Origin: Verrucomicrobiia bacterium
Lineage (GTDB): Bacteria; Verrucomicrobiota; Verrucomicrobiia; JABWAM01
Direction: 5' to 3'
Assembly: GCA_020849895.1 (NCBI GenBank)
Contig: JADZFN010000066.1
Location: 50,852-114,851 of the forward strand
DNA length: 64,000 nucleotides
A program made the translations under genes and the position numbers. Below are positions 1 through 64,000 of this stretch, piece after piece; position 1 is the first letter of the stretch; each line of letters begins with the position of its first letter. The notes beneath the pieces were generated by a model that was not told where the DNA came from, made no database searches, and saw only the letters and a list, made by a program, of their open reading frames with translations.

Positions 1-1611
1 GTCGCGAAGGTTGGCGCGGACGGCCAGTTGTGCGGCGGCGTCAGTGAAGGCGATTTCCGGCGTGGTGAGGATGAGGCTCGCGACGCCGAGGCGCCCTTCG
101 AGGGCGAGCAAGTGCCCTTGCTCGGTCGCGGCAATCTTCAGAGTTCCCGCGAAGGTGCCCTTGCGGAGCTTCCAATCCGAGGGCACATGGAGCCACGGGG
201 CGAAGGCCGCCATCTCCAAGGGCATAATCTGAAGATTGAATTCCGAGTCTTCTGCGGGGGCGCCGAAGGTTTCGCCTTCCTTCCAGGAGAGCGTCATGGG
301 ACGGCTCAATGCCCCTTTGAGAAGCGGTGCGCCTCCGACGCGCTGCGCGTCGAGATTGAGTCGGAAGACTGTGGCGCGACGCGCGCGCACGTCGACTTCC
401 ACGCCGTGCTCGAGCAGGATTTGGGTCGGCCCGAACGCTTCCGGAGGGAGAAAGGACGACGTGACGGCGAGGGGGTGAGCGGCGAGCCTTCCTTCCGCGC
501 GGATGAGATCGCCTCCATGTCGCATGGAGAGATGCCCCGTGTAGTCGAGTTGTGTTCCTCGGAAATCCAGACGACTTGTCCCGAAGATCGGATTGAGCAA
601 GGCCTGATCCAACGGGCCGATTTGCACGTCGAGTTCGGCTTCCTTGCCGGCGAAGTCGAGAAGGCCCGCCACGCGTGCCGCGGCGAGCGCGACGCCGCTG
701 CGTTCGACCGACAGGACGCCTTCGCGGAGGAGGCCTTTGCCGTTCGCGCCGAGGTCATGATCGAAGCGCAGCGTCGCCGAGAGGCCGTCTAGACGTTCCA
801 CGCCCACATGGCCGGCCAGGTTTTCCAGGCCGAGATCGCCCTTGGCGGCGCGCGGAAGAAAGGCGTCGTCGAGCTTTACGGAGACTTTGGCGTGGGCGTT
901 CCCGGTGAAACCGATCCCGCGCGTCTCTGCCTCCTCCGTTTTGAGAGCCTCTCTTTTCATGGAGAAGCCGAGCTGCAGATCGAGCGTTGCCGCGCCGCCG
1001 GGACGCAGGTTGCGCGCCGAAAGGTTTACCGGACCGATCTCGATCCGGGCGCCGGGTGCTTCGCGCACGAAGCGCAGGTTGCGAAAAGTCAGGCTGTCGA
1101 TCCGCGCGAGAATCGGTGGTGGAACCGCGGCGCCGTCGCGCGAAGACGAAGGCGTCGCCGTTTGAGCCGCCGGCGCTTGAAAAGCCTTGGGGAGATCGGC
1201 GATCGTGCCGTCCTCTTTCTCGACGAGATGGATTGAGGGAGATTCCGCCTGGATTTCTTTGGCTTCGAAGCGCCCGCGCAACAAGGCCCAGCCTCGATAG
1301 CGCACGGAAAGGCGCACGAGCTCGAGCAGGGGACGATCCGCAGGGCCCACGCGCAGCTTCTCGATTTCGAGCGAGGAAAACGGATGCCATGCGACGCGCT
1401 TCGCGGCGATTTCGACACCGAGCTGTTTCGAGAGGCGCGGAAGAATTATGTGGCGAACACCGGAATCGCTGGCGAGAAAAAAGGCGAGCGCAAGGCCCGC
1501 CAGGACGAGTGCGCCGAACGCCGTGGCGACCCTCACGAGGCCGCTCGCGCGGCGTCGTGGCGGAGCGAGGGGAGAAGAAGGCGATGGAGGCGTTTGAGGG
1601 GAATCGCTCAT
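1..1611 (-). CDS. AsmA-like / DUF748-type envelope protein, C-terminus beyond the window
   Basis: Manual reverse translation from ATG at 1611: MSDSPQTPPSPSSPLAPPRRRASGLVRVATAFGALVLAGLALAFFLASDSGVRHIILPRLSKQLGVEIAAKRVAWHPFSSLEIEKLRVG. N-terminal TM anchor, AsmA-type start and repeated 'GTFAGTLKI' beta-strands. Frame is open to position 1. Confidence 0.75.
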   Translation of the reverse strand, partial: MSDSPQTPPSPSSPLAPPRRRASGLVRVATAFGALVLAGLALAFFLASDSGVRHIILPRLSKQLGVEIAAKRVAWHPFSSLEIEKLRVGPADRPLLELVRLSVRYRGWALLRGRFEAKEIQAESPSIHLVEKEDGTIADLPKAFQAPAAQTATPSSSRDGAAVPPPILARIDSLTFRNLRFVREAPGARIEIGPVNLSARNLRPGGAATLDLQLGFSMKREALKTEEAETRGIGFTGNAHAKVSVKLDDAFLPRAAKGDLGLENLAGHVGVERLDGLSATLRFDHDLGANGKGLLREGVLSVERSGVALAAARVAGLLDFAGKEAELDVQIGPLDQALLNPIFGTSRLDFRGTQLDYTGHLSMRHGGDLIRAEGRLAAHPLAVTSSFLPPEAFGPTQILLEHGVEVDVRARRATVFRLNLDAQRVGGAPLLKGALSRPMTLSWKEGETFGAPAEDSEFNLQIMPLEMAAFAPWLHVPSDWKLRKGTFAGTLKIAATEQGHLLALEGRLGVASLILTTPEIAFTDAAAQLAVRANLRD

Positions 1612-1953
1612 CGCTCCATTTTCGCATATGGCGTGAAAAAGGCGAGCGGGCGCCCTGTCTCTCGCCTCTGTGGAGGACGGATTGATGAGCCCTCGTTCGA
1701 GAACGGCAAAAAAGAGGGAGATGGACGGTCCTGAGGATGCAGCCTTCCAACGCAGAGATCGTCGGAAGGTTTCTCAAGGGGTTCGAGATGGAACCGGGAA
1801 AGGCCTCTTTCTTTCAGATTCTTGCTTTCCGGAAGGGAAGGCAGACGGGTGGTCGCTTCTCTCGATCTTTTGCATGGCGCCTTTCAACATTGAATTTCTC
1901 ATTCAGCTTGCTTATTCAACAGTCCTCAGGTAGAAGAAACGGAGTGAGGATCC

Positions 1954-3186
1954 ATGAACGCCTTCCTTCCCATCTTGTTGGAGGTCCCCGCGGACGCGAA
2001 GGCGCGTTTGAGGCGGGACTACGATCTGTATGCGACGGACGAATTGCCCGCGGCGTGGGAAGAGATGGTGCGGGAAGACTACGGGCTGGAGGTCGCGGGG
2101 CGTTTCGCGGGTCTGCCGCTGCGCAACCCGTTTGGCTGCGCCGGAGGACCGTTGTGCCGGAACCTCCTGCAGGTGCGTGAGGCTTCGGAAGCGGGGCTTG
2201 GATTCGTGACGCTCATCGCGGCGCGCGCGCGCGACGAGGCGGGCGCCACGATGGTACAAGACTGGCGCGGCCTCGAATCGGAGGCCGTTCTCGAAGGGCA
2301 CAACGGCGACCGTTCGCTAACATGGCTCGAATGCGGATGGTACGACAACCTCGACGTCTACGCGGAGTTTCTGCGGGCGGCGCTCGAGGTGGCGGGGCGA
2401 CGAAGGATGCCCGTAATTCCGGCGGTGCGCTTCGGGGTGAACGTGCGCGGGCAGGCGAGCGCCGCCGAGGCGCGGCATACGGTGCGGCTGCTTCAGGAGG
2501 TCTGGCACGGAGCGCATCCCGACCAACCCGCGCCGCTGGAGGTGGAGGTTTTGCCCGAGATGCGCGGACTCCCGGCGGCGCAAAAAAAAGCCGCGCTGCT
2601 GCGCGCCCTTCGCGATGCCGTGCGATTTCTACGTGCCTCCTCGGAACATCCGAAATACCTGCATGCGGGATTGAAACTGGGTATGGCACCGTTTGATGCG
2701 GCCTTTCAGGCGCGCGCGCTGGAAGCGGCGCTCGATGGCAGCGAGCCTCCGGCGTTTCTCGTTCTTTTCAATCGCCTCCGGCGTTACGAGCGCTGGAGGG
2801 GCAGCTATCGTGCCGTCTCCTGCGGCGGGCCCGAGCTCGCGCGGCGCAACTTCGTGGCGCTCGACCGCATCAGGCGTCCTGTGGAGTTCAGCGCGCTCGG
2901 CGACATTACCACGGGGCGGCGGATGGTCGAGTACGCCCTGCGCGGTGCGACGAGCGGCCAGATGCATACGGTCTTCCAGCTTCCCGAGTCGGCCTATCGG
3001 CGGCGAACCGGGAACCGGGTGGACAAGGCGCTCCACGAACTGGCCTTTCATCCCGAGCACGGTCTCGTCGCGGCGATGCTCCACGTGAAGGCGAAGACGG
3101 GCGTTTCCCGTTTTCTCGATCTGGATCAGGCGGCGGAGGCGTTGGGCGCCACGGCCGGGATTGACTCGCGCGGCGCGGCTCTCTAG
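1954..3186 (+). CDS. Dihydroorotate dehydrogenase-like (DHOD family) FMN TIM-barrel protein
   Basis: 410 aa; 'FAGLPLRNPFGCAGGPLCRN', 'GFVTLIAARARDE', 'HAGLKLGMAPFD', C-terminal 'SALGDITTGRRMVEYALRGATSGQMHTVFQLP' phosphate-binding-like region. Confidence 0.65.
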   Translation: MNAFLPILLEVPADAKARLRRDYDLYATDELPAAWEEMVREDYGLEVAGRFAGLPLRNPFGCAGGPLCRNLLQVREASEAGLGFVTLIAARARDEAGATMVQDWRGLESEAVLEGHNGDRSLTWLECGWYDNLDVYAEFLRAALEVAGRRRMPVIPAVRFGVNVRGQASAAEARHTVRLLQEVWHGAHPDQPAPLEVEVLPEMRGLPAAQKKAALLRALRDAVRFLRASSEHPKYLHAGLKLGMAPFDAAFQARALEAALDGSEPPAFLVLFNRLRRYERWRGSYRAVSCGGPELARRNFVALDRIRRPVEFSALGDITTGRRMVEYALRGATSGQMHTVFQLPESAYRRRTGNRVDKALHELAFHPEHGLVAAMLHVKAKTGVSRFLDLDQAAEALGATAGIDSRGAAL

Positions 3187-3373
3187 AAACGGCCTGTTCC
3201 GCGAACGGGCGGACGCGAATGCGTTTGTCCGAAACCCAAGAAACGGGCGGGAATGACGAAGGCCTCCGGCTTTTGCAAGCCGACGGGAGGCTGCCGCGGA
3301 AGATTTCTCGCCTCATCAGCGGCAGCGCGCGTCCGAGACGAAATCGGAAGGCGCGCCGTCACGGAGGAGAGAT

Positions 3374-4507
3374 ATGGCCAAGGTGGTGCTCGAAAACGTC
3401 TGCAAGGTCTTTCGGGATGGAAAAGGGAACGACGTGCGGGCAGTGGACGACGTGAATCTCGTCATTGAAGACCAGGAGTTTATGGTGTTCGTGGGCCCGT
3501 CAGGCTGCGGCAAGTCTACGACGCTGCGAATGGTCGCGGGGCTGGAAGAGATCACGGCTGGGACCATCGCGATCGATGGGAAGGTGGTGAACAACGTGCC
3601 GCCAAAGGACCGGGACATCGCGATGGTGTTCCAGAACTACGCGCTCTACCCGCACATGACGGTGTACAAGAACATGGCGTTCGGGTTGATGCTGAGGAAA
3701 TACCCGAAGGCGGAGATCGAACAGCGCGTCCGCGAGGCGGCGGAGATCCTCGGGATCGAGCCGCTCCTCGACCGCAAGCCGAAGGAGCTTTCCGGCGGGC
3801 AGCGCCAGCGCGTGGCCGTGGGGCGCGCGATCGTGCGCAAGCCGAAGGTTTTTCTTTTCGACGAGCCGCTCTCGAACCTCGATGCGAAGATGCGCGTGCA
3901 GATGCGCACCGAAATTTCAAAGCTGCACCATCGCCTCTCGGCCACGATGATCTACGTGACGCACGACCAGGTGGAGGCGATGACGATGGGGGATCGGATC
4001 ACCGTGATGAATGCGGGAAAAATTCAACAAGTGGACGCGCCGCTGAGTCTTTACCAGCGACCTGCGAATGCGTTCGTGGCGGGATTCATCGGCAGCCCGA
4101 TGATGAACTTTTTCGAAGGCGAGACGCTCGCCGCTGACGGCCGCCTGTGGTTCGTCGAGAAGGCCAAGAACGGCGCTCCCGGCTTCCGGGTGTGCACGGA
4201 CCGGTCGCACGAAGCCGCGCTGAGGAGCTTTGTCGGGCGGCCGTTGAGGATGGGACTGCGCTCCGAGGATATCCATGAGACTTCGGCAGCCGCACCGGCG
4301 CCCTCGGGCGCCGGAGTGCGTGCCAAGGTGGAAGTCGTGGAGCCGATGGGTTCCGAGGTGTACCTCTATCTCGCCACTGGCGCGCACAACTTCATCGCGC
4401 GAGTAGGCGCGGCGCGGAAGGCCGACGTGAATCACGAGGTCGAGATACGGTTCGACATGGAGCGCGCACACTTTTTTGACGTCTCGACAGAGAAGGCGAT
4501 CGCGTGA
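3374..4507 (+). CDS. ugpC: ABC transporter ATP-binding protein, UgpC/MsmK/MalK sugar-importer type
   Basis: Walker [10 protein letters not shown], signature [14 protein letters not shown], Walker [14 protein letters not shown]-terminal regulatory TOBE region. Confidence 0.9.
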
Positions 4508-4565
4508 GAAATCCCGGCACGCCGCGAACAGGACGCGATTTCTCGACGGCGCCCGCGCGCCGATC

Positions 4566-5696
4566 ATGAGTCGGAAAGTTTTTTACAGCGTCGCGCAGCC
4601 GCTCAATCGGGGCGGAATGGGTTCGATTGGCTGGCACGCAGCGCGGGCGCTGTTCCGCGGTGGACGCCTCGCCGCAGTGGCGTCCGCCGAAGTGGGCGCG
4701 GCGGGGAGCTTGCGCGGGTTCGCGCGCGGGATGCCGTGGCCGGCGCGCAAGGGGCTGGCGGCGCTGAACCGCCTTGGCGCACACCACGCCCACGACCTCC
4801 TTTTCGACCGGTGGGTTGCGAACCAGATCGAAAAAGAGGCCGATTTCTACGGCTGGATGAACATGTCGCTCGCCTCGATCGCGGCCTGTCGCGCCGGCGG
4901 CGGACGGGCGTTTGTAGATCGGGGCTCGGTGGAGCCCCGCCTCCAGCGGAAGTGGCTCCGCGACGAATATGCGCGTTTCGGCCTGCTCCTCGATCCGATG
5001 AGCGCTCGCGGCGTGGAACGCATGGTCGCCGAGGCGGAGGCGGCGGACGTCGTGGTCGTCCCCTCGAGGCTTGTCGAACGCTCCTATCTCGAGGCGGGGC
5101 ATCCGTCGGAGAAGCTTCGCGTAAATCCGCTCGGGGTGGAAACGGAGTCTTTCCGTCCTTCGGAGGAGGCGCGACGGGATCGGGTGTTCCGCTTCGCTTT
5201 CGTCGGACAGCTCTCCATTCAGAAGGGGTTGCCGGATCTCCTTTCCGTTTGGACGCGTGTGGCGGGGCACGGCGCGTCGCTCGCGCTCGCGGGGACGATC
5301 CCCGCGCTCGAGAGGGCGCATATCGAACCGATGCTGCGCCGCGCGCGGCGGGTGGAAACACTGGGCCATTGCGCTGACGTGCCCGGACTGCTCGCGCGCT
5401 GCGACGCCCTCGTGTTGCCTTCGGCCCAGGACGGCTTCGGCCTGGTGGTCCTGGAAGCAATGGCGTGCGGCCTTCCGGTGCTCGTTTCGGATCGGGTGGG
5501 CGCTGCGGATTGCGTGACAGAAGGGAAGAACGGCCGGGTGTTTCCCTTCGGCGATGACGATGCGCTCGCGGATCGGCTGCAGTGGTTTTTTAAGGAGCCC
5601 GCGCGTGCGGCAGGGATGCGTGAGGCCGCATTGGAAACGGCGCGGAGGCACTCCTGGGAAGCCTACGGCCAGCGGTTGTTGGACCTGACGCAATGA
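4566..5696 (+). CDS. Glycosyltransferase family 4-like (GT-B)
   Basis: MSRKVFYSVAQPLNRGGMGSIGWHAARALF; 'FVGQLSIQKGLPDLLSVW', 'LPSAQDGFGLVVLEAMACGLPVLVSDRVGAADCV' are GT4 signatures. Start placed at the in-frame ATG 4566. Confidence 0.85.
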   Translation: MSRKVFYSVAQPLNRGGMGSIGWHAARALFRGGRLAAVASAEVGAAGSLRGFARGMPWPARKGLAALNRLGAHHAHDLLFDRWVANQIEKEADFYGWMNMSLASIAACRAGGGRAFVDRGSVEPRLQRKWLRDEYARFGLLLDPMSARGVERMVAEAEAADVVVVPSRLVERSYLEAGHPSEKLRVNPLGVETESFRPSEEARRDRVFRFAFVGQLSIQKGLPDLLSVWTRVAGHGASLALAGTIPALERAHIEPMLRRARRVETLGHCADVPGLLARCDALVLPSAQDGFGLVVLEAMACGLPVLVSDRVGAADCVTEGKNGRVFPFGDDDALADRLQWFFKEPARAAGMREAALETARRHSWEAYGQRLLDLTQ

Positions 5697-5705
5697 CGCG
5701 GGGCG

Positions 5706-7415
5706 TCACGTATACTTGACGACTTCCTCAACGGTGGTCTCGCCGTCGAAGATGCAGCGTACGCCGTCGTCGCGAAGGGAGATCATGCCCAACTCGATGG
5801 CCTTCTGACGGATGACGACGGTCGGAGCGCGCTGATTGATGAGCTCGCGGATAGGATCGCTGATTTCGAGCAGTTCGAAAATCCCTTTTCTTCCCCGGTA
5901 GCCCTTGCCATCGCAGTCGGGACAGCCCTTGCCGTAATAGAAGGTCTTGTCTCCGATTTCGTGCGGGTTGAGGTCGAGGGCGGCCAGCGATTCCTCGGTG
6001 GGTTCATACGGGGTGCGGCAGTTTTTACAGATCGTGCGGATGAGGCGCTGACTGAGGATGGCCTGAAGAGTGGAACTGATGAGAAACGGTTCCGTCCCCA
6101 TGTCAATGAGACGGGTGACGGCGCCGGGGGCGTCGTTGGTATGGAGCGTAGTGAAGACGAGGTGCCCGGTGAGCGAGGCTTGGATCGCGATCTGCGAGGT
6201 CTCGAGGTCGCGCGTCTCTCCGATCATGATCCGGTCGGGGTCCTGACGGAGGAAGGCGCGCAGGACGCGCGCGAAGGAGACGCCGATCGCCTCATTGATG
6301 TTCACCTGCATGATCCCCTCGATGTCGTACTCGACGGGGTCCTCGGCGGTGAGGAGCTTGGAATCAATGGTGTTGATGCGGCGGAGGGCGGAGTAGAGGG
6401 TGGTCGTCTTGCCGGAGCCGGTGGGGCCGGTGACGATGAAGATGCCGTTAGGGCGGAGGATAAGCTGGCAGATATAGTCGTAGACGCGCTTCGGCATCCC
6501 GAGGTTTTCGAGATCGAGGGAGACGGTGGAACGGTCGAGGACGCGGAGCACGACGCTTTCTCCATGCTGAGTGGGGAGGGTGTTCACGCGCAAGTCCACG
6601 GGGCGCCCCGCGATGTTGAGCATGATGCGGCCGTCCTGGGGAATGCGGCGCTCGGCGATGTTGAGGTTGGACATCACCTTGATGCGGGAGATGACAGGGA
6701 GCGCCATGGATTTCGGCGGCGGCGTCATCTCATAGAGAGCGCCATCCACGCGGTAGCGGATCTTGAATTCGTTTTCGAAAGGCTCGAAGTGGATGTCGCT
6801 TGCGCGGTCTCGGATCGCTTGGAAGAGGACGAGGTTGACGAACTTGATGATGGGCGGTGAATCGGCCCCTTCCTGGAGGGTGATCGCCGAAGGGCCGGCA
6901 GCGGCATGAGTCTGCGAGACGTCGCTATCCCCGAAGTCCTTGCCGAGGCTCTCGAGCATTTCCGCCACCGAGGCGCTGTCGTCGCTGTAATGCTCGTTGA
7001 CGAAGGCGTCCACCTTGTCGGGATCGGCCATGTAGATCTCGACATCCTTGCCGGTGATGAAACGGATCTCCTGGCTCGCGTTGACGTTGAACGGATCGCG
7101 GATGGCGATGCGCAGGAGGTTGCCCTGGGAGGTGAGCGGAGCGATTCCGTAGAGACGGGCCGAACTGGCGGGGATGGTTTTGACGAGGTCGGGCAGGGGG
7201 TCCACGTCGTCGAGGTTGACGAACTCCAGGCCGAGGTGATCGGCGACGAGCTGCAGGAGGCGGTCGCGTTCCAGCAAGCCCATGTCCACGACGATGTCGG
7301 CGATAGGCTTGCCCGCGCGCGCATTTTCCTCCTCGATCTCGGAGAACTGCTCCGGGGTGACCAGCGCGCGCTCCTTGAGGAGCTGTAGGATTAGGGCGGA
7401 ATGTTCCTCGAACAT
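5706..7415 (-). CDS. GspE/PilB-type secretion/pilus assembly ATPase
   Basis: [46 protein letters not shown], Asp/His boxes, CKNC/CPDC tetracysteine zinc motif. Upstream ORF extension to 8237 is out-of-frame pilT sequence. Confidence 0.93.
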   Translation of the reverse strand: MFEEHSALILQLLKERALVTPEQFSEIEEENARAGKPIADIVVDMGLLERDRLLQLVADHLGLEFVNLDDVDPLPDLVKTIPASSARLYGIAPLTSQGNLLRIAIRDPFNVNASQEIRFITGKDVEIYMADPDKVDAFVNEHYSDDSASVAEMLESLGKDFGDSDVSQTHAAAGPSAITLQEGADSPPIIKFVNLVLFQAIRDRASDIHFEPFENEFKIRYRVDGALYEMTPPPKSMALPVISRIKVMSNLNIAERRIPQDGRIMLNIAGRPVDLRVNTLPTQHGESVVLRVLDRSTVSLDLENLGMPKRVYDYICQLILRPNGIFIVTGPTGSGKTTTLYSALRRINTIDSKLLTAEDPVEYDIEGIMQVNINEAIGVSFARVLRAFLRQDPDRIMIGETRDLETSQIAIQASLTGHLVFTTLHTNDAPGAVTRLIDMGTEPFLISSTLQAILSQRLIRTICKNCRTPYEPTEESLAALDLNPHEIGDKTFYYGKGCPDCDGKGYRGRKGIFELLEISDPIRELINQRAPTVVIRQKAIELGMISLRDDGVRCIFDGETTVEEVVKYT

Positions 7416-7426
7416 GGCGGGAGGCG

Positions 7427-8512
7427 TCAGCGTTTTTTCTGGGCGAGGCCGCGCTCTTCGATCTGTTGGAGCATCGCGGTGGGATCCTGCGCCTTGGTGA
7501 TGAGTTCTCCGTAGGGAATGAATCCGCGCTCGTAAAGCTGGAGGAGATGCGAATCCAGGGTATGCATTCCGAACTTGGCGCCGGTCTGGATGTCGGAGGT
7601 GATACGGTAGGTCTTGTTGTCGCGGATGAGGGCGGCGATCGAAGGGGTGGAAATCATGATCTCGAAGGCGGCGATGCGGCCCTTGCCGTCGGCGCGCGGC
7701 AGGAGGAGCTGGGAGATCACCGCCTGGAGCGTGCCGGCGAGCTGGGTGCGGATCTGTTCCTGCTGGTTTGCGGGGAATTGGTCCACGATGCGGTCCACGG
7801 TGCGCGCGGCGCCGGTGGTGTGGAGGGTGCCGAAGACGAGGTGCCCGGTCTCGGCGGCGGTGAGCGCCGCCTCGGTGGTCTCCAGGTCGCGCATCTCCCC
7901 CACGAGGATGATGTCCGGGTCCTGGCGCAGCGCGCGGCGAAGCGCCTCGGCGAAGGAGGGGACGTCCACGCCCACTTCGCGCTGGATCACGACGCTGCGC
8001 TTGTGGGCGTGGAAATACTCGATGGGGTCCTCGATCGTGATGATGTGGACGTCGCGCTCCTCGTTGATGAGGTTGACCATGCTCGCGAGCGTGGTGCTCT
8101 TGCCGGAGCCGGTAGGGCCGGTGACGAGGATGAGGCCGCGGGGCTTGTAGAGCAGCTCCTTGACGATGGGGGGAAGGCCGATCTGCTCCAGCGTCATGAA
8201 CGCGCTCGGGATGCGGCGGAGGACCATCCCGAAGCATCCCTTCTGGCGGAAGATGCTCACGCGGAAGCGCGAGGAGTCGCCGAACGCGAAACCGAAATCG
8301 GCGCCGCCCTTGGAACGGACCTGCTGGATGTAGTCCTCGTTCGTGATCGAACGCATCAGCGCCTCGGTGTCCTCGGGGGTGAGTGGGGGCGAGTCAATGG
8401 GGTGCATCCCGCCGTGGAGGCGAAGCACCGGCGGCACGCCGACCTCGATGTGGAGATCGCTCGCGCCTTCCTCGACCACGAGGTTCAAGAGATCAGACAT
8501 CGAGACGGCCAT
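7427..8512 (-). CDS. pilT: Twitching motility ATPase PilT
   Basis: [88 protein letters not shown]. Confidence 0.95.
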
Positions 8513-8541
8513 GGCGGGAAGCGGTGGGGGATTCGGGAAGA

Positions 8542-10242
8542 TCAGCTTTCGTCGCCCATGGTGATCGTAAGGACCTCCTCCGGAGTCGTCATGCCGGCGA
8601 GGACCTTGCGGACGCCATCCTCGCGGAGGGTGCGCATCCCGAGCTCGCGGGCGCGCTGACGGATGACGGATGAGGAGACCTTTTCCGTGATCATCTTGCG
8701 GACTTCGTCGTCAATGACGAAGATCTCGAAAATACCGGCGCGCCCCCGGTAGCCGCCTTTGTTGCAATCTTGGCAGCCGGCGCCATGGAAGAGGGTGGAG
8801 TTTTTGAGGGCGTCCGGCGAGAGGCGGAGGGCGTCCACCTCGGCCTGCGTGGGCGTGTAGGGTTCCTTGCACTTCGGACAGATTTTCCGGATAAGGCGTT
8901 GAGCCATAATCGCGCGCACCGAAGAGGCGACGAGGAAGGGCTTGACGCCCATGTCAATGAGGCGGGTGATCGCGCTGGGGGCGTCGTTGGTGTGGAGCGT
9001 GCTGAAGACGAGATGGCCCGTCAGCGAGGCGTTGATGGCGATGTTCGCGGTCTCCACATCGCGGATCTCCCCGATCATGATGATGTTCGGCGCCTGACGG
9101 AGCATGGCGCGCAGCGCTGCGGCGAAGGTCATTCCGATGTCTTCGTTCACTGCGACCTGATTGATGCCGGGCATCTGATACTCGACGGGGTCCTCGACCG
9201 TGATGATCTTGCGATCGGGGCGATTGATGACGTTCAGGCAGGCGTAGAGCGTCGTCGTCTTGCCCGATCCGGTCGGCCCCGTGACAAGCAGGATGCCGTC
9301 CGGCATGGCGATGAGTCGCTCGAAGGTGGCCTGGTCGTCGCTCAGGAAGCCCAGCTCCGCGAGGCCCAGCTTCAGACTCTCCTTGTCGAGGATGCGCATG
9401 ACGATGCTTTCACCGTGCGAGGTGGGCACCGTGGAAACGCGGAGGTCAATCTCACGACCGAGCACGTTCATTTGGATGCGGCCGTCCTGGGGGAGACGCT
9501 TTTCCGCGATGCTCATGTTCGACATGATTTTGACGCGGCTGATGATGGAGGGTTGGAGGCGTTTTGGAGGGTTGTCCACCTCGACGAGCTCGCCATCAAT
9601 GCGGAACCGCACACGCAGGCGGCGTTCGAGCGGTTCGATGTGGATGTCACTCGCCCGGGCGCGATAGGCGTTGGCGATCATCAGGTGGACGAGCTTGATG
9701 ATCGGGGCGTCCTCGGCGGTCTCCGTGCCGATGTTCCGATCGAGTTCGCCGGCGCCCAACGTGATATCGCCTTCGGTGATCTCCTGGAGCATCTTGTCCA
9801 CCGTCTCTTCCGCGCCGCCGTAGTAGCGCGTGAGGGCCTCCTCGATCTCCTCCTTCGGTGCCACCATCGGCTCGATCTCGCACTTGAGCGCGTAATGGAG
9901 GCTGTCCACGATATCGAGATCGGTGGGGTCGCTGATCGCCACGGCGAGGGAGCCGTTGTGCTTGAAGACCGGGATCGCCTTGTAACGCCGCGCGATGTGG
10001 CGCGGCATCGCCTCGATCACCTCCTGCGGGATCGTGTGGGCGCGGAGCGAGACTGTATCCATGCCCGCGTGAGTGGCCATCGCCTGGGTGACCTGCATCG
10101 GCGTGACCGCATGCTGACGCACCAGCATATCCACGATGCTGCCGTCCGCGGGGAGCGCGGTGCGCGCCGCCTCCACCTGGTCGCGCGTGACCAACCCAAC
10201 ATCCAGCAGAATCTCGAGGATATACTCGTCCGAGGCCGGCAT
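8542..10242 (-). CDS. pilB: Type IV pilus assembly ATPase PilB / GspE
   Basis: 566 aa; N-terminal MshEN-like domain, [65 protein letters not shown] motif. Confidence 0.93.
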
Positions 10243-10284
10243 TCGAGGGATTATGGGCGCGAAGTGATTGAAGTCAAACGCGCG

Positions 10285-11199
10285 TCAAGGCGGCAGCTTT
10301 GCGAGGTCCGCGGGGCGGCTTACGCTGATCACTTGCGCGGAGGGTTCGATGCGGCGCATGAGGCCGGCGAGGGTCTCTCCCGGGCCGAGTTCGAGAAAGT
10401 CCCGGAAGCCCTGGTCGAGGAGCCATCGCATGGAGTCCTCCCAACGGACCGGAGAGGCGATCTGCGCGACGAGGCGTTCGCGGACGAGGGAAGGTTCGTG
10501 GGGCAAGGCGGTGACGTTGCTGACGACGGGCGCGACGCCCGGCGCCGGCGAGGTGGAGGCGAGGTCGCCGGCGAACCGGTCGGCGGCCGGCTTCATGAGA
10601 CGGGAGTGGTAGGCGCCGGCAACCGGGAGCGGGAGGGCGCGTTTCGCGCCCCGGGCCTTGGCGAGCGCGACCGCCTTCGCCACCTTCTCCCTTTCACCCG
10701 AGATGACGATCTGACCCGGGCAATTGAGATTGGCGATGTCCACGTCCGCCTCGGCGCAGACGGCTTTCAACGGATTGAGGTCGAGGCCGAGGATCGAAGC
10801 CATCGCGCCCGCGGCGTTGTCGCACGCCTCCTGCATGAGTTGGCCGCGGCGGCGGACAAGGCGGAGGCCCTCCTCGAAACCCATCCATCCCGCGGCGACG
10901 AGAGCGGTGAATTCGCCGAGCGACAGCCCGGCGGCCGCCTGGAAAGCGAGATTCGGGCGCGCGGCGCGGACGGCGGCGAGAGCGGCCAAACTGTGAATGA
11001 AAATGCCGGGCTGACACCACGCGGTTTGCGTGAGGACGGTTTCCGGTCCTTGGAAGCAGGTTTCCGAAAGCTCGATCCCAAGGATCCGGTCGGCGGTTTC
11101 GAACACTGCGCGCGCCGGCGCCGAGCCGTCGTAGAGTTCGCGGCCCATTCCCACGTATTGGGCGCCCTGGCCGGAAAACAACAAGGCGAGCTTTTTCAT
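10285..11199 (-). CDS. fabD: Malonyl-CoA:ACP transacylase
   Basis: MKKLALLFSGQGAQYVGMGRELYDG; GLSLGEFTALVAAG active site; start set at ATG 11199 rather than the longer ORF. Confidence 0.93.
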   Translation of the reverse strand: MKKLALLFSGQGAQYVGMGRELYDGSAPARAVFETADRILGIELSETCFQGPETVLTQTAWCQPGIFIHSLAALAAVRAARPNLAFQAAAGLSLGEFTALVAAGWMGFEEGLRLVRRRGQLMQEACDNAAGAMASILGLDLNPLKAVCAEADVDIANLNCPGQIVISGEREKVAKAVALAKARGAKRALPLPVAGAYHSRLMKPAADRFAGDLASTSPAPGVAPVVSNVTALPHEPSLVRERLVAQIASPVRWEDSMRWLLDQGFRDFLELGPGETLAGLMRRIEPSAQVISVSRPADLAKLPP

Positions 11200-11337
11200 G
11201 GGCGAGCAGCATGTCGTTCCGCACACCGACAAGGAAGCTTCAAATCCGTCGCCGCTTGGATTTTCACGTCGCCGCGACCGTCTCGGGACGCTCCATCCCG
11301 TCACGGATGCGAAGCGGCGCGTGGTTGGGAATCCGGC

Positions 11338-11907
11338 TTACGCGCGCCATCGTCGAAAGAGCGTGTGGGCGAGGCCGAAGAGGTCGAGAAGTTTGCCGAC
11401 CGTATGGTCCACGAGGTCTTCCACGCCTTTCGGCTGGTGATAGAAGGCGGGGATGGGCGGCAGAATGACGCCGCCGGCTTCGGTGACGGCCGTCATGTTG
11501 CGGAGGTGGCCGAGGTGCAGCGGCGTCTCGCGCGGGACGAGCACGAGGCGGCGTCGCTCCTTGAGGGTGACGTCCGCGGCGCGAGAGAGCAGATCACCGC
11601 CGGCGCCGGTCGCGATCCCCGCCAGCGTCTTCATGCTGCAGGGCGCCACGGCCATTCCGAGGGTGAGGAAGGATCCCGAGGAGATCGGCGCGGCGAGGTC
11701 TTCGGGATCGTAGCTCGCGTGGGCGAGGGCGCGCACGCGGTCGGGCGTCCACTCCGATAGTTCGAGGCGCAGTGTGGTTTCTGCGGCGCGCGTGAGGACG
11801 AGGTGAGTTTCGACGCCGGGGATTGCGCGCAGGACCTCGAGGAGGCGGACGCCGTAGATCGGGGCGCTGGAGCCCGAGATCCCGACGACGAAGCGGCGCG
11901 TGTTCAT
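11338..11907 (-). CDS. ubiX: Flavin prenyltransferase UbiX/Pad1 family
   Basis: MNTRRFVVGISGSSAPIYGVRLLEVL; PCSMKTLAGIATG; LVLVPRETPLHLGHLRNM. ATG overlaps nadC stop (ATGA). Confidence 0.93.
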   Translation of the reverse strand: MNTRRFVVGISGSSAPIYGVRLLEVLRAIPGVETHLVLTRAAETTLRLELSEWTPDRVRALAHASYDPEDLAAPISSGSFLTLGMAVAPCSMKTLAGIATGAGGDLLSRAADVTLKERRRLVLVPRETPLHLGHLRNMTAVTEAGGVILPPIPAFYHQPKGVEDLVDHTVGKLLDLFGLAHTLFRRWRA

Positions 11908-12791
11908 CGGGACCACGGGCGCAGTTCGAGCGCGAGATCCAGCGCGGGGGGCGAATGGGTCAGCGCGCCGACGGACACGAAATCCACACCGGTCCTGGCG
12001 ATCGCGGGGATGTCTTCGGGGGTGATCCCTCCGGAGGCTTCCGTTTTCGCGCGGCCGCCCACGAGACGGACCGCCCGCTTCAAGGTTGCGGGCGGCATGT
12101 TGTCGAGCAGGATGAAATCGGGGCGTGCGCATACGGCCCGCCGGACCTGATCGAGGGTGTCGCACTCGATTTCGACGGTCAGTCGCGGCCAGCGGCGGCG
12201 CGCGCGGCGCACCGCCTCGCCGACGGGATCGGTCGTCGCGGCGGCGAGCGCAGCGAGATGGTTATCCTTGATGAGGACCATGTCGTACAGGCCGAAGCGG
12301 TGGTTTCGTCCTCCGCCGCAGCGCACCGCATATTTTTCGAGGGCGCGAAGGCCAGGCGTCGTTTTCCGAGTGTCGAGGATGGCGGGCGGACGGCGAGGGT
12401 TGCCCCTTCGCGCGGCGGCCACGCAGCGGGCGGCGAGGGTGGAAATCCCGCTGAGGCGTTTCACGAAATTCAGGGCGGTGCGTTCGCCGGCGAGCAGGGC
12501 GCGAGTGGGTCCCGTGATCGTCATTGCCGTCTGACCGGGACGGAGGAGCCGGCCGTCTCGGACGAGGGACACCACCCGGACGCCGCGGCCCGCCTGGAGA
12601 AAGACTTCCCGCGCGATCGCGGCGCCGCAGAAGACGCCCGCCCGGCGCGCGACGAGCCGGGCGCGGCTTCGCAAGGCGGGCGGGATGGTGGCGCGCGAGG
12701 TGACGTCACCTCGCGCGCCGAGGTCTTCGCGCAAGGCGGCGCGAGCAAGCGCCCGGAGAGCGGCGCGAGAGGGAGGCAGGACGGGTTTCAT
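11904..12791 (-). CDS. nadC: Nicotinate-nucleotide pyrophosphorylase (carboxylating)
   Basis: 'LNFVKRLSGISTLAARCV', 'ILDTRKTTPGLRALEKYAVRCGGGRNHRFGLYDMVLIKDNH', 'EIECDTLDQVRRA', 'ASGGITPEDI'. Confidence 0.95.
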   Translation of the reverse strand: MKPVLPPSRAALRALARAALREDLGARGDVTSRATIPPALRSRARLVARRAGVFCGAAIAREVFLQAGRGVRVVSLVRDGRLLRPGQTAMTITGPTRALLAGERTALNFVKRLSGISTLAARCVAAARRGNPRRPPAILDTRKTTPGLRALEKYAVRCGGGRNHRFGLYDMVLIKDNHLAALAAATTDPVGEAVRRARRRWPRLTVEIECDTLDQVRRAVCARPDFILLDNMPPATLKRAVRLVGGRAKTEASGGITPEDIPAIARTGVDFVSVGALTHSPPALDLALELRPWSR

Positions 12792-12806
12792 CGGCCGCGC
12801 CCTGCT

Positions 12807-14024
12807 TCACGGGCAGCCGAGGCGGAACTTCGCGTGCACGGCGTTCATCGCGCGATCGGCGTCCGCGGCGTCAATGATGACGGAGATCTTGATTTCGCTG
12901 GTGGAGATCATCTGGATGTTGACCTTGTTCGCGGCGAGCGTCTCGAACAGGTCGGCGGCGACGCCCGAATGAGAGCGCATGCCGATGCCGACCACCGAGA
13001 GCTTGGCGATTTTTTCGAAGTCGGCGACGGTGCCCGCGCCCAGCTCCTTCGCGATCGGCTCGATGACCTTGCGCGCCCGGGTTAGGTCGTCCTTGGCCAC
13101 GGTGAAACTGACGTCGGTGAACCCCTCCGTCGAGGCGTTCTGAACGATCATGTCCACGTTGATGTGCGCGTCGGCGAGGGGCTTGAAGAGGCGTGCGGCG
13201 ATGCCGGGGCGATCGGGCGCTTTCGCGATGTTGATCTTGGCCTGGTTCTTGTCCACGGAGATTCCGCGGATCATCACGTCCTCCATCTTGCGGGTTTCTT
13301 CTTTCACGAGGGTGCCGGGGTTGTCGTTCATGCTGGATCGTACTGAAAAGGGGACTTTGAATTTCTTGGCGAATTCGACGGAACGGCTCTGCATCACCTT
13401 CGCGCCGAGGCTGGCGAGCTCGAGCATCTCGTCGTAGGAAATCTCGTTGAGCTTGCACGCGGCCTTCACGAGGCGAGGGTCAGCGGTGTACACGCCATCC
13501 ACGTCTGTGTAAATCTCGCAGAGGTCGGCCTTGAGCGCCGCGGCGAGGGCGATCGCGGTGAGATCGGAGCCTCCGCGGCCGAGGGTGGTGATCGCGCCTT
13601 CGGCGTCGGCGCCCTGAAAACCCGCCACGATCACGACGTTGCCGTCAGCGAGCAGCTCTCTCGTGCGCTTCGGGGTGATGTTGGCGATCTTGGCCTTCGT
13701 ATGGACGCCGTCGGTGACGATGCCCGCCTGGGCGCCGGTGAGGGAGACGGCCTTCTGGCCGAGGGCGTGCAACGCCATCGCCGTGAGGGCGATCGTGGTT
13801 TGTTCGCCGGTGGCGAGGAGCACGTCCATCTCGCGCACGTCGGGGGAAGGGTTCACTTCTCGGGCGAGTTTGATGAGACCGTCGGTGACCCCCGACATCG
13901 CGGAAACGACGACGACGATCTGGTGGCCGTCCTCGCAGGCGCGCTGGATGCGCGCGGCGACGTTGCGGATGCGCTCGGGATTGCCCACCGAGGTTCCGCC
14001 GAACTTCTGGACGATCAGGGCCAT
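12807..14024 (-). CDS. lysC: Aspartate kinase with ACT domains
   Basis: MALIVQKFGGTSVGNPERIRNVA; GRGGSDLTAIALAAAL; two C-terminal ACT domains. Confidence 0.95.
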   Translation of the reverse strand: MALIVQKFGGTSVGNPERIRNVAARIQRACEDGHQIVVVVSAMSGVTDGLIKLAREVNPSPDVREMDVLLATGEQTTIALTAMALHALGQKAVSLTGAQAGIVTDGVHTKAKIANITPKRTRELLADGNVVIVAGFQGADAEGAITTLGRGGSDLTAIALAAALKADLCEIYTDVDGVYTADPRLVKAACKLNEISYDEMLELASLGAKVMQSRSVEFAKKFKVPFSVRSSMNDNPGTLVKEETRKMEDVMIRGISVDKNQAKINIAKAPDRPGIAARLFKPLADAHINVDMIVQNASTEGFTDVSFTVAKDDLTRARKVIEPIAKELGAGTVADFEKIAKLSVVGIGMRSHSGVAADLFETLAANKVNIQMISTSEIKISVIIDAADADRAMNAVHAKFRLGCP

Positions 14025-14094
14025 GAGTCTGGAAGAAAGGGCCGACTGTGCCTGCGGCGGGGAAACGAATCAAGCCTGCGGACCTGGAAAGGAA

Positions 14095-14170
14095 TGGCGA
14101 CCCCGCCCGGAATTGAACCGGGATCGACGGTTTAGGAAACCGCTGCTCTATCCGTTTGAGCTACGGGGTC
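14095..14170 (-). tRNA. tRNA-Arg (anticodon CCU), CCA encoded
   Basis: Reverse complement GACCCCGTAGCTCAAACGGATAGAGCAGCGGTTTCCTAAACCGTCGATCCCGGTTCAATTCCGGGCGGGGTCG-CCA folds as a cloverleaf; 7-bp acceptor GACCCCG/CGGGGTC; anticodon loop TTCCTAA. Confidence 0.92.
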
Positions 14171-14394
14171 GCTGGAAAACAACGCCGCCTTTCATTTACG
14201 CCTTGTTCAGGCGCCGGGGCAAGCCGATCCGCCGTCCGTGAACCCGTGAGGCGCCCCATTCTCTCTTGGTTCACCACCTTCAGTTTCCCCAAGGGGGGTC
14301 ACGATGTACCTGAAGGATCTCATTCAGGTTGTGAAACGACCTTGTCACCGGAGAGGGAAGGAAGTAGAATCTCCGCGTTTTCAAGGAATTCCGC

Positions 14395-15303
14395 ATGCGT
14401 TTTCCCTCTTCCCGTTGCCTTCAGCTTGTGCTTTGGGCGGCTATGAGTATGGCGCTCGCCACATCCTCGTCCGCGGCCTCGAAGAAACAGATTTCCGAGG
14501 AGGTGTCCTGGGAAATCTCCACCGAGGCCTCCTACGTGGCCGGGAGCCAGGTGAAATCGGGCGATGTGAAGTTCGGGCATTTCACGGAGACGGCGAATTC
14601 GTTTCAAGCGGTCGCCTCGAGGTATCTCGCCGAGGGAATGATCCTTCGTTTGGGCGGCGCTTGGGAGCGCTATTCCTTCGGGACCCCCGCCGATTCTCCA
14701 TTGCCCAACACGCTGCAGTCGGGCGCGGCCGTGATGGGCGTGGATTTCCAGATGGGGAGCGAATGGCTGGTGCGCTTCGAAGTCCAGCCCGGCGTGTACA
14801 GCGATTTTTCCGATCTCACCTTCGACGATGTGAATGCGCCGGCGACTCTGGGTGCGTCCTGTCTCTTCGATAAGGATCTCCAGTTCGTTTTCGGGATCAG
14901 CGTGGATCCTCGGAGGGAATATCCGGTGATGCCGGGGGCGGGCCTCCGCTGGCAGTTCGAGGACCGCTGGACCCTCAACGCGATCCTGCCCCGCCCGCGC
15001 CTGGAATGGGCGGCGAGCGAGAACCTGACGCTGCATGCGGGCGTCGCACTCAAGGGGGGCTCATACCGCCTCGCCGACAACTTCGGCGACACCCACCGCC
15101 GTCCGGGGATGAACGGCGTGATCGTGGACTACTCGGAGGTGCGCGCCGGCCTTGGCGCCTCCTGGAAGCCGCATCCCGCGATCGAGGTGATTCTTGAAGG
15201 GGGTTACATGGTCTGGCGCACGTTCGACGCTTGGGCGCGCAACGTGAGCTTCCGCAGCGATCCAGCGCCCTATGGCGGGCTCACGATAACCGCCGGCTTC
15301 TGA
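14395..15303 (+). CDS. Outer-membrane beta-barrel-like protein (DUF6268-like)
   Basis: Signal peptide (MRFPSSRCLQLVLWAAMSMALATSSSAAS), alternating beta-strand pattern, terminal 'GGLTITAGF'. Confidence 0.6.
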   Translation: MRFPSSRCLQLVLWAAMSMALATSSSAASKKQISEEVSWEISTEASYVAGSQVKSGDVKFGHFTETANSFQAVASRYLAEGMILRLGGAWERYSFGTPADSPLPNTLQSGAAVMGVDFQMGSEWLVRFEVQPGVYSDFSDLTFDDVNAPATLGASCLFDKDLQFVFGISVDPRREYPVMPGAGLRWQFEDRWTLNAILPRPRLEWAASENLTLHAGVALKGGSYRLADNFGDTHRRPGMNGVIVDYSEVRAGLGASWKPHPAIEVILEGGYMVWRTFDAWARNVSFRSDPAPYGGLTITAGF

Positions 15304-17043
15304 TTGAAACGGGCGGCTTGGCTGTTCCTTGCGGCGTGTGTCGCCGGCCTGTATCTCGGGTCGAGTGCGGTCCCCGTCATTTTCGACGAGACGGAAGGGC
15401 AGTATGCGGGCGCCGCGAAAGAGATGCTGAGCCGCGGCGATTGGCTGCTCCCAACGAACAACGGGCTCCCGCGGCTCCAGAAACCCCCGCTCGTATACTG
15501 GGCGCTCGCGCTCTCCTTCAAGATTTTCGGCGTGAACGTCTTCGCTGCGCGTCTGCCGAACGCGTTCGCCTGTCTCGCCTGGATCGGCGCGACTGCGTTG
15601 CTGGGCCGCCGCGTGGACTCCTGGCGCCTCGGGGCCTACGCGGCGCTCGTGCTGGCCACGTCGTTCGGATTCTTCATTTTCGGCCATCTGATCATGCCGG
15701 AACCGTTTCTTGGCGTATGCATAACCTTCGCGTTCTGGTGTCTGATGAGCGCGTTTCGCGATCCTGCACGAGAGGCAGCGTGGCTGCGCGGCGCCTGGGT
15801 TTTTATGACGCTCGGCACGCTCGTCAAGGGGGCGCATGGCTTTCTTTATCCGGCGTTCGCACTCGGAGGCGCCGCGCTTTTTTCGGAAAAATTCGCGGGG
15901 CTTTGGAAGCGTTTCTGGAGCTGGAGACGCATGCTTCTTTTCGGCGCCGCCGTTGCGCCGTGGTATCTGGCGATGGAAGTCCGCTTTCCAGGTTTTCTCC
16001 ACGAGAACTTCGTCAATGAACAGGTCGGCCATCTCCTGAATACGCGTATCCCTCCGGACAGTCGGGCGGTGCCGTCGCTCATTTTCTGGGGCCAGCACCT
16101 GCTCTACTTTCTCCCGTGGACCTTGTTCGTGCCCGCGGTCGTCTGGGCTTGGCGCCGCCCCGAAGCGCATGAAAAGCCGGGCTACGAGGCGTCGCGCCTG
16201 CTCTGGGCCTGGATCGCCGTGACTGCGATCAGCGTGGCCTTCTCCGCCCGGCAAGACTATTACACGATGACGTGTTGGAGTGCGGTCGCCGTGGCCCTGG
16301 CCCGTCCGTGGGCGCGCGAGGAAGCCGTGCCGCGCCGCTACTGGGCGGCCCCCTGCGTGCTGATGACCTTGGCGGGCCTCGTCGGAGTGATGCTGTGGCC
16401 GCACATTGACGCGCAAATGGCCGATGCCACCCTTGAAGTGGATCCCGTGGCGGACCGCGACACGCTTTGGAGCGCGTTGCATGGTTCTTCGTTCGGAGGA
16501 TGGAGCGCGTTCGTGCCGCTGATGAAAGCGGCCGGCGCCGTGCTTCTTTTGGGAGGCGCAATCTCCCTTTGGCTCGCGGGGCGCAAGCGCGCTGCGTTGA
16601 CCGCCCGAGCCGTGGCGCTCGTCATGCTCGCGCTCCTTGTGCTCGCCGTGCGCGGGCTGGCTCTCAAAGGGGAATACTACTCGCTCGCAGCGGCGGCCGG
16701 CGCCGTCCGTCGCGCGGCCGAGCCCGAAGCGATGGTGGTCTACGACGGAGAGCCGCATCTCGCCGCCAGTCTGTTCTTTTATCTCGATCGTTTCGCGTTC
16801 TGGGTGAACGCCACGCCGGCGGGCGAATTCGTGGTGCGGCGTTTTGGCCTCGGCTCGGAGACTTATCTGGACCGAACCGCCTTGCGAAAGGCTTGGCGCT
16901 CCTCGCGCCAGGTGTTTCTCCTCACCGAACGGGCCGAGCTCGACGCTTGGGCGCGCGACCTCGGTTTCGCCGATGGCTCGCCCGTGATGGTCGGGGAAAG
17001 CGGGACGCGCGTGGCTCTCGCAAATCGTCGGGCCCGGCGTTGA
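15304..17043 (+). CDS. GT39 / ArnT-like membrane glycosyltransferase, TTG start
   Basis: 'FDETEGQYAGAAKEMLSRGDWLLPTNNGLPRLQKPPLVYWALALSFKIFGVNVFAARLPNAF', multiple TM helices; classic ArnT/PMT N-terminal motif. Confidence 0.85.
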   Translation: MKRAAWLFLAACVAGLYLGSSAVPVIFDETEGQYAGAAKEMLSRGDWLLPTNNGLPRLQKPPLVYWALALSFKIFGVNVFAARLPNAFACLAWIGATALLGRRVDSWRLGAYAALVLATSFGFFIFGHLIMPEPFLGVCITFAFWCLMSAFRDPAREAAWLRGAWVFMTLGTLVKGAHGFLYPAFALGGAALFSEKFAGLWKRFWSWRRMLLFGAAVAPWYLAMEVRFPGFLHENFVNEQVGHLLNTRIPPDSRAVPSLIFWGQHLLYFLPWTLFVPAVVWAWRRPEAHEKPGYEASRLLWAWIAVTAISVAFSARQDYYTMTCWSAVAVALARPWAREEAVPRRYWAAPCVLMTLAGLVGVMLWPHIDAQMADATLEVDPVADRDTLWSALHGSSFGGWSAFVPLMKAAGAVLLLGGAISLWLAGRKRAALTARAVALVMLALLVLAVRGLALKGEYYSLAAAAGAVRRAAEPEAMVVYDGEPHLAASLFFYLDRFAFWVNATPAGEFVVRRFGLGSETYLDRTALRKAWRSSRQVFLLTERAELDAWARDLGFADGSPVMVGESGTRVALANRRARR

Positions 17044-17062
17044 AGAAAACCTCGACGGCCGG

Positions 17063-18160
17063 TCAGCGTCTGCCCGCCAAGGCAGGATCCCAGTCTTTCC
17101 AGACCGGCTCGAGACCGAGGCCGCGGAGACGTGCGGCCACCTCTTCGGCGCTTCGGGCATCGGCGATGGCGAACTGTTCCGTGGCGTGCTCGCCTTCGGA
17201 TGAGATGGCGCCGGACGCAAGCTCGACGCGGCAGCCTTTTGCGGTGCGGTGGAGGTCCTCGCGTCCGACGCCGGTGTAGCCTCCGGGTTCCGTGTGCGAC
17301 CCGGCGCTCATCATGGTCACTCCCACGCCGGCCAATCCGTCCCTCAGAGCAGGAGATTCCCGCGTGGACAAGGTGATCCCGACCTGGGGGAATGCGAGGC
17401 GCGTCGCGATCACGAATTGGGCCAGATCGCGGTCGCTGACGTGAACGGATGGCTCAAACTCTCCGGCGGCCGGACGCAGGCGGGGCATGGAGACCGTAAA
17501 AAAGGTTTTCCAGCACGATTTCAGCAGGGCGTCGAGATGGTGGGCGAGCGCCGCAGCCTCTTCCCGCCAATCGGCGAGGCCGAGCAGGGCGCCGAGGCCA
17601 ACGCGGCGAAACCCCGCTGTGCACGCGCGCTGCGGGCAGGCGAGACGCCAGTCGTAATCTTTTTTCGGGCCGGCGAGATGCATCGCGGCATAGACTCTGC
17701 GATCGTAGGTTTCTTGATAGACCACGAGCCCCTCGGCACCGGCTTCGACGAGCGGGCGATAGTCGTCCGTCTCCATGGGGCCGACCTCGAGATGAATCGA
17801 GGGGACGCCGAGGGCGCGAAGGCGCTCCACGCATTCGACAAGATAAGAACGACTGACGTAGCGGGGATGTTCGCCCGCGACGAGAAGAAGGTTGCGAAAC
17901 CCCTTCTCGAGGAGATGGCGCGCCTCCGTTTCGACCTGCTCGGGCGTAAGTGTCACGCGCAGAATGGGGTTCTCCCGGGAAAAGCCGCAGTAGCGGCAGG
18001 AGTTCACGCATTCATTGGAAAGGTAGAGGGGGGCGAAAAGACGCATCGTGGCGCCGAAATGCCGGCGGGTCAGGCATCGGGCTTCCCGGGCGCGCGCCTC
18101 GAGCTCGGCTTCGGAGCAGGGGCAAATCAGCGCTTCAAATCGAGCGAGGCGGGAGTTCAC
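17063..18160 (-). CDS. thiH: 2-iminoacetate synthase ThiH-like radical SAM protein
   Basis: 'LFAPLYLSNECVNSCRYCGFSRENPI' CX3CX2C motif; 'LVVYQETYDRRVYAAMHLAGPKKDYDWRL'. Confidence 0.88.
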   Translation of the reverse strand: MNSRLARFEALICPCSEAELEARAREARCLTRRHFGATMRLFAPLYLSNECVNSCRYCGFSRENPILRVTLTPEQVETEARHLLEKGFRNLLLVAGEHPRYVSRSYLVECVERLRALGVPSIHLEVGPMETDDYRPLVEAGAEGLVVYQETYDRRVYAAMHLAGPKKDYDWRLACPQRACTAGFRRVGLGALLGLADWREEAAALAHHLDALLKSCWKTFFTVSMPRLRPAAGEFEPSVHVSDRDLAQFVIATRLAFPQVGITLSTRESPALRDGLAGVGVTMMSAGSHTEPGGYTGVGREDLHRTAKGCRVELASGAISSEGEHATEQFAIADARSAEEVAARLRGLGLEPVWKDWDPALAGRR

Positions 18161-18231
18161 GATGCGGGCAATTTCGGCGGAGGCTTACGGAAAAGCAACC
18201 CGCGGACGAACGGATGCGAAGGGGCTGGGCG

Positions 18232-18313
18232 TGGGCGAGGCAGGACTTGAACCTGCACCCCTTGCGGGACCGGAACCTAAATCCGGCGCGTCTGCCAGTT
18301 CCGCCACTCGCCC
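18232..18313 (-). tRNA. tRNA-Leu (anticodon UAG)
   Basis: Reverse complement GGGCGAGTGGCGGAACTGGCAGACGCGCCGGATTTAGGTTCCGGTCCCGCAAGGGGTGCAGGTTCAAGTCCTGCCTCGCCCA; class II with long variable arm; CCA not encoded. Confidence 0.92.
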
Positions 18314-18649
18314 GAACGAAAAGATCATAACGGAACCGACGGTCTGAATCCAACCTCGAAGGAGTGGAAATGCGGGGTGAAAATGAAGCTGGAAGCTGGA
18401 GCCCGAAACTTAAAGAGGGAAGGAGGAAGCCCTTTCTGAAGCTTCATTTCGAAGGCCTCGGAAAGCCTTCGGGGAACCTCCGGATTCAGAATTCGGTTTT
18501 TGCCGTTCCGGCTTGGAGGCCGGCCGATTTGTCGCGCGTCCGATCAAAAGCGGGAGTGGACAACGTCGGGCGATTCCCCTATCCTCGCAGCCGGTTGTTG
18601 AGCGAACCGCCAAAGCGCCATGGAGCGCCGCGGTCGCCGAGGAGGTTTT

Positions 18650-19123
18650 GTGGAACTCAAAGAAATCAAGGCCATCATTGACCTGATGAAGCGCAACGGG
18701 CTCGTCGAGTTCGAGCTCGAGCGTGACAATCAGAAAATCCGCATCCGTCGCGGGACGGACGGTGCGTTCCATTCCGTCGCTCCGGCGGGCGCTTCGCCCC
18801 TGCACGGGGTGCCGGCGGCGCCGCCCGCGCCCCCACCGACGGCGGGGCCGCCGGCGCTCACGGTTTCCGACCTCAAGGAGATCAAATCCCCGATGGTGGG
18901 GACCTTCTATCGCAGCCCGTCGCCCGACGCTCCGCCCTATGTGGAGATCGGTCAAACCGTCACCGAGGACACCGTGGTCTGTCTCATCGAAGCGATGAAG
19001 GTCATGAACGAGATCAAGGCCGAGACCGCGGGCGTGATCTCGGAAGTCTGTGTGGACAATGCCAAGCCCGTCGAGTTCGGCAAACCTCTTTTCCGACTTC
19101 GCCCGACCTCCGCAGCTCCGTAG
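18650..19123 (+). CDS. accB: Biotin carboxyl carrier protein of acetyl-CoA carboxylase
   Basis: GTG start preceded by GGAGG; VELKEIKAIIDLMKRNGLVEFELE; biotinylation motif EAMKVMNEI. Confidence 0.93.
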   Translation: MELKEIKAIIDLMKRNGLVEFELERDNQKIRIRRGTDGAFHSVAPAGASPLHGVPAAPPAPPPTAGPPALTVSDLKEIKSPMVGTFYRSPSPDAPPYVEIGQTVTEDTVVCLIEAMKVMNEIKAETAGVISEVCVDNAKPVEFGKPLFRLRPTSAAP

Positions 19124-19129
19124 TCGGCC

Positions 19130-20494
19130 ATGTTTCAAAAGGTTCTCATCGCCAACCGCGGCGAGATCGCCCTGCGCGTCATCCGCGCGTGTCGCGATCT
19201 CGGCATCCGCACGCTCGCGGTCTATTCGGACGTGGACGTGGACTGCCTGCACGTGCAAATGGCCGATGAGACGATCTGCATCGGCGAGGCGCCCGCTTCC
19301 GAAAGCTATCTCAAGATTGACCGCATCATCTCCGCGGCGGAGGTCGGAGACGTGGACGCCATCCACCCGGGATACGGGTTTCTCGCGGAGAACGCCCATT
19401 TCGCAGATGTCTGCGAAAACTGCAACATCAAGTTCATCGGGCCGAGCGCGGCGGCGATGCGCGCGATGGGTGACAAGGCCAAGGCGCGCGAATGCGCCCG
19501 CAAGGCCGGCGTCCCCGTGGTGCCCGGTAGCGAGGGCCTCCTCGACAACGAGCAGGAAGCGCTCCGGGCCGCCAAGAAACTCGGGTATCCCGTCATGATC
19601 AAGGCGGTGGCGGGCGGGGGAGGGCGGGGGATGCGGGTCGCGCACAACGACGTGAGTCTCGCGCAAGGGTTCTTTACGGCGAAGGCGGAGGCGGAAAAGG
19701 CGTTCAGCAATCCCGGGCTCTATCTCGAAAAGCTGATCGAATCTCCGCATCACATCGAGTTTCAGGTTCTCGCTGACGAGCGCGGGCGCGTGGTGCATGT
19801 CGGGGAACGCGAGTGCAGCATCCAGCGCCGGCACCAGAAACTCATCGAGGAATGCCCGTCGCCCTTCGTGTCGGCCGATCTGCGCAAGAGGATGGGCAAG
19901 GCAGCGGTACGCCTCGCCCAGGCGGTGAACTATACCAACGTGGGGACCATCGAGTTTCTTGTGGACGGGAAGGGGAACTTTTATTTTCTGGAAATGAACA
20001 CGCGCATCCAGGTGGAGCACCCCGTGACCGAGGAGGTCTACGGCGTGGACCTGCTGAAATGGCAGATTCGCATCGCGGCGGGGGAAAAGCTCGGATTCGG
20101 CCAGGATGACCTCAAACCACGCGGGGCGGCGATCGAGTGCCGGATCAACGCGGAGAATCCGGACAAGGATTTCATGCCTTCCGCGGGGCGGATTGAGCTC
20201 TTTTGTCCGCCGGGCGGCTGCGGCGTGCGCGTGGATTCCCACGCCTACAGCGGTTACCACCTGCCGCCGAACTACGATTCTCTTCTCGCGAAAATCATCG
20301 CGCGCGGCGAGGACCGCGACGAAGCCCTCAGCCGGATGCGACGGGCCCTCGACGAATGCCTCGTCAAAGGCGTCCATACCACCATCCCCGTCGCGAAGCG
20401 GGTCCTGCGCGATCCGAATTTCTGTCGCGGACAATACGACCTTGCCTTTCTCCCTGCGCTCCTGAAGAACGGCCGCCGCGACGCCTCGCTGTGA
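19130..20494 (+). CDS. accC: Acetyl-CoA carboxylase biotin carboxylase subunit
   Basis: [55 protein letters not shown]. Confidence 0.97.
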
Positions 20495-20606
20495 GCCGGC
20501 CGCGAAGGCTTGTGTCATGCCGCGCTTGCGCGGCGCCCGGCTTTCCCCTAAACCTTTTCGGTATTCGCGAGACTTGTCGCGAAAACTCGTCCTAAAATCT
20601 TTTCTC

Positions 20607-21635
20607 ATGAGCAATCAACGACTCGCCATGCTGACCGGCGGGGGCGACTGCCCCGGCCTGAACCCCGTCATTCGCGCCATCACCCGGCGCGCCCTCCAGG
20701 AGGGCTTCGAAGTCCTCGGCATCCGTAACGGATGGAAAGGGATGATCGAAAAGAACTACGTGCCGCTGGACCGCGCCGCGGTCGCCGGCACCGTTCATCG
20801 CGGAGGCACCATCCTGGGGACCTCCCGGACCAATCCGCGGAAAATCCCCGGCGCCGTCGAAAAAATCTTCGCGAACTTCAAGGACCTTCGACTCGACGTG
20901 CTCATTGCGATCGGCGGCGACGACACCCTCGGCGTCGCCTACGATCTCTACACGAAAGGGCTTGCCACGATCGGCGTGCCAAAGACGATTGACAACGACA
21001 TCCCGGGCACAGACTACACCTTCGGATTCGACACCGCGGTGAACATCGCCACGGAAGCCCTCGACCGTCTCCACACCACGGCGGAATCGCATCACCGGGT
21101 GCTCGTGGTGGAGATGATGGGGCGGCACGCGGGTTGGATCACGCTCCACGCGGGGATCGCGGGGGGCGCGGACTACGTCCTGTTGCCCGAGTTTCCCAAG
21201 AACATGCGGGAGGTCGGCGAAGTCCTCAAAAAGCGCCATGCCGCGGGCCGCACGTTCAGCACCGTGGCGGTCGCCGAAGGCTTCAAGATCGAGGGCGAAG
21301 AGGTGCTCCAGAATCAGGAAAAGGACGCCTTCGGTCATGTCCGCCTCGGCGGTGTTGGGGAGCGCGTCGCCAAGCTCCTCGAGAAATACACGGGCTTCGA
21401 AACGCGCTCGGTGGTTCTCGGGCATCTCCAGCGCGGCGGAACGCCCACCGCCTACGACCGCGTCCTCGGGACCCGCTACGGCCTCAAGGCCGTCGATCTT
21501 GCCAAGAAAGGGCTGTTCGGCAAGATGGTGGCCCTTCGCGGCACGGAAATCGTGGCGGTGGACCTGCAGTCGGTCACGAAGAGCAAAGTGGTCACCCCGG
21601 AGCTTTACGCGGACGCGCAGACCTTCTTCGGGTGA
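20607..21635 (+). CDS. pfp: 6-phosphofructokinase, PPi-dependent type by motif
   Basis: MSNQRLAMLTGGGDCPGLNPVIR; GGDDT and PKTIDND motifs; EMMGRHAGW; VVLGHLQRGGTPTAYDR. Confidence 0.9.
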   Translation: MSNQRLAMLTGGGDCPGLNPVIRAITRRALQEGFEVLGIRNGWKGMIEKNYVPLDRAAVAGTVHRGGTILGTSRTNPRKIPGAVEKIFANFKDLRLDVLIAIGGDDTLGVAYDLYTKGLATIGVPKTIDNDIPGTDYTFGFDTAVNIATEALDRLHTTAESHHRVLVVEMMGRHAGWITLHAGIAGGADYVLLPEFPKNMREVGEVLKKRHAAGRTFSTVAVAEGFKIEGEEVLQNQEKDAFGHVRLGGVGERVAKLLEKYTGFETRSVVLGHLQRGGTPTAYDRVLGTRYGLKAVDLAKKGLFGKMVALRGTEIVAVDLQSVTKSKVVTPELYADAQTFFG

Positions 21636-21768
21636 TCCGGCCGGGCGCGTTGCCGCCTCCCGAGGCGCTTGGCGAAACGCGGCGGAGGATCGCCGCCGCC
21701 GACTGATTTCCTGAAGTCATCAGTCTTGCGGATTGCGGCGAAGGCGTCCGATCCGCTAAAGGAGACCT

Positions 21769-24159
21769 GTGATTCGTCGTGAGCGACTTCAGAAGGATTG
21801 CGGGTCCGCGGCCCCAGCGCGGACCGATCCGTCAGGAGGATACCGGCCGGTCGACGCGCGCGGGCGGGCGCTCGGCGGCGTCCGCCTGCCGAGCGTCTAT
21901 TACACCGAAGCGGAAGCGGACGCCGCGGCGCGCGCGTGGCGTGGAGGAACGCTCCCGTTCCCCGCCGCGCCGATGCGGCGCGAGATGTCGGCTTTCGTGA
22001 AACGTTCGTGGCGGGAGCTTCGCACGCTCGTGCCGCCGCCCTGCGCGATGGGCGCGCGGAAGGATGTCTCCTTCGCGGCGTTCTGGAACGGGTCGGACTA
22101 CGCCAATCTTGGGCATTACGCCGTGTTGAGCGAAGACTTTCGCGCCGCGAATTTATTGCGGGACCTGACGGATCTCCTCATCGAGAGATACCTCACCTGG
22201 CCGCTTTTGCCGGGCGCACGCCCCGGCGTGGATTACGCGGGGCGTCTCGGCCAGTGGCAGGATTCCGTGTTGCTTCTCCGCGCGGCACGCGCGGTCTGGA
22301 GCCTGCGGATGCTGGGCGTCGCTGATCGAGCGTGGATCGGAGCGTTCCTCGAGGGCCTGGCGCGTCCGATCCTCGAGATCAATGCGCTGCCTGCTCTCGA
22401 GTATCGTCACGACAAATATCACAACGCGATGACCGATGCCCTCGAGGCGGTGCTTCTCGCGGGATGGCTCGGCGGCCGATCCCTTCGCGTTCGCGACGTC
22501 GTGGACGGGCGACGCGCATGGAACGGCGAGGAGCTCGTCGAATACGCCTGGGGCGGGCCGAAGGGGCTGGCGTTCTTCATCGCGAACGCGTTCGACGAAG
22601 GCGGCGTGTATTGGGAACTGAGCCACACCTACAAGCTGCACTGCCTTCACCAACTCCTGCCGATGCTTCAACTCGGAAGGCTTCAAGGGCGCACGTTGCC
22701 GAAGCCGCGACTCGAGCGGCTTGGGGAGGCGGTTTGGGAGACTGTCTGCGGGATTTTTCCCGACGGCAGCCTCCCCCCGTGGAGCGAGACGCATCCGGGG
22801 CGCAACATCGGCGCGCCGGTGGTCGAGACGGGGGCGTGGTTGACGGGCGATGCGCGGCTCCGAAACATGCTGCCGCGCCTGGACCAACTACGGCAGCGTT
22901 CCGAAGATCCTCAGAGCCGGTTCTGGGGGCGCTTCGTCCACCGCCTCTTTCATCCCGCCGCGCGTCCCGGCCCCGCGCCCGCCTCCGCGCCGGCGTGGAA
23001 CGACCACCTGCACGTAAGCTCGGGCCAGCTTCTTGCGCGGAGCCGCGAGGGAAGCTTCGCCGTTCACGTCAACTGGGACGCGCATCAAGATTACCATTCC
23101 GACTTCGATGCGCTGGCATTCTGCGTGCAACACCTCGGGCGGCTGCGGCTGTGGGATCCGGGCTATCATTCCGGCGCGAACCCCTACCGCTTTTGGACGC
23201 GCAGGACGGCGTCCCACTCGACGGCGAGCGTCAACGATGAGGACCAGGCGGCGAGCTTTCGTGCCGGCGAGATCGAGTCCTTCGTCTCCTCCGTCGAACT
23301 GACCTGGATCCAAATCTCGGCGCCCCATCTTTATGCGCGGTCGGGTGTGACGCGCTATCGCCGGTCGCTGCTGATCTTCAAGACGGCGCCGTACGTTCTC
23401 GTGGATGTGTTCGAGATCGAGGGCGGCTGGCGCCACCGCCTCCATCTGCTCGGTCTCGGCGAGGCGCGCGCGGCCGGCAAACGCCCCGTCCGCTGCGTCT
23501 GGCGCGACCGGAGGGGCTGGGCTGCCGCCGAAGCCTTTGGTTGCGGAAGGTTCGACACGAAACTCGAACGCGTGTTTCCTCCGGAGGCGCGCGGGCCGCG
23601 CAAACTGGTTCTTACGCGCACGGCTCCGGCGCCGCTCTCGAGCGTTTTTGCGACGGTGATCGCGTTCGGCGAAGGCCGCGTGAATCCGTCTCGAGCCAGA
23701 GTCGTTTTCGCGGAAGACGGCGTGACCGTGCGCCTCCCTTCCTCCCCGTCGCGCGGCGCGGCGCGGGCGTTCATCGCCCGGTCCGGTGCGTCGGCCCTTG
23801 AGCTTGGCGGCCGACGGCGCACGTTTGCCGTTTGGAAGGGAGAACAGGCCGCGGTCTGTCGGCCGGTCCTGCTTTCGGCGGATGCGATCGAGGGGCCGTG
23901 GACGATCCGGACCGAGGTGTTGGCCTGCTGGCCGCTGGAACGAGGGATGGCGCTGCGCTTAAATGGACGGCGCTACGCGCTGGACGCCTGGCAATTCTCG
24001 GAAATTCCCCTTCGCCTGCCGGTTGCGGGCACGGCGTTCGAGCCGCGACGGATCCGCCTGCGCTTCACCGGCACGCGTCCGTTTCGCGCCTCGGACCGTG
24101 GCGCTGTCGCATGGTTGCAGCCGACAAAACTTTCCGCGACGATTCCGTCGCGCGGTTAA
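21769..24159 (+). CDS. Heparinase II/III family protein (polysaccharide lyase-like)
   Basis: 796 aa, GTG start; alpha/alpha barrel region 'KYHNAMTDALEAVLLAGWLGG', 'NAFDEGGVYWELSHTYKLHCLHQLLPML', then 'HQDYHSDFDALAFCVQHLGRLRLWDPGYHSG' and beta-sheet C-terminus. Confidence 0.75.
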   Translation: MIRRERLQKDCGSAAPARTDPSGGYRPVDARGRALGGVRLPSVYYTEAEADAAARAWRGGTLPFPAAPMRREMSAFVKRSWRELRTLVPPPCAMGARKDVSFAAFWNGSDYANLGHYAVLSEDFRAANLLRDLTDLLIERYLTWPLLPGARPGVDYAGRLGQWQDSVLLLRAARAVWSLRMLGVADRAWIGAFLEGLARPILEINALPALEYRHDKYHNAMTDALEAVLLAGWLGGRSLRVRDVVDGRRAWNGEELVEYAWGGPKGLAFFIANAFDEGGVYWELSHTYKLHCLHQLLPMLQLGRLQGRTLPKPRLERLGEAVWETVCGIFPDGSLPPWSETHPGRNIGAPVVETGAWLTGDARLRNMLPRLDQLRQRSEDPQSRFWGRFVHRLFHPAARPGPAPASAPAWNDHLHVSSGQLLARSREGSFAVHVNWDAHQDYHSDFDALAFCVQHLGRLRLWDPGYHSGANPYRFWTRRTASHSTASVNDEDQAASFRAGEIESFVSSVELTWIQISAPHLYARSGVTRYRRSLLIFKTAPYVLVDVFEIEGGWRHRLHLLGLGEARAAGKRPVRCVWRDRRGWAAAEAFGCGRFDTKLERVFPPEARGPRKLVLTRTAPAPLSSVFATVIAFGEGRVNPSRARVVFAEDGVTVRLPSSPSRGAARAFIARSGASALELGGRRRTFAVWKGEQAAVCRPVLLSADAIEGPWTIRTEVLACWPLERGMALRLNGRRYALDAWQFSEIPLRLPVAGTAFEPRRIRLRFTGTRPFRASDRGAVAWLQPTKLSATIPSRG

Positions 24160-24178
24160 CCCCTCGCCTCGAATCCTC

Positions 24179-24856
24179 ATGAACTCACGCCTCTTGATCT
24201 CGTTCTCCGCCACCGCCGCGGTGCTCCTCGCGCCCGTTCTGTCGCGAGCGCTGCAACCCATCAAGGAAGACTGGGAGAGCTCCGCGAATCCGCTTCCCAC
24301 AAACTTTCGAACCGGAACGGAAATCTGGCAGTTCTCCCGGGGAGAAGGCCGGGGCGAAGGCAAAATCGAAGTGGTGGAAGGGAAAGGTCGGAACGGCGGC
24401 AAGGCGTTGAGCCTCGCCCTCGACGGCGAGCGGGGGATGGCCACTTACGCGGCGGTGACGATTCCGTTGACGGAGACGCAGGATTTTCGTTTTTCGATCC
24501 GTCGGGACGGAAACGATCCGGTGGAGGTGGGGTTGTTCGTGAGGAAAGACCGCCGGAAGCTTCTGCGCGTCGCCATCAAGGGAAGCGAGATCACGCTGGG
24601 CGTGGAAGAGGGGGGGCACCAGCGCGCGATGCTCCGGGGAATGCCGGACGCCGAGGGCTGGCTCGACATAGGTCTCAGAATTGACCGTAAGGCGAAAACG
24701 GCCACACTGCGCGTGAACGAGGAGGAGAAGAGTGTCGAAATTTCCGAGTGGGAAGAAGGGGGCTACAAGTTTCAGTTCGGTCTAAACTTCGACAAGGGCA
24801 ACTCCCGCCAGCCGGTGCTGATTGACGACGTTTCCTGGTTGGGCGAATCCCGCTGA
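24179..24856 (+). CDS. Secreted protein with laminin-G/jelly-roll-like domain, hypothetical
   Basis: Signal peptide MNSRLLISFSATAAVLLAPVLSRA, then beta-rich ConA-like sequence ending 'VLIDDVSWLGES'. Confidence 0.6.
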   Translation: MNSRLLISFSATAAVLLAPVLSRALQPIKEDWESSANPLPTNFRTGTEIWQFSRGEGRGEGKIEVVEGKGRNGGKALSLALDGERGMATYAAVTIPLTETQDFRFSIRRDGNDPVEVGLFVRKDRRKLLRVAIKGSEITLGVEEGGHQRAMLRGMPDAEGWLDIGLRIDRKAKTATLRVNEEEKSVEISEWEEGGYKFQFGLNFDKGNSRQPVLIDDVSWLGESR

Positions 24857-26056
24857 TTGACACCGGTGAACTCCGCTACCCTATCTGCCGTTCCGCCCGT
24901 CGCCTCCTCCCCTCGCGCCGTCGCACGCGTCGGTTTCCTCGGCGCCGGCGAATTCATCTCCTTCCAGCACCTGCCCAACGTGAGCCTCATCGCGTCGAGC
25001 CGGGTTCATGCGATCTGCGACCTCGACACACGGCGACTCGAATCCCACGCGGCCAAGTATCGCCCTGCGTATACCACGCGCGATCACCGACGACTCCTCG
25101 AAGATCCCGAAGTGGACGTCGTGATCATCGGGACGAAACAGGACCTCCATGCGCGCTTCATCGTCGAGGCGCTCGACGCGGGGAAATGGGTGATGTGCGA
25201 GAAACCGATGGCGGAAACTCCGGAAGAGACGGCGCGTGTGCTCGACGCCGAACGACGCGCGAAAGGGCGGCTGGCGATCGGTTTCAATCGCCGTTTCGCA
25301 CCGGCCTACGCCCGGATGAAGCGCCTCCTCGCGGCGCAAAAACCGCCGATCTACCTCAACTACCGTCTCATGTTTCCGTCGCCGCAGAAGGATCGGGGGT
25401 TCTATGCGGACAAGGCGCGCATCCTCTACGAAGGGACGCACATCTTCGACCTCCTCTGCTGGCTGCTCGACGCCGCTCCCGAACGGGTCTATATGACGGG
25501 CGACCTCACTCGGAACAATATTTGCGTCCTCGAATTTCCCGGCGGTTCGCGCGCATCGTTCATGTGCGGCTCGATGGGTTCCTATTTCCTTTGGAAAGAG
25601 TCCCTGGAGGCGTTCACCCATTACGCCTCGATTGTCGTGAGCGAGTTCATTGACATGCGGGTGCGAGGGATTCCCGGGGAATTCGACGCCTTTTATGCGC
25701 CTCACCTCGATCGTCTCGGAGAGGAGGTTCGACGCGAGGGGCTCGACCTCTATGAAACCCGCAAGAGCCAGGAGATGATGGCTGAGGTGAGAGCGCTCGA
25801 CATGCCGTGCGAGCGGGTGGTTCGTCCCGGACGCAACTTCGGTCCGCTCCCTTATCGCATGGAAGGCGCCAGCCTCCTTATTCCCGACAAGGGCTGGAAG
25901 GCGTCCGCGGAACATTTCCTGAACTGTTTTCTCGCGGGGACGAAACCCGACAATGCCGACGGGCGCGCCGGCACGCTTTCGACCGACGTGGCGTTGTGCG
26001 CGCTTCGATCGTTGGAGAAAGGCGTTCCGCTCGCGTTCACTCCTTCTCCGGTATGA
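24857..26056 (+). CDS. Gfo/Idh/MocA family oxidoreductase, TTG start
   Basis: 'VARVGFLGAGEFISFQHLPNV', 'DVVIIGTKQDLHARFIVEALDAGKWVMCEKPMAETPEETARVL', 'AIGFNRRFAPAY'. Confidence 0.9.
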   Translation: MTPVNSATLSAVPPVASSPRAVARVGFLGAGEFISFQHLPNVSLIASSRVHAICDLDTRRLESHAAKYRPAYTTRDHRRLLEDPEVDVVIIGTKQDLHARFIVEALDAGKWVMCEKPMAETPEETARVLDAERRAKGRLAIGFNRRFAPAYARMKRLLAAQKPPIYLNYRLMFPSPQKDRGFYADKARILYEGTHIFDLLCWLLDAAPERVYMTGDLTRNNICVLEFPGGSRASFMCGSMGSYFLWKESLEAFTHYASIVVSEFIDMRVRGIPGEFDAFYAPHLDRLGEEVRREGLDLYETRKSQEMMAEVRALDMPCERVVRPGRNFGPLPYRMEGASLLIPDKGWKASAEHFLNCFLAGTKPDNADGRAGTLSTDVALCALRSLEKGVPLAFTPSPV

Positions 26057-26060
26057 CCGC

Positions 26061-27155
26061 ATGATCACGCCCCTGAATTCGATCCGACGGGTCTCGCTGG
26101 TCACGCAGGCGACCGATCTCCTGAGGAAGAATCTCGTAGCGGGGCGGTGGCCGGACCATCTGCCGGGACAGCGCGACCTGAGCCGCCAGATGCAGGTGAG
26201 CGGCCGTACGCTGCGCGCCGCGCTCAAGCTCCTCGCACGCGAAGGGCGGATCAAGATCGAGCACGGTCGCGCGACGCGGGTGATGCATCGCGCGCGCGCG
26301 CGCAGCGTGCTTCGGGTGGTGCGGCTGCTGATCTCCCAGCCGATGCACGAGCTCACACAAATCAACCTTTACCGTTTCAGCGAGCTCCGCCGATGTCTGG
26401 CGGCGACGGATTTCGCGCTCGAAGTTCATGTGGATCCCGCTTCGCAGCGCCGGTATTCGTTGCGCGGCTTGGACGCCTTGATCCGCGAAAATCCTGCCTC
26501 CTGCTGGGTGCTCCACGTCTCGAAGTCAGAAGTGCAGCGCTGGTTCGCCGAGCGCAACCTCCCCACGGTCGTCACAAAAAGCAGCCATCCCGGCGTGGAT
26601 CTGCCCTCCGTAGATGTGGATTGGCACGCCCTCGGACGCCACGCGGCCGGACGTTTCCTCGGGCTTGGGCACCGTCGTGTCGCTCTCCTTCTGTTCCAAG
26701 ACCATCCCGCGGACGAAACGGCCATCAAAGAGGGATTTCTCGCGGGCTTCCGCGATTCGCCTCATCCCGATGCGAAAGTGGTCGTTGCGCTGCATGGGCC
26801 GACTGCGAAGAATGTCGACACCGCTTTGAAAGAGATGCTTGCCGGCTCCAACCGTCCGACCGGTCTCTTCGTTCCTGGAACGGGCTACGCCTTCGCGGCG
26901 ATGGGTTGTCTCAGCCAGATGCGACTTCGTATTCCCGAGCACCTCTCTATCGCCACGCAGGTTGCGGACAGCTCGATCATTCAATACGCCATTCCTTCGC
27001 TCGCCCACTATCGCGTGGACTGGGACCTCCACGCCCGCAAGCTCACGCGGCTGGTCCTCCGCATAGCGGCCTCCGGCGCGCCCGAGCCGCGCCATGTGCG
27101 ATTGCTGCCCGAGTTCCAGTCCGGAGATTCGCTCGCCACCGCGCCGAAATCCTGA
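26061..27155 (+). CDS. Transcriptional regulator: GntR-type wHTH fused to LacI-type sugar-binding domain
   Basis: 'DLLRKNLVAGRWPDHLPGQRDLSRQMQVSGRTLRAALKLLAREGRI' wHTH; 'GLGHRRVALLL' and C-terminal periplasmic-binding fold. Confidence 0.82.
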   Translation: MITPLNSIRRVSLVTQATDLLRKNLVAGRWPDHLPGQRDLSRQMQVSGRTLRAALKLLAREGRIKIEHGRATRVMHRARARSVLRVVRLLISQPMHELTQINLYRFSELRRCLAATDFALEVHVDPASQRRYSLRGLDALIRENPASCWVLHVSKSEVQRWFAERNLPTVVTKSSHPGVDLPSVDVDWHALGRHAAGRFLGLGHRRVALLLFQDHPADETAIKEGFLAGFRDSPHPDAKVVVALHGPTAKNVDTALKEMLAGSNRPTGLFVPGTGYAFAAMGCLSQMRLRIPEHLSIATQVADSSIIQYAIPSLAHYRVDWDLHARKLTRLVLRIAASGAPEPRHVRLLPEFQSGDSLATAPKS

Positions 27156-27191
27156 TCCGGAAAGTCTTCTCTCTTCGCGAGCGGACGGCCT

Positions 27192-27320
27192 CGCCTTAGA
27201 GGGTTGCGGCGGGAACGGGCTTTGGGCGGCGTTGTGTCGGCTGGCCAGCCTCCACGCCTTGCCCACAAGCCCGCCCCGCCAGCAACAGAGGGCAGGCCAA
27301 TTTTCAAACACCCTCTTAGG
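27192..27320. repeat. Composite palindromic repeat element (copy 1, about 129 bp)
   Basis: Ends CCTTAGAGGGT / ACCCTCTTAGG (10/11 inverted); nested hairpin GTTGCGGCGGG...CCCCGCCaGCAAC with central palindrome GGCTGGCCAGCC; right part CAACAGAGGGCAGGCCAATTTTCAAACAC is shared with the copy at 60092. Confidence 0.7.
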
Positions 27321-28338
27321 CGTTCGCCAGAACTTTTTGCGCGTCGGAAACGGCGCCGAGCGGCTTGTATTTCAGGACCATCCGATCGACATAAACCTCC
27401 GCCTGGATCCAGCCGGGACGGAACTCGGGGAGGACGAATCCGCCTCCTTTTTCCGTCCACTCCTGAATCGCCTCGGGGATGGATTTGCCTTTGATCCGGA
27501 CCAGATTGTAGCAGACGGCGGGCATCATCACCTCGTGAATGCCGAGGTCGTTCCATCCGCGGAGGCCGTTGTGATAATGACCTGTGAACATGGCGAAGAT
27601 GCGCGATTGATGCTTCTTGAGTAGCACCTCGAATTCGGTGCGTCCCTCTTTCATATACCAGGCGCGGTCGGGAGGGCCGTTTTTGTGGAAGACGACGTGG
27701 GAGGCGAGAATCACGTTTTTTCCGCTTCCCGGAGCCTCGGAGATCGCGCGGTCCAGCCACTCGATCTGCGCGGGGGTCGCCGTGGCGTCGTGCTTCGGAT
27801 TGGGCTGAGCGTCGTGGAAGGTGATCGCACGCAGGAGTCCCTGATGGTCGTGAACGGCGTCCGTTTCCTTGGCGATGTATTTCTGAAACACCTCCACAGG
27901 GTCGTGATTTCCCGGCACGGCGAGCCAGGGCGCGGTCAGTTTTTTCGCCGTCTCCATCCATGTGGCGTAGTGAGCGTGATGTTCCGGCTTTTCTCCGAAG
28001 TCCACCAGATCGCCCAGAAAAAGGGTGAACGCTGGATGAAATTCGTTGATCTCCTCCACAGTCGTCGCCCATTGCTGCGTGTATTTGGACGTCTTCTTTG
28101 CCGCCCCGATGTGTGAATCCGAGGCCATCGCGAATGTGAACCGCGGCGCGCCGTCCGTTGCGGTCTCGGGTGTGGCGGATTGAGGCGCGACGGGCGTTTC
28201 GGATGGGGCGCCAGGCTCCTGGGCGCGACCGAAGCGGCCGCCGAGAAGCATCATTGTGGCCGCCGCGCCGGAACCGTAAAGGAACCGGCGTCGTGTCAGG
28301 GAACCGTCCAAACGAGCGGAGCGGAAAGGAGATGTCAT
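27316..28338 (-). CDS. Tat-exported metallophosphoesterase
   Basis: Twin-arginine leader 'LTRRRFLYGSGAAATMMLLGG'; SDSHIG, GDLVD, GNHDP, GHYHNGL metallophosphoesterase motifs. Stop codon lies in the repeat at 27192-27320. Confidence 0.88.
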   Translation of the reverse strand: MTSPFRSARLDGSLTRRRFLYGSGAAATMMLLGGRFGRAQEPGAPSETPVAPQSATPETATDGAPRFTFAMASDSHIGAAKKTSKYTQQWATTVEEINEFHPAFTLFLGDLVDFGEKPEHHAHYATWMETAKKLTAPWLAVPGNHDPVEVFQKYIAKETDAVHDHQGLLRAITFHDAQPNPKHDATATPAQIEWLDRAISEAPGSGKNVILASHVVFHKNGPPDRAWYMKEGRTEFEVLLKKHQSRIFAMFTGHYHNGLRGWNDLGIHEVMMPAVCYNLVRIKGKSIPEAIQEWTEKGGGFVLPEFRPGWIQAEVYVDRMVLKYKPLGAVSDAQKVLANA

Positions 28339-28449
28339 GACGTCAGTTTTTTCCGGGAAGCCGGCGATGTCAACCGCGGGCGGCCTGTGTTCGCTGTGTT
28401 CATGATGGAGTCAGCATTTCCGCTCGAAGCCCGTGCAAGCGTGTGCATC

Positions 28450-31347
28450 ATGGAGCCCATGTCCGAGATCCTTCTGCATCCGGGACGTCCGAGGTCGGAG
28501 CGTTGCCATTCCCTTTCTGCCCGCGCAAAGATCAAGGCGTTCGCCCTCCTCGCGATGTTCGGCCTTGCGTTCGGCCTTGAAGCCCAGGAACCGCCCGCGC
28601 CGTCGCCCGCCGCCGCCGCGCCGAGGAACCTCCTCTGGGACGGCGGACTCGAGACCGGCTTCGGAAACGGCTTCTGGACGGTGGTCGGAAAAAATCTCGG
28701 ACCGAGCCTGCGTTCGATGTGGTCGGAGGGTGTGATAGATCTCAAGCTTCCCATCGCTTCGCGCTGCGTGAAGGTCGAGGAGGGCGTGTGGAGCCTTTGC
28801 GCGTGGATCCGGCGCGTCCCCGGCAACGAGAAGGGCGAGGTGCATCTCGAACTGACGAACTTCAACGATCCCAAGGAAAAGAAGGGGAACGCGTATTCGA
28901 GGAAATTTTCGGTTCCTCCGAGCGAAGGCTGGCAGCGCGTGGGATGGACGTTCGAGGTCAAGGAGTCTCTGCGCCCGCTGCATCACGTTGAAGTCTCGGG
29001 AGGAGAGGGGATGCTCGTGGACCGCGTGAGCCTCACGCCGGGGCCGATGCCTGAAAACCTGCGCGCGGCGGCAGACCTCGAGGCCGGCTTCGACGTGGGC
29101 GAAGAGACGCGGATCTATGTGGACGGTGAGAAGCGCTCGGTGGACCTCATGATCCACAACAGCGGTCCGACGGCGAAGGCGAAGGTGAAATGGGCCGTGT
29201 ACGACCACTACGAGGACCTCGTGAAAGAGGGAACGGTCGAGGAGGAGTTCCTTTCGGGAAAAACCGTCCGCCGACGGCTTCCCCTCGCGGAGCTTCCCTG
29301 GGGTGGCTACCGCCTTGCCTCGAGCGTCGAGGGGCAGACGGTCCTTGGCGACTCGCTGGTTTCCTTTCTCCCAAAGATTGACGCGAAGGCGCTCCCATGG
29401 CTCGGCGCCGACGCGAACTTTCTCGGCGCCGCAAAGGAGTTCACGCCGCGCTTTATGACGCGGCTCGGGATGAACACGATCAACGCCCTGAGCTGTTCGT
29501 CGCAACTGGGGCGCTGGAAGGCCGTCAACCCGCAGCCGGACGTTTTCCGCTGGCAGGACGCCTCTCTGGACGCCGCCCATGCCGCCGGCATGGAGGTGGT
29601 GGTCTATCTTCAGGGTTTTTCCCAGGCGCCCGACTGGGCGCGCAAGTGGGTGAAGGGCGCCTTCCGCCAAGGCTTCACCATCACGGATGAGAAGGCGTTT
29701 ACGGAAGCGTATTGTGCCTACGCGAAGCAAGTGATCGCGCATTACGGAGATCGGATCCAGGCGATCACCTTCGACGATGAAAGCTGTTACATCTTCGAGA
29801 AGCCGGAAGAAATAGACCAGTTGGTCCGCATCTATCGCGCGCTGCGACAGGCGGTGCGCGGCGCGGCGGCGGAGAAGAAGATTCCGTTCGTTACGAGTAC
29901 GTGCGGCGGACCCCCCGAATGGATGGGAGCGTTCTTCGATCGTCTCGCGCCAGGCGACCTCGATTACATTGCGATGAACTCGAACTCGCGTCCGTTCTGG
30001 CCGGCGGAGTTTATCAATCAGGCGCGCCAGCGCGGGCTTTATCCGGCGATGTATCGCACCGCGGGCGTGGGGCAGCAGAGCCGCTACCGCCGCCTCTCGC
30101 TGCCGTTGGATCGCCCCGCCGGAGCGATCACTCCGATGGGCCTGTTCGTCTGGCAGGCGATGCTCCACGCCTGGTTGAACCGTCCCTACGGCACGGAAAA
30201 TCCGAAGGATGGGCTTCTGGTGAACTACGGCTACTACGACTTGCGCCTGCTCCAGCAATGCGCCTACATGCCGATTTCGGGAAAGACGGGCGTCGAGTTC
30301 GATAACTCGCCTACGCTCGGCATGCAGGCGATGGCGATGATGAAGCATCATCTCCAAGGGATGCGTCCCGTGCGCGACCCGGCGGCGACCGTCACGATCA
30401 AAGGTGAACCTACGGCGAATCCCCAGGTTATGGCGTATCCCTTTCGAAATGAAAAAAACGCGGCAATTGTCCTGCTTCCTGAAGAAACCGCAGCGCTCGG
30501 CCTGAATTGGAAGTTTGCGGGGGAGGGCCTTGCGAACCTTCGTCCCACGGACGTGTTCGGCCGCCCGATCTCCGTGGCGGCGGATGGTTCGCTCGTCGTG
30601 CGCGAGCTGCCGGTTTACCTCTCTCTTGCACCCGAGAAGCTGCCCGCGACGCTCGCCGCGCTCAAGGGACTGCGTTCCGAGCCGATCACCAAGGCCGCGC
30701 GGCAGGAGTTTCGCGCAGGCGACTGGGCCCTGGAAGTGAACGCCGATCTGCCGGGGCTTTTTCTCCTGTCCCGCGTCAAGGGCGGAAAGAAGATTGTCGT
30801 GCTCGACCGGTTTTTGACGAAACTCCCGCTGACTAAGCCGAAGATCAACGTTCAGGAAACGCGGATTGGCGTGAACGTGCGCATCTTTTTCGAGGAACGC
30901 TATCGCGACCTCGCCTTCAACCTCAGCGAGCAGGGCTGCGAAATCTTCCTCACCTGGGAGAACAACGAGAAGTCGGTGCTCAAGAACACCGTCAGTTTCC
31001 GCGTCGGGATGGAAGGGGCGGGTCGTTCGGTGGTGATCCAGGAGGGGGCTGCGCTGAAGGCGGGTGCGTATCGCGCCGATTACGGGGCGTTTTTTCCGCC
31101 GCCGGACGGAAGCGCCGCACCCGAGACGGTGGCGCTGATGGCGAACGGCGCGCGCGCGGCCTTCCACGACTTCGCGACGTTTCTGATGCCGCCGTCGTCG
31201 GGGCGAGGGTTCTCTCCGCCGACCGGGTTCCTCCTGAAGACCCGCGACGGCGAGGCGCTTCTCGAATCGGATTTCACGCTGCAACCGTATCAAGGCGGCG
31301 GCCGCCGAGGATTGCAGACCCTGGCGCTCAAGCTCGTCGTCGAATAG
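28450..31347 (+). CDS. Secreted glycoside hydrolase-like TIM-barrel protein (clan GH-A-like)
   Basis: Signal-like N-terminus 'IKAFALLAMFGLAFGLEAQEP'; N-terminal CBM-like domain; 'WQDASLDAAHAAGMEVVVYLQGFSQAPDWARKWVKG', 'YGDRIQAITFDDESCYIF'. Start uncertain (28402/28405/28450/28459). Confidence 0.65.
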   Translation: MEPMSEILLHPGRPRSERCHSLSARAKIKAFALLAMFGLAFGLEAQEPPAPSPAAAAPRNLLWDGGLETGFGNGFWTVVGKNLGPSLRSMWSEGVIDLKLPIASRCVKVEEGVWSLCAWIRRVPGNEKGEVHLELTNFNDPKEKKGNAYSRKFSVPPSEGWQRVGWTFEVKESLRPLHHVEVSGGEGMLVDRVSLTPGPMPENLRAAADLEAGFDVGEETRIYVDGEKRSVDLMIHNSGPTAKAKVKWAVYDHYEDLVKEGTVEEEFLSGKTVRRRLPLAELPWGGYRLASSVEGQTVLGDSLVSFLPKIDAKALPWLGADANFLGAAKEFTPRFMTRLGMNTINALSCSSQLGRWKAVNPQPDVFRWQDASLDAAHAAGMEVVVYLQGFSQAPDWARKWVKGAFRQGFTITDEKAFTEAYCAYAKQVIAHYGDRIQAITFDDESCYIFEKPEEIDQLVRIYRALRQAVRGAAAEKKIPFVTSTCGGPPEWMGAFFDRLAPGDLDYIAMNSNSRPFWPAEFINQARQRGLYPAMYRTAGVGQQSRYRRLSLPLDRPAGAITPMGLFVWQAMLHAWLNRPYGTENPKDGLLVNYGYYDLRLLQQCAYMPISGKTGVEFDNSPTLGMQAMAMMKHHLQGMRPVRDPAATVTIKGEPTANPQVMAYPFRNEKNAAIVLLPEETAALGLNWKFAGEGLANLRPTDVFGRPISVAADGSLVVRELPVYLSLAPEKLPATLAALKGLRSEPITKAARQEFRAGDWALEVNADLPGLFLLSRVKGGKKIVVLDRFLTKLPLTKPKINVQETRIGVNVRIFFEERYRDLAFNLSEQGCEIFLTWENNEKSVLKNTVSFRVGMEGAGRSVVIQEGAALKAGAYRADYGAFFPPPDGSAAPETVALMANGARAAFHDFATFLMPPSSGRGFSPPTGFLLKTRDGEALLESDFTLQPYQGGGRRGLQTLALKLVVE

Positions 31348-31416
31348 ATGCCGCGGTCCGCCGGCTTCTCCTCGGAGACCGAGGCCGCGCGGAGGGTTCA
31401 GGGTGGCGTGAGGCGC

Positions 31417-31444
31417 TTGACAGGTTCAACAGTTTTCGTAATAG
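31417..31444 (+). promoter_or_regulatory. Candidate sigma70-type promoter of ppdK
   Basis: TTGACA (31417-31422), 16-nt spacer, TAATAG (31439-31444); RBS AAGGAG 31461-31466 before ATG 31474. Confidence 0.45.
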
Positions 31445-31473
31445 TGCGCGTCTCCGTTTAAGGAGTTTTCACT

Positions 31474-34245
31474 ATGCCCAAATCCTCAAAATCCAAGAAA
31501 TCCCCCCCGAAATCTTCCGCTTCGAAATCCAGGAAATACGTCTATCTGTTCGGCAACAAGAAGGCCGACGGCCATGGCCAGATGAAGCCGCTCCTCGGCG
31601 GCAAAGGCGCCAACCTCGCTGAGATGAGCCGCATCGGCCTTCCCGTGCCTCCCGGCTTCACGATCACGACGGAGGTGTGCACGTACTTCTACGCCAACCG
31701 CCGGACCTACCCGAAATCGCTCCTGGCGCAGGAGCAGAGCGGCATTGCGTTCATCGAAAAGATCATGGGCACGAAGTTCGGTGACCGCTCGGCGATGCCG
31801 CTGCTCGTGTCCGTTCGTTCGGGCGCGCGCGATTCCATGCCGGGCATGATGGACACCATCCTCAACCTCGGTCTCAACGACCAGACCGTGCTCGCCTTGG
31901 CGAACGCGACGAAGAACGAGCGTTTCGCCTGGGACTGCTACCGTCGCTTCATCCAGATGTATTGCGACGTCGTGATGGGCGTCCAGAAGCGCGCGGGCGA
32001 GGAGCACGAACCGTTCGAAGTCGTGATCCACGCGTTGAAACACGATCGCTACCACGCCGAGGTCGAGGACACCAAGCTGACCGTGGAGGACCTCAAGGAA
32101 CTCGTGAAGCGTTTCAAGGCGCTCGTCCTGGAGCGCACCGACAAGGAGTTTCCGCAGGATCCGTGGCGGCAGCTTCACGGCGCGGTCGGCGCGGTGTTCG
32201 GCTCGTGGATGAACGACCGTGCGGTCGTCTATCGCCGCAAATACAACATCCCCTCCGAATGGGGAACGGCCGTCAACGTGCAGGCGATGGTCTACGGCAA
32301 TACTGGAGAGACTTCGGGTTCAGGCGTCGCCTTCACCCGCAACCCGGCGAACGGGGTCAAGGAATTCTACGGAGAATTCCTGATCAACGCGCAGGGCGAA
32401 GACGTCGTGGCGGGGGTGCGCACGCCAGCGCCGGTAGCCCAGCTCGCGAAGGAGATGCCCGCCGCCTATATGGAGATCGATGGCATCCGCCGCACGCTCG
32501 AGAAGCATTTCAAGGATGTGCAGGACTTTGAGTTCACCATCCAGGACGGCAAAGTCTTCATGCTCCAGACACGCAACGGCAAGCGCACCGCGCTGGCAGC
32601 GCTCAAGTTCTCGATCGACATGACGCGCGAGAAGCTCATTGACTGGAAGACGGCCATCCGGCGCAACCCGGCCGACCAGCTCGACCAGTTGCTCGCCCCG
32701 ATCTTCGACGCGAAGGCCGAGAAGGCGGCGAATGTCATCGCGCGCGGTCTGCCCGCCGGGCCGGGTGCGGCCTCGGGCAAGCTCTATCTGAACGCCGACC
32801 GCGCCGACGCGGCCGCGCAGAAGGGGGAGAAGGTGCTCCTGGTGCGCAACGAGACCACGCCGGAAGATCTGCGCGGCATGATCGCCGCCGAGGGGATCCT
32901 CACCGCGAAAGGGGGGGTCAGTTCGCACGCGGCGCTCGTCGCGCGCCAGATGGGCAAAGTCTGCGTCTGCGGCGCCGGCGCGCTGCAGATTGATTACACG
33001 GCGAAGACGTTGCGCGTGAACGGCCAGACGTGGAAGGAGGGAGACTTCCTTTCCATCAACGGCACGGCAGGCCATGTCTACGCGGGACGGATCCCGACGG
33101 CCGCCTCCGAGATCGTCCAGGTGCTCGTGGAGAAATCGCTCGATCCGAAGCGGAGCGAAACGTACGGGATGTATCAGACCCTGATGGACTGGTGCGGGAA
33201 GGTGGCGCGTCTTCAGGTGCGCACGAACGCCGACACGCCCGAACAGGCGGCGAACGCCCTCGCGTTCGGCGCCACGGGGATCGGTCTCTGCCGCACGGAA
33301 CACATGTTTTTCGAGGGCGAACGCATTGACGCGATGCGCGAGATGATCCTCGCCGACAATCTCGAGGACCGGAAGGAAGCGCTCGCCAAGCTGCTCCCCT
33401 ATCAACGGGAAGACTTCGCGGGGATTTTCCGGGAGCTCAAGGGGTATCCCGCCACGATCCGCTTCCTCGATCCGCCCCTGCACGAATTCCTCCCGCACGA
33501 GGCGCTCGCGCAGAACGATCTTGCCGCCAAGATGGGCGTGTCTGTCGAGAAGATCCAGCAGCGGGTGAAGGAACTCCATGAATTCAACCCGATGCTCGGT
33601 TTCCGCGGCTGCCGCCTCGGGATCGTCTATTCCGAGATCTCGGAGATGCAGGCGCGCGCCGTATTCGAGGCCGCCGCCCAGGTGCGGAAGGAAGGCGTCA
33701 AAGTGAAGCCCGAAATCATGATCCCGCTCGTCGGGTTTAAGAAGGAGCTCGACCTCCAGGTCGAGGTCGTTCGGCGCGTGGCGCAGGAGGTCATGGCGGA
33801 ACAAAAGGTGAAGTTCGACTACCTCGTCGGCACGATGATCGAGGTGCCGCGCGGAGCGCTCACCGCCGAAGAAATTGCGGAGACGGCACAGTTCTTCAGC
33901 TTCGGCACGAACGACCTCACGCAGACCGCGCTCGGTATGAGCCGCGACGACTCGGGCACGTTCATCCCCGCGTATACGGAGCACGAGATCATCAAGACGA
34001 ACCCGTTCGCCTCGATTGATCCGGCGGGCGTGGGACTGCTCATGAAAATCGCTGTCGAAAAGGGGCGGAAGTCCCGGGCCGACCTCAAGCTCGGCATTTG
34101 CGGCGAGCACGGAGGTGACCCGGAATCGGTAAAACTCTGCCACCGCCTCGGCCTGACCTACGTTTCCTGCAGCCCCTTCCGCGTGCCGGTGGCGCGCCTC
34201 GCCGCGGCGCAAGCCGCGCTCGAGGAGGCGATGAAGAAGAAGTAG
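31474..34245 (+). CDS. ppdK: Pyruvate, phosphate dikinase
   Basis: '[28 protein letters not shown]', '[26 protein letters not shown]', '[22 protein letters not shown]', '[17 protein letters not shown]'. Confidence 0.97.
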
Positions 34246-34555
34246 GCGGCCGGCTCCACGAATTCCGCAACTCTTCGGAGTTTGCAGCGCCCGCCGTTTC
34301 TCCTTTTTCGGTGTCGCGTTTCGAACCTCCGGACTTTTCCTTCGGGCAGCCAGGAGGCGCCGTGTCCTCCTCTGCATATGAAGGCTTGAATCCGAGAGAG
34401 GGGAGGGAAGCGTTTCTTTTGCCGGAGTCTGACGTCGAGCTTTCTCCCCGCGCGTCTCTTGATTATTGTGCCCCCCACGCCTTCGCCTTGATCGGGCGAC
34501 GGCTCTCGCTCTCGCCTCGCCTTTTTTTCACTCATCCCACCCCGACTCTGCCGAC

Positions 34556-35644
34556 ATGCGCATCCTGGATCGCCTGCTCCTCCGCGAGTTCTTCAAGCCG
34601 CTTGCGGCCTGCCTCGTCGCGTTCCTCCTCTGCATGATGGTGTACGATCTCTACGACAACATCCAGGACTTCATCACCGCCAAGGTCCCTTTTGCAACTC
34701 TCGTCCGCTACTATGGATTGCTTGTACCCGCGTGGCTCGTGCAGGTGATGCCGATCACTCTGCTCCTCTCGCTGCTCTACGCCCTTTCGGACATGTCGAA
34801 GCACGGTGAGCTCACGGCCATGCGCGCGAGCGGGTTGTGGTTCGGGCGCCTGATGTTCCCTTTCGTCCTCCTTGGGCTGTTCGCTTCGGCGATGATGGGG
34901 TTCGTGAGCCTGGCCTGGGCGCCCGGTGCCTATCAATCCTCGAAAGACCTCTTCGACGCGAACACCCAGAAGGAGACGGCCTCCTTGGAGCGCACCACGG
35001 GAATTGCCTACCGCGACGTGCGCGGCAACCGTTTCTGGGTGGTCAGCGCGTTGGACTCTCGCGAAGAGCGGGCCTCCGGCGTCGAGATCGTCCAAGGCGA
35101 CGAACGGAAGGGAAACCTGTTTCGGATCAGCGCGGCGACCGGCGTCTATCGCCACGGGTTCTGGACCTTCGAAAACGTGATCATCTACGATTACCGCTTG
35201 CCGCCTTCAGATCCCGCAAGTCTTCGCAAGGAGGCGGCGTTCGAGGCGCGGGACTTCACGGAATCGCCCCGCCAACTCGTCGCGCGTTCGAGAAAACCCA
35301 AGCGCATTCCGACCGCGGAGCTCTTGGAGAATCTGCGCTACGCGTCGCGTCTGCCTCCGAAGCTCGCGGCGATTTACGGTTGCGAGCTCCACGGGCGGAT
35401 CGCCTATCCCTTCGCCTGCCTGGTTGTGGTTTTCATCGGCGTCCCCTTCGGCGTGATCGGCCAGCGCCGCAGCACCTTGATGGCGGTCGTCAACGCCTTG
35501 CTCGTTTTTTTTGGCTATCTATTTTTCTGTCAGACGTTCCTCCTCCTCGGTCAGAGCGGGCGTCTCCCCGCTGTCGCGGCAGCCTGGCTCCCGAACTTCC
35601 TCTTTGCCGGCATCGGCCTCTGGCGCGGTTTCCGCCTGACGTAG
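34556..35644 (+). CDS. LptF/LptG family LPS export permease (YjgP/YjgQ)
   Basis: 'MRILDRLLLREFFKPLAACLVAFLLCMMVYDLYDNI', 'MPITLLLSLLYALSDMSKHGELTAMRASGLWFGRLM', C-terminal TM bundle. Confidence 0.88.
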   Translation: MRILDRLLLREFFKPLAACLVAFLLCMMVYDLYDNIQDFITAKVPFATLVRYYGLLVPAWLVQVMPITLLLSLLYALSDMSKHGELTAMRASGLWFGRLMFPFVLLGLFASAMMGFVSLAWAPGAYQSSKDLFDANTQKETASLERTTGIAYRDVRGNRFWVVSALDSREERASGVEIVQGDERKGNLFRISAATGVYRHGFWTFENVIIYDYRLPPSDPASLRKEAAFEARDFTESPRQLVARSRKPKRIPTAELLENLRYASRLPPKLAAIYGCELHGRIAYPFACLVVVFIGVPFGVIGQRRSTLMAVVNALLVFFGYLFFCQTFLLLGQSGRLPAVAAAWLPNFLFAGIGLWRGFRLT

Positions 35645-35776
35645 AGAGATCCCGCCTCCGGAGGTTTCGTGCAGGGGCCACCGGCCGGCGTTGCGCCGCC
35701 GCGCAGCCGCCGCGCGGTTTCGGATTGATCCCGCGGCGGGGAGGAGTTCAGCATCCCCGTTTTCCAAGGAACGCTT

Positions 35777-36769
35777 ATGCCCGACACTCCTCCCCCGACC
35801 GGCGGCAAAGGTTGGATTTCTTATCGCCCTGAAATCAAGGTGCTCGATTGCACCATCCGCGACGGCGGCCTCATGAACAACCACCGTTTCGCGTGGGAAT
35901 TCGCGCAGGCGGTCTATCGCGCCTGCCTCGAGGCGGGGGTGGATTACGTGGAGCTGGGTTACAAGGCCGCGCGCAAGCTCCACACGGGAACGGAATTTGG
36001 CCCTTGGAAATTCTGCGACGAAGACGATCTTCGCCGTGCGGTTGGAGAGAAAGATCCCCGCATCAAGATCAGTGTGATGGCCGACGCCGAGCGCACGGAT
36101 TATCGCACCGACATCCTTCCGAAGGAGAAGAGCGTCTTGGATATGATCCGGGTCGCGACCTATATCCATCAGGTTCCCATTGCGCTGGACATGATCAAGG
36201 ACGCCACCGCCAAGGGATACGAGACAACCGTGAACCTCATGGCGGTGTCCACCGTCACGGAGTCCGAGCTGGAGAACGCTCTGGAGGCCTTCGCGGCGTC
36301 CGAAGTCGGTACGATCTACGTGGTGGACAGCTTCGGGTCGCTTTATCGCGAACAGATTGACGATCTGATGAAGCTCTTTCTAAAGCACGCAAAACCCGCG
36401 GGCAAAGAGGTGGGGATCCACACCCACAACAACCTCCAGCTCGCCTATGCGAACACGATCGAGGCGATCATCCTTGGCGCGAACCTCCTCGACGCGACGC
36501 TCGCGGGGCTCGGGCGCGGCGCGGGGAACTGCCCCATGGAGCTGCTGCTGGGGTTCTTGCACAATCCGAAGTTCCGCCTGCGTCCGATCCTGGACTGCAT
36601 CCAGAACCATGTGGAGCCGATGCGCTCGACACTCCGCTGGGGGTTCGCGATTCCGTATATGCTCACAGGGCGTCTGAACCAGCATCCTCGCGCCGCCATG
36701 AAGTTCATGGAGGGCAAGGAGCATCGCGACGTCGTGAAGTTTTTCGACTCGATGGCCGAGCAGCCGTGA
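35777..36769 (+). CDS. HMGL-like / aldolase catalytic domain protein
   Basis: 'IKVLDCTIRDGGLMNNHRF', 'VDYVELGYKA', 'VGIHTHNNLQLAYANTIEAIILGANLLDATLAGLGRGAGN'. Confidence 0.85.
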   Translation: MPDTPPPTGGKGWISYRPEIKVLDCTIRDGGLMNNHRFAWEFAQAVYRACLEAGVDYVELGYKAARKLHTGTEFGPWKFCDEDDLRRAVGEKDPRIKISVMADAERTDYRTDILPKEKSVLDMIRVATYIHQVPIALDMIKDATAKGYETTVNLMAVSTVTESELENALEAFAASEVGTIYVVDSFGSLYREQIDDLMKLFLKHAKPAGKEVGIHTHNNLQLAYANTIEAIILGANLLDATLAGLGRGAGNCPMELLLGFLHNPKFRLRPILDCIQNHVEPMRSTLRWGFAIPYMLTGRLNQHPRAAMKFMEGKEHRDVVKFFDSMAEQP

Positions 36770-37034
36770 CCGCGATCCTGAATCCGAACCGCACGCGGGC
36801 GTGAAGGGGGATCGGAACTCCTCCAAAAATCTTCGAGGCGAGCGGGCGGAGACAAGGAAGTCCGGCCCGTGCCGCGCGCAATCATGGTTTTTCGTCGGTC
36901 ATGAAGCCATGGGCCGTCGGTTCGCCAGGGATCCCTTCTATTTTTTTCGTTCCCGATCGGCGGCCGACAAATCGGCGCGCACACCGATTTCTCCGGGCTT
37001 GCCTTGGAGAATCGCACGAGGAGAAATTGGGCGC

Positions 37035-37706
37035 ATGCCGAGGATTCGTCATCGCGCGATCGCTGCAGGGGTCCTTGTCGCGGTGTTGGGCATGGCATCG
37101 CGAACGGCTGCCGCTGCGGGAGACGTCTCTCTGCTCGTCAACGGAGATTTCGAGACTCCACCGAGGGCCGCGGACGGCCTGCCGTCCGGCTGGAAGGCTT
37201 CGGATTTTTCGACGGCCGGCGTGTCTCTCGTGGAGGGGACGCGTCCCGGAGGAAAAGGGAAGACCTGCTTGAAGTTGCAGGGGGGAGGGAACGGCCTTTT
37301 CTCTGAACTCACGCGCCTCCATCCGGAAGCATCGCTTCGCTTTACAGGTTGGGTGAACAGCGATGATCCTGTAACGCCGAAAAGCCCAATTTACGTGGGG
37401 TTGGCTTGGTACGATGCGAAACGCACGCCGCTTTCGGGAGGCTCGGTCGGGGGTGTCAACTTCCTCTATATCCCGATGCCGAAAGGAACGGGCTGGCGAC
37501 CCTTCGAGGCGATCGTCCCGCCGAAGTTCACGCTGGGGCGGCAGGTCATCCCCGCCGGCGCGGCGTTTGTCGAGGTGCGGATCTTTCTGTTGGAGTATTC
37601 AAGGCCCGTACTCTTCGACGATCTGGCGCTGACCCAGGATGCGCCGTCACCCGCCGAGTCCTCGGGCCCAGACGGCCCACCAGTTCGCGCCCTGGAAAAT
37701 CCATAG
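37035..37706 (+). CDS. Secreted CBM-like / carbohydrate-binding module-like protein, hypothetical
   Basis: Signal peptide 'RAIAAGVLVAVLGMASRTAAAA'; 'LVNGDFETPP..LPSGWKASDF' and 'VEVRIFLLEYSRPVLFDDLALTQ', typical of CBM_4_9-like folds. Confidence 0.65.
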   Translation: MPRIRHRAIAAGVLVAVLGMASRTAAAAGDVSLLVNGDFETPPRAADGLPSGWKASDFSTAGVSLVEGTRPGGKGKTCLKLQGGGNGLFSELTRLHPEASLRFTGWVNSDDPVTPKSPIYVGLAWYDAKRTPLSGGSVGGVNFLYIPMPKGTGWRPFEAIVPPKFTLGRQVIPAGAAFVEVRIFLLEYSRPVLFDDLALTQDAPSPAESSGPDGPPVRALENP

Positions 37707-38735
37707 GAGGGCGGCAGCGGCGAGGTAGGGGCCGTAGGGAATCTTGAAGCCCCAGCCGCGTTTCGCGAGGAGCATCAGCAGAAGCCCGAAGGCGGAACCC
37801 AAAACCGAAGATGCGAAGATCACGAAGAAGATCGCCTGAGGTCCGAGGAAAGCTCCGATCCCGGCGAGGAACTTCACATCGCCTCGTCCCATGGCCTCGC
37901 GGGGGATTTCGAGGCGTTTCGTCACCGCCATCAATTCTCCGAGGGTTTCCAGAGGGAAAACCTCGTCGCCGACGCGCACCTCCTTCCAGTTCACCCGAAC
38001 GTGCGCCTGGTCCCAGGAGCGGTCGCCGAGGCGGATTCCGATGGCTCCGAATCGAAGCGCATCCGATTCGCGCGAGAAGATCTCCTCCCATCTCTCGGAC
38101 TCATCGCCGAAGCGCAAGCCTTCCGGAGTGAGGAAGACCTCCGTGGGATGAGGGAACTCCACGCGCTTCATGCCAAAGATTTTTTTTCCGATTTCGACAA
38201 CAGTCCAGAGAGTCGCGTAGCCCGCCGCGGCGCCGGCGAGGCTCCAGAATGCGCCGGCGGAGTGGCGTTCCGCGTTCTGGAGAGAGGGGATGAAACCGCT
38301 GCACACCACTCCGGCGAAAACGCTGCCGAGCGTGATCCGGTCGGGGATGATGAAGTGCTCGAAATCAATGAACGTGGCGACGATCAGCAGGCAGGCAAAG
38401 ATCGCATAGGCGAACGCTTCCGCGGGCGCAAAGGTGCGCCAGATCGCGACAAAGAGCAGCGCGGTGAGAGTCTCGACCATCGCGTAGCTGGGCGAGATCC
38501 GCATGCCGCAGCCGCGGCATTTTCCACCGAGGAAAATCCAGCTCAGGACGGGGAGGTTGTCGAACCAGGAGATGGTCGTTCCGCAGCCCGGACAGTGGGA
38601 GCGGGGGCGCACAAGGGATTCATTGCGCGGCATTCGGTGGATGCAGACGTTGAGGAAGCTGCCCACAACGGCGCCGAGCACGGCGGCGGCGGCAGTCCAG
38701 AACCAAGAGGGAACGGCTTCGAGCGCGGGATTCAT
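37647..38735 (-). CDS. pilD: Prepilin peptidase (A24 family) with large internal insertion
   Basis: 'GSFLNVCIHRMP', 'CPGCGTTI...CRGCGMRI' zinc motif, 'TFIDFEHFIIPD', 'GRGDVKFLAGIGAFLG'. Confidence 0.92.
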   Translation of the reverse strand: MNPALEAVPSWFWTAAAAVLGAVVGSFLNVCIHRMPRNESLVRPRSHCPGCGTTISWFDNLPVLSWIFLGGKCRGCGMRISPSYAMVETLTALLFVAIWRTFAPAEAFAYAIFACLLIVATFIDFEHFIIPDRITLGSVFAGVVCSGFIPSLQNAERHSAGAFWSLAGAAAGYATLWTVVEIGKKIFGMKRVEFPHPTEVFLTPEGLRFGDESERWEEIFSRESDALRFGAIGIRLGDRSWDQAHVRVNWKEVRVGDEVFPLETLGELMAVTKRLEIPREAMGRGDVKFLAGIGAFLGPQAIFFVIFASSVLGSAFGLLLMLLAKRGWGFKIPYGPYLAAAALLWIFQGANWWAVWARGLGG

Positions 38736-38846
38736 GTTTCGTCGGCGCTCGAGCCTTCAGCCCGGCGGTTCCCCGGTTTTGCGTGGGGATTTCCTCGGCG
38801 CGGCGCTGTGCGCCGCGCCCTTCGCCGGCCTGGGGCTGCGCCCGGG

Positions 38847-39710
38847 TTATCGTCCATAGATCTCGCGCCGGAGGGCGCGGCGCATGACCTCAAGGGGCGC
38901 CTTTCGTCCGGTCCAGATTTCGAAGGCGCGCGCTCCCTGATGGAGGAGCATCGAGAGGCCGTTGGCGGTCCGGCTTCCGTGGCGCTTGGCCCGGCGCATG
39001 GCGGGCGTTTCCGCGGGACGATAAATCATCTCGAGAAAACAGCAGGGGTCCGCCTTCGTCAGAAGCGAGGCGTCGAGCGGGCAAGGGTCGTCCGCCTTGA
39101 GGCCGAGGCTGGTCGCCTGCACGAGCAGGTCGCACGAGGCGGGTTCGAGGAGGCATTCGACACGGGGCCGCAGGACGCGGACGTGGCGCGCAAGCGCCAC
39201 GGCTTTGGCGCGCGTGCGATTGAGGAGCACGAGGCGTTTCACGCCCGCGCGCGCGAACTCGACTGCGGCGCTTCGCCCCGCGCCTCCGCATCCCAACACG
39301 GCGACGGTGCGCCCCTGGGGGTGAAAGCCGAACTCTTCGCGGAGCGCGGCGAGGAGTCCGTAGCCGTCGGTGCTGGCGCCGTGGAGGAACGGTCGTCCGC
39401 GGCGCAAGCGAAAGGAGAGTGTGTTTGCGGCGCCGGCGGCGCGGGCGTCGTTGTCGAGGCGGTCCGCTTCCCGGAAAGCGACGAGCTTATGCGGCACGGT
39501 ACAGTTCACTCCCGCAAAACCGCAGAGCGCGAGTCCGCGCAGCGCGGGTCCGAGGCGCGCGGGGTCCACGTCGAGCGCGAGGTAGCGCCAGTTCATTCCG
39601 AGCGCGTCGAACGCGGCGTTGTGCATCGCCGGCGAAGCGGAGTGCGCGACGGGGTGGCCAATCACGGCGACGAAACGGGTGCGTCCGTTGATGGCGAGGG
39701 AGGCTTTCAC
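38847..39710 (-). CDS. aroE: Shikimate dehydrogenase
   Basis: 'AVIGHPVAHSASPAMHNAAF', 'GVNCTVPHK', 'LGCGGAGRSAAVEFARAGVKRLVLLNRT', 'ANGLSMLLHQGARAFEIWTG'. Confidence 0.94.
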   Translation of the reverse strand: MKASLAINGRTRFVAVIGHPVAHSASPAMHNAAFDALGMNWRYLALDVDPARLGPALRGLALCGFAGVNCTVPHKLVAFREADRLDNDARAAGAANTLSFRLRRGRPFLHGASTDGYGLLAALREEFGFHPQGRTVAVLGCGGAGRSAAVEFARAGVKRLVLLNRTRAKAVALARHVRVLRPRVECLLEPASCDLLVQATSLGLKADDPCPLDASLLTKADPCCFLEMIYRPAETPAMRRAKRHGSRTANGLSMLLHQGARAFEIWTGRKAPLEVMRRALRREIYGR

Positions 39711-39941
39711 CGTGAGCGCTCCGATGTTCTCTCATGGCGCGCGGCTTCGGGCAAGCGCCAACGTCCGTCCATGAAGCCTCGTGCGGCGACGAGCCTCGCG
39801 CGCCTTTTTCGAGAGGGGCGTTGTCCGGAGTCCGTTTCGGCATCAGGCTTTCGGAGGGAATCTCTCGACGGATCCGAGGATCGGCTTCTGGATGAGACTT
39901 TGGAAAGGCAGGTTTGCGGCTCGGCGGGGCGTTGAACGAGA

Positions 39942-39970
39942 TTGACACGCCGCGGCGGCGCCGGTGAAAT
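39942..39970 (+). promoter_or_regulatory. Candidate sigma70-type promoter of asd
   Basis: TTGACA, 17-nt spacer, TGAAAT, 13 nt before ATG 39983. Confidence 0.35.
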
Positions 39971-39982
39971 CCTCCGCCCGAG

Positions 39983-40990
39983 ATGAAAAAAACTCCGAAC
40001 GTCGCCATTCTCGGCGCCACCGGCGCGGTGGGCGTCGAGGTCCTCAAGACCCTTGAACGCCGAAATTTTCCGGTCAGGGAGCTCACCTTGCTTGCCTCCG
40101 GACGCTCCGAAGGAAAAACGATGGAGTTCCGCGGCCGGAAACTGACGGTGAAGGCGGTGACTCCATCCTCGTTTGCGGGAGTGGACCTCGCGATCTTCAG
40201 CGCGGGGGCGACGCGCTCCCGAGAGTTCGCGCCGCATGCGGTGAAGGCGGGCGCGATCGTCGTGGACAACTCCTCGGCGTTCCGCATGGATCCGGCGGTT
40301 CCGCTGGTGGTGCCCGAAGTGAACGGCGCCGACCTCCTCCGCCACCAGGGGATCGTCGCGAATCCGAACTGTACGGCGGCGATCCTGTGCGTGCCGCTCT
40401 GGCCGCTGCACCGCGCGGCGAAGATCCGCCGCATTGTGGTCTCGACCTATCAGTCGGCGAGCGGGGCGGGGGCGAAGGCCATGGCGGAGCTCGAGAGCCA
40501 GACGCGCGACGTGCTCGACGGCAAGCCCGCAAAAAAGGAGGTGTTTCCCCATCAGATCGCGTTCAACGTCTTCTCTCACAACACGAAGGTGGCGGAGAAC
40601 GGTTTCAACGAGGAGGAGAACAAGGTGATCGAGGAGACGCGCAAGATGTTTCATGAGCCGGAGCTTGCGATCTGCGTCACCTGCATTCGCGTGCCGGTCC
40701 TGCGCGCGCACTCCGAGAGTGTGGTGATCGAGACGGAACGCGAGCTGACGCCCGACGAGGCGCGCGAAATCCTTTCCCGCGCGCCCGGCGTGAAGGTGGT
40801 GGACGACTCCGCGAGGAATTATTTCCCGATGCCGATCGAGGCGGGCGGGATCGGGGAGGTGCTTGTGGGACGCCTCCGCAAGGATCCGTCGAGCCTCCGC
40901 GGGTTGGCGATGTTCGTGGCGGGCGATCAGCTCCTGAAAGGCGCGGCGCTCAACGCCGTTCAGATCGCCGAAATGCTCCTCCAACGCTGA
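39983..40990 (+). CDS. asd: Aspartate-semialdehyde dehydrogenase
   Basis: 'NVAILGATGAVGVEVLKTLERRNFPV', 'FSAGATRSREFAPHAVKAGAIVVDNSSAFRMDPAVPLVVPEVN', 'NPNCTA'. Confidence 0.96.
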   Translation: MKKTPNVAILGATGAVGVEVLKTLERRNFPVRELTLLASGRSEGKTMEFRGRKLTVKAVTPSSFAGVDLAIFSAGATRSREFAPHAVKAGAIVVDNSSAFRMDPAVPLVVPEVNGADLLRHQGIVANPNCTAAILCVPLWPLHRAAKIRRIVVSTYQSASGAGAKAMAELESQTRDVLDGKPAKKEVFPHQIAFNVFSHNTKVAENGFNEEENKVIEETRKMFHEPELAICVTCIRVPVLRAHSESVVIETERELTPDEAREILSRAPGVKVVDDSARNYFPMPIEAGGIGEVLVGRLRKDPSSLRGLAMFVAGDQLLKGAALNAVQIAEMLLQR

Positions 40991-42043
40991 TCAGGGGACG
41001 ATGGCGGGGCGGCCCACCCAGAAAGGGAGGCGCATTCCCCGTCGGAAGGCGGCGAGGGCTTTCGGGGAGGAGTTGACACGCAGGTTGCTCCAGGTCTCGT
41101 CGGCGTTCTCCCAGCGTTCGTGCCAATAGACGGCGGCTCGTAGGCGGGGGTAATCCTTCGCCATCGCGGCAAACGCTTCATCGAAGAAGTCGGCCTTACT
41201 GCCGTCGCGGGGAAACTCGCCGACGCCCCATTCGGCGAGCATGATCGGTTTGGTTTTGTCGAGCCGGGCGAGTTCGCTATACGGATATCGCATCACGGTG
41301 TCGAAGGTGAGCCAGCCCTCCTTGTCGCTCTGTTTTCCGTAGACGCTGAGCCCGAGCCAATCCACGACGTCGTCGCCCGGGTAGTAGGCGGTGATCGTGT
41401 TCCACGGGGCGACAGGCCAGGAATAGTTTTGCGCGTGATAGACCCATTGGATGTTCCGCGCGCCCGCCTCACGCACGATCCGTACGACGTGGCGATACGC
41501 GGCGATGTAGCGTTCGGGACCGTCGGGTTTTTTCGGATCGCCGAAACCGCGTGTCGCGCCGCCCCCCTGGTTGGAGCCGCCCCAAGGGAACCAATCGCCG
41601 TTCGCCTCGAGGCCGAAGGAGACGAGCAGAGGGATTTCCGCCATGCGGGCCTCGCGCGCCCATTCGCGGAGGTAGCCATCGAAGCGGCCTTCGAGGATGC
41701 GATCGAGAGAGTATTCGGGCTGGAGTTCGTTCTGCCGGTAGGGCGGCCCCCAGGGGGACCAGAAGATGAGCGGCACGGCGCCGTAATCCCGCACCGTCCG
41801 GACCTGGACGTTCGGAAAGGATTTCTGACCCCAGAAGCTCGAGAAGGCGACGATCGCCTGCTGGCGGCCAACCAGCAACTCGAAGTCGCGGAGCATTTCG
41901 GACGTCAGGGTGTCTTCTGTATCGCCGATGCAGAGGTACGCGCCGTTGTAGGCGCCGCGCTCGGGAACGGCGAGGCGTTGTCCCTGTGCGGGAAAGGGCG
42001 CGAAGATGAGGAGTGTCAGGAGGGCGAGAGAAAACCGTTTCAT
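40991..42043 (-). CDS. Secreted GH26-like glycoside hydrolase
   Basis: Signal peptide 'MKRFSLALLTLLIFAPFPAQGQ'; 'FGLEANGDWFPWGG' (acid/base region) and 'IMLAEWGVGE' (nucleophile region). ATG overlaps upstream gene stop (ATGA). Confidence 0.75.
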   Translation of the reverse strand: MKRFSLALLTLLIFAPFPAQGQRLAVPERGAYNGAYLCIGDTEDTLTSEMLRDFELLVGRQQAIVAFSSFWGQKSFPNVQVRTVRDYGAVPLIFWSPWGPPYRQNELQPEYSLDRILEGRFDGYLREWAREARMAEIPLLVSFGLEANGDWFPWGGSNQGGGATRGFGDPKKPDGPERYIAAYRHVVRIVREAGARNIQWVYHAQNYSWPVAPWNTITAYYPGDDVVDWLGLSVYGKQSDKEGWLTFDTVMRYPYSELARLDKTKPIMLAEWGVGEFPRDGSKADFFDEAFAAMAKDYPRLRAAVYWHERWENADETWSNLRVNSSPKALAAFRRGMRLPFWVGRPAIVP

Positions 42044-45000
42044 GCGGAGGGAGAGATGATGTGCACGGTGGCTTTTCGGGACACCTTGCCCCAGGACACG
42101 AGCGCGCCGCGGAGCGCTCGTCGGAAGGCGCCCCAGATGACGATGCAGAGGAGGGGGCGATACACGACGCGCTGCGGGAGGACCCAGAGGGCGTGGCGGA
42201 GTGGTTCGCCGTCGAGCCGCAGGGCAAGTGCGGCGAGGAAAAGGTCGGCCGCCAGGAACGCAGCGAGAAAGGCCAGGACGAGGGCGCCGCCGCCTCCGAG
42301 GACGGAGAGGATCACGATCAGGTCCACGAGAGGCGCCGTGGCGCCCAACAGGATTTGGAAAAACCAGAGGCTCGGCATGGCGATCCAGCCGAAGGTGCCG
42401 GCGCGCGGATTGAACAGGGCGTCGCGATGTTTCCAGAGGCACTGGAGCGTGCCGAAGGCCCATCGGGAGCGTTGCTTGAGGAGACCGTTCACGCTCTCGG
42501 GGCATTCGGTCCATCCGTAGGCGCGCGGGGCATAGGCGATGCGCCAACCGTCCTTGCGGATCTGCATCGTGAGGTCGGTGTCTTCGGCGAGGGTGTCGGT
42601 GCTGAAGCCTCCCGCTTCCTCGATCGCCGCGCGGCGATACGCGCCGATGGCGCCCGGCACCACGGTGATGCAGTCGAGGAGGGCGAAGGCGCGGCGGTCG
42701 AGGTTGAATCCTGCCGTGTATTCGAGGGCCTGAAACTTCGCGAGCCAACCGCGGCGGTTTCCGACGCGCGCGTTGCCCGAGACCGCGCCGACGTTCGCGT
42801 CGGCGGCGAACGGCGCCACGAGATGATCGAGCGCACCGCGTCCGACGTGGGTGTCGGCGTCAATGGAGATGAGGAGGTCGTGCCGGGCAGCGGCGAGCGC
42901 GGCGCGGAGGGCGCCTGCTTTGCCGGCGTTGGGCTGGGAGATCAGGCGGACGCGTGCGTCGCCTCGGAATGCGGAGGCGACGACCGCGGCCGTTGTATCG
43001 GTCGAACCGTCGTCCACGACAACGACCTCGAGGGCTCCGGGATAGCGAGAATCGAGCGCGGCGCGGACGGCGGCTTCGATGACGCGTTCCTCGTTGTAGG
43101 CGGCGATGACGACGCTCACCGGAGGAAATGCCTCCGGCGCGAGTGGCGCGGAGAGGCGAAACTGGCGAAGGGCGAGGGCGGCGACCGCGACGGAGCGGAA
43201 GACGACGAGGACCGTGGCTACCACGAGAAAGGCCCAGACGAAACAGAGAAAACGGTGGACGACGGAAAGCCCGAAGCTGGTGGCGAGGATCGTGCCGCGT
43301 TCCGTGTGCGGGACCGGAGGCATCGCTTGGTCATGGGGGATGCCGGCCAGTTCGCTGGCGGTGACGAAACGCACGGGGCGATGGTGCGAGTCGCGCAGCC
43401 ATCGGATCATCGGGCGGAGGGCCTCGACGGTCTGGCGGCGGTCGCCTCCGCCGTCGTGGAGGAGGACGACGGAGCCTTCCGAGCGAAGATTCTTCACGCG
43501 GCGGAGGATCTCATCGGCGCCGGGACGTTCCCAGTCGCGCGGGTCAATGTTTTCGCAGAGGGTGAGGTAGCCGAGTTCCTGCGCGCGCAGGATGGGGCGG
43601 ATCTCGGCTGCCGTTTGCGGACGGGAATCGGCGGCGTAAGGAGGGCGGAAGAGGATCGTGGAACGTCCGGTGAGCGCTTCGATCAGGCGCTGGGTGGCGT
43701 TGAGCTCGAGGTCGAGATGCACGCGCGGTGTTTCCGAGAGATCCGGATGCGTGTAGGTATGCACGCCGACTTCGTGCCCCTCGCGCACCATGCGCGCGAC
43801 GAGGTCGGGATATTTTTCCGCAGCGCTGCCGACGAGGAAGAACGTGGCGCGGACGCCTTCGGACTTGAGGATGTCGAGGATCGCCGGCGTCCATCGCCGG
43901 TCCGGGCCGTCGTCGAAGGTGAGGGCGATCCAGTTCGGAGTGACGGCGCCTCCATGCTCGACTCGGAGCGGACGCGGGGCGTCCAGATAACGAGAGCGGA
44001 TGCGCCCGTCGGGAAGAGGGTCGAACGTCCGGAGGCCGGGCGCGCGCTCGGGAAGCACGTGGAGCACTTCTCCTTCGCCGATCTGGAAAACGTGGTCCGG
44101 AAGATCCAGGTGAGCGAGAGGCGCCCAGTCGGCATCGCCGACGGAGCGCCGCCGGGCGAGGGCGAGCGCGTCCCAAAGACCGGGATCTTCGCTGCCGAGC
44201 TTCCAGACGCCGAGGCCGGCGACGCCCGCCGCGCGCGCGGCGCGCGCCTGGTTGTAGGCGGTGGCGGCGTCGAGGAACCAGACGGTGTGCTGCTCCTCGC
44301 CCTTCGCGTAGGAGAAGGAGGGATTGGCTTCGGCGTCGCCCCATTCGATTTCCACAGGTTCGGCGCTGTCGGCGAGGCTCATCGCCTCGGCGAAGGAGAT
44401 CTCCCGACCCACGGGGCCGATGAGCGGCCAGTCGCAGCCGAAGTTGCCGATCGTGGCGATCCATCGGCCCGGGCGGCCGAACTCGAGCATGCGGCGCAGC
44501 CAGCGCTCGAACCAGGGTTGAGAGGCGAGCGGCCCCGGAGGATCGTGGCGGGAGTTTTCGTTGCAGAGCATCGCGACGAGGTAATCGGCGTGGTCCACCA
44601 GGCGGTCGAGGTCGAAGACGAGTGCGTCCCAGCCCACCGGGACGCAGACGAAAAAGAGGAGGCGTTCCTCGTGGCAGCGTGTGGCGAAGCGGATCAGGAA
44701 ATCGTTGAATTCGTCGGTGTAGGCGGCGTCCACCTCCTCGAAATCCACGGCGAGGCCGTCGCAGTGTTTGGATTTTGTGAGGCGAACCGCGCGCTCGATG
44801 AAGGCGGCGCGGGCCTCCTCGGGGCCGGTCACCAACGCGGCGAGGAGATCACCCCGCCATCCGTCGAGTTCGTTCGTGAGCAGGGCGACGACCTTGAGTC
44901 CGTACTGGCGGGCGAGGCGGCGCGCCTCCGGGCTTGCGGAGAAGGCGAGGTCGAGCTTTTCGTTCGCGAGGGAAAGCCAGCGCGGGCAAAGGTGAGTGAG

Positions 45001-45402
45001 GCGCGGAGCTGCGCGGGCCAGCGCGGCGAGCGCCGCCGGGCGTTCGTCGTCGAGGAAGCCGAGGGTGATGAACGCCGAGGGGCGCGAGGACGGTCCTGCG
45101 GTGGCGCGACGGCGGTCCCGTTCGAGAGGGGCGAGGGAATGGCGCGGGGTGGACGTTTCCTCCCGCCGCGTCGCGCGGCGGGGCGGCGGCGGCGGGCGTT
45201 GGAGGGCGCGGAGCTGGGAGCGGAGCGTGGCGACCGACGGCGGAAGGCGGAGGGAAGGGCGTTCGAGGAGGGAGCGCACGAAGACGAGGGCGGCGGCGAA
45301 CAGGACCGCGCAGGCGGCGACCGTGGCGAGGCGGATGATTTTCCATCGCCGGCCGCGCGCGTCATGGAAAATAAACCGGCGCGAAGGCGCGGGGTGAGTC
45401 AT
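42040..45402 (-). CDS. Trifunctional GH18-like / CE4 polysaccharide deacetylase / processive GT2 membrane synthase
   Basis: N-terminal TM; 'CDGLAVDFEEVD' GH18 motif; 'IALTFDDGPD', 'HTYTHPDL', 'FRPPYAADSR' NodB motifs; TM; 'VSVVIAAYNEERVIEAAV', 'VVVDDGSTD', 'EDTDLTMQI', 'LLKQRSRWAFG' (QxxRW). Confidence 0.9.
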   Translation of the reverse strand: MTHPAPSRRFIFHDARGRRWKIIRLATVAACAVLFAAALVFVRSLLERPSLRLPPSVATLRSQLRALQRPPPPPRRATRREETSTPRHSLAPLERDRRRATAGPSSRPSAFITLGFLDDERPAALAALARAAPRLTHLCPRWLSLANEKLDLAFSASPEARRLARQYGLKVVALLTNELDGWRGDLLAALVTGPEEARAAFIERAVRLTKSKHCDGLAVDFEEVDAAYTDEFNDFLIRFATRCHEERLLFFVCVPVGWDALVFDLDRLVDHADYLVAMLCNENSRHDPPGPLASQPWFERWLRRMLEFGRPGRWIATIGNFGCDWPLIGPVGREISFAEAMSLADSAEPVEIEWGDAEANPSFSYAKGEEQHTVWFLDAATAYNQARAARAAGVAGLGVWKLGSEDPGLWDALALARRRSVGDADWAPLAHLDLPDHVFQIGEGEVLHVLPERAPGLRTFDPLPDGRIRSRYLDAPRPLRVEHGGAVTPNWIALTFDDGPDRRWTPAILDILKSEGVRATFFLVGSAAEKYPDLVARMVREGHEVGVHTYTHPDLSETPRVHLDLELNATQRLIEALTGRSTILFRPPYAADSRPQTAAEIRPILRAQELGYLTLCENIDPRDWERPGADEILRRVKNLRSEGSVVLLHDGGGDRRQTVEALRPMIRWLRDSHHRPVRFVTASELAGIPHDQAMPPVPHTERGTILATSFGLSVVHRFLCFVWAFLVVATVLVVFRSVAVAALALRQFRLSAPLAPEAFPPVSVVIAAYNEERVIEAAVRAALDSRYPGALEVVVVDDGSTDTTAAVVASAFRGDARVRLISQPNAGKAGALRAALAAARHDLLISIDADTHVGRGALDHLVAPFAADANVGAVSGNARVGNRRGWLAKFQALEYTAGFNLDRRAFALLDCITVVPGAIGAYRRAAIEEAGGFSTDTLAEDTDLTMQIRKDGWRIAYAPRAYGWTECPESVNGLLKQRSRWAFGTLQCLWKHRDALFNPRAGTFGWIAMPSLWFFQILLGATAPLVDLIVILSVLGGGGALVLAFLAAFLAADLFLAALALRLDGEPLRHALWVLPQRVVYRPLLCIVIWGAFRRALRGALVSWGKVSRKATVHIISPSA

Positions 45403-45424
45403 CGCGAGAAGACGCCGCGGACGG

Positions 45425-47983
45425 TCAGAGCCATTTTCGCCGCGCGCGGAGCGTGGCGAGCTTCAGGTCCTGGGCGGCGAGCTCAACGATCTGGGCGACG
45501 CGATGGCGGAGGCGCGCCGAGGCGAGGAGGAGGATGGCGAGCCAAAGGGTGACGGCGCAGAACCAGACGCCGATGAGGCGATAACCCTGGGGGGAGGTCG
45601 TCGCTTCGAAACGGAGCCAGGCGAGAAAGCTCACGACGGCCACGGGAATGGCGACCATGCGCGAGAAGACGGTGGGGCTGGGATGCAGGCGAACGCGGGT
45701 GAGGCGCTTGCCGTCGCCGTGTTCCTCGGTGAGCGACAGGACGCGGATCTGCCACAGGCGGTTGCCGTAGACTTGGTAGTCCCAGTTGCTCCAGCCGGTG
45801 TCGGCGGAGGATTTCCAACCTTCCTGTTCGAGGCGCTTTTGGAATGCGGACAGGAATTGTTCGCGACCGACGCCGGCTTCACTCCAGAAAGAGAGCAGGG
45901 CGGGGCGGTCCCATTCCACGGCCTGGGCGCGACTTGCGGAGGCGGCGCCGACGACCCGGCGCGGCGTGCGTTTCTTGCGTGCCCAGGTGGAGTAGCGGGC
46001 CCATCCGCGGGCGATCGGCTGCCAGAAGGCGAGCGCGACGATGAGGAGGCGGCTCCAGGGGCGGCGGGAGCGCGCTTCGACACGGGCGTGGAGGGCGTAG
46101 GACGCAGCAACGCTGAGGGATCCCGCGAACATCACCGCGGGCAGGTACCAGATCGCGTGAATCTGCAGCGCGACGAGCAACGCGACGAGCGCGGCGACGT
46201 TCCATTCGAGGCTGCTCATGAAGAGCACGAGGTCCGAGGTGCGGCTCGGATAGACGCATTGAAAAAGCCCCATACCGAAGACCCCGTGATACACGATCGG
46301 ACGATGGAGGAGGGAGGAGAAGTTCGTGCCGCCGTAGACGCGCCCCCGCCAGCGCGCCGAACCGGTCGGCCCGAAATAAACGAGATGCTTGAAACGCAGC
46401 AGGGCCTCGGCTTCGCCGTAGCCTTCCTGTTGCCGGAGATAGGCGCGCACATTGAAGCGGCGATGGTGCCAGACGATGGCTGAAGGGCTGAACCCGATGC
46501 GGTGCCCCCGCTGCATCAGTCGCCAGCAGAGGTCCACGTCGTCGCCCGCCTTGCGATATTCGGGATCGAATCCGCCGATGAGTTCGAGCGCCCAGCGGTG
46601 GAACGCCATGTTGCAGCCGGGGATGTGTTCGGCCTCCATGTCGTCAATGAGCACGTGGCTCGGCTGGCCTGGCGAGGCGGCCACGCAGGCCTGCACCCAG
46701 TTCTGGGCGGGCGGTGAGACGTTCGGGCCGCCCGCGGCGGCGAATCCGCCCTGTTCGAGCGTGCCGACGAGGTAATAGAGCCAGTCTTTGTCGGCCATGC
46801 AGTCGCTGTCGGTGTAGGCGATGATTTCGCCTCGGGCAGCCCGCAGGCCGACGTTCCGGGCCACGCTGAGCCCCAGATTTTCCTGCTTGAGATAGCGGAC
46901 CTTCGGGAAGTCTCGGACGATCTGTTCCGTGGAGTCGGTGGACCCGTCGTCCACGAGGATCACCTCGAAATCGGGATAATCCATCTGGAGGAGGGAGGTG
47001 AGGCAGGCCTCGAGCGTGCGTGCGCCGTTGTAGGAACAGACGATGACCGAAACCGGCGGGACGCGTGGAAGCGGAACGCGGGGGCTGCCCTTGAAAAGCG
47101 CACGCACCTCGGCGAGGGCCTTCTTCGGCGCGCGCGCGGCGGTCACGAGACCGAACTTCCAGTCTTCGACGAGGTGGCCGCCGGTGAACCATTCGTCGGT
47201 CCAGGAGAAGAGGATCGTTCCCGCAAGCCCGTGCCGCGCGACGGCTTCGATGTGTCCGCGCAGGAGCGCCGCCTGTTCCTCCTCGGAATGGCGGACGGTA
47301 TCCATCCCAAACTCGCTGAGGATGAGCGGTTTTTCCCCGGCGAGATTTTGGAGCCGCGAGAGGTAGCCTTCGAAATCTCGCGCCCGGTGCAGGTAGACGT
47401 TGTACGAGAAGAAATCCATCGCGCCTGGCAGCAGGTATTCGGTGGGGGGATAGTTCGCGTAGGTGTAGAGGGGGCGCGGGTCGGCCTGGCGGGCGGCGTC
47501 CAACAACTCTTCGAGAAAGGCCTCGATCTTGCGCGACCCGTACCAGCGGACGATCCCGGTCGGGATTTCGTTGCCGATGGCCCAGGCGAAGATCGCGGGG
47601 TGATCCCGCCGTGCGCGCCCGGCGGCGACGACCCGCTCGCGAATCGAGCGGCGCGTCGTTCGGGCGTCGAGGAAGCAGACGTGCTGTTCCCACGGGATCG
47701 TCACGTAGGCCTTGAGGCCGGCGGCCGCGCACTCGTCGAGGAATCCTAAAGGCGGAGGATGATAGAGGCGCACGGTGTTGATGCCCGCGTCCGTCATCCG
47801 GGCAAAATCGTCGCGCGCGTCCGCCGTCGTCGGAAGAAACACCGGGGTGCCTCCCTCTTCGCGGGGCGGGAACGGACCGTAGGTGACGCCCTTGACGAAG
47901 AACTTGCGGCCGCCGTGAAAGAAGAACTTCGAGTTGGCGGAGACGCGTGGGGTGGCGGAACGGCCCTGATGAGATTCAGACAT
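45425..47983 (-). CDS. Bifunctional GH2/GH-A-type TIM-barrel domain fused to GT2 glycosyltransferase with C-terminal TM segments
   Basis: 'FFHGGRKFFVKGVTYGPF', 'IFAWAIGNEIP' (acid/base E139), 'LILSEFGMD' (nucleophile E224), then 'VSVIVCSYNGARTLEACLTSLL', 'VILVDDGSTDSTEQ', 'AGDDVDLCWRL'. No signal peptide or TM before or between the domains. Confidence 0.88.
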   Translation of the reverse strand: MSESHQGRSATPRVSANSKFFFHGGRKFFVKGVTYGPFPPREEGGTPVFLPTTADARDDFARMTDAGINTVRLYHPPPLGFLDECAAAGLKAYVTIPWEQHVCFLDARTTRRSIRERVVAAGRARRDHPAIFAWAIGNEIPTGIVRWYGSRKIEAFLEELLDAARQADPRPLYTYANYPPTEYLLPGAMDFFSYNVYLHRARDFEGYLSRLQNLAGEKPLILSEFGMDTVRHSEEEQAALLRGHIEAVARHGLAGTILFSWTDEWFTGGHLVEDWKFGLVTAARAPKKALAEVRALFKGSPRVPLPRVPPVSVIVCSYNGARTLEACLTSLLQMDYPDFEVILVDDGSTDSTEQIVRDFPKVRYLKQENLGLSVARNVGLRAARGEIIAYTDSDCMADKDWLYYLVGTLEQGGFAAAGGPNVSPPAQNWVQACVAASPGQPSHVLIDDMEAEHIPGCNMAFHRWALELIGGFDPEYRKAGDDVDLCWRLMQRGHRIGFSPSAIVWHHRRFNVRAYLRQQEGYGEAEALLRFKHLVYFGPTGSARWRGRVYGGTNFSSLLHRPIVYHGVFGMGLFQCVYPSRTSDLVLFMSSLEWNVAALVALLVALQIHAIWYLPAVMFAGSLSVAASYALHARVEARSRRPWSRLLIVALAFWQPIARGWARYSTWARKKRTPRRVVGAASASRAQAVEWDRPALLSFWSEAGVGREQFLSAFQKRLEQEGWKSSADTGWSNWDYQVYGNRLWQIRVLSLTEEHGDGKRLTRVRLHPSPTVFSRMVAIPVAVVSFLAWLRFEATTSPQGYRLIGVWFCAVTLWLAILLLASARLRHRVAQIVELAAQDLKLATLRARRKWL

Positions 47984-48308
47984 GGAGGGGCGAGAAGTGG
48001 AAGATGGCCTTTCGTTGCCCTTCCTGTCAATGGAGGCGCGGGCAGATCGAGGTGCGGGGCAAGAAGGTCGAGGGAAGCGAGAGGATCGAAGCGGAATTGG
48101 AGGGTGCGCCCCACGGACCGCCTATCCCCTCTTTTTCGCCGCGATCGAGCAGCGCCGGCTCATTGATTGCGCATCCGACGGATGGAGAAATCTCTCCCGG
48201 GCTTCCATCCCTGTGACGCTTGGGTTAGGGTCGCGTCGCGTTCCATGAAGACGCCCCCTATCCAGAAACGCGCAGTGACCGGCTTCGGCTTGATCGGAGA
48301 AACGACGC

Positions 48309-49484
48309 ATGAGGGAGGGGTGGCGTCGGAATCTCGCGCAGAGGACCGTCACGACGCGAATGAAGGCGATGCGGGACGCTAAACCTCTTCCGCTTTCGAC
48401 CGGGTGTTTGCCGGCGTTGAGGCGCCGCATTCGCGAGGGCGTGCGCGAGTTGCTTCCCGCCTATTTCGCCATGCCGATGGCGACGGGCGTAATCTCGATC
48501 GCCGCCCATTTTCTGGATCTCCCGTTGCTCGCACACGCCTTGTTCTGGCTGAACCTCGTCCTCTACGCGGCGCTCTGGCTGATGACCTTCGCGCGCGTGC
48601 GGTTTTATCTTCAGGACCTGCTTGCCGACTGGAGTGATCATCAGCGTGGCGTCGGGTTCTTCACCACCGTGGCGGCGACGAACATCCTTGGATCGCAGTT
48701 CGCGATCGTTCGTGGCGATCAAGCGGTCGGATTCGGATTGTGGTGGGTGGGTCTGGTCCTCTGGAGCCTCTGCATGTACGGGATTTTTACCACGTTGACC
48801 GTGAAGGAGAACAAGCCCTCGCTCGCGGAAGGGATCAACGGAGGCTGGCTCACCGCCGTGGTCGCCACGCAGTCCCTTTGCGTTCTGGGCTGTGCGATCT
48901 CTCCCGCCTTCGGCGCGCATCGCGCTCCGGCCCTTTTCATCATGCTGATCCTATGGCTCTGCGGCGGGATGCTCTACATCTGGCTCATTTCCCTCATCTT
49001 TTATCGCTACAGCTTCTTCCGGTTTCCCGCCTCCGACCTGAACCCGCCCTATTGGATCAACATGGGCGCCATGGCGATCTCCACGCTGGCGGGCACGGCG
49101 CTCATTCGCAACGCGGAGGCCTCCGAACTCCTGCGATCGCTGCGCCCGTTTCTCCAGGGATTCACGCTCTGGTACTGGGCGACGGCGACATGGTGGATCC
49201 CCATGCTGTTCATCCTGGCCGTCTGGCGCCACGGCCTGAAGCGTTTTCCGGTCGCCTACGATCCGCTCTTCTGGGGCGCGGTCTTTCCGCTGGGCATGTA
49301 TGCGTCGAGCACGTTTCAACTGGCGCGCGTGGTGGAGCTGCCGTTTTTGATTCCGCTCGCCCGGGGGTTCCTTGTCGTGGCGCTGGCCGCGTGGACGCTG
49401 ACCTTCCTCGGCCTCCTCCGATGCCTGATGCCGTGGGAGAGTCCTTCGGATGCCGGGCGATTGCACAAAGGCGACTTTTCTTGA
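48309..49484 (+). CDS. TDT-family transporter (tellurite resistance / C4-dicarboxylate, TehA-like)
   Basis: 'LLPAYFAMPMATGVISIAAHFLDL', 'GFFTTVAATNILGSQFAIV', 'WTATWW-like FTLWYWATATWWIPML', 10-TM pattern. Confidence 0.75.
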   Translation: MREGWRRNLAQRTVTTRMKAMRDAKPLPLSTGCLPALRRRIREGVRELLPAYFAMPMATGVISIAAHFLDLPLLAHALFWLNLVLYAALWLMTFARVRFYLQDLLADWSDHQRGVGFFTTVAATNILGSQFAIVRGDQAVGFGLWWVGLVLWSLCMYGIFTTLTVKENKPSLAEGINGGWLTAVVATQSLCVLGCAISPAFGAHRAPALFIMLILWLCGGMLYIWLISLIFYRYSFFRFPASDLNPPYWINMGAMAISTLAGTALIRNAEASELLRSLRPFLQGFTLWYWATATWWIPMLFILAVWRHGLKRFPVAYDPLFWGAVFPLGMYASSTFQLARVVELPFLIPLARGFLVVALAAWTLTFLGLLRCLMPWESPSDAGRLHKGDFS

Positions 49485-49490
49485 CAGGCT

Positions 49491-49509
49491 TTCGGAGAGG
49501 AAATCAAAT
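49491..49509 (+). promoter_or_regulatory. Candidate promoter upstream of the alginate-export-like gene
   Basis: TTGACA, 17-nt spacer, TCAAAT, ending 14 nt before ATG 49524. Confidence 0.35.
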
Positions 49510-49523
49510 CCACTGAGCCTTTC

Positions 49524-50945
49524 ATGAACCGCCGTTCGATTTCAGCAGCCTTCGTCCGCACCTTGGTTTTTTTTGTCGTGAGTTCGGGGGTGCCGATTCG
49601 CGCGGACGACGCCTTGAAGGCCGAGGCGGCGCCGTCTGCAGGACACGGGATGGAAAAGGTCGTTTCGTCCGCGACGGACCCGTGGGTGCTGTTTGACGGA
49701 AAACTCCGGTGGAGCGCCCAGGAGCGCCTCCGCGCCGAGTGGCGCGAGAATAACTTCGATTTCGATCGCGGGATCAACTCCCTGACGGACGACGCCTGGC
49801 TGCTCCAGCGTTTCCGCCTCGGACTGACAGCGCGGCCCGTCGAGCCGCTCACGCTGATGGCCGAGGGGCAGGACGCCCGGGAGTTCGGCAGCGCGCGTCC
49901 GAACGTTCCGGGCGCGCTGGGCGCTGAAGGCGACGACGAATTTGACCTGCGCCAGGCGTGGCTGCAGCTCGCGGACCTGAAGACGTTTCCGGCGGGCCTG
50001 AAAGCGGGACGAATGCCGTGGGGTTACGGCGACCAGCGCCTGATCGGCGAATCCGATTGGGGCAACTTCGGGCGCGTCTTTGACGGGGCTGTCGTCTTCG
50101 CGGAGTTCGGCAAGGCGCGGCTGGACGTCTTCTTCGGAAGCCCGGTGCTCACCCAGCCGACCAAACTCAACCCGGACGACGGGCACGACCGCCTCGCGGG
50201 CGTCTATTTCTCCTCGAAAGAATGGCTCGGTCAGACGACCGAATTCTATGTCCTTCGCCGCCGCCATACGAACGCGATTAACAACGGGCAGGCGCAGGAG
50301 ACCTGGACACCCGGAGTGCGTGCGAGCTCTCGTCCCGGCGCGTATGGCGGCTGGGATTATGAGGGTGAGTTCGCCGGCCAGGCGGGCACGGTGGCGTCCT
50401 CGACCACACCGTTCATCTCGAAACCGCACGAGGCGTTCGCCTCGCACATTCAGGGAGGCTACACATGGTCGGAGGATGCGTGGAAACCGCGTGTGGGCCT
50501 TCTCTACGATTATGCGTCGGGCAACTCGGATCCGAACGGGAGCACGGACACGAGCTTTCAAGGTCTCTTCCCGACGAACCATAAATTTTACGGGGGGATG
50601 GATCTTTTTGCGTGGCGAAACATTCACGATGGAGCATTGAGCCTTTCGTGCGAGCCGCGCCTGGGCGTAAGCGTGAAATTGGAACTGCACACCTTCTGGC
50701 TGGCAGAGACGGCGGACGCCTGGTATCGCGCGAACGGGTTTACCGTGGTGCGTCCCGCGGCAGCGGGCCGCAACGTGAGCGGTCACGTCGGGGAAGAGGT
50801 GGATTTCGTGCTGGGATGGAAGATCAATCGCTTCCTTACCCTCGGAGGAGGGTACAGCCATTTCTTTGCGGATGGTTTTCCGCGCGCGACGGGAAAAGCT
50901 TCCGACGCCGATTTCGGCTACCTCCAGCTCACCGCGGGCTTCTGA
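49524..50945 (+). CDS. Alginate export family (AlgE-like) outer-membrane beta-barrel protein
   Basis: Signal peptide; 'LRWSAQERLRAEWRENNFDF', 'LQRFRLGLTARPVEPLTLMAEGQDAREFG', 'FDLRQAWLQLADLKTFPAGLKAGRMPWGYGDQRLIGESDWGNFGRVFDGAVV', C-terminal 'YLQLTAGF'. Confidence 0.82.
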   Translation: MNRRSISAAFVRTLVFFVVSSGVPIRADDALKAEAAPSAGHGMEKVVSSATDPWVLFDGKLRWSAQERLRAEWRENNFDFDRGINSLTDDAWLLQRFRLGLTARPVEPLTLMAEGQDAREFGSARPNVPGALGAEGDDEFDLRQAWLQLADLKTFPAGLKAGRMPWGYGDQRLIGESDWGNFGRVFDGAVVFAEFGKARLDVFFGSPVLTQPTKLNPDDGHDRLAGVYFSSKEWLGQTTEFYVLRRRHTNAINNGQAQETWTPGVRASSRPGAYGGWDYEGEFAGQAGTVASSTTPFISKPHEAFASHIQGGYTWSEDAWKPRVGLLYDYASGNSDPNGSTDTSFQGLFPTNHKFYGGMDLFAWRNIHDGALSLSCEPRLGVSVKLELHTFWLAETADAWYRANGFTVVRPAAAGRNVSGHVGEEVDFVLGWKINRFLTLGGGYSHFFADGFPRATGKASDADFGYLQLTAGF

Positions 50946-51083
50946 GTCGAAACAGGAGAAGGCGCGTCGCGATCGTTGAGGAAGCCGTCGAGTCCGACCG
51001 TTCCGCACGATGATCCCGCCCGCGCGCTCGCGTTTTTCGTGCGGTCTGCTACTCTGGCGGCGCGGTTTCTCCGTGCGACTCCC

Positions 51084-51908
51084 ATGAGCCTCCGAAGTTT
51101 TGATGACGCAGGGTGGAGCGTTCGCCCCACTCCGGCCGTGAAGTGGCTTCTCGGCATCAATTTCGCCGTTTTTTTGCTCCAGCAGGTTTTCCGGGCGATG
51201 GGGAACCAGCTCTTTGCGGATTTTCTGAAGCTCTCCGCCCAGAAGATCCACGAGGGGTGCCTCTGGCAGTTCGTCACCTATATGTTCCTCCACGGGAGCG
51301 TGATTCACTTGCTGCTGAACCTCCTGATGCTCTACTTTTTCGGCAACGAGGTGGAGTTCGCGCTCGGACCGAAGCACTTCCTCGTGATCTACTTCGGTGG
51401 CGGGATCTTCGGTGGACTCACATGGTTCGCCTTCAATTTCCACACGGCCACCTCGATGGTCGGCGCGTCGGGCGCCGTCTACGCGGTCGCGCTTGCGTTT
51501 GCGTCCCTTTATCCGCACCGGCCGATCACGCTTCTGGTCTTTTTTGTCCTGCCGGTGACCTTGCTTGCGAAGTATTGGGCGCTCGTGGCGGTCGCGCTCT
51601 CGGTCCTGTTCCTGATCAGCGACGACGGGGGCAACGTGGCCCATCTCGCCCACCTCGGCGGCATGGCGGTGGGTTGGCTCTATGTGCGCCGCCTTCGCGC
51701 AGCGGCCGCCGCTCCGAGCCCGCGTCCGTCGCGGCGCGACGCCTCAGGGCATCCTCCCGTGCAGACGCTGCAGCCGCGCCTGCGCAAAAGCGAATACATC
51801 GCCCGTCAGGTGGATCCGATCCTCGATAAGATTGCCGAGCACGGGATCCAGAGTTTGACTCGTGAGGAGCGGCGCATCCTCGACGAGGCCAAGGACCGTC
51901 TCTCGTGA
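51084..51908 (+). CDS. Rhomboid family intramembrane serine protease
   Basis: 'QFVTYMFLHGSVIHLLLNLLMLYFFGNEVE', 'TSMVGASGAVYAVALAFA' (GASG), 'NVAHLAHLGGMAVGWLY'. Confidence 0.93.
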   Translation: MSLRSFDDAGWSVRPTPAVKWLLGINFAVFLLQQVFRAMGNQLFADFLKLSAQKIHEGCLWQFVTYMFLHGSVIHLLLNLLMLYFFGNEVEFALGPKHFLVIYFGGGIFGGLTWFAFNFHTATSMVGASGAVYAVALAFASLYPHRPITLLVFFVLPVTLLAKYWALVAVALSVLFLISDDGGNVAHLAHLGGMAVGWLYVRRLRAAAAAPSPRPSRRDASGHPPVQTLQPRLRKSEYIARQVDPILDKIAEHGIQSLTREERRILDEAKDRLS

Positions 51909-52684
51909 GAGCCGGCGCCCTTCTCGTCCTGGCGGCGCTCACCGGCCTGACGCCTGCGGCGGTGGCGGCAAGCCCGCGCGCCGCGCCCTATGCCGACGGC
52001 GAACGGCTCACCTACCATTTTTATTGGGGTCCTCTCAAGGTGGGGCACGGGACGTTCGAGGTCCGCCGGGAAAAGGACGGGATCGAGGAGTTCACTGTGG
52101 ACGTGCGTTCCAACGGTCTGATCGCCGCGATCTATCCGGTGGAAGACCGGTTACGCAGCCGTTTCGATCCCACGCGCCTGCGCGGGCTCTCGAACGAACA
52201 GGTGCGCAGCGAAGGCACGCACCGGGTCTGGGAACAAACCTGGTTTTTCCACGATGTGGGACACGGGTGGATGCAGTCCTTGCTCACTGGGGAAACGAAA
52301 TGGTTCGAGATCCCGGCGGAGGGCAGCGTGGACAAGCTGTCGCTCGTTTATCTGATGCGTCACAAGGACTGGCGTGCGCGCGATCGTTACCGCGCCACCC
52401 TCGGCAGCGACCGGGGCGTTCAGACGATCGAGGTGCGCAAGCTCGGAACGGAGATTGTGACGCTCGACGACTTTCCGCCCATTGCCGCGTTCGTCGTGGA
52501 GCCCGATCCGAAATACCTGCGCGGCTTCGTCAAGCGCGGACGGGTGACAGCCTGGGTAAGCGACGATCCGCGCGCGGTCCCTCTCAAGGTGCTCGCGAAA
52601 CTGCCGGTCGGCACCGTCCAAGCCCAGCTCGTGAAGGCCGAAGGAGTGGGCGCTTGGCCCACCGGCGACGAAACCGGGAAGTGA
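51905..52684 (+). CDS. DUF3108 domain periplasmic protein, GTG start
   Basis: Signal peptide; 'YADGERLTYHFYWGPLKVGHGTFEV', 'LVYLMRHKDW'; GTGA overlap with rhomboid stop. Confidence 0.75.
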   Translation: MRAGALLVLAALTGLTPAAVAASPRAAPYADGERLTYHFYWGPLKVGHGTFEVRREKDGIEEFTVDVRSNGLIAAIYPVEDRLRSRFDPTRLRGLSNEQVRSEGTHRVWEQTWFFHDVGHGWMQSLLTGETKWFEIPAEGSVDKLSLVYLMRHKDWRARDRYRATLGSDRGVQTIEVRKLGTEIVTLDDFPPIAAFVVEPDPKYLRGFVKRGRVTAWVSDDPRAVPLKVLAKLPVGTVQAQLVKAEGVGAWPTGDETGK

Positions 52685-52688
52685 TTCC

Positions 52689-53612
52689 GTGGATGTCTTT
52701 TTCTACGAGGCGTTCACCGAAGAGGCCGCCGAACTGAAACAACGGCTACCGGCCGGTGTGCGCGCCGGATTCGCGCGCGAGACGATCCAGGAGTCCGGCC
52801 ACGGCGCGCCGCCCGCCCGCCTCATCAGCCTCCGCACCCAGTCGAAGATCCCGCCCGCGTGGTTCGCGAGCCTCGACGGCGTTCTCGCGCGCACGACCGG
52901 CTGGGACCACCTCGCGGGGTTCCCCGTTCCTTCGGGCCATCTGCCCGAATACTGCACCCGCGCCGTGGCGGAGCATGCGATGCTCCTTTGGACCGCGCTC
53001 CTCCGCCGCCTCCCGCGGCAGATGATGCAGTTTGAGCGCTTTGACCGCGACGGTCTGACCGGAAGCGAGTGCGCCGGACGCCGGTTGCTCGTCGTCGGCG
53101 TCGGACGCATCGGGCGCGAGATCGTCCGGCTCGGACGCGCCCTTGACATGACGGTGCGGGGCGTGGATGTCATCCACCGCCACGTCGAGATCGAGTATGT
53201 GACGCCGTCGGAAGGGATCCCCTGGGCCGACGTGATCGTCTGCGCGATGAACCTCACGCCTGAGAACCGGGGATGGTTCGGCGGCGCGCGACTCGCGGCG
53301 GCGCGGCGCGGTGCGATCTTCGTGAACGTGGCGCGCGGAGAGCTCTCGCCCGCGAACGATCTCGCACGATGGCTCGACGACGGCACTCTCGGCGGTGTCG
53401 GTCTCGACGTGTATGAGGACGAGCCGCGCCTGGCCGTGGCGCTCCGCGCGGGACAGGGAGGCTTTCCTCTCGCGGGGCGGCCCGATGCGATCCTCACGCC
53501 GCACAATGCCTTCAACACGGGCGAGGCCGTCGCGCGCAAGGCGCGCCAGACCGTGGAAGAGATTCTCGGGTTCCTCCGCGGACACCGTTTTAGTTGGCCG
53601 CCGGGCGAGTGA
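52689..53612 (+). CDS. D-isomer specific 2-hydroxyacid dehydrogenase, GTG start
   Basis: 'LLVVGVGRIGREIVRLGRALDMTVRGVDV', 'FVNVARGELSPANDLARWLDDGTLGGVGLDVYEDEP', 'ILTPHNAFNT'. Confidence 0.9.
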   Translation: MDVFFYEAFTEEAAELKQRLPAGVRAGFARETIQESGHGAPPARLISLRTQSKIPPAWFASLDGVLARTTGWDHLAGFPVPSGHLPEYCTRAVAEHAMLLWTALLRRLPRQMMQFERFDRDGLTGSECAGRRLLVVGVGRIGREIVRLGRALDMTVRGVDVIHRHVEIEYVTPSEGIPWADVIVCAMNLTPENRGWFGGARLAAARRGAIFVNVARGELSPANDLARWLDDGTLGGVGLDVYEDEPRLAVALRAGQGGFPLAGRPDAILTPHNAFNTGEAVARKARQTVEEILGFLRGHRFSWPPGE

Positions 53613-53741
53613 TCTCTTCCGCGCACCGAGGACGCGCCATTTGGAGGGATGCGGCCGGTCTGCTTCTCGAGCCCGCGCGGTGTACGGTTTCCGTTCGACG
53701 GTCCGACGACGAAAAGGCTCCGAAAGACGCCGGGCGCCGCC

Positions 53742-54272
53742 TCACTCTCGACCGATCCGGTCGAGTTTTTGGGCGAGCGCGTCGCGATCGAGCATTTCCA
53801 CCGGCAGCGCGATGAGTTCTTCGATGCAACGGAGCAGGTCTTTCGCGAGCGCGCGGAAAACGGCGAGCTTTTCCGCATCGGTTCCCGTGCACTTGATCGG
53901 ATCGTCGAAAGACCAGTGGGCGATCACCGGGTTCCCCTCCCATGACGGATATGCCGCGGCGCGCGCGCGATCGCAGAGGGTGATCACGAAATCGAATCTT
54001 TCGTTTCGGATTTCCTCCCAGGATTTCGGACGATGTCTCGAAAGGTCCGCGTGCAACTCCAAGGCGACCTGGATCGTCAGCGGATGCACGGTGCCGGCAG
54101 GTTGCGTCCCCGCGCTGACGCCCTCGAAACGTCCGCCGTTGAGATCGAGACGGTTGATCAGTCCTTCCGCGATCTGGCTGCGACACGAGTTTCCCGTGCA
54201 GAGAAACAAGACCCGCCGTCGGCGGGCTTCGTCCCCGGTCGCCTTTCGACGTCGGTTGAACATGCGGATCAT
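53742..54272 (-). CDS. arsC: Low-molecular-weight phosphatase / ArsC-type arsenate reductase
   Basis: 'RVLFLCTGNSCRSQIAEGLI' CX5R P-loop; 'FDFVITLCDRA', 'HWSFDDP'. Confidence 0.85.
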   Translation of the reverse strand: MIRMFNRRRKATGDEARRRRVLFLCTGNSCRSQIAEGLINRLDLNGGRFEGVSAGTQPAGTVHPLTIQVALELHADLSRHRPKSWEEIRNERFDFVITLCDRARAAAYPSWEGNPVIAHWSFDDPIKCTGTDAEKLAVFRALAKDLLRCIEELIALPVEMLDRDALAQKLDRIGRE

Positions 54273-54279
54273 GACATCG

Positions 54280-54310
54280 CCTTCCCGCCAGCATATCGGT
54301 GGCGGGGAGG
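54280..54310 (-). promoter_or_regulatory. 11-bp hairpin overlapping the Shine-Dalgarno of the arsC-like gene
   Basis: 54280-54290 pairs with 54300-54310 (one G-U), 9-nt loop; SD GGGAAGG lies in the stem, 7 nt before ATG 54272. Confidence 0.5.
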
Positions 54311-54433
54311 AAAGTCAGTCCTTCACTGCAGGGAAGCGGGAAGAAGGGGAGGGGAGTCCGCGCCCTTCGAACGCCACGGGCGAAGATGCGAAGATTGCCT
54401 TTTCGAAGGAGGTTCGGCAGGTTGACGTTCCGG

Positions 54434-55414
54434 ATGCGGACCCTGCGGAACAACCTTGGGCTCCTCGCTTTCATCGGCTTGGCGGGCTTGCTCGAACTCG
54501 TTTTTCGGCATGAGCTCGATCCCTACTACTACAAGATTCTCGTGGATGTGGGGATCGCGGTGACACTGGCCGTCAGCCTGAATCTCATCAACGGAATCAC
54601 CGGTCAGTTTTCCCTCGGTCACGCGGGTTTTATGGGGATCGGGGCGTATGTGGCCGCCTCCCTGAGCACGTTGGGAATCGTGCCGGCGCTCGCGCGCGCC
54701 GGGTGCCCCCCCGCGTTGGAAGGGCTCGTCCTGGCGCTGTCGGTCGGCGTGGCGGTCGTGGTCGGCGGCGTCTGCGCGGCGCTCGCGGGGCTTGCGGTGG
54801 GCGTGCCCACGCTGCGTTTGAAGGGCGATTATCTCGCGATCGCCACGCTCGGATTCGGAGAAATCATCCGGACGATCATTCTGAACACCGAAGCGGTCGG
54901 CGGCCCGCGCGGGATGTCCGGCATCCAGCCGCTTTCGAGCTTTTTCTGGGTCTGGGCGTGGGCGGGCATTTGTGTGGTGGTGATCTGGCGTCTCGCGCAT
55001 TCCGTGAAGGGGCGCGCCTTCTATGCGATTCGCGAGGACGAATTTGCCGCCGCGGCCACGGGGGTGGATACCACGCGCTACAAAGTGATCGCCTTCGTCC
55101 TCGGCAGCTTTTTCGCTGGTGTCGCCGGCGGGCTGCTCGCCCACTCCGCCACCGGCTATATCAACCCCTCTCAGTTCGACACCCTCAAGAGCATCGAGAT
55201 CGTCGTGATGGTCGTCCTCGGCGGCCTCGGGAGCATCAGCGGAACCGTGATCGCGGCAGTCGTTCTGACCGTTCTTCCCGAAGCGCTCCGCGGGTTCGCC
55301 GACTACCGCATGGTGGCCTATTCGCTGCTCCTCATCCTGATCATGCTCACCCGGCCGCGCGGTCTCATGGGGGCGCGCGAGGCCTTTCACGTGTGGAAAC
55401 GCCTCCCGCAATGA
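54434..55414 (+). CDS. livM: Branched-chain amino acid ABC transporter permease LivM
   Basis: 'LAVSLNLINGITGQFSLGHAGFMGIGAYVAA', 'LRLKGDYLAIATLGFGEIIRTIILN', 'SIEIVVMVVLGGLGSISGTVIAAVVLTVLPE'. Confidence 0.93.
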   Translation: MRTLRNNLGLLAFIGLAGLLELVFRHELDPYYYKILVDVGIAVTLAVSLNLINGITGQFSLGHAGFMGIGAYVAASLSTLGIVPALARAGCPPALEGLVLALSVGVAVVVGGVCAALAGLAVGVPTLRLKGDYLAIATLGFGEIIRTIILNTEAVGGPRGMSGIQPLSSFFWVWAWAGICVVVIWRLAHSVKGRAFYAIREDEFAAAATGVDTTRYKVIAFVLGSFFAGVAGGLLAHSATGYINPSQFDTLKSIEIVVMVVLGGLGSISGTVIAAVVLTVLPEALRGFADYRMVAYSLLLILIMLTRPRGLMGAREAFHVWKRLPQ

Positions 55415-56187
55415 GTCCGCTCCTCGAGATCGAGAGCGCCACCGTCGAATTTGGAGGTCTGCGCGCCGTGGACGCGCTCGATTTGCGCCTCGAGGAAGGC
55501 GAGGTCGTGGCGCTCATCGGTCCGAACGGCGCGGGGAAGACCACGGTCTTCAACGCGATCACCGGCGTGTACCCCCTATCGCGCGGAGCGATCCGTTTCG
55601 CGGGGAAACCGATTCACAATCTGCCGACCTGGCGCACGAATCGCCTCGGCATCGCGCGCACCTTTCAAAACATTCGTCTCTTTCGCAACCTGACGGCATT
55701 CGACAACGTGATCGTCGCCTTCAACCGTCGCGCCCGCCGCGACGTGGGCGGGACCCTCTTCCGCACGGCAGCCGCCGAAGCCCGGCGGCGCGAAATTTTC
55801 AAGCAGGCAGGCGAACTGCTCGATTGGCTCGGGCTCGCTGACGCCGCGGAGACCTGCTCCGCTGATCTGCCCTATGGAAAACAGCGGCGGCTTGAAATCG
55901 CCCGCGCGCTCGCGACGAAGCCGCGACTCCTGCTCCTCGACGAGCCCGCCGCCGGGATGAATGCCGCCGAAAAGGCCGACCTCGCCATCCTCCTCGATCG
56001 CCTCCGCGGAGAACTCGGACTGACGCTGCTCATCATCGAGCACGACATGAAGATGGTGATGGCCAACTGCCCGCGGATCGTCGTCCTTGATCACGGGCAG
56101 AAAATCGCCGAAGGCGCTCCCGTGGAAATTCAGCGCAACTCCGACGTGATCGAGGCGTACCTCGGCGAGAAGCCGAAGGAAAATTAG
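55411..56187 (+). CDS. livG: Branched-chain amino acid ABC transporter ATP-binding protein LivG
   Basis: GPNGAGKTTVFNAITG; 'GIARTFQNIRLFRNLTAFDNV'; 'LLLLDEPAAGMNAAEKADL'; ATGA overlap with livM. Confidence 0.94.
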   Translation: MSPLLEIESATVEFGGLRAVDALDLRLEEGEVVALIGPNGAGKTTVFNAITGVYPLSRGAIRFAGKPIHNLPTWRTNRLGIARTFQNIRLFRNLTAFDNVIVAFNRRARRDVGGTLFRTAAAEARRREIFKQAGELLDWLGLADAAETCSADLPYGKQRRLEIARALATKPRLLLLDEPAAGMNAAEKADLAILLDRLRGELGLTLLIIEHDMKMVMANCPRIVVLDHGQKIAEGAPVEIQRNSDVIEAYLGEKPKEN

Positions 56188-56237
56188 AAAGCGGACCTTC
56201 TCGGCCTCCGCCTCCGCGCCTTGTAGGTCACGGAGAT

Positions 56238-56486
56238 TTAGGGTGGCGGTGGTGCGTCTTTGAGAGCGACGAGGGTGAGGAGACTGGCGCGGACGAGGAG
56301 ACGAAGGGAATTGAAGATCATTCCGCGCGCCTCGAAGAAGCTGATCTTCCACCGCTGTTGATGGAGCGCGACAATCTCGTTCAACGTGCGGCGACCGTCG
56401 AAACGATCGAGATCGGCGTGCCCTCTCCGCCCCTTGACCCTCCTCCAGGAGCCGAGGATCTGTTCCGGACGGAACCTCTTCTTCAT
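56238..56486 (-). CDS. Small PqqD-like protein
   Basis: 82 aa from ATG 56486: 'DLDRFDGRRTLNEIVALHQQRWKISFFEARGMIFNSLRLLVRASLLTLVAL' resembles the PqqD 'DGrrTv.eIv..l' core. Confidence 0.4.
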   Translation of the reverse strand: MKKRFRPEQILGSWRRVKGRRGHADLDRFDGRRTLNEIVALHQQRWKISFFEARGMIFNSLRLLVRASLLTLVALKDAPPPP

Positions 56487-56681
56487 GGCCTTGCTCCCTT
56501 CTTGGGACGCGAGACCCACCTTCCGTGGCGTCCGTTTTCAGCGAGTCAGGCCACCGGCCTTCGTCTGAAAAAACCACCTCAAATCAAGACTCCACTGCAG
56601 GGTTGCGACTCAGAGGAATTCGAAAACGGGTTGATCCCGAAATGCGCATGAAGATTCAGGGGCACGCGGAAGAGGGGCCTT

Positions 56682-59168
56682 TTATTTTGAATCCGCCGGC
56701 GGCTGGCTGCCGAGGGCGCTGTAGTCGAGGCCGCGGAGGTTCCATCGTTGGAGCGTCGAGACGGCTGCGAGGTTTCCCGCCGCCGCCGATCCGGAACGGC
56801 GCACCGCAAGCCGCACCCAGAGCGTGTCTTGCCCGGCTTGCGGGTCGAGGACCGGGGCGCCTCCTGCTGCCGGCCATTCGATCGGCCGCCAGGTCGTCGG
56901 CTCGACAGTGCCGTTGCTCCAGCCCGCCTCAACTTTCGCCGAAAAATGGAGCGAGTCGAAGGCGCCATGCACGCGCGCTTCGTGATACGCCGCTCCGCGG
57001 AGCGGCGGAGGAGGACGGAAACTCACGAGGATTTCCTCCTCGCCGTTTCCTGAAAACTCTCCGCCACCGAGATGAGAAATTCGTCCGGTCTTTCCCTCCA
57101 GCGCGAGACGCGCGAGGCCCTTCGGCAGCAGGAACTCCCGATCGGCTTCCAGTGTTTCTTCATCGCCGCGGACCAGCCACATGCCCACAACTCCCGAGAC
57201 GTCGTCCGCGCCCTTTTCCCAGATCGCCGGCGAGACGCGAGAGAAACCGCCCACGACCACGGGCCGTATGGCGACGGCGTTTGCCTGTTGGAGCAACGCC
57301 TGGAGGGATTCGCTCTGACCGAGGCGCGCTCGGAAATCCGGATACGTCATCTGCCGCAGCATCCCTTCCACGCGCGTCCAGCGCCCTCGCAGATTCGAGG
57401 TCTCGTAGCGCCCCAGGCGATCGCCCAGTTTCCAGGTTTCGATTTCGTGCGGTTCGCCCGTCTTCAGAGCGCCCAGCGGCGCCACGAAGCGGTTCCACTT
57501 CAGGAACGCCCCCGCGAGCGGATCTTCGAGCGAGGAGGCGACCTTCGCAAGCAGGCCATCGCGCGTCAGTCGCGCCGACCACGCGATCGGCGGCGCTTTT
57601 CTCTCGAAGTGCGCGTCGAACCGCAGTGCGCGCACCGTGTTCGGCTGGAGCGTCCACGCCCCCACGCCCGCCAGGTCATCGGTTGCAAACTCGATCACCT
57701 CCGCGCGCGCCGCGCCGCTGACCGAGGGCTCGATGAGGGCATGGTAGAGGCCCAACCGCTCCACGAAACGGCGTTCCTTCACGGGAAAAAATCCTTCAAG
57801 CCCCTCAATCCTCACCGAGGCGTCGCCGGGTCCCGATTCGGCGATGTAAGCGCGCACGCGTTCGACCGCTTCGCCTCCGCCGCGCCGCATCGCGCGGCTC
57901 ATGCCGTGGAGGATCAGGGCCACGGCCACCGCGGCCAATGCCGCCGCGAGGTAACCGTATTCCGCGCGACGAAGCGTGCGCGCGCCGGCGAGCGCGGTCG
58001 CCACGAGCGCGACGTAGCCTCCGAGCCAAAGCGCCATCTTCCCGCGCGGCAGGATCTTCACCGCCACGAGGTTTTCCACCACTTCGCGGGCTTTCGCGGG
58101 ATTCGCAAACATGGGTGTCGCCGCGCCTCGCGCCGTCTCGGCCAGCGCGCGGCGGATGAGTCGTTCCATCCCCGGCGATTCCGCTCCTTGCATCCGATCC
58201 ACGTCCAACGTCAGGAAAAATGCCGCACCGAGGCCGATCCGGCGTTCGAGGAGGAACGGCTGTTGTTTGTCGCCCAGCAGGAGACGCGCGGGCGCGCGGT
58301 CTCCGTCATAAACGTCCACACCCTCTTCGATGCCCAGGTCGCCGAAGGCCGCCGCGAGCGCGGGCAACCAGCTCGTGCGGGTGCGCTCCGTCGGCCGCAG
58401 CGGCAGCAACGCGGCGAGCGCCGGATTCGGAAGATCGTTCCAGTGCGCCCCGGCGAGGGCGAGCAGACGCCCTCCTCCTTTCACCCAGGCGATCAAGGCC
58501 TCCGTCTGCAGCGCGTCGAGGCGTTGGCGCGCGTCCCAGCGCGAAAGCACCACCGCGTCGTAGGCGTCGAGCCCCGTGGCGCGTCGGGGAAAACGGTTCG
58601 GCGGAACAACCTCGATCGCGTAGGCGCGCCGTCCGGCCTCGGCGGACGCCCCTTTCTTGCCGGCTTCCCGCGCCTGCTTCTTCAGGCGATAGGGGAGACG
58701 GCTCTCTCCGACGTCCATCCAGGCGATCGGCGGCCCTTCCTCCGACTGGACCGCGCACGGAAAAATGTCCTGTGCGGGGCAGGTCGGCCCGCGCATCAGG
58801 CGCAAACGGACCGGCAGGAGGTTTTCCTTGCCGAGCGGGCGCGCGCTGGCCGGCGGGAAACGCACCATGAGGTTGACTTCGACCAGCGACCGCGCGGGGA
58901 GAGTCACCGGACGCGAGTAGGCGAGCATCGCCCCTTCCTTCGGCGCCGACGGAAAATCCACGACCAACCGCCCTTCAAACGCCGCGGGACGTTCGTTCTT
59001 CAAGCGCACCGTTGCTTCGCTCCACCGCTCCCAGCGGAACGTGCCCGAGGGAAGCGCCTGAAACAGGACCATCGAAAGCCCGCCTTCGTCTATCTGTGCG
59101 TGCGCCAGGACGGGCGACATCAGGAGAAGCATCGCGAAAAACCGTGCCATGAGCGAAAACCGTGCCAC
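56682..59168 (-). CDS. Large exported/membrane protein with GATase-like/BatA-related features, hypothetical
   Basis: 828 aa; signal peptide; 'LIAWVKGGGRLLALAGAHW' GATase-like segment; central TMs 'MALWLGGYVALVATALAG', 'YGYLAAALAAVAVALIL'. Confidence 0.7.
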   Translation of the reverse strand: MARFSLMARFFAMLLLMSPVLAHAQIDEGGLSMVLFQALPSGTFRWERWSEATVRLKNERPAAFEGRLVVDFPSAPKEGAMLAYSRPVTLPARSLVEVNLMVRFPPASARPLGKENLLPVRLRLMRGPTCPAQDIFPCAVQSEEGPPIAWMDVGESRLPYRLKKQAREAGKKGASAEAGRRAYAIEVVPPNRFPRRATGLDAYDAVVLSRWDARQRLDALQTEALIAWVKGGGRLLALAGAHWNDLPNPALAALLPLRPTERTRTSWLPALAAAFGDLGIEEGVDVYDGDRAPARLLLGDKQQPFLLERRIGLGAAFFLTLDVDRMQGAESPGMERLIRRALAETARGAATPMFANPAKAREVVENLVAVKILPRGKMALWLGGYVALVATALAGARTLRRAEYGYLAAALAAVAVALILHGMSRAMRRGGGEAVERVRAYIAESGPGDASVRIEGLEGFFPVKERRFVERLGLYHALIEPSVSGAARAEVIEFATDDLAGVGAWTLQPNTVRALRFDAHFERKAPPIAWSARLTRDGLLAKVASSLEDPLAGAFLKWNRFVAPLGALKTGEPHEIETWKLGDRLGRYETSNLRGRWTRVEGMLRQMTYPDFRARLGQSESLQALLQQANAVAIRPVVVGGFSRVSPAIWEKGADDVSGVVGMWLVRGDEETLEADREFLLPKGLARLALEGKTGRISHLGGGEFSGNGEEEILVSFRPPPPLRGAAYHEARVHGAFDSLHFSAKVEAGWSNGTVEPTTWRPIEWPAAGGAPVLDPQAGQDTLWVRLAVRRSGSAAAGNLAAVSTLQRWNLRGLDYSALGSQPPADSK

Positions 59169-59276
59169 ACCCCCTCCGAGCGCTCCATCAAAAATCCGGT
59201 CGTTTTTGGAGTTTGCGGTTTTCGCGCGCAGGGTTCATGCGTCAGGTGGTCCTGTGCCGCAGGCGTGGCGGACCTC

Positions 59277-60092
59277 ATGACGACACCCCAGGCTCAACCC
59301 TTTCGCCCGAGGAAGATTCTCGCGCGGTTGCTCCGCGCCTTCGGGACGCAACGCTGGTGGCCGGCGCGCACGCCATTCGAAGTCTGTGTCGGCGCCGTGC
59401 TCACGCAAAACACCGCGTGGAAGAACGTCGAGCGCGCGATCGCCGCCCTCCGCGAGGCGCGCGCGCTGACTCCGCACGGCCTCCGCGCCCTCTCCCGGTC
59501 CGCCCTCGCCCGACGGCTTCGCCCCGCCGGTTACTTCAACGTCAAGGAGCGCCGCCTCCGCGCCTTCGTGGCGTTCCTCACGGACGAGTTCGGCGGGGCC
59601 GTCGCCCGGATGCGGCAGATCGAAACCCACGCGCTGCGCCGACGGCTGCTCGAAGTCCACGGAATCGGCCGCGAGACCGCCGACTCGATCCTCGGCTACG
59701 CGGTGGGAAAACCCATCTTCGTCGTGGACGCCTACACACGACGGATCTTCTCTCGCCACGGTTGGATCCGCGACGACGAAGACTACGACACCCTTCGCGC
59801 GCGCGTCGAACGGGCCTGGGCGGGCCTTTCCGCCCAGCGGCGCGTCCGCGACTTCAACGAGCTCCACGCCCTGCTCGTCGCCGTCGGCAAGGACTACTGC
59901 CGTCCGCGCGCGCCGCGCTGCGCCGTCTGCCCGCTCCGCGCGATGCTTCCGTCTTCAGGAATCCTCGCGCCGACCGCCGCACGGCATGAACGCAAGGCGG
60001 GCGTAGGCCGCCCTCAAGAACGCACGCCCTCCCATTCCAGGTCCGGGAGACGTCTCGAAGGTTTCCTGAGGCATTCGGAGCGGAGTCTCTAA
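59277..60092 (+). CDS. HhH-GPD endonuclease III-like DNA glycosylase
   Basis: 'FEVCVGAVLTQNTAWKNVERAI', 'LLEVHGIGRETADSILGYAVGKPIFVVDAYTRRI', C-terminal CX6CX2CX5C-like cluster 'CRPRAPRCAVCPL'. Confidence 0.9.
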   Translation: MTTPQAQPFRPRKILARLLRAFGTQRWWPARTPFEVCVGAVLTQNTAWKNVERAIAALREARALTPHGLRALSRSALARRLRPAGYFNVKERRLRAFVAFLTDEFGGAVARMRQIETHALRRRLLEVHGIGRETADSILGYAVGKPIFVVDAYTRRIFSRHGWIRDDEDYDTLRARVERAWAGLSAQRRVRDFNELHALLVAVGKDYCRPRAPRCAVCPLRAMLPSSGILAPTAARHERKAGVGRPQERTPSHSRSGRRLEGFLRHSERSL

Positions 60093-60143
60093 AAGGGTGT
60101 TTGAAAATTCAACAGAGGGCAGGCCAATTTTCAAACACTTTCT
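60092..60143. repeat. Dispersed palindromic repeat (copy 2)
   Basis: AAAGGGTGTTTGAAAATT-CAACAGAGGGCAGGCC-AATTTTCAAACACTTTCT; 13-bp perfect inverted arms GTGTTTGAAAATT/AATTTTCAAACAC; starts at the stop codon of the glycosylase gene. Confidence 0.8.
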
Positions 60144-60297
60144 AAAATAGCGGCTGGCGTCGCGCATCTTACTTCTCTGAAGCAGAGGGCTGTCGTCCTC
60201 GGCACCTTGGATCAATTTCAGTCGGGGCGGTTGAGTCGCATCTTCACCCAATATTTTTGTCTCACGTCCTGAGGCGATTTCTGTCAGACTGGCTCTG

Positions 60298-61455
60298 GTG
60301 AAACTCCAGACTTTTGCCGGCGAACCGAGTTGGAGGCTCCAATCGAAGAACGTGGAGTTAGCCGTAACCCGTCGCGGCGGCCACATGGCGCCCGTGGTGT
60401 TCGATCGCCGGGGTCGCCGGATCCGCCCGTTCTACATGGCGGCATGGAAGTGCCCTCCGCGCGGGCTTCCCCCGATCCTGCGCGTCCTGCGCGGCGATTT
60501 TTTCTGCCTGCCTTTCGGCGGAAATGCGACGCCGTACCGCGGCGAGAAGCATCCGGTCCACGGCGAGACCGCCAACGCGCAGTGGAGTTTTCTCTCCTCA
60601 ACCAGTCGCAGCGGAGATCACACGCTGACCCTCCGTCTGCGCCTCAAGATCCGCCCCGGAACCGTGACGAAACGCCTGACGCTCCGGGACGGCGAGGACG
60701 TCGTCTATCAGGAACACCTCGTCGAGGGCATGAAAGGGCCGAACTGTTTCGGCCATCACCCCAACCTCCTCTGTCGTTCGCCCGGCCGCCTTGCGGTCAG
60801 CCGTCTCCTTGCAGGCTCGACGTATCCGCGCCTTATGGAATCGCCCGCAGACGGCAACTACGGCGGCCTCGTGCCGAACGTCCGCTTCGCGCGTCTCGGC
60901 CCCGTACCGCTCGTCTATGGTGGTGCAAGCAACCTCTCCCGATACCCCGCGCGGCCCGGATTCACCGACGTGATCCAGCTCGTCAACGATCCCAAAATCC
61001 ATGTGGCGTGGAGCACGGTGACGTTTTCCGAGGAGGGCTGGCTTTACTACGCCTTCAAAGACCCGCGCATGCTTGGCCAGACCGTGCTGTGGTTTTCCAA
61101 CGGCGGACGCTGGAGCGCCCCGTGGCGCGGCGAACCCCGCAACCTCCTCGGTCTGGAGGATGTGACCGGTTACTTTGCCGAAGGCCTGGCCGCTTCCGCG
61201 AAGCCGAACGCCTGGAGTCGGCTCGGGGTCAAGACCTGCCGGGTCTTTTCCCCGAAACGCCTCACGTCCATCCGTTATCTCTTCGGCGTGGCGCGGATTC
61301 CGAGGGGCTTCACGGTCGTTCGCTCCGTGCGCTTCGAAAAGGACGGCGTGGTGTTCGTGGGCGACCGTGGCTGCGCCCGTGCGCAAGTGGATTGGAGGTT
61401 CGTGTGCGGTTCTCCTTCGCCTTCCGCCTCGCCGCGCTCGCGTCAGGCTTCATGA
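60298..61455 (+). CDS. Galactose mutarotase-superfamily-like / DUF4432-like hypothetical protein, GTG start
   Basis: 'NVELAVTRRGGHMAPVVFDRRGRRIRPFYMAAW', 'FGGNATPYRGEKHPVHGETANAQW', 'YQEHLVEGMKGPNCFGHHPNL' resemble aldose-epimerase-like folds. Confidence 0.6.
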   Translation: MKLQTFAGEPSWRLQSKNVELAVTRRGGHMAPVVFDRRGRRIRPFYMAAWKCPPRGLPPILRVLRGDFFCLPFGGNATPYRGEKHPVHGETANAQWSFLSSTSRSGDHTLTLRLRLKIRPGTVTKRLTLRDGEDVVYQEHLVEGMKGPNCFGHHPNLLCRSPGRLAVSRLLAGSTYPRLMESPADGNYGGLVPNVRFARLGPVPLVYGGASNLSRYPARPGFTDVIQLVNDPKIHVAWSTVTFSEEGWLYYAFKDPRMLGQTVLWFSNGGRWSAPWRGEPRNLLGLEDVTGYFAEGLAASAKPNAWSRLGVKTCRVFSPKRLTSIRYLFGVARIPRGFTVVRSVRFEKDGVVFVGDRGCARAQVDWRFVCGSPSPSASPRSRQAS

Positions 61456-61494
61456 TCCGCGGTCCGTTCCTCTCGTCATGTCTCCGCCTCTCGG

Positions 61495-61519
61495 GTTGCA
61501 TTCGGAGGACTTCTGAGAG
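61495..61519. repeat. 25-nt direct repeat, left copy
   Basis: GTTGCATTCGGAGGACTTCTGAGAG; 23/25 identical to 63039-63063. Confidence 0.8.
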
Positions 61520-61520
61520 G

Positions 61521-61558
61521 GTGTTTGAAAATTCGACAGAGGGCCGGCCAATTTTCAA
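61521..61558. repeat. Dispersed palindromic repeat (copy 3, right arm truncated)
   Basis: GTGTTTGAAAATT-CGACAGAGGGCCGGCC-AATTTTCAA, same layout as 60092-60143. Confidence 0.8.
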
Positions 61559-61615
61559 CCCGCGCGGATGCGGCTTGAAAAACGTTCAAGGCGGATGTCC
61601 GATAGGAGCAAGCAT

Positions 61616-62989
61616 ATGCCTGAAGTAGATTGCTACATCGAGAGGTACCGTCCCCAGTTTCATTTTACGGCCAAGGAGAACTGGCTGAACGATCCGAACG
61701 GATGCGTCTTCCATGACGGGGAGTACCACCTCTTCTTCCAGCACAATCCCGCGGGACGCGAGTGGGGCAACATGACGTGGGGGCACGCGGTCAGCACCGA
61801 CTTGGTGCGCTGGCATCAGTTGCCGAGTGCGATCGAGCCCTATGATGGCGGGACCATCTTCTCGGGCTCGGCGGTGGTGGATGCGGACAACACCACCGGA
61901 TTCGGTCGGAATGGGATTCCGCCGCTGGTCGCCGTGTTCACTCACGCCAAGACGCCCTTCGGTCAGGCGTTGGCTTTCAGCACGGACAGAGGCCGCGATT
62001 GGGCTCTTTACGATGAGGGTCGGCCTGTTGTCCCGAATCAGGGGCTTGACGATCGCGAACGCGACCCCAAAGTCTTCTGGCATCGCCTCTCGCAACGATG
62101 GGTCATGGTGCTGTGGGTAAGGAAGGGCCTGGCGCGCTTCTTTACCTCCGCCAATCTGAAGCACTGGACCCATGCCAGCGACTTCACCGGCGACGAGTTC
62201 TACGAGTGCCCCGATCTGTTCGAGTTGCCCTTGGACGATCGTCCGCAGGACACCCGGTGGGTGTTGTTGGACGCCAACTTTCGCTACTGGATAGGTTCGT
62301 TCGACGGATCGCATTTCCGCGCCGAGGCAGGACCGCTGCGGGGAGACTGGGGAGGGAATTTCTACGCTGCGCAGACGTGGAACAACACGGGCAGACGGAT
62401 CGTGCAGATCGGCTGGATGAGGGGCGGAACGTACCCGGGAATGCCGTTCAATCAGCAGATGAGTTTCCCGTGCGAGTTGTCGCTCCGTACGACTCCCGCC
62501 GGCCTCCGCCTTTTTCGCATGCCTGTCGCGGAAATCGAACGCCTCCGAGTGGCATCCGACTCCGTCTCCGGCAGGATGTTGCACACCGGGGAAGAACTCC
62601 AGATAGGCCGGTGCGGCGATCTGTTTGACATTGTCGCTGAGATTGAGGCTTCGCCGGATGCGGCGTTCAGCCTACGCCTGCATGAAGTGCACATCGCGTG
62701 CAGCGGTGGTGTCATCCGGTGCCTCGGCAAAGAGGCTGCCGTACACTCAACGGATAACGTCATCCGCTTGAGGGTTCTCCTCGACCGCACTTCGGTCGAG
62801 ATTTTCGCTAACGGGGGTGAGATCGGCATGAGTTCGTGTCTTCTGCCTGCCGAGCGAGAGACAACCGTCCGATGCTGTGCGGAACGGGGAAGCGTCCAGG
62901 TCCGCAACATTGCAGTTCATCACCTGACTTCTGCTTGGGGAGATCGGAGCAGCAAAGAAGTCGAACCCGCAGGTGTAGGCGACGCTTGA
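61616..62989 (+). CDS. GH32 family beta-fructosidase (sucrose/fructan hydrolase)
   Basis: 'KENWLNDPNGCVFHDGEYHLFFQHNP', 'ERDPKVFW', 'FYECPDLFELP' catalytic motifs all intact; no signal peptide. Confidence 0.95.
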   Translation: MPEVDCYIERYRPQFHFTAKENWLNDPNGCVFHDGEYHLFFQHNPAGREWGNMTWGHAVSTDLVRWHQLPSAIEPYDGGTIFSGSAVVDADNTTGFGRNGIPPLVAVFTHAKTPFGQALAFSTDRGRDWALYDEGRPVVPNQGLDDRERDPKVFWHRLSQRWVMVLWVRKGLARFFTSANLKHWTHASDFTGDEFYECPDLFELPLDDRPQDTRWVLLDANFRYWIGSFDGSHFRAEAGPLRGDWGGNFYAAQTWNNTGRRIVQIGWMRGGTYPGMPFNQQMSFPCELSLRTTPAGLRLFRMPVAEIERLRVASDSVSGRMLHTGEELQIGRCGDLFDIVAEIEASPDAAFSLRLHEVHIACSGGVIRCLGKEAAVHSTDNVIRLRVLLDRTSVEIFANGGEIGMSSCLLPAERETTVRCCAERGSVQVRNIAVHHLTSAWGDRSSKEVEPAGVGDA

Positions 62990-63038
62990 CCGCGCGTCTG
63001 ACCCACGTGTTCGGGTGACGGGATATGAGCGAAAAGAC

Positions 63039-63063
63039 GTTGCACTCAGAGGACTTCTGAGAG
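63039..63063. repeat. 25-nt direct repeat, right copy
   Basis: GTTGCACTCAGAGGACTTCTGAGAG; abuts the CCA end of the tRNA-Gly fragment. Confidence 0.8.
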
Positions 63064-63105
63064 TGGAGCGGGTGAAGGGAATCGAACCCTCGTGGCGCTT
63101 TGGAC
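63064..63105 (-). other. Truncated tRNA-Gly 3' fragment, candidate att site
   Basis: Reverse complement GTCCAAAGCGCCACGAGGGTTCGATTCCCTTCACCCGCTCCA: T-arm GAGGG-TTCGATT-CCCTT, acceptor strand CACCCGC, T discriminator, CCA. No matching 5' half (GCGGGTG...) follows. Confidence 0.75.
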
Positions 63106-63205
63106 ACGAAATTTGATGTGATTAATTTTGTCTTCACTCTATGAATTGTTTTGCTTTTGGTTAAATTTTAAACAAATAGTTACATACGGTTACACTGCAT
63201 TTGAA

Positions 63206-64000
63206 ATGGCCTGCCTTTATACACGAAAAAATTCCCCGTTCTGGTGGCTCAAATATCGCCGGGGCGGCGACATCGTCATGGAATCCACCGGCTTGCGCTG
63301 GAATAATCCCGACGACACCAAGAAGGCGCGCAAGCTGAAAGCTCAGCGCATGCTGGAAGAGGCGGACAACGCGCAGAATTCGCCCCAGGAACGTTTCCCC
63401 GCTTGGGCGCCCGTCTACCTCAACGACCGGTACAAAAGTTCGCCCAAGACGCTCCTGCGTTATCGCAACTGCCTTCGCGCGGTGCTGGTCTTTCTCGGCA
63501 AGCAAAACATCGCCTATCCGCGCCAGCTTCGTTACAACGATATTCTCGACTACGTGAAATGGCGGCAGAAGCCGGATGACCCCAGCGTCTATAAAGCCTG
63601 CCTCAATACTGTGCTGACAGACTTGAAGGTGCTCCGGATTGTGATGCGCGAAGCGGTTCGCCGTAGTTTTGCGACTGAAAACCCCTGCCTGGCGCTGGGA
63701 ATCAAACGGGAAGCGGCTCAAGAAAAGCCGGAAATTTCGGCGCAAGAGATTGCCGCCATCCGTCAGGAGCTTGACCGAATGGAGAACGGCACCCCCACCT
63801 GGCCGGAATGGATGAAAACCAGCTTCGAGATCGCCATCCGCCAAGGCTGCCGCCTGCGCGAGACGTGCCTTCCCTTGCGCGACATTGATCTGAGCCGGGA
63901 AACGATCACCTTCAATGCAAAGGGTGGGAAGCGATTCACCACGGCCCTGCACCCCGAACTGATCCCCATGGTGAAGAAGTGGAAAGCCGAAGGCCGCGCC
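63206..64000 (+). CDS. Tyrosine recombinase / phage-type site-specific integrase, C-terminus beyond the window
   Basis: Manual translation MACLYTRKNSPFWWLKYRRGGDIVMESTGLRW...FEIAIRQGCRLRETCLPLRDIDLSRETITFNAKGGKRFTTALHPELIPMVKKWKAEGRA; box-I Arg (GCRLRET) and beta-hairpin Lys (KGGKR). Open to the window end. Confidence 0.88.
   Translation, partial: MACLYTRKNSPFWWLKYRRGGDIVMESTGLRWNNPDDTKKARKLKAQRMLEEADNAQNSPQERFPAWAPVYLNDRYKSSPKTLLRYRNCLRAVLVFLGKQNIAYPRQLRYNDILDYVKWRQKPDDPSVYKACLNTVLTDLKVLRIVMREAVRRSFATENPCLALGIKREAAQEKPEISAQEIAAIRQELDRMENGTPTWPEWMKTSFEIAIRQGCRLRETCLPLRDIDLSRETITFNAKGGKRFTTALHPELIPMVKKWKAEGRA

Follow-up and report, generated by a model that had tools for sequence, protein, structure and literature searches.

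A candidate poly-N-acetylglucosamine-type synthase cassette in Verrucomicrobiia pairs a GH18::CE4::GT2 fusion with a secreted GH26-type enzyme

The PgaABCD and IcaADBC systems contain a PgaC/IcaA-like family-2 glycosyltransferase (GT2) and a polysaccharide deacetylase as several separate proteins, and PgaB carries a hydrolase domain of the GHL13/GH153 type. A more compact arrangement is known from Streptomyces, where MatAB is required for PNAG and MatB joins an extracellular CE4 deacetylase to an intracellular GT2 through a transmembrane helix (PMC5972031). MatA, equally required for PNAG, is a membrane protein in which no domains have been recognised (PMC4391728; PMC5972031). MatB is reported with these two domains and without a GH18 domain, and no GH26 partner is reported for MatAB.

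The window analysed here, a stretch of 64,000 nucleotides from a Verrucomicrobiia bacterium, carries three genes on the minus strand: a GH-A::GT2 gene (45425-47983, 852 aa), a GH18::CE4::GT2 fusion gene (42040-45402, 1120 aa) and a gene for a secreted GH26-type enzyme (40991-42043, 350 aa). The features on which the original prediction was built, a common strand, a gap of 22 bp (45403-45424) between the first two genes and an ATGA overlap of 4 bp (42043-42040) between the fusion and GH26 genes, are all present in the sequence, and the two overlapping genes would probably be co-transcribed. The promoter and terminator scan was uninformative, the RNA element scan found none and PADLOC gave no match for a defence association.

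We examined the architecture of the fusion, all on the minus strand. It starts with a putative cytosolic motif, RFIFHDARGRR (residues 9-19, 45346..45378; consensus RPIFFDPxGRR), followed by a first transmembrane helix, TM1 (residues ~20-46, 45265..45345, by hydropathy; helix 18-46 in the structure model). A GH18-type TIM barrel follows (residues ~112-416, 44155..45069), with the catalytic motif DGLAVDFE, in which DFE occupies residues 220-222 and E222 lies at 44737-44739. Next come a CE4 deacetylase domain (residues ~488-685, 43348..43941) with all five NodB motifs intact (TFDDG, HxxxH, RPPY, DxxDW and LLHDG), a second helix, TM2 (residues ~709-735, 43198..43278, by hydropathy and model), a GT2 synthase domain (residues ~760-984, 42451..43125) with DD, DAD, ED and QRSRW (residues 977-981), and C-terminal membrane helices (residues ~1003-1102, 42097..42396, by hydropathy and model). 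Pfam recognised Polysacc_deac_1 (4e-34), GT2 families (up to 2.5e-32) and Glyco_hydro_18 (3e-6), the last slightly below its gathering score (27.6 vs 29.6 bits). This weak GH18 assignment is upheld because the predicted fold is that of GH18 enzymes: in the structure model (pLDDT 83), that part resembles chitinase 5jh8 and SleL 4s3k (2e-20), and other parts resemble the CE4 deacetylase Bc1960 and the processive GT2 hyaluronan and cellulose synthases. A deacetylase, a GH18-like domain and a QxxRW-bearing GT2 are thus confirmed in one polypeptide of 1120 aa. Motif alignment showed the GH18, CE4 and GT2 active sites of the window protein to be intact, and the catalytic CE4 and GT2 positions are kept in 87-88 of 88 relatives, the first GT2 Asp being Asn in five.

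Hydropathy and the positive-inside rule fit a topology in which the stretch from TM1 to TM2, carrying GH18 and CE4, would lie outside and GT2 inside. For the fusion this agrees with the hydrolase/deacetylase-outside, glycosyltransferase-inside arrangement originally proposed; for the GH-A domain the proposal probably does not hold, as that domain is probably cytosolic since neither a signal nor a hydrophobic or transmembrane segment precedes residue 584 of the GH-A::GT2 protein.

The best NCBIfam match of the GT2 domain is PgaC/IcaA, then NodC, with CelA weaker. Against PgaC_IcaA (TIGR03937) it reaches 205.8 bits, under the equivalog cut-off of 422.3, so that GlcNAc is a probable rather than a proven substrate. 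The likeness to PgaC suggests a beta-1,6 linkage as in PNAG, and the likenesses to GH18, NodB and NodC suggest a beta-1,4 linkage as in chitosan. Where the Pga system uses several proteins there is a single polypeptide here, and the hydrolase is GH18 (plus GH26) instead of the PgaB domain. The latter, PF14883, is absent from the window's own genome (the E. coli control was positive), and the equivalence to PgaB that had been drawn is dropped. Likewise, the PgaA model TIGR03939 gave nothing over its cut-off in this genome, only sub-threshold TPR-like matches. These absences, which leave no assigned route across the outer membrane, count against the synthase reading given below. Divergent from the cluster lies an outer-membrane barrel of the Alginate_exp family (PF13372, 7e-61; 49524-50945, plus strand), next to a SLAC1-type transporter (48309-49484); the barrel was considered as a candidate exit pore and not adopted, being near the cassette in no other locus searched.

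The best equivalogs of the CE4 domain are PdaB, NodB and PgdA. The nearness of CE4 to peptidoglycan GlcNAc deacetylases, the nearness of the GH18 domain to the spore-cortex enzymes SleL and YdhD, and the cassette's lack of an outer-membrane exporter would suit a role in peptidoglycan remodelling, or in making short chitin-like oligosaccharides, with no exopolysaccharide. The resemblance of the MatB CE4 to PgdA points the same way. Against it stands that a PNAG surface layer depends on MatB, whose CE4/GT2 architecture matches that of the fusion (PMC5972031). Together with the PgaC-like processive synthase, its QxxRW motif and its C-terminal membrane helices, this makes peptidoglycan or oligosaccharide metabolism an improbable function.

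The distribution of the three genes was surveyed in 141 genomes of the class, with GH26 counted at E<=1e-15. The fusion occurs in 26 genomes, and GH26 in exactly those 26 and in 0 of the 115 others (Fisher 6e-29, a significance overstated by the relatedness of the species). In 22 of the 26, the gene directly downstream of the fusion and on its strand is GH26; in the other four, GH26 sits on another contig. One genome, G058, has two tandem pairs. At least seven families (f1, f8, f14, f30, f32, f37 and f41) include genomes with both genes as well as genomes with neither, so that the association does not stem from shared ancestry alone. The unit supported by this distribution is the pair of fusion and GH26 genes, a two-gene cassette. 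The proposed tie of the GH26 gene to the fusion is in this way borne out. The Verrucomicrobia fusions form one clade in the trees (support 100/98 and 100/99).

The third gene behaves differently. The GH-A::GT2 protein (Pfam Glycos_transf_2 5e-34, Glyco_hydro_2_C 1e-7) was found in 87 of the 141 genomes. It is next to the pair in just two fusion genomes, the window's own and that of its congener, and not in the other 24. The original prediction was of a three-gene heteropolymer operon, in which GH-A::GT2 would add a second sugar. The common strand and the 22-bp gap, conserved in both genomes of the genus, speak for it, as does the presence of the gene in 26/26 fusion genomes vs 61/115 others (p 8e-7, again overstated because the species are related). 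But those 61 genomes lack the pair, the gene is kept in most relatives from which the pair is missing, and its neighbourhoods in other loci showed no conserved or common partner. With this class-wide distribution the three-gene operon was rejected as a candidate, and a true heteropolymer operon is very unlikely. Co-location of the three architectures thus fails for GH-A::GT2 outside the window's genus, and holds for GH26. GH-A::GT2 is a separately conserved, class-wide gene and a passenger, not a core part of the cassette, to which it may have a loose functional link. The protein itself appears to be a cytosolic glycosidase-like domain joined to GT2, with both clan GH-A Glu positions kept in 20 sequences; its structure model, made from a two-sequence alignment, had a pLDDT of 34 and was unusable.

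The fusion is also found, without GH26, in Sphingomonadaceae, Rhodobacterales, Deinococcus, Prevotella and Blastocatellia, and 11 non-Verrucomicrobia fusion genomes tested contained no GH26 homologue. One genome scan yielded 79 fusion loci, mostly from Sphingomonas and Novosphingobium, whose neighbours usually vary between loci and include no polysaccharide genes; plasmid records with the fusion come from Sphingobium, Sulfitobacter, Limimaricola, Deinococcus and Prevotella nigrescens. The fusions of Sphingomonadaceae, Deinococcus, Prevotella and Rhodobacterales share domain order and length with that of the window at roughly 33-44% identity, and differ from it in being stand-alone in the Sphingomonadaceae loci and coupled to a DUF3131 gene in Rhodobacterales. 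Outside Verrucomicrobia they are annotated just as 'glycosyltransferase' or 'glycosyl transferase family 2', and we found no report of the GH18::CE4::GT2 architecture, its pairing with GH26 or the GH18 decay described below in the part of the literature covered. A widespread and unstudied family, present in several phyla, is hereby linked to a characterised PNAG system.

This link runs through Actinobacteria, which have CE4::GT2 proteins without GH18. CE4 outside, a PgaC-like GT2 inside and a transmembrane helix between them in one polypeptide are features of MatB and of the fusion alike, and the deacetylase/synthase fusion, put forward as a novelty, is already known from MatB (PMC5972031). 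The N-terminal motif, in which F12, D14, G17 and R19 are invariant in 40 sequences and which is followed by the transmembrane helix, also starts the actinobacterial CE4::GT2 proteins of loci L065 and L195 (2e-9 and 3e-8). In a Streptomyces plasmid locus (L194) the CE4::GT2 protein itself has no such motif, and the motif profile matched instead a small gene upstream of it at a distance of 14 bp (i-E 5e-5, against ~0.3 for the next unrelated frame), a match that comes from this one locus and a near-identical second plasmid. The upstream gene sits at the position of matA, with a gap of 14 bp where an overlap is reported for matAB. The MatA-type segment would then be a separate gene in Streptomyces and fused N-terminally in the window protein, and we infer, likening MatA by gene position, that the fusion corresponds to MatA motif, GH18 and MatB. 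A cytosolic FxDxxGRR motif with one transmembrane helix offers a lead on the nature of MatA. In Kocuria rosea (L195:3734-7039), a GH18-like 'chitinase' gene (Pfam GH18 8e-5, under the cut-off) lies 45 bp from the CE4::GT2 gene and is convergent with it, a split form of the fusion.

The state of the GH18 catalytic Glu was then compared between lineages. It is kept in 64/64 sampled fusions of the main set, from outside Verrucomicrobia and without a coupled hydrolase. In Verrucomicrobia, where GH26 is coupled, 12 of 25 copies retain it and the other 13 carry Q, S, N, R or G at that position. In Rhodobacterales none of six keeps it, Ser standing in all six read; a DUF3131 gene, which we take to encode a hydrolase, lies directly downstream in five of them, with a 4-bp overlap in three. 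In the sixth, the gene is fragmented, with insertion sequences after it. In the Rhodobacterales plasmids with this arrangement (L193 and L200-L203), the GH18 domain is full length and unrecognisable to Pfam. At least seven changes of the Glu state are required on the tree. Loss of the Glu goes with presence of a partner at the level of lineages, of which two have partners, so that confounding remains. Most simply, trimming may have passed to a separate secreted hydrolase, which would have relaxed selection on the fused GH18. A testable rule can be offered from this pattern: a dead GH18 domain would accompany a coupled partner hydrolase. In the window's genus both hydrolases, GH18 and GH26, still appear catalytically intact. 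Degenerate active sites had been named as evidence against the proposed function; the window protein has none, and about half of its Verrucomicrobia relatives have one in GH18, where the degeneracy is informative rather than refuting.

The partner gene matches Glyco_hydro_26 (Pfam, 8e-13), and its two conserved catalytic residues, E146 (41606-41608, minus strand) and E271 (41231-41233, minus strand), are invariant in 19 GH26 sequences, including those beside a decayed GH18. GH26 enzymes, unlike those of GH18, are independent of the N-acetyl group, and the enzyme could therefore cut deacetylated stretches. No characterised GH26 is known to act on amino-sugar polymers, which speaks against the reading given below, and the specificity predicted here is not known to have been described. 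The closest solved enzyme is the C. thermocellum lichenase Lic26A (2bvd, 1e-27), of the same GH26 family by sequence and with both catalytic Glu aligned. This kinship would suit a beta-glucan, neutral or mixed, of the lichenan or cellulose kind, with GH26 as a lichenase-type editor and CE4 removing O-acetyl groups or acting on another glycan; in other bacteria, mixed-linkage glucan is a product of family-2 synthases (PMC10374906). We nevertheless regard such a glucan as an unlikely product, since the GT2 domain is nearest to GlcNAc enzymes and the GH26 clade departs from Lic26A next to the acid/base Glu: residue 145 is L, N, V or C and no His as in Lic26A, with Leu, Asn, Val, Cys, Ile or Thr as replacements across the clade, a loss that fits a possibly altered -1 subsite. 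Moreover, GH18 enzymes generally need the N-acetyl group for catalysis, and no sampled lineage without a coupled partner has lost the GH18 Glu. Several fusion genomes (G151, G058, G093, G009, G098, G018 and G044; loci L184-L190) encode at another site a second GH26 paralogue, more distantly related (32-39% identity) and bearing a GTE motif, which at E<=1e-15 is found in 0 class genomes without the fusion.

On balance, the sequence data make it fairly probable that the two-gene cassette is a self-contained synthase of the poly-N-acetylglucosamine type, the trimming of whose product has been shifted repeatedly to a separate secreted enzyme; the original idea of a synthase, deacetylase and hydrolase in one protein with a bias to amino sugars finds support here. 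The GT2 domain would polymerise a beta-linked, probably GlcNAc, chain at the cytosolic face and pass it through the fusion's own membrane helices. Outside, the CE4 domain of the same polypeptide would strip some N-acetyl groups from the emerging chain, and a hydrolase would trim or release it. In the ancestral form the GH18 barrel of the fusion would do this; in Verrucomicrobia the task may have gone to the secreted GH26 coupled to it, letting the GH18 Glu decay repeatedly. More tentatively, and with somewhat less than even confidence, we propose that a synthase carrying its own deacetylase and hydrolase has repeatedly handed the hydrolase step over to unrelated secreted families (GH26 and DUF3131), that the GH26 clade represents a novel activity, directed at an aminosugar polymer that has lost part of its N-acetyl groups, and that the N-terminal motif is the functional core of MatA.

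A separate arrangement that looks conserved was seen in one acidobacterial and one myxococcal MAG (L072 and L073), where a PgaC-like GT2 lies between a TPR/barrel gene and a gene for a large secreted protein.
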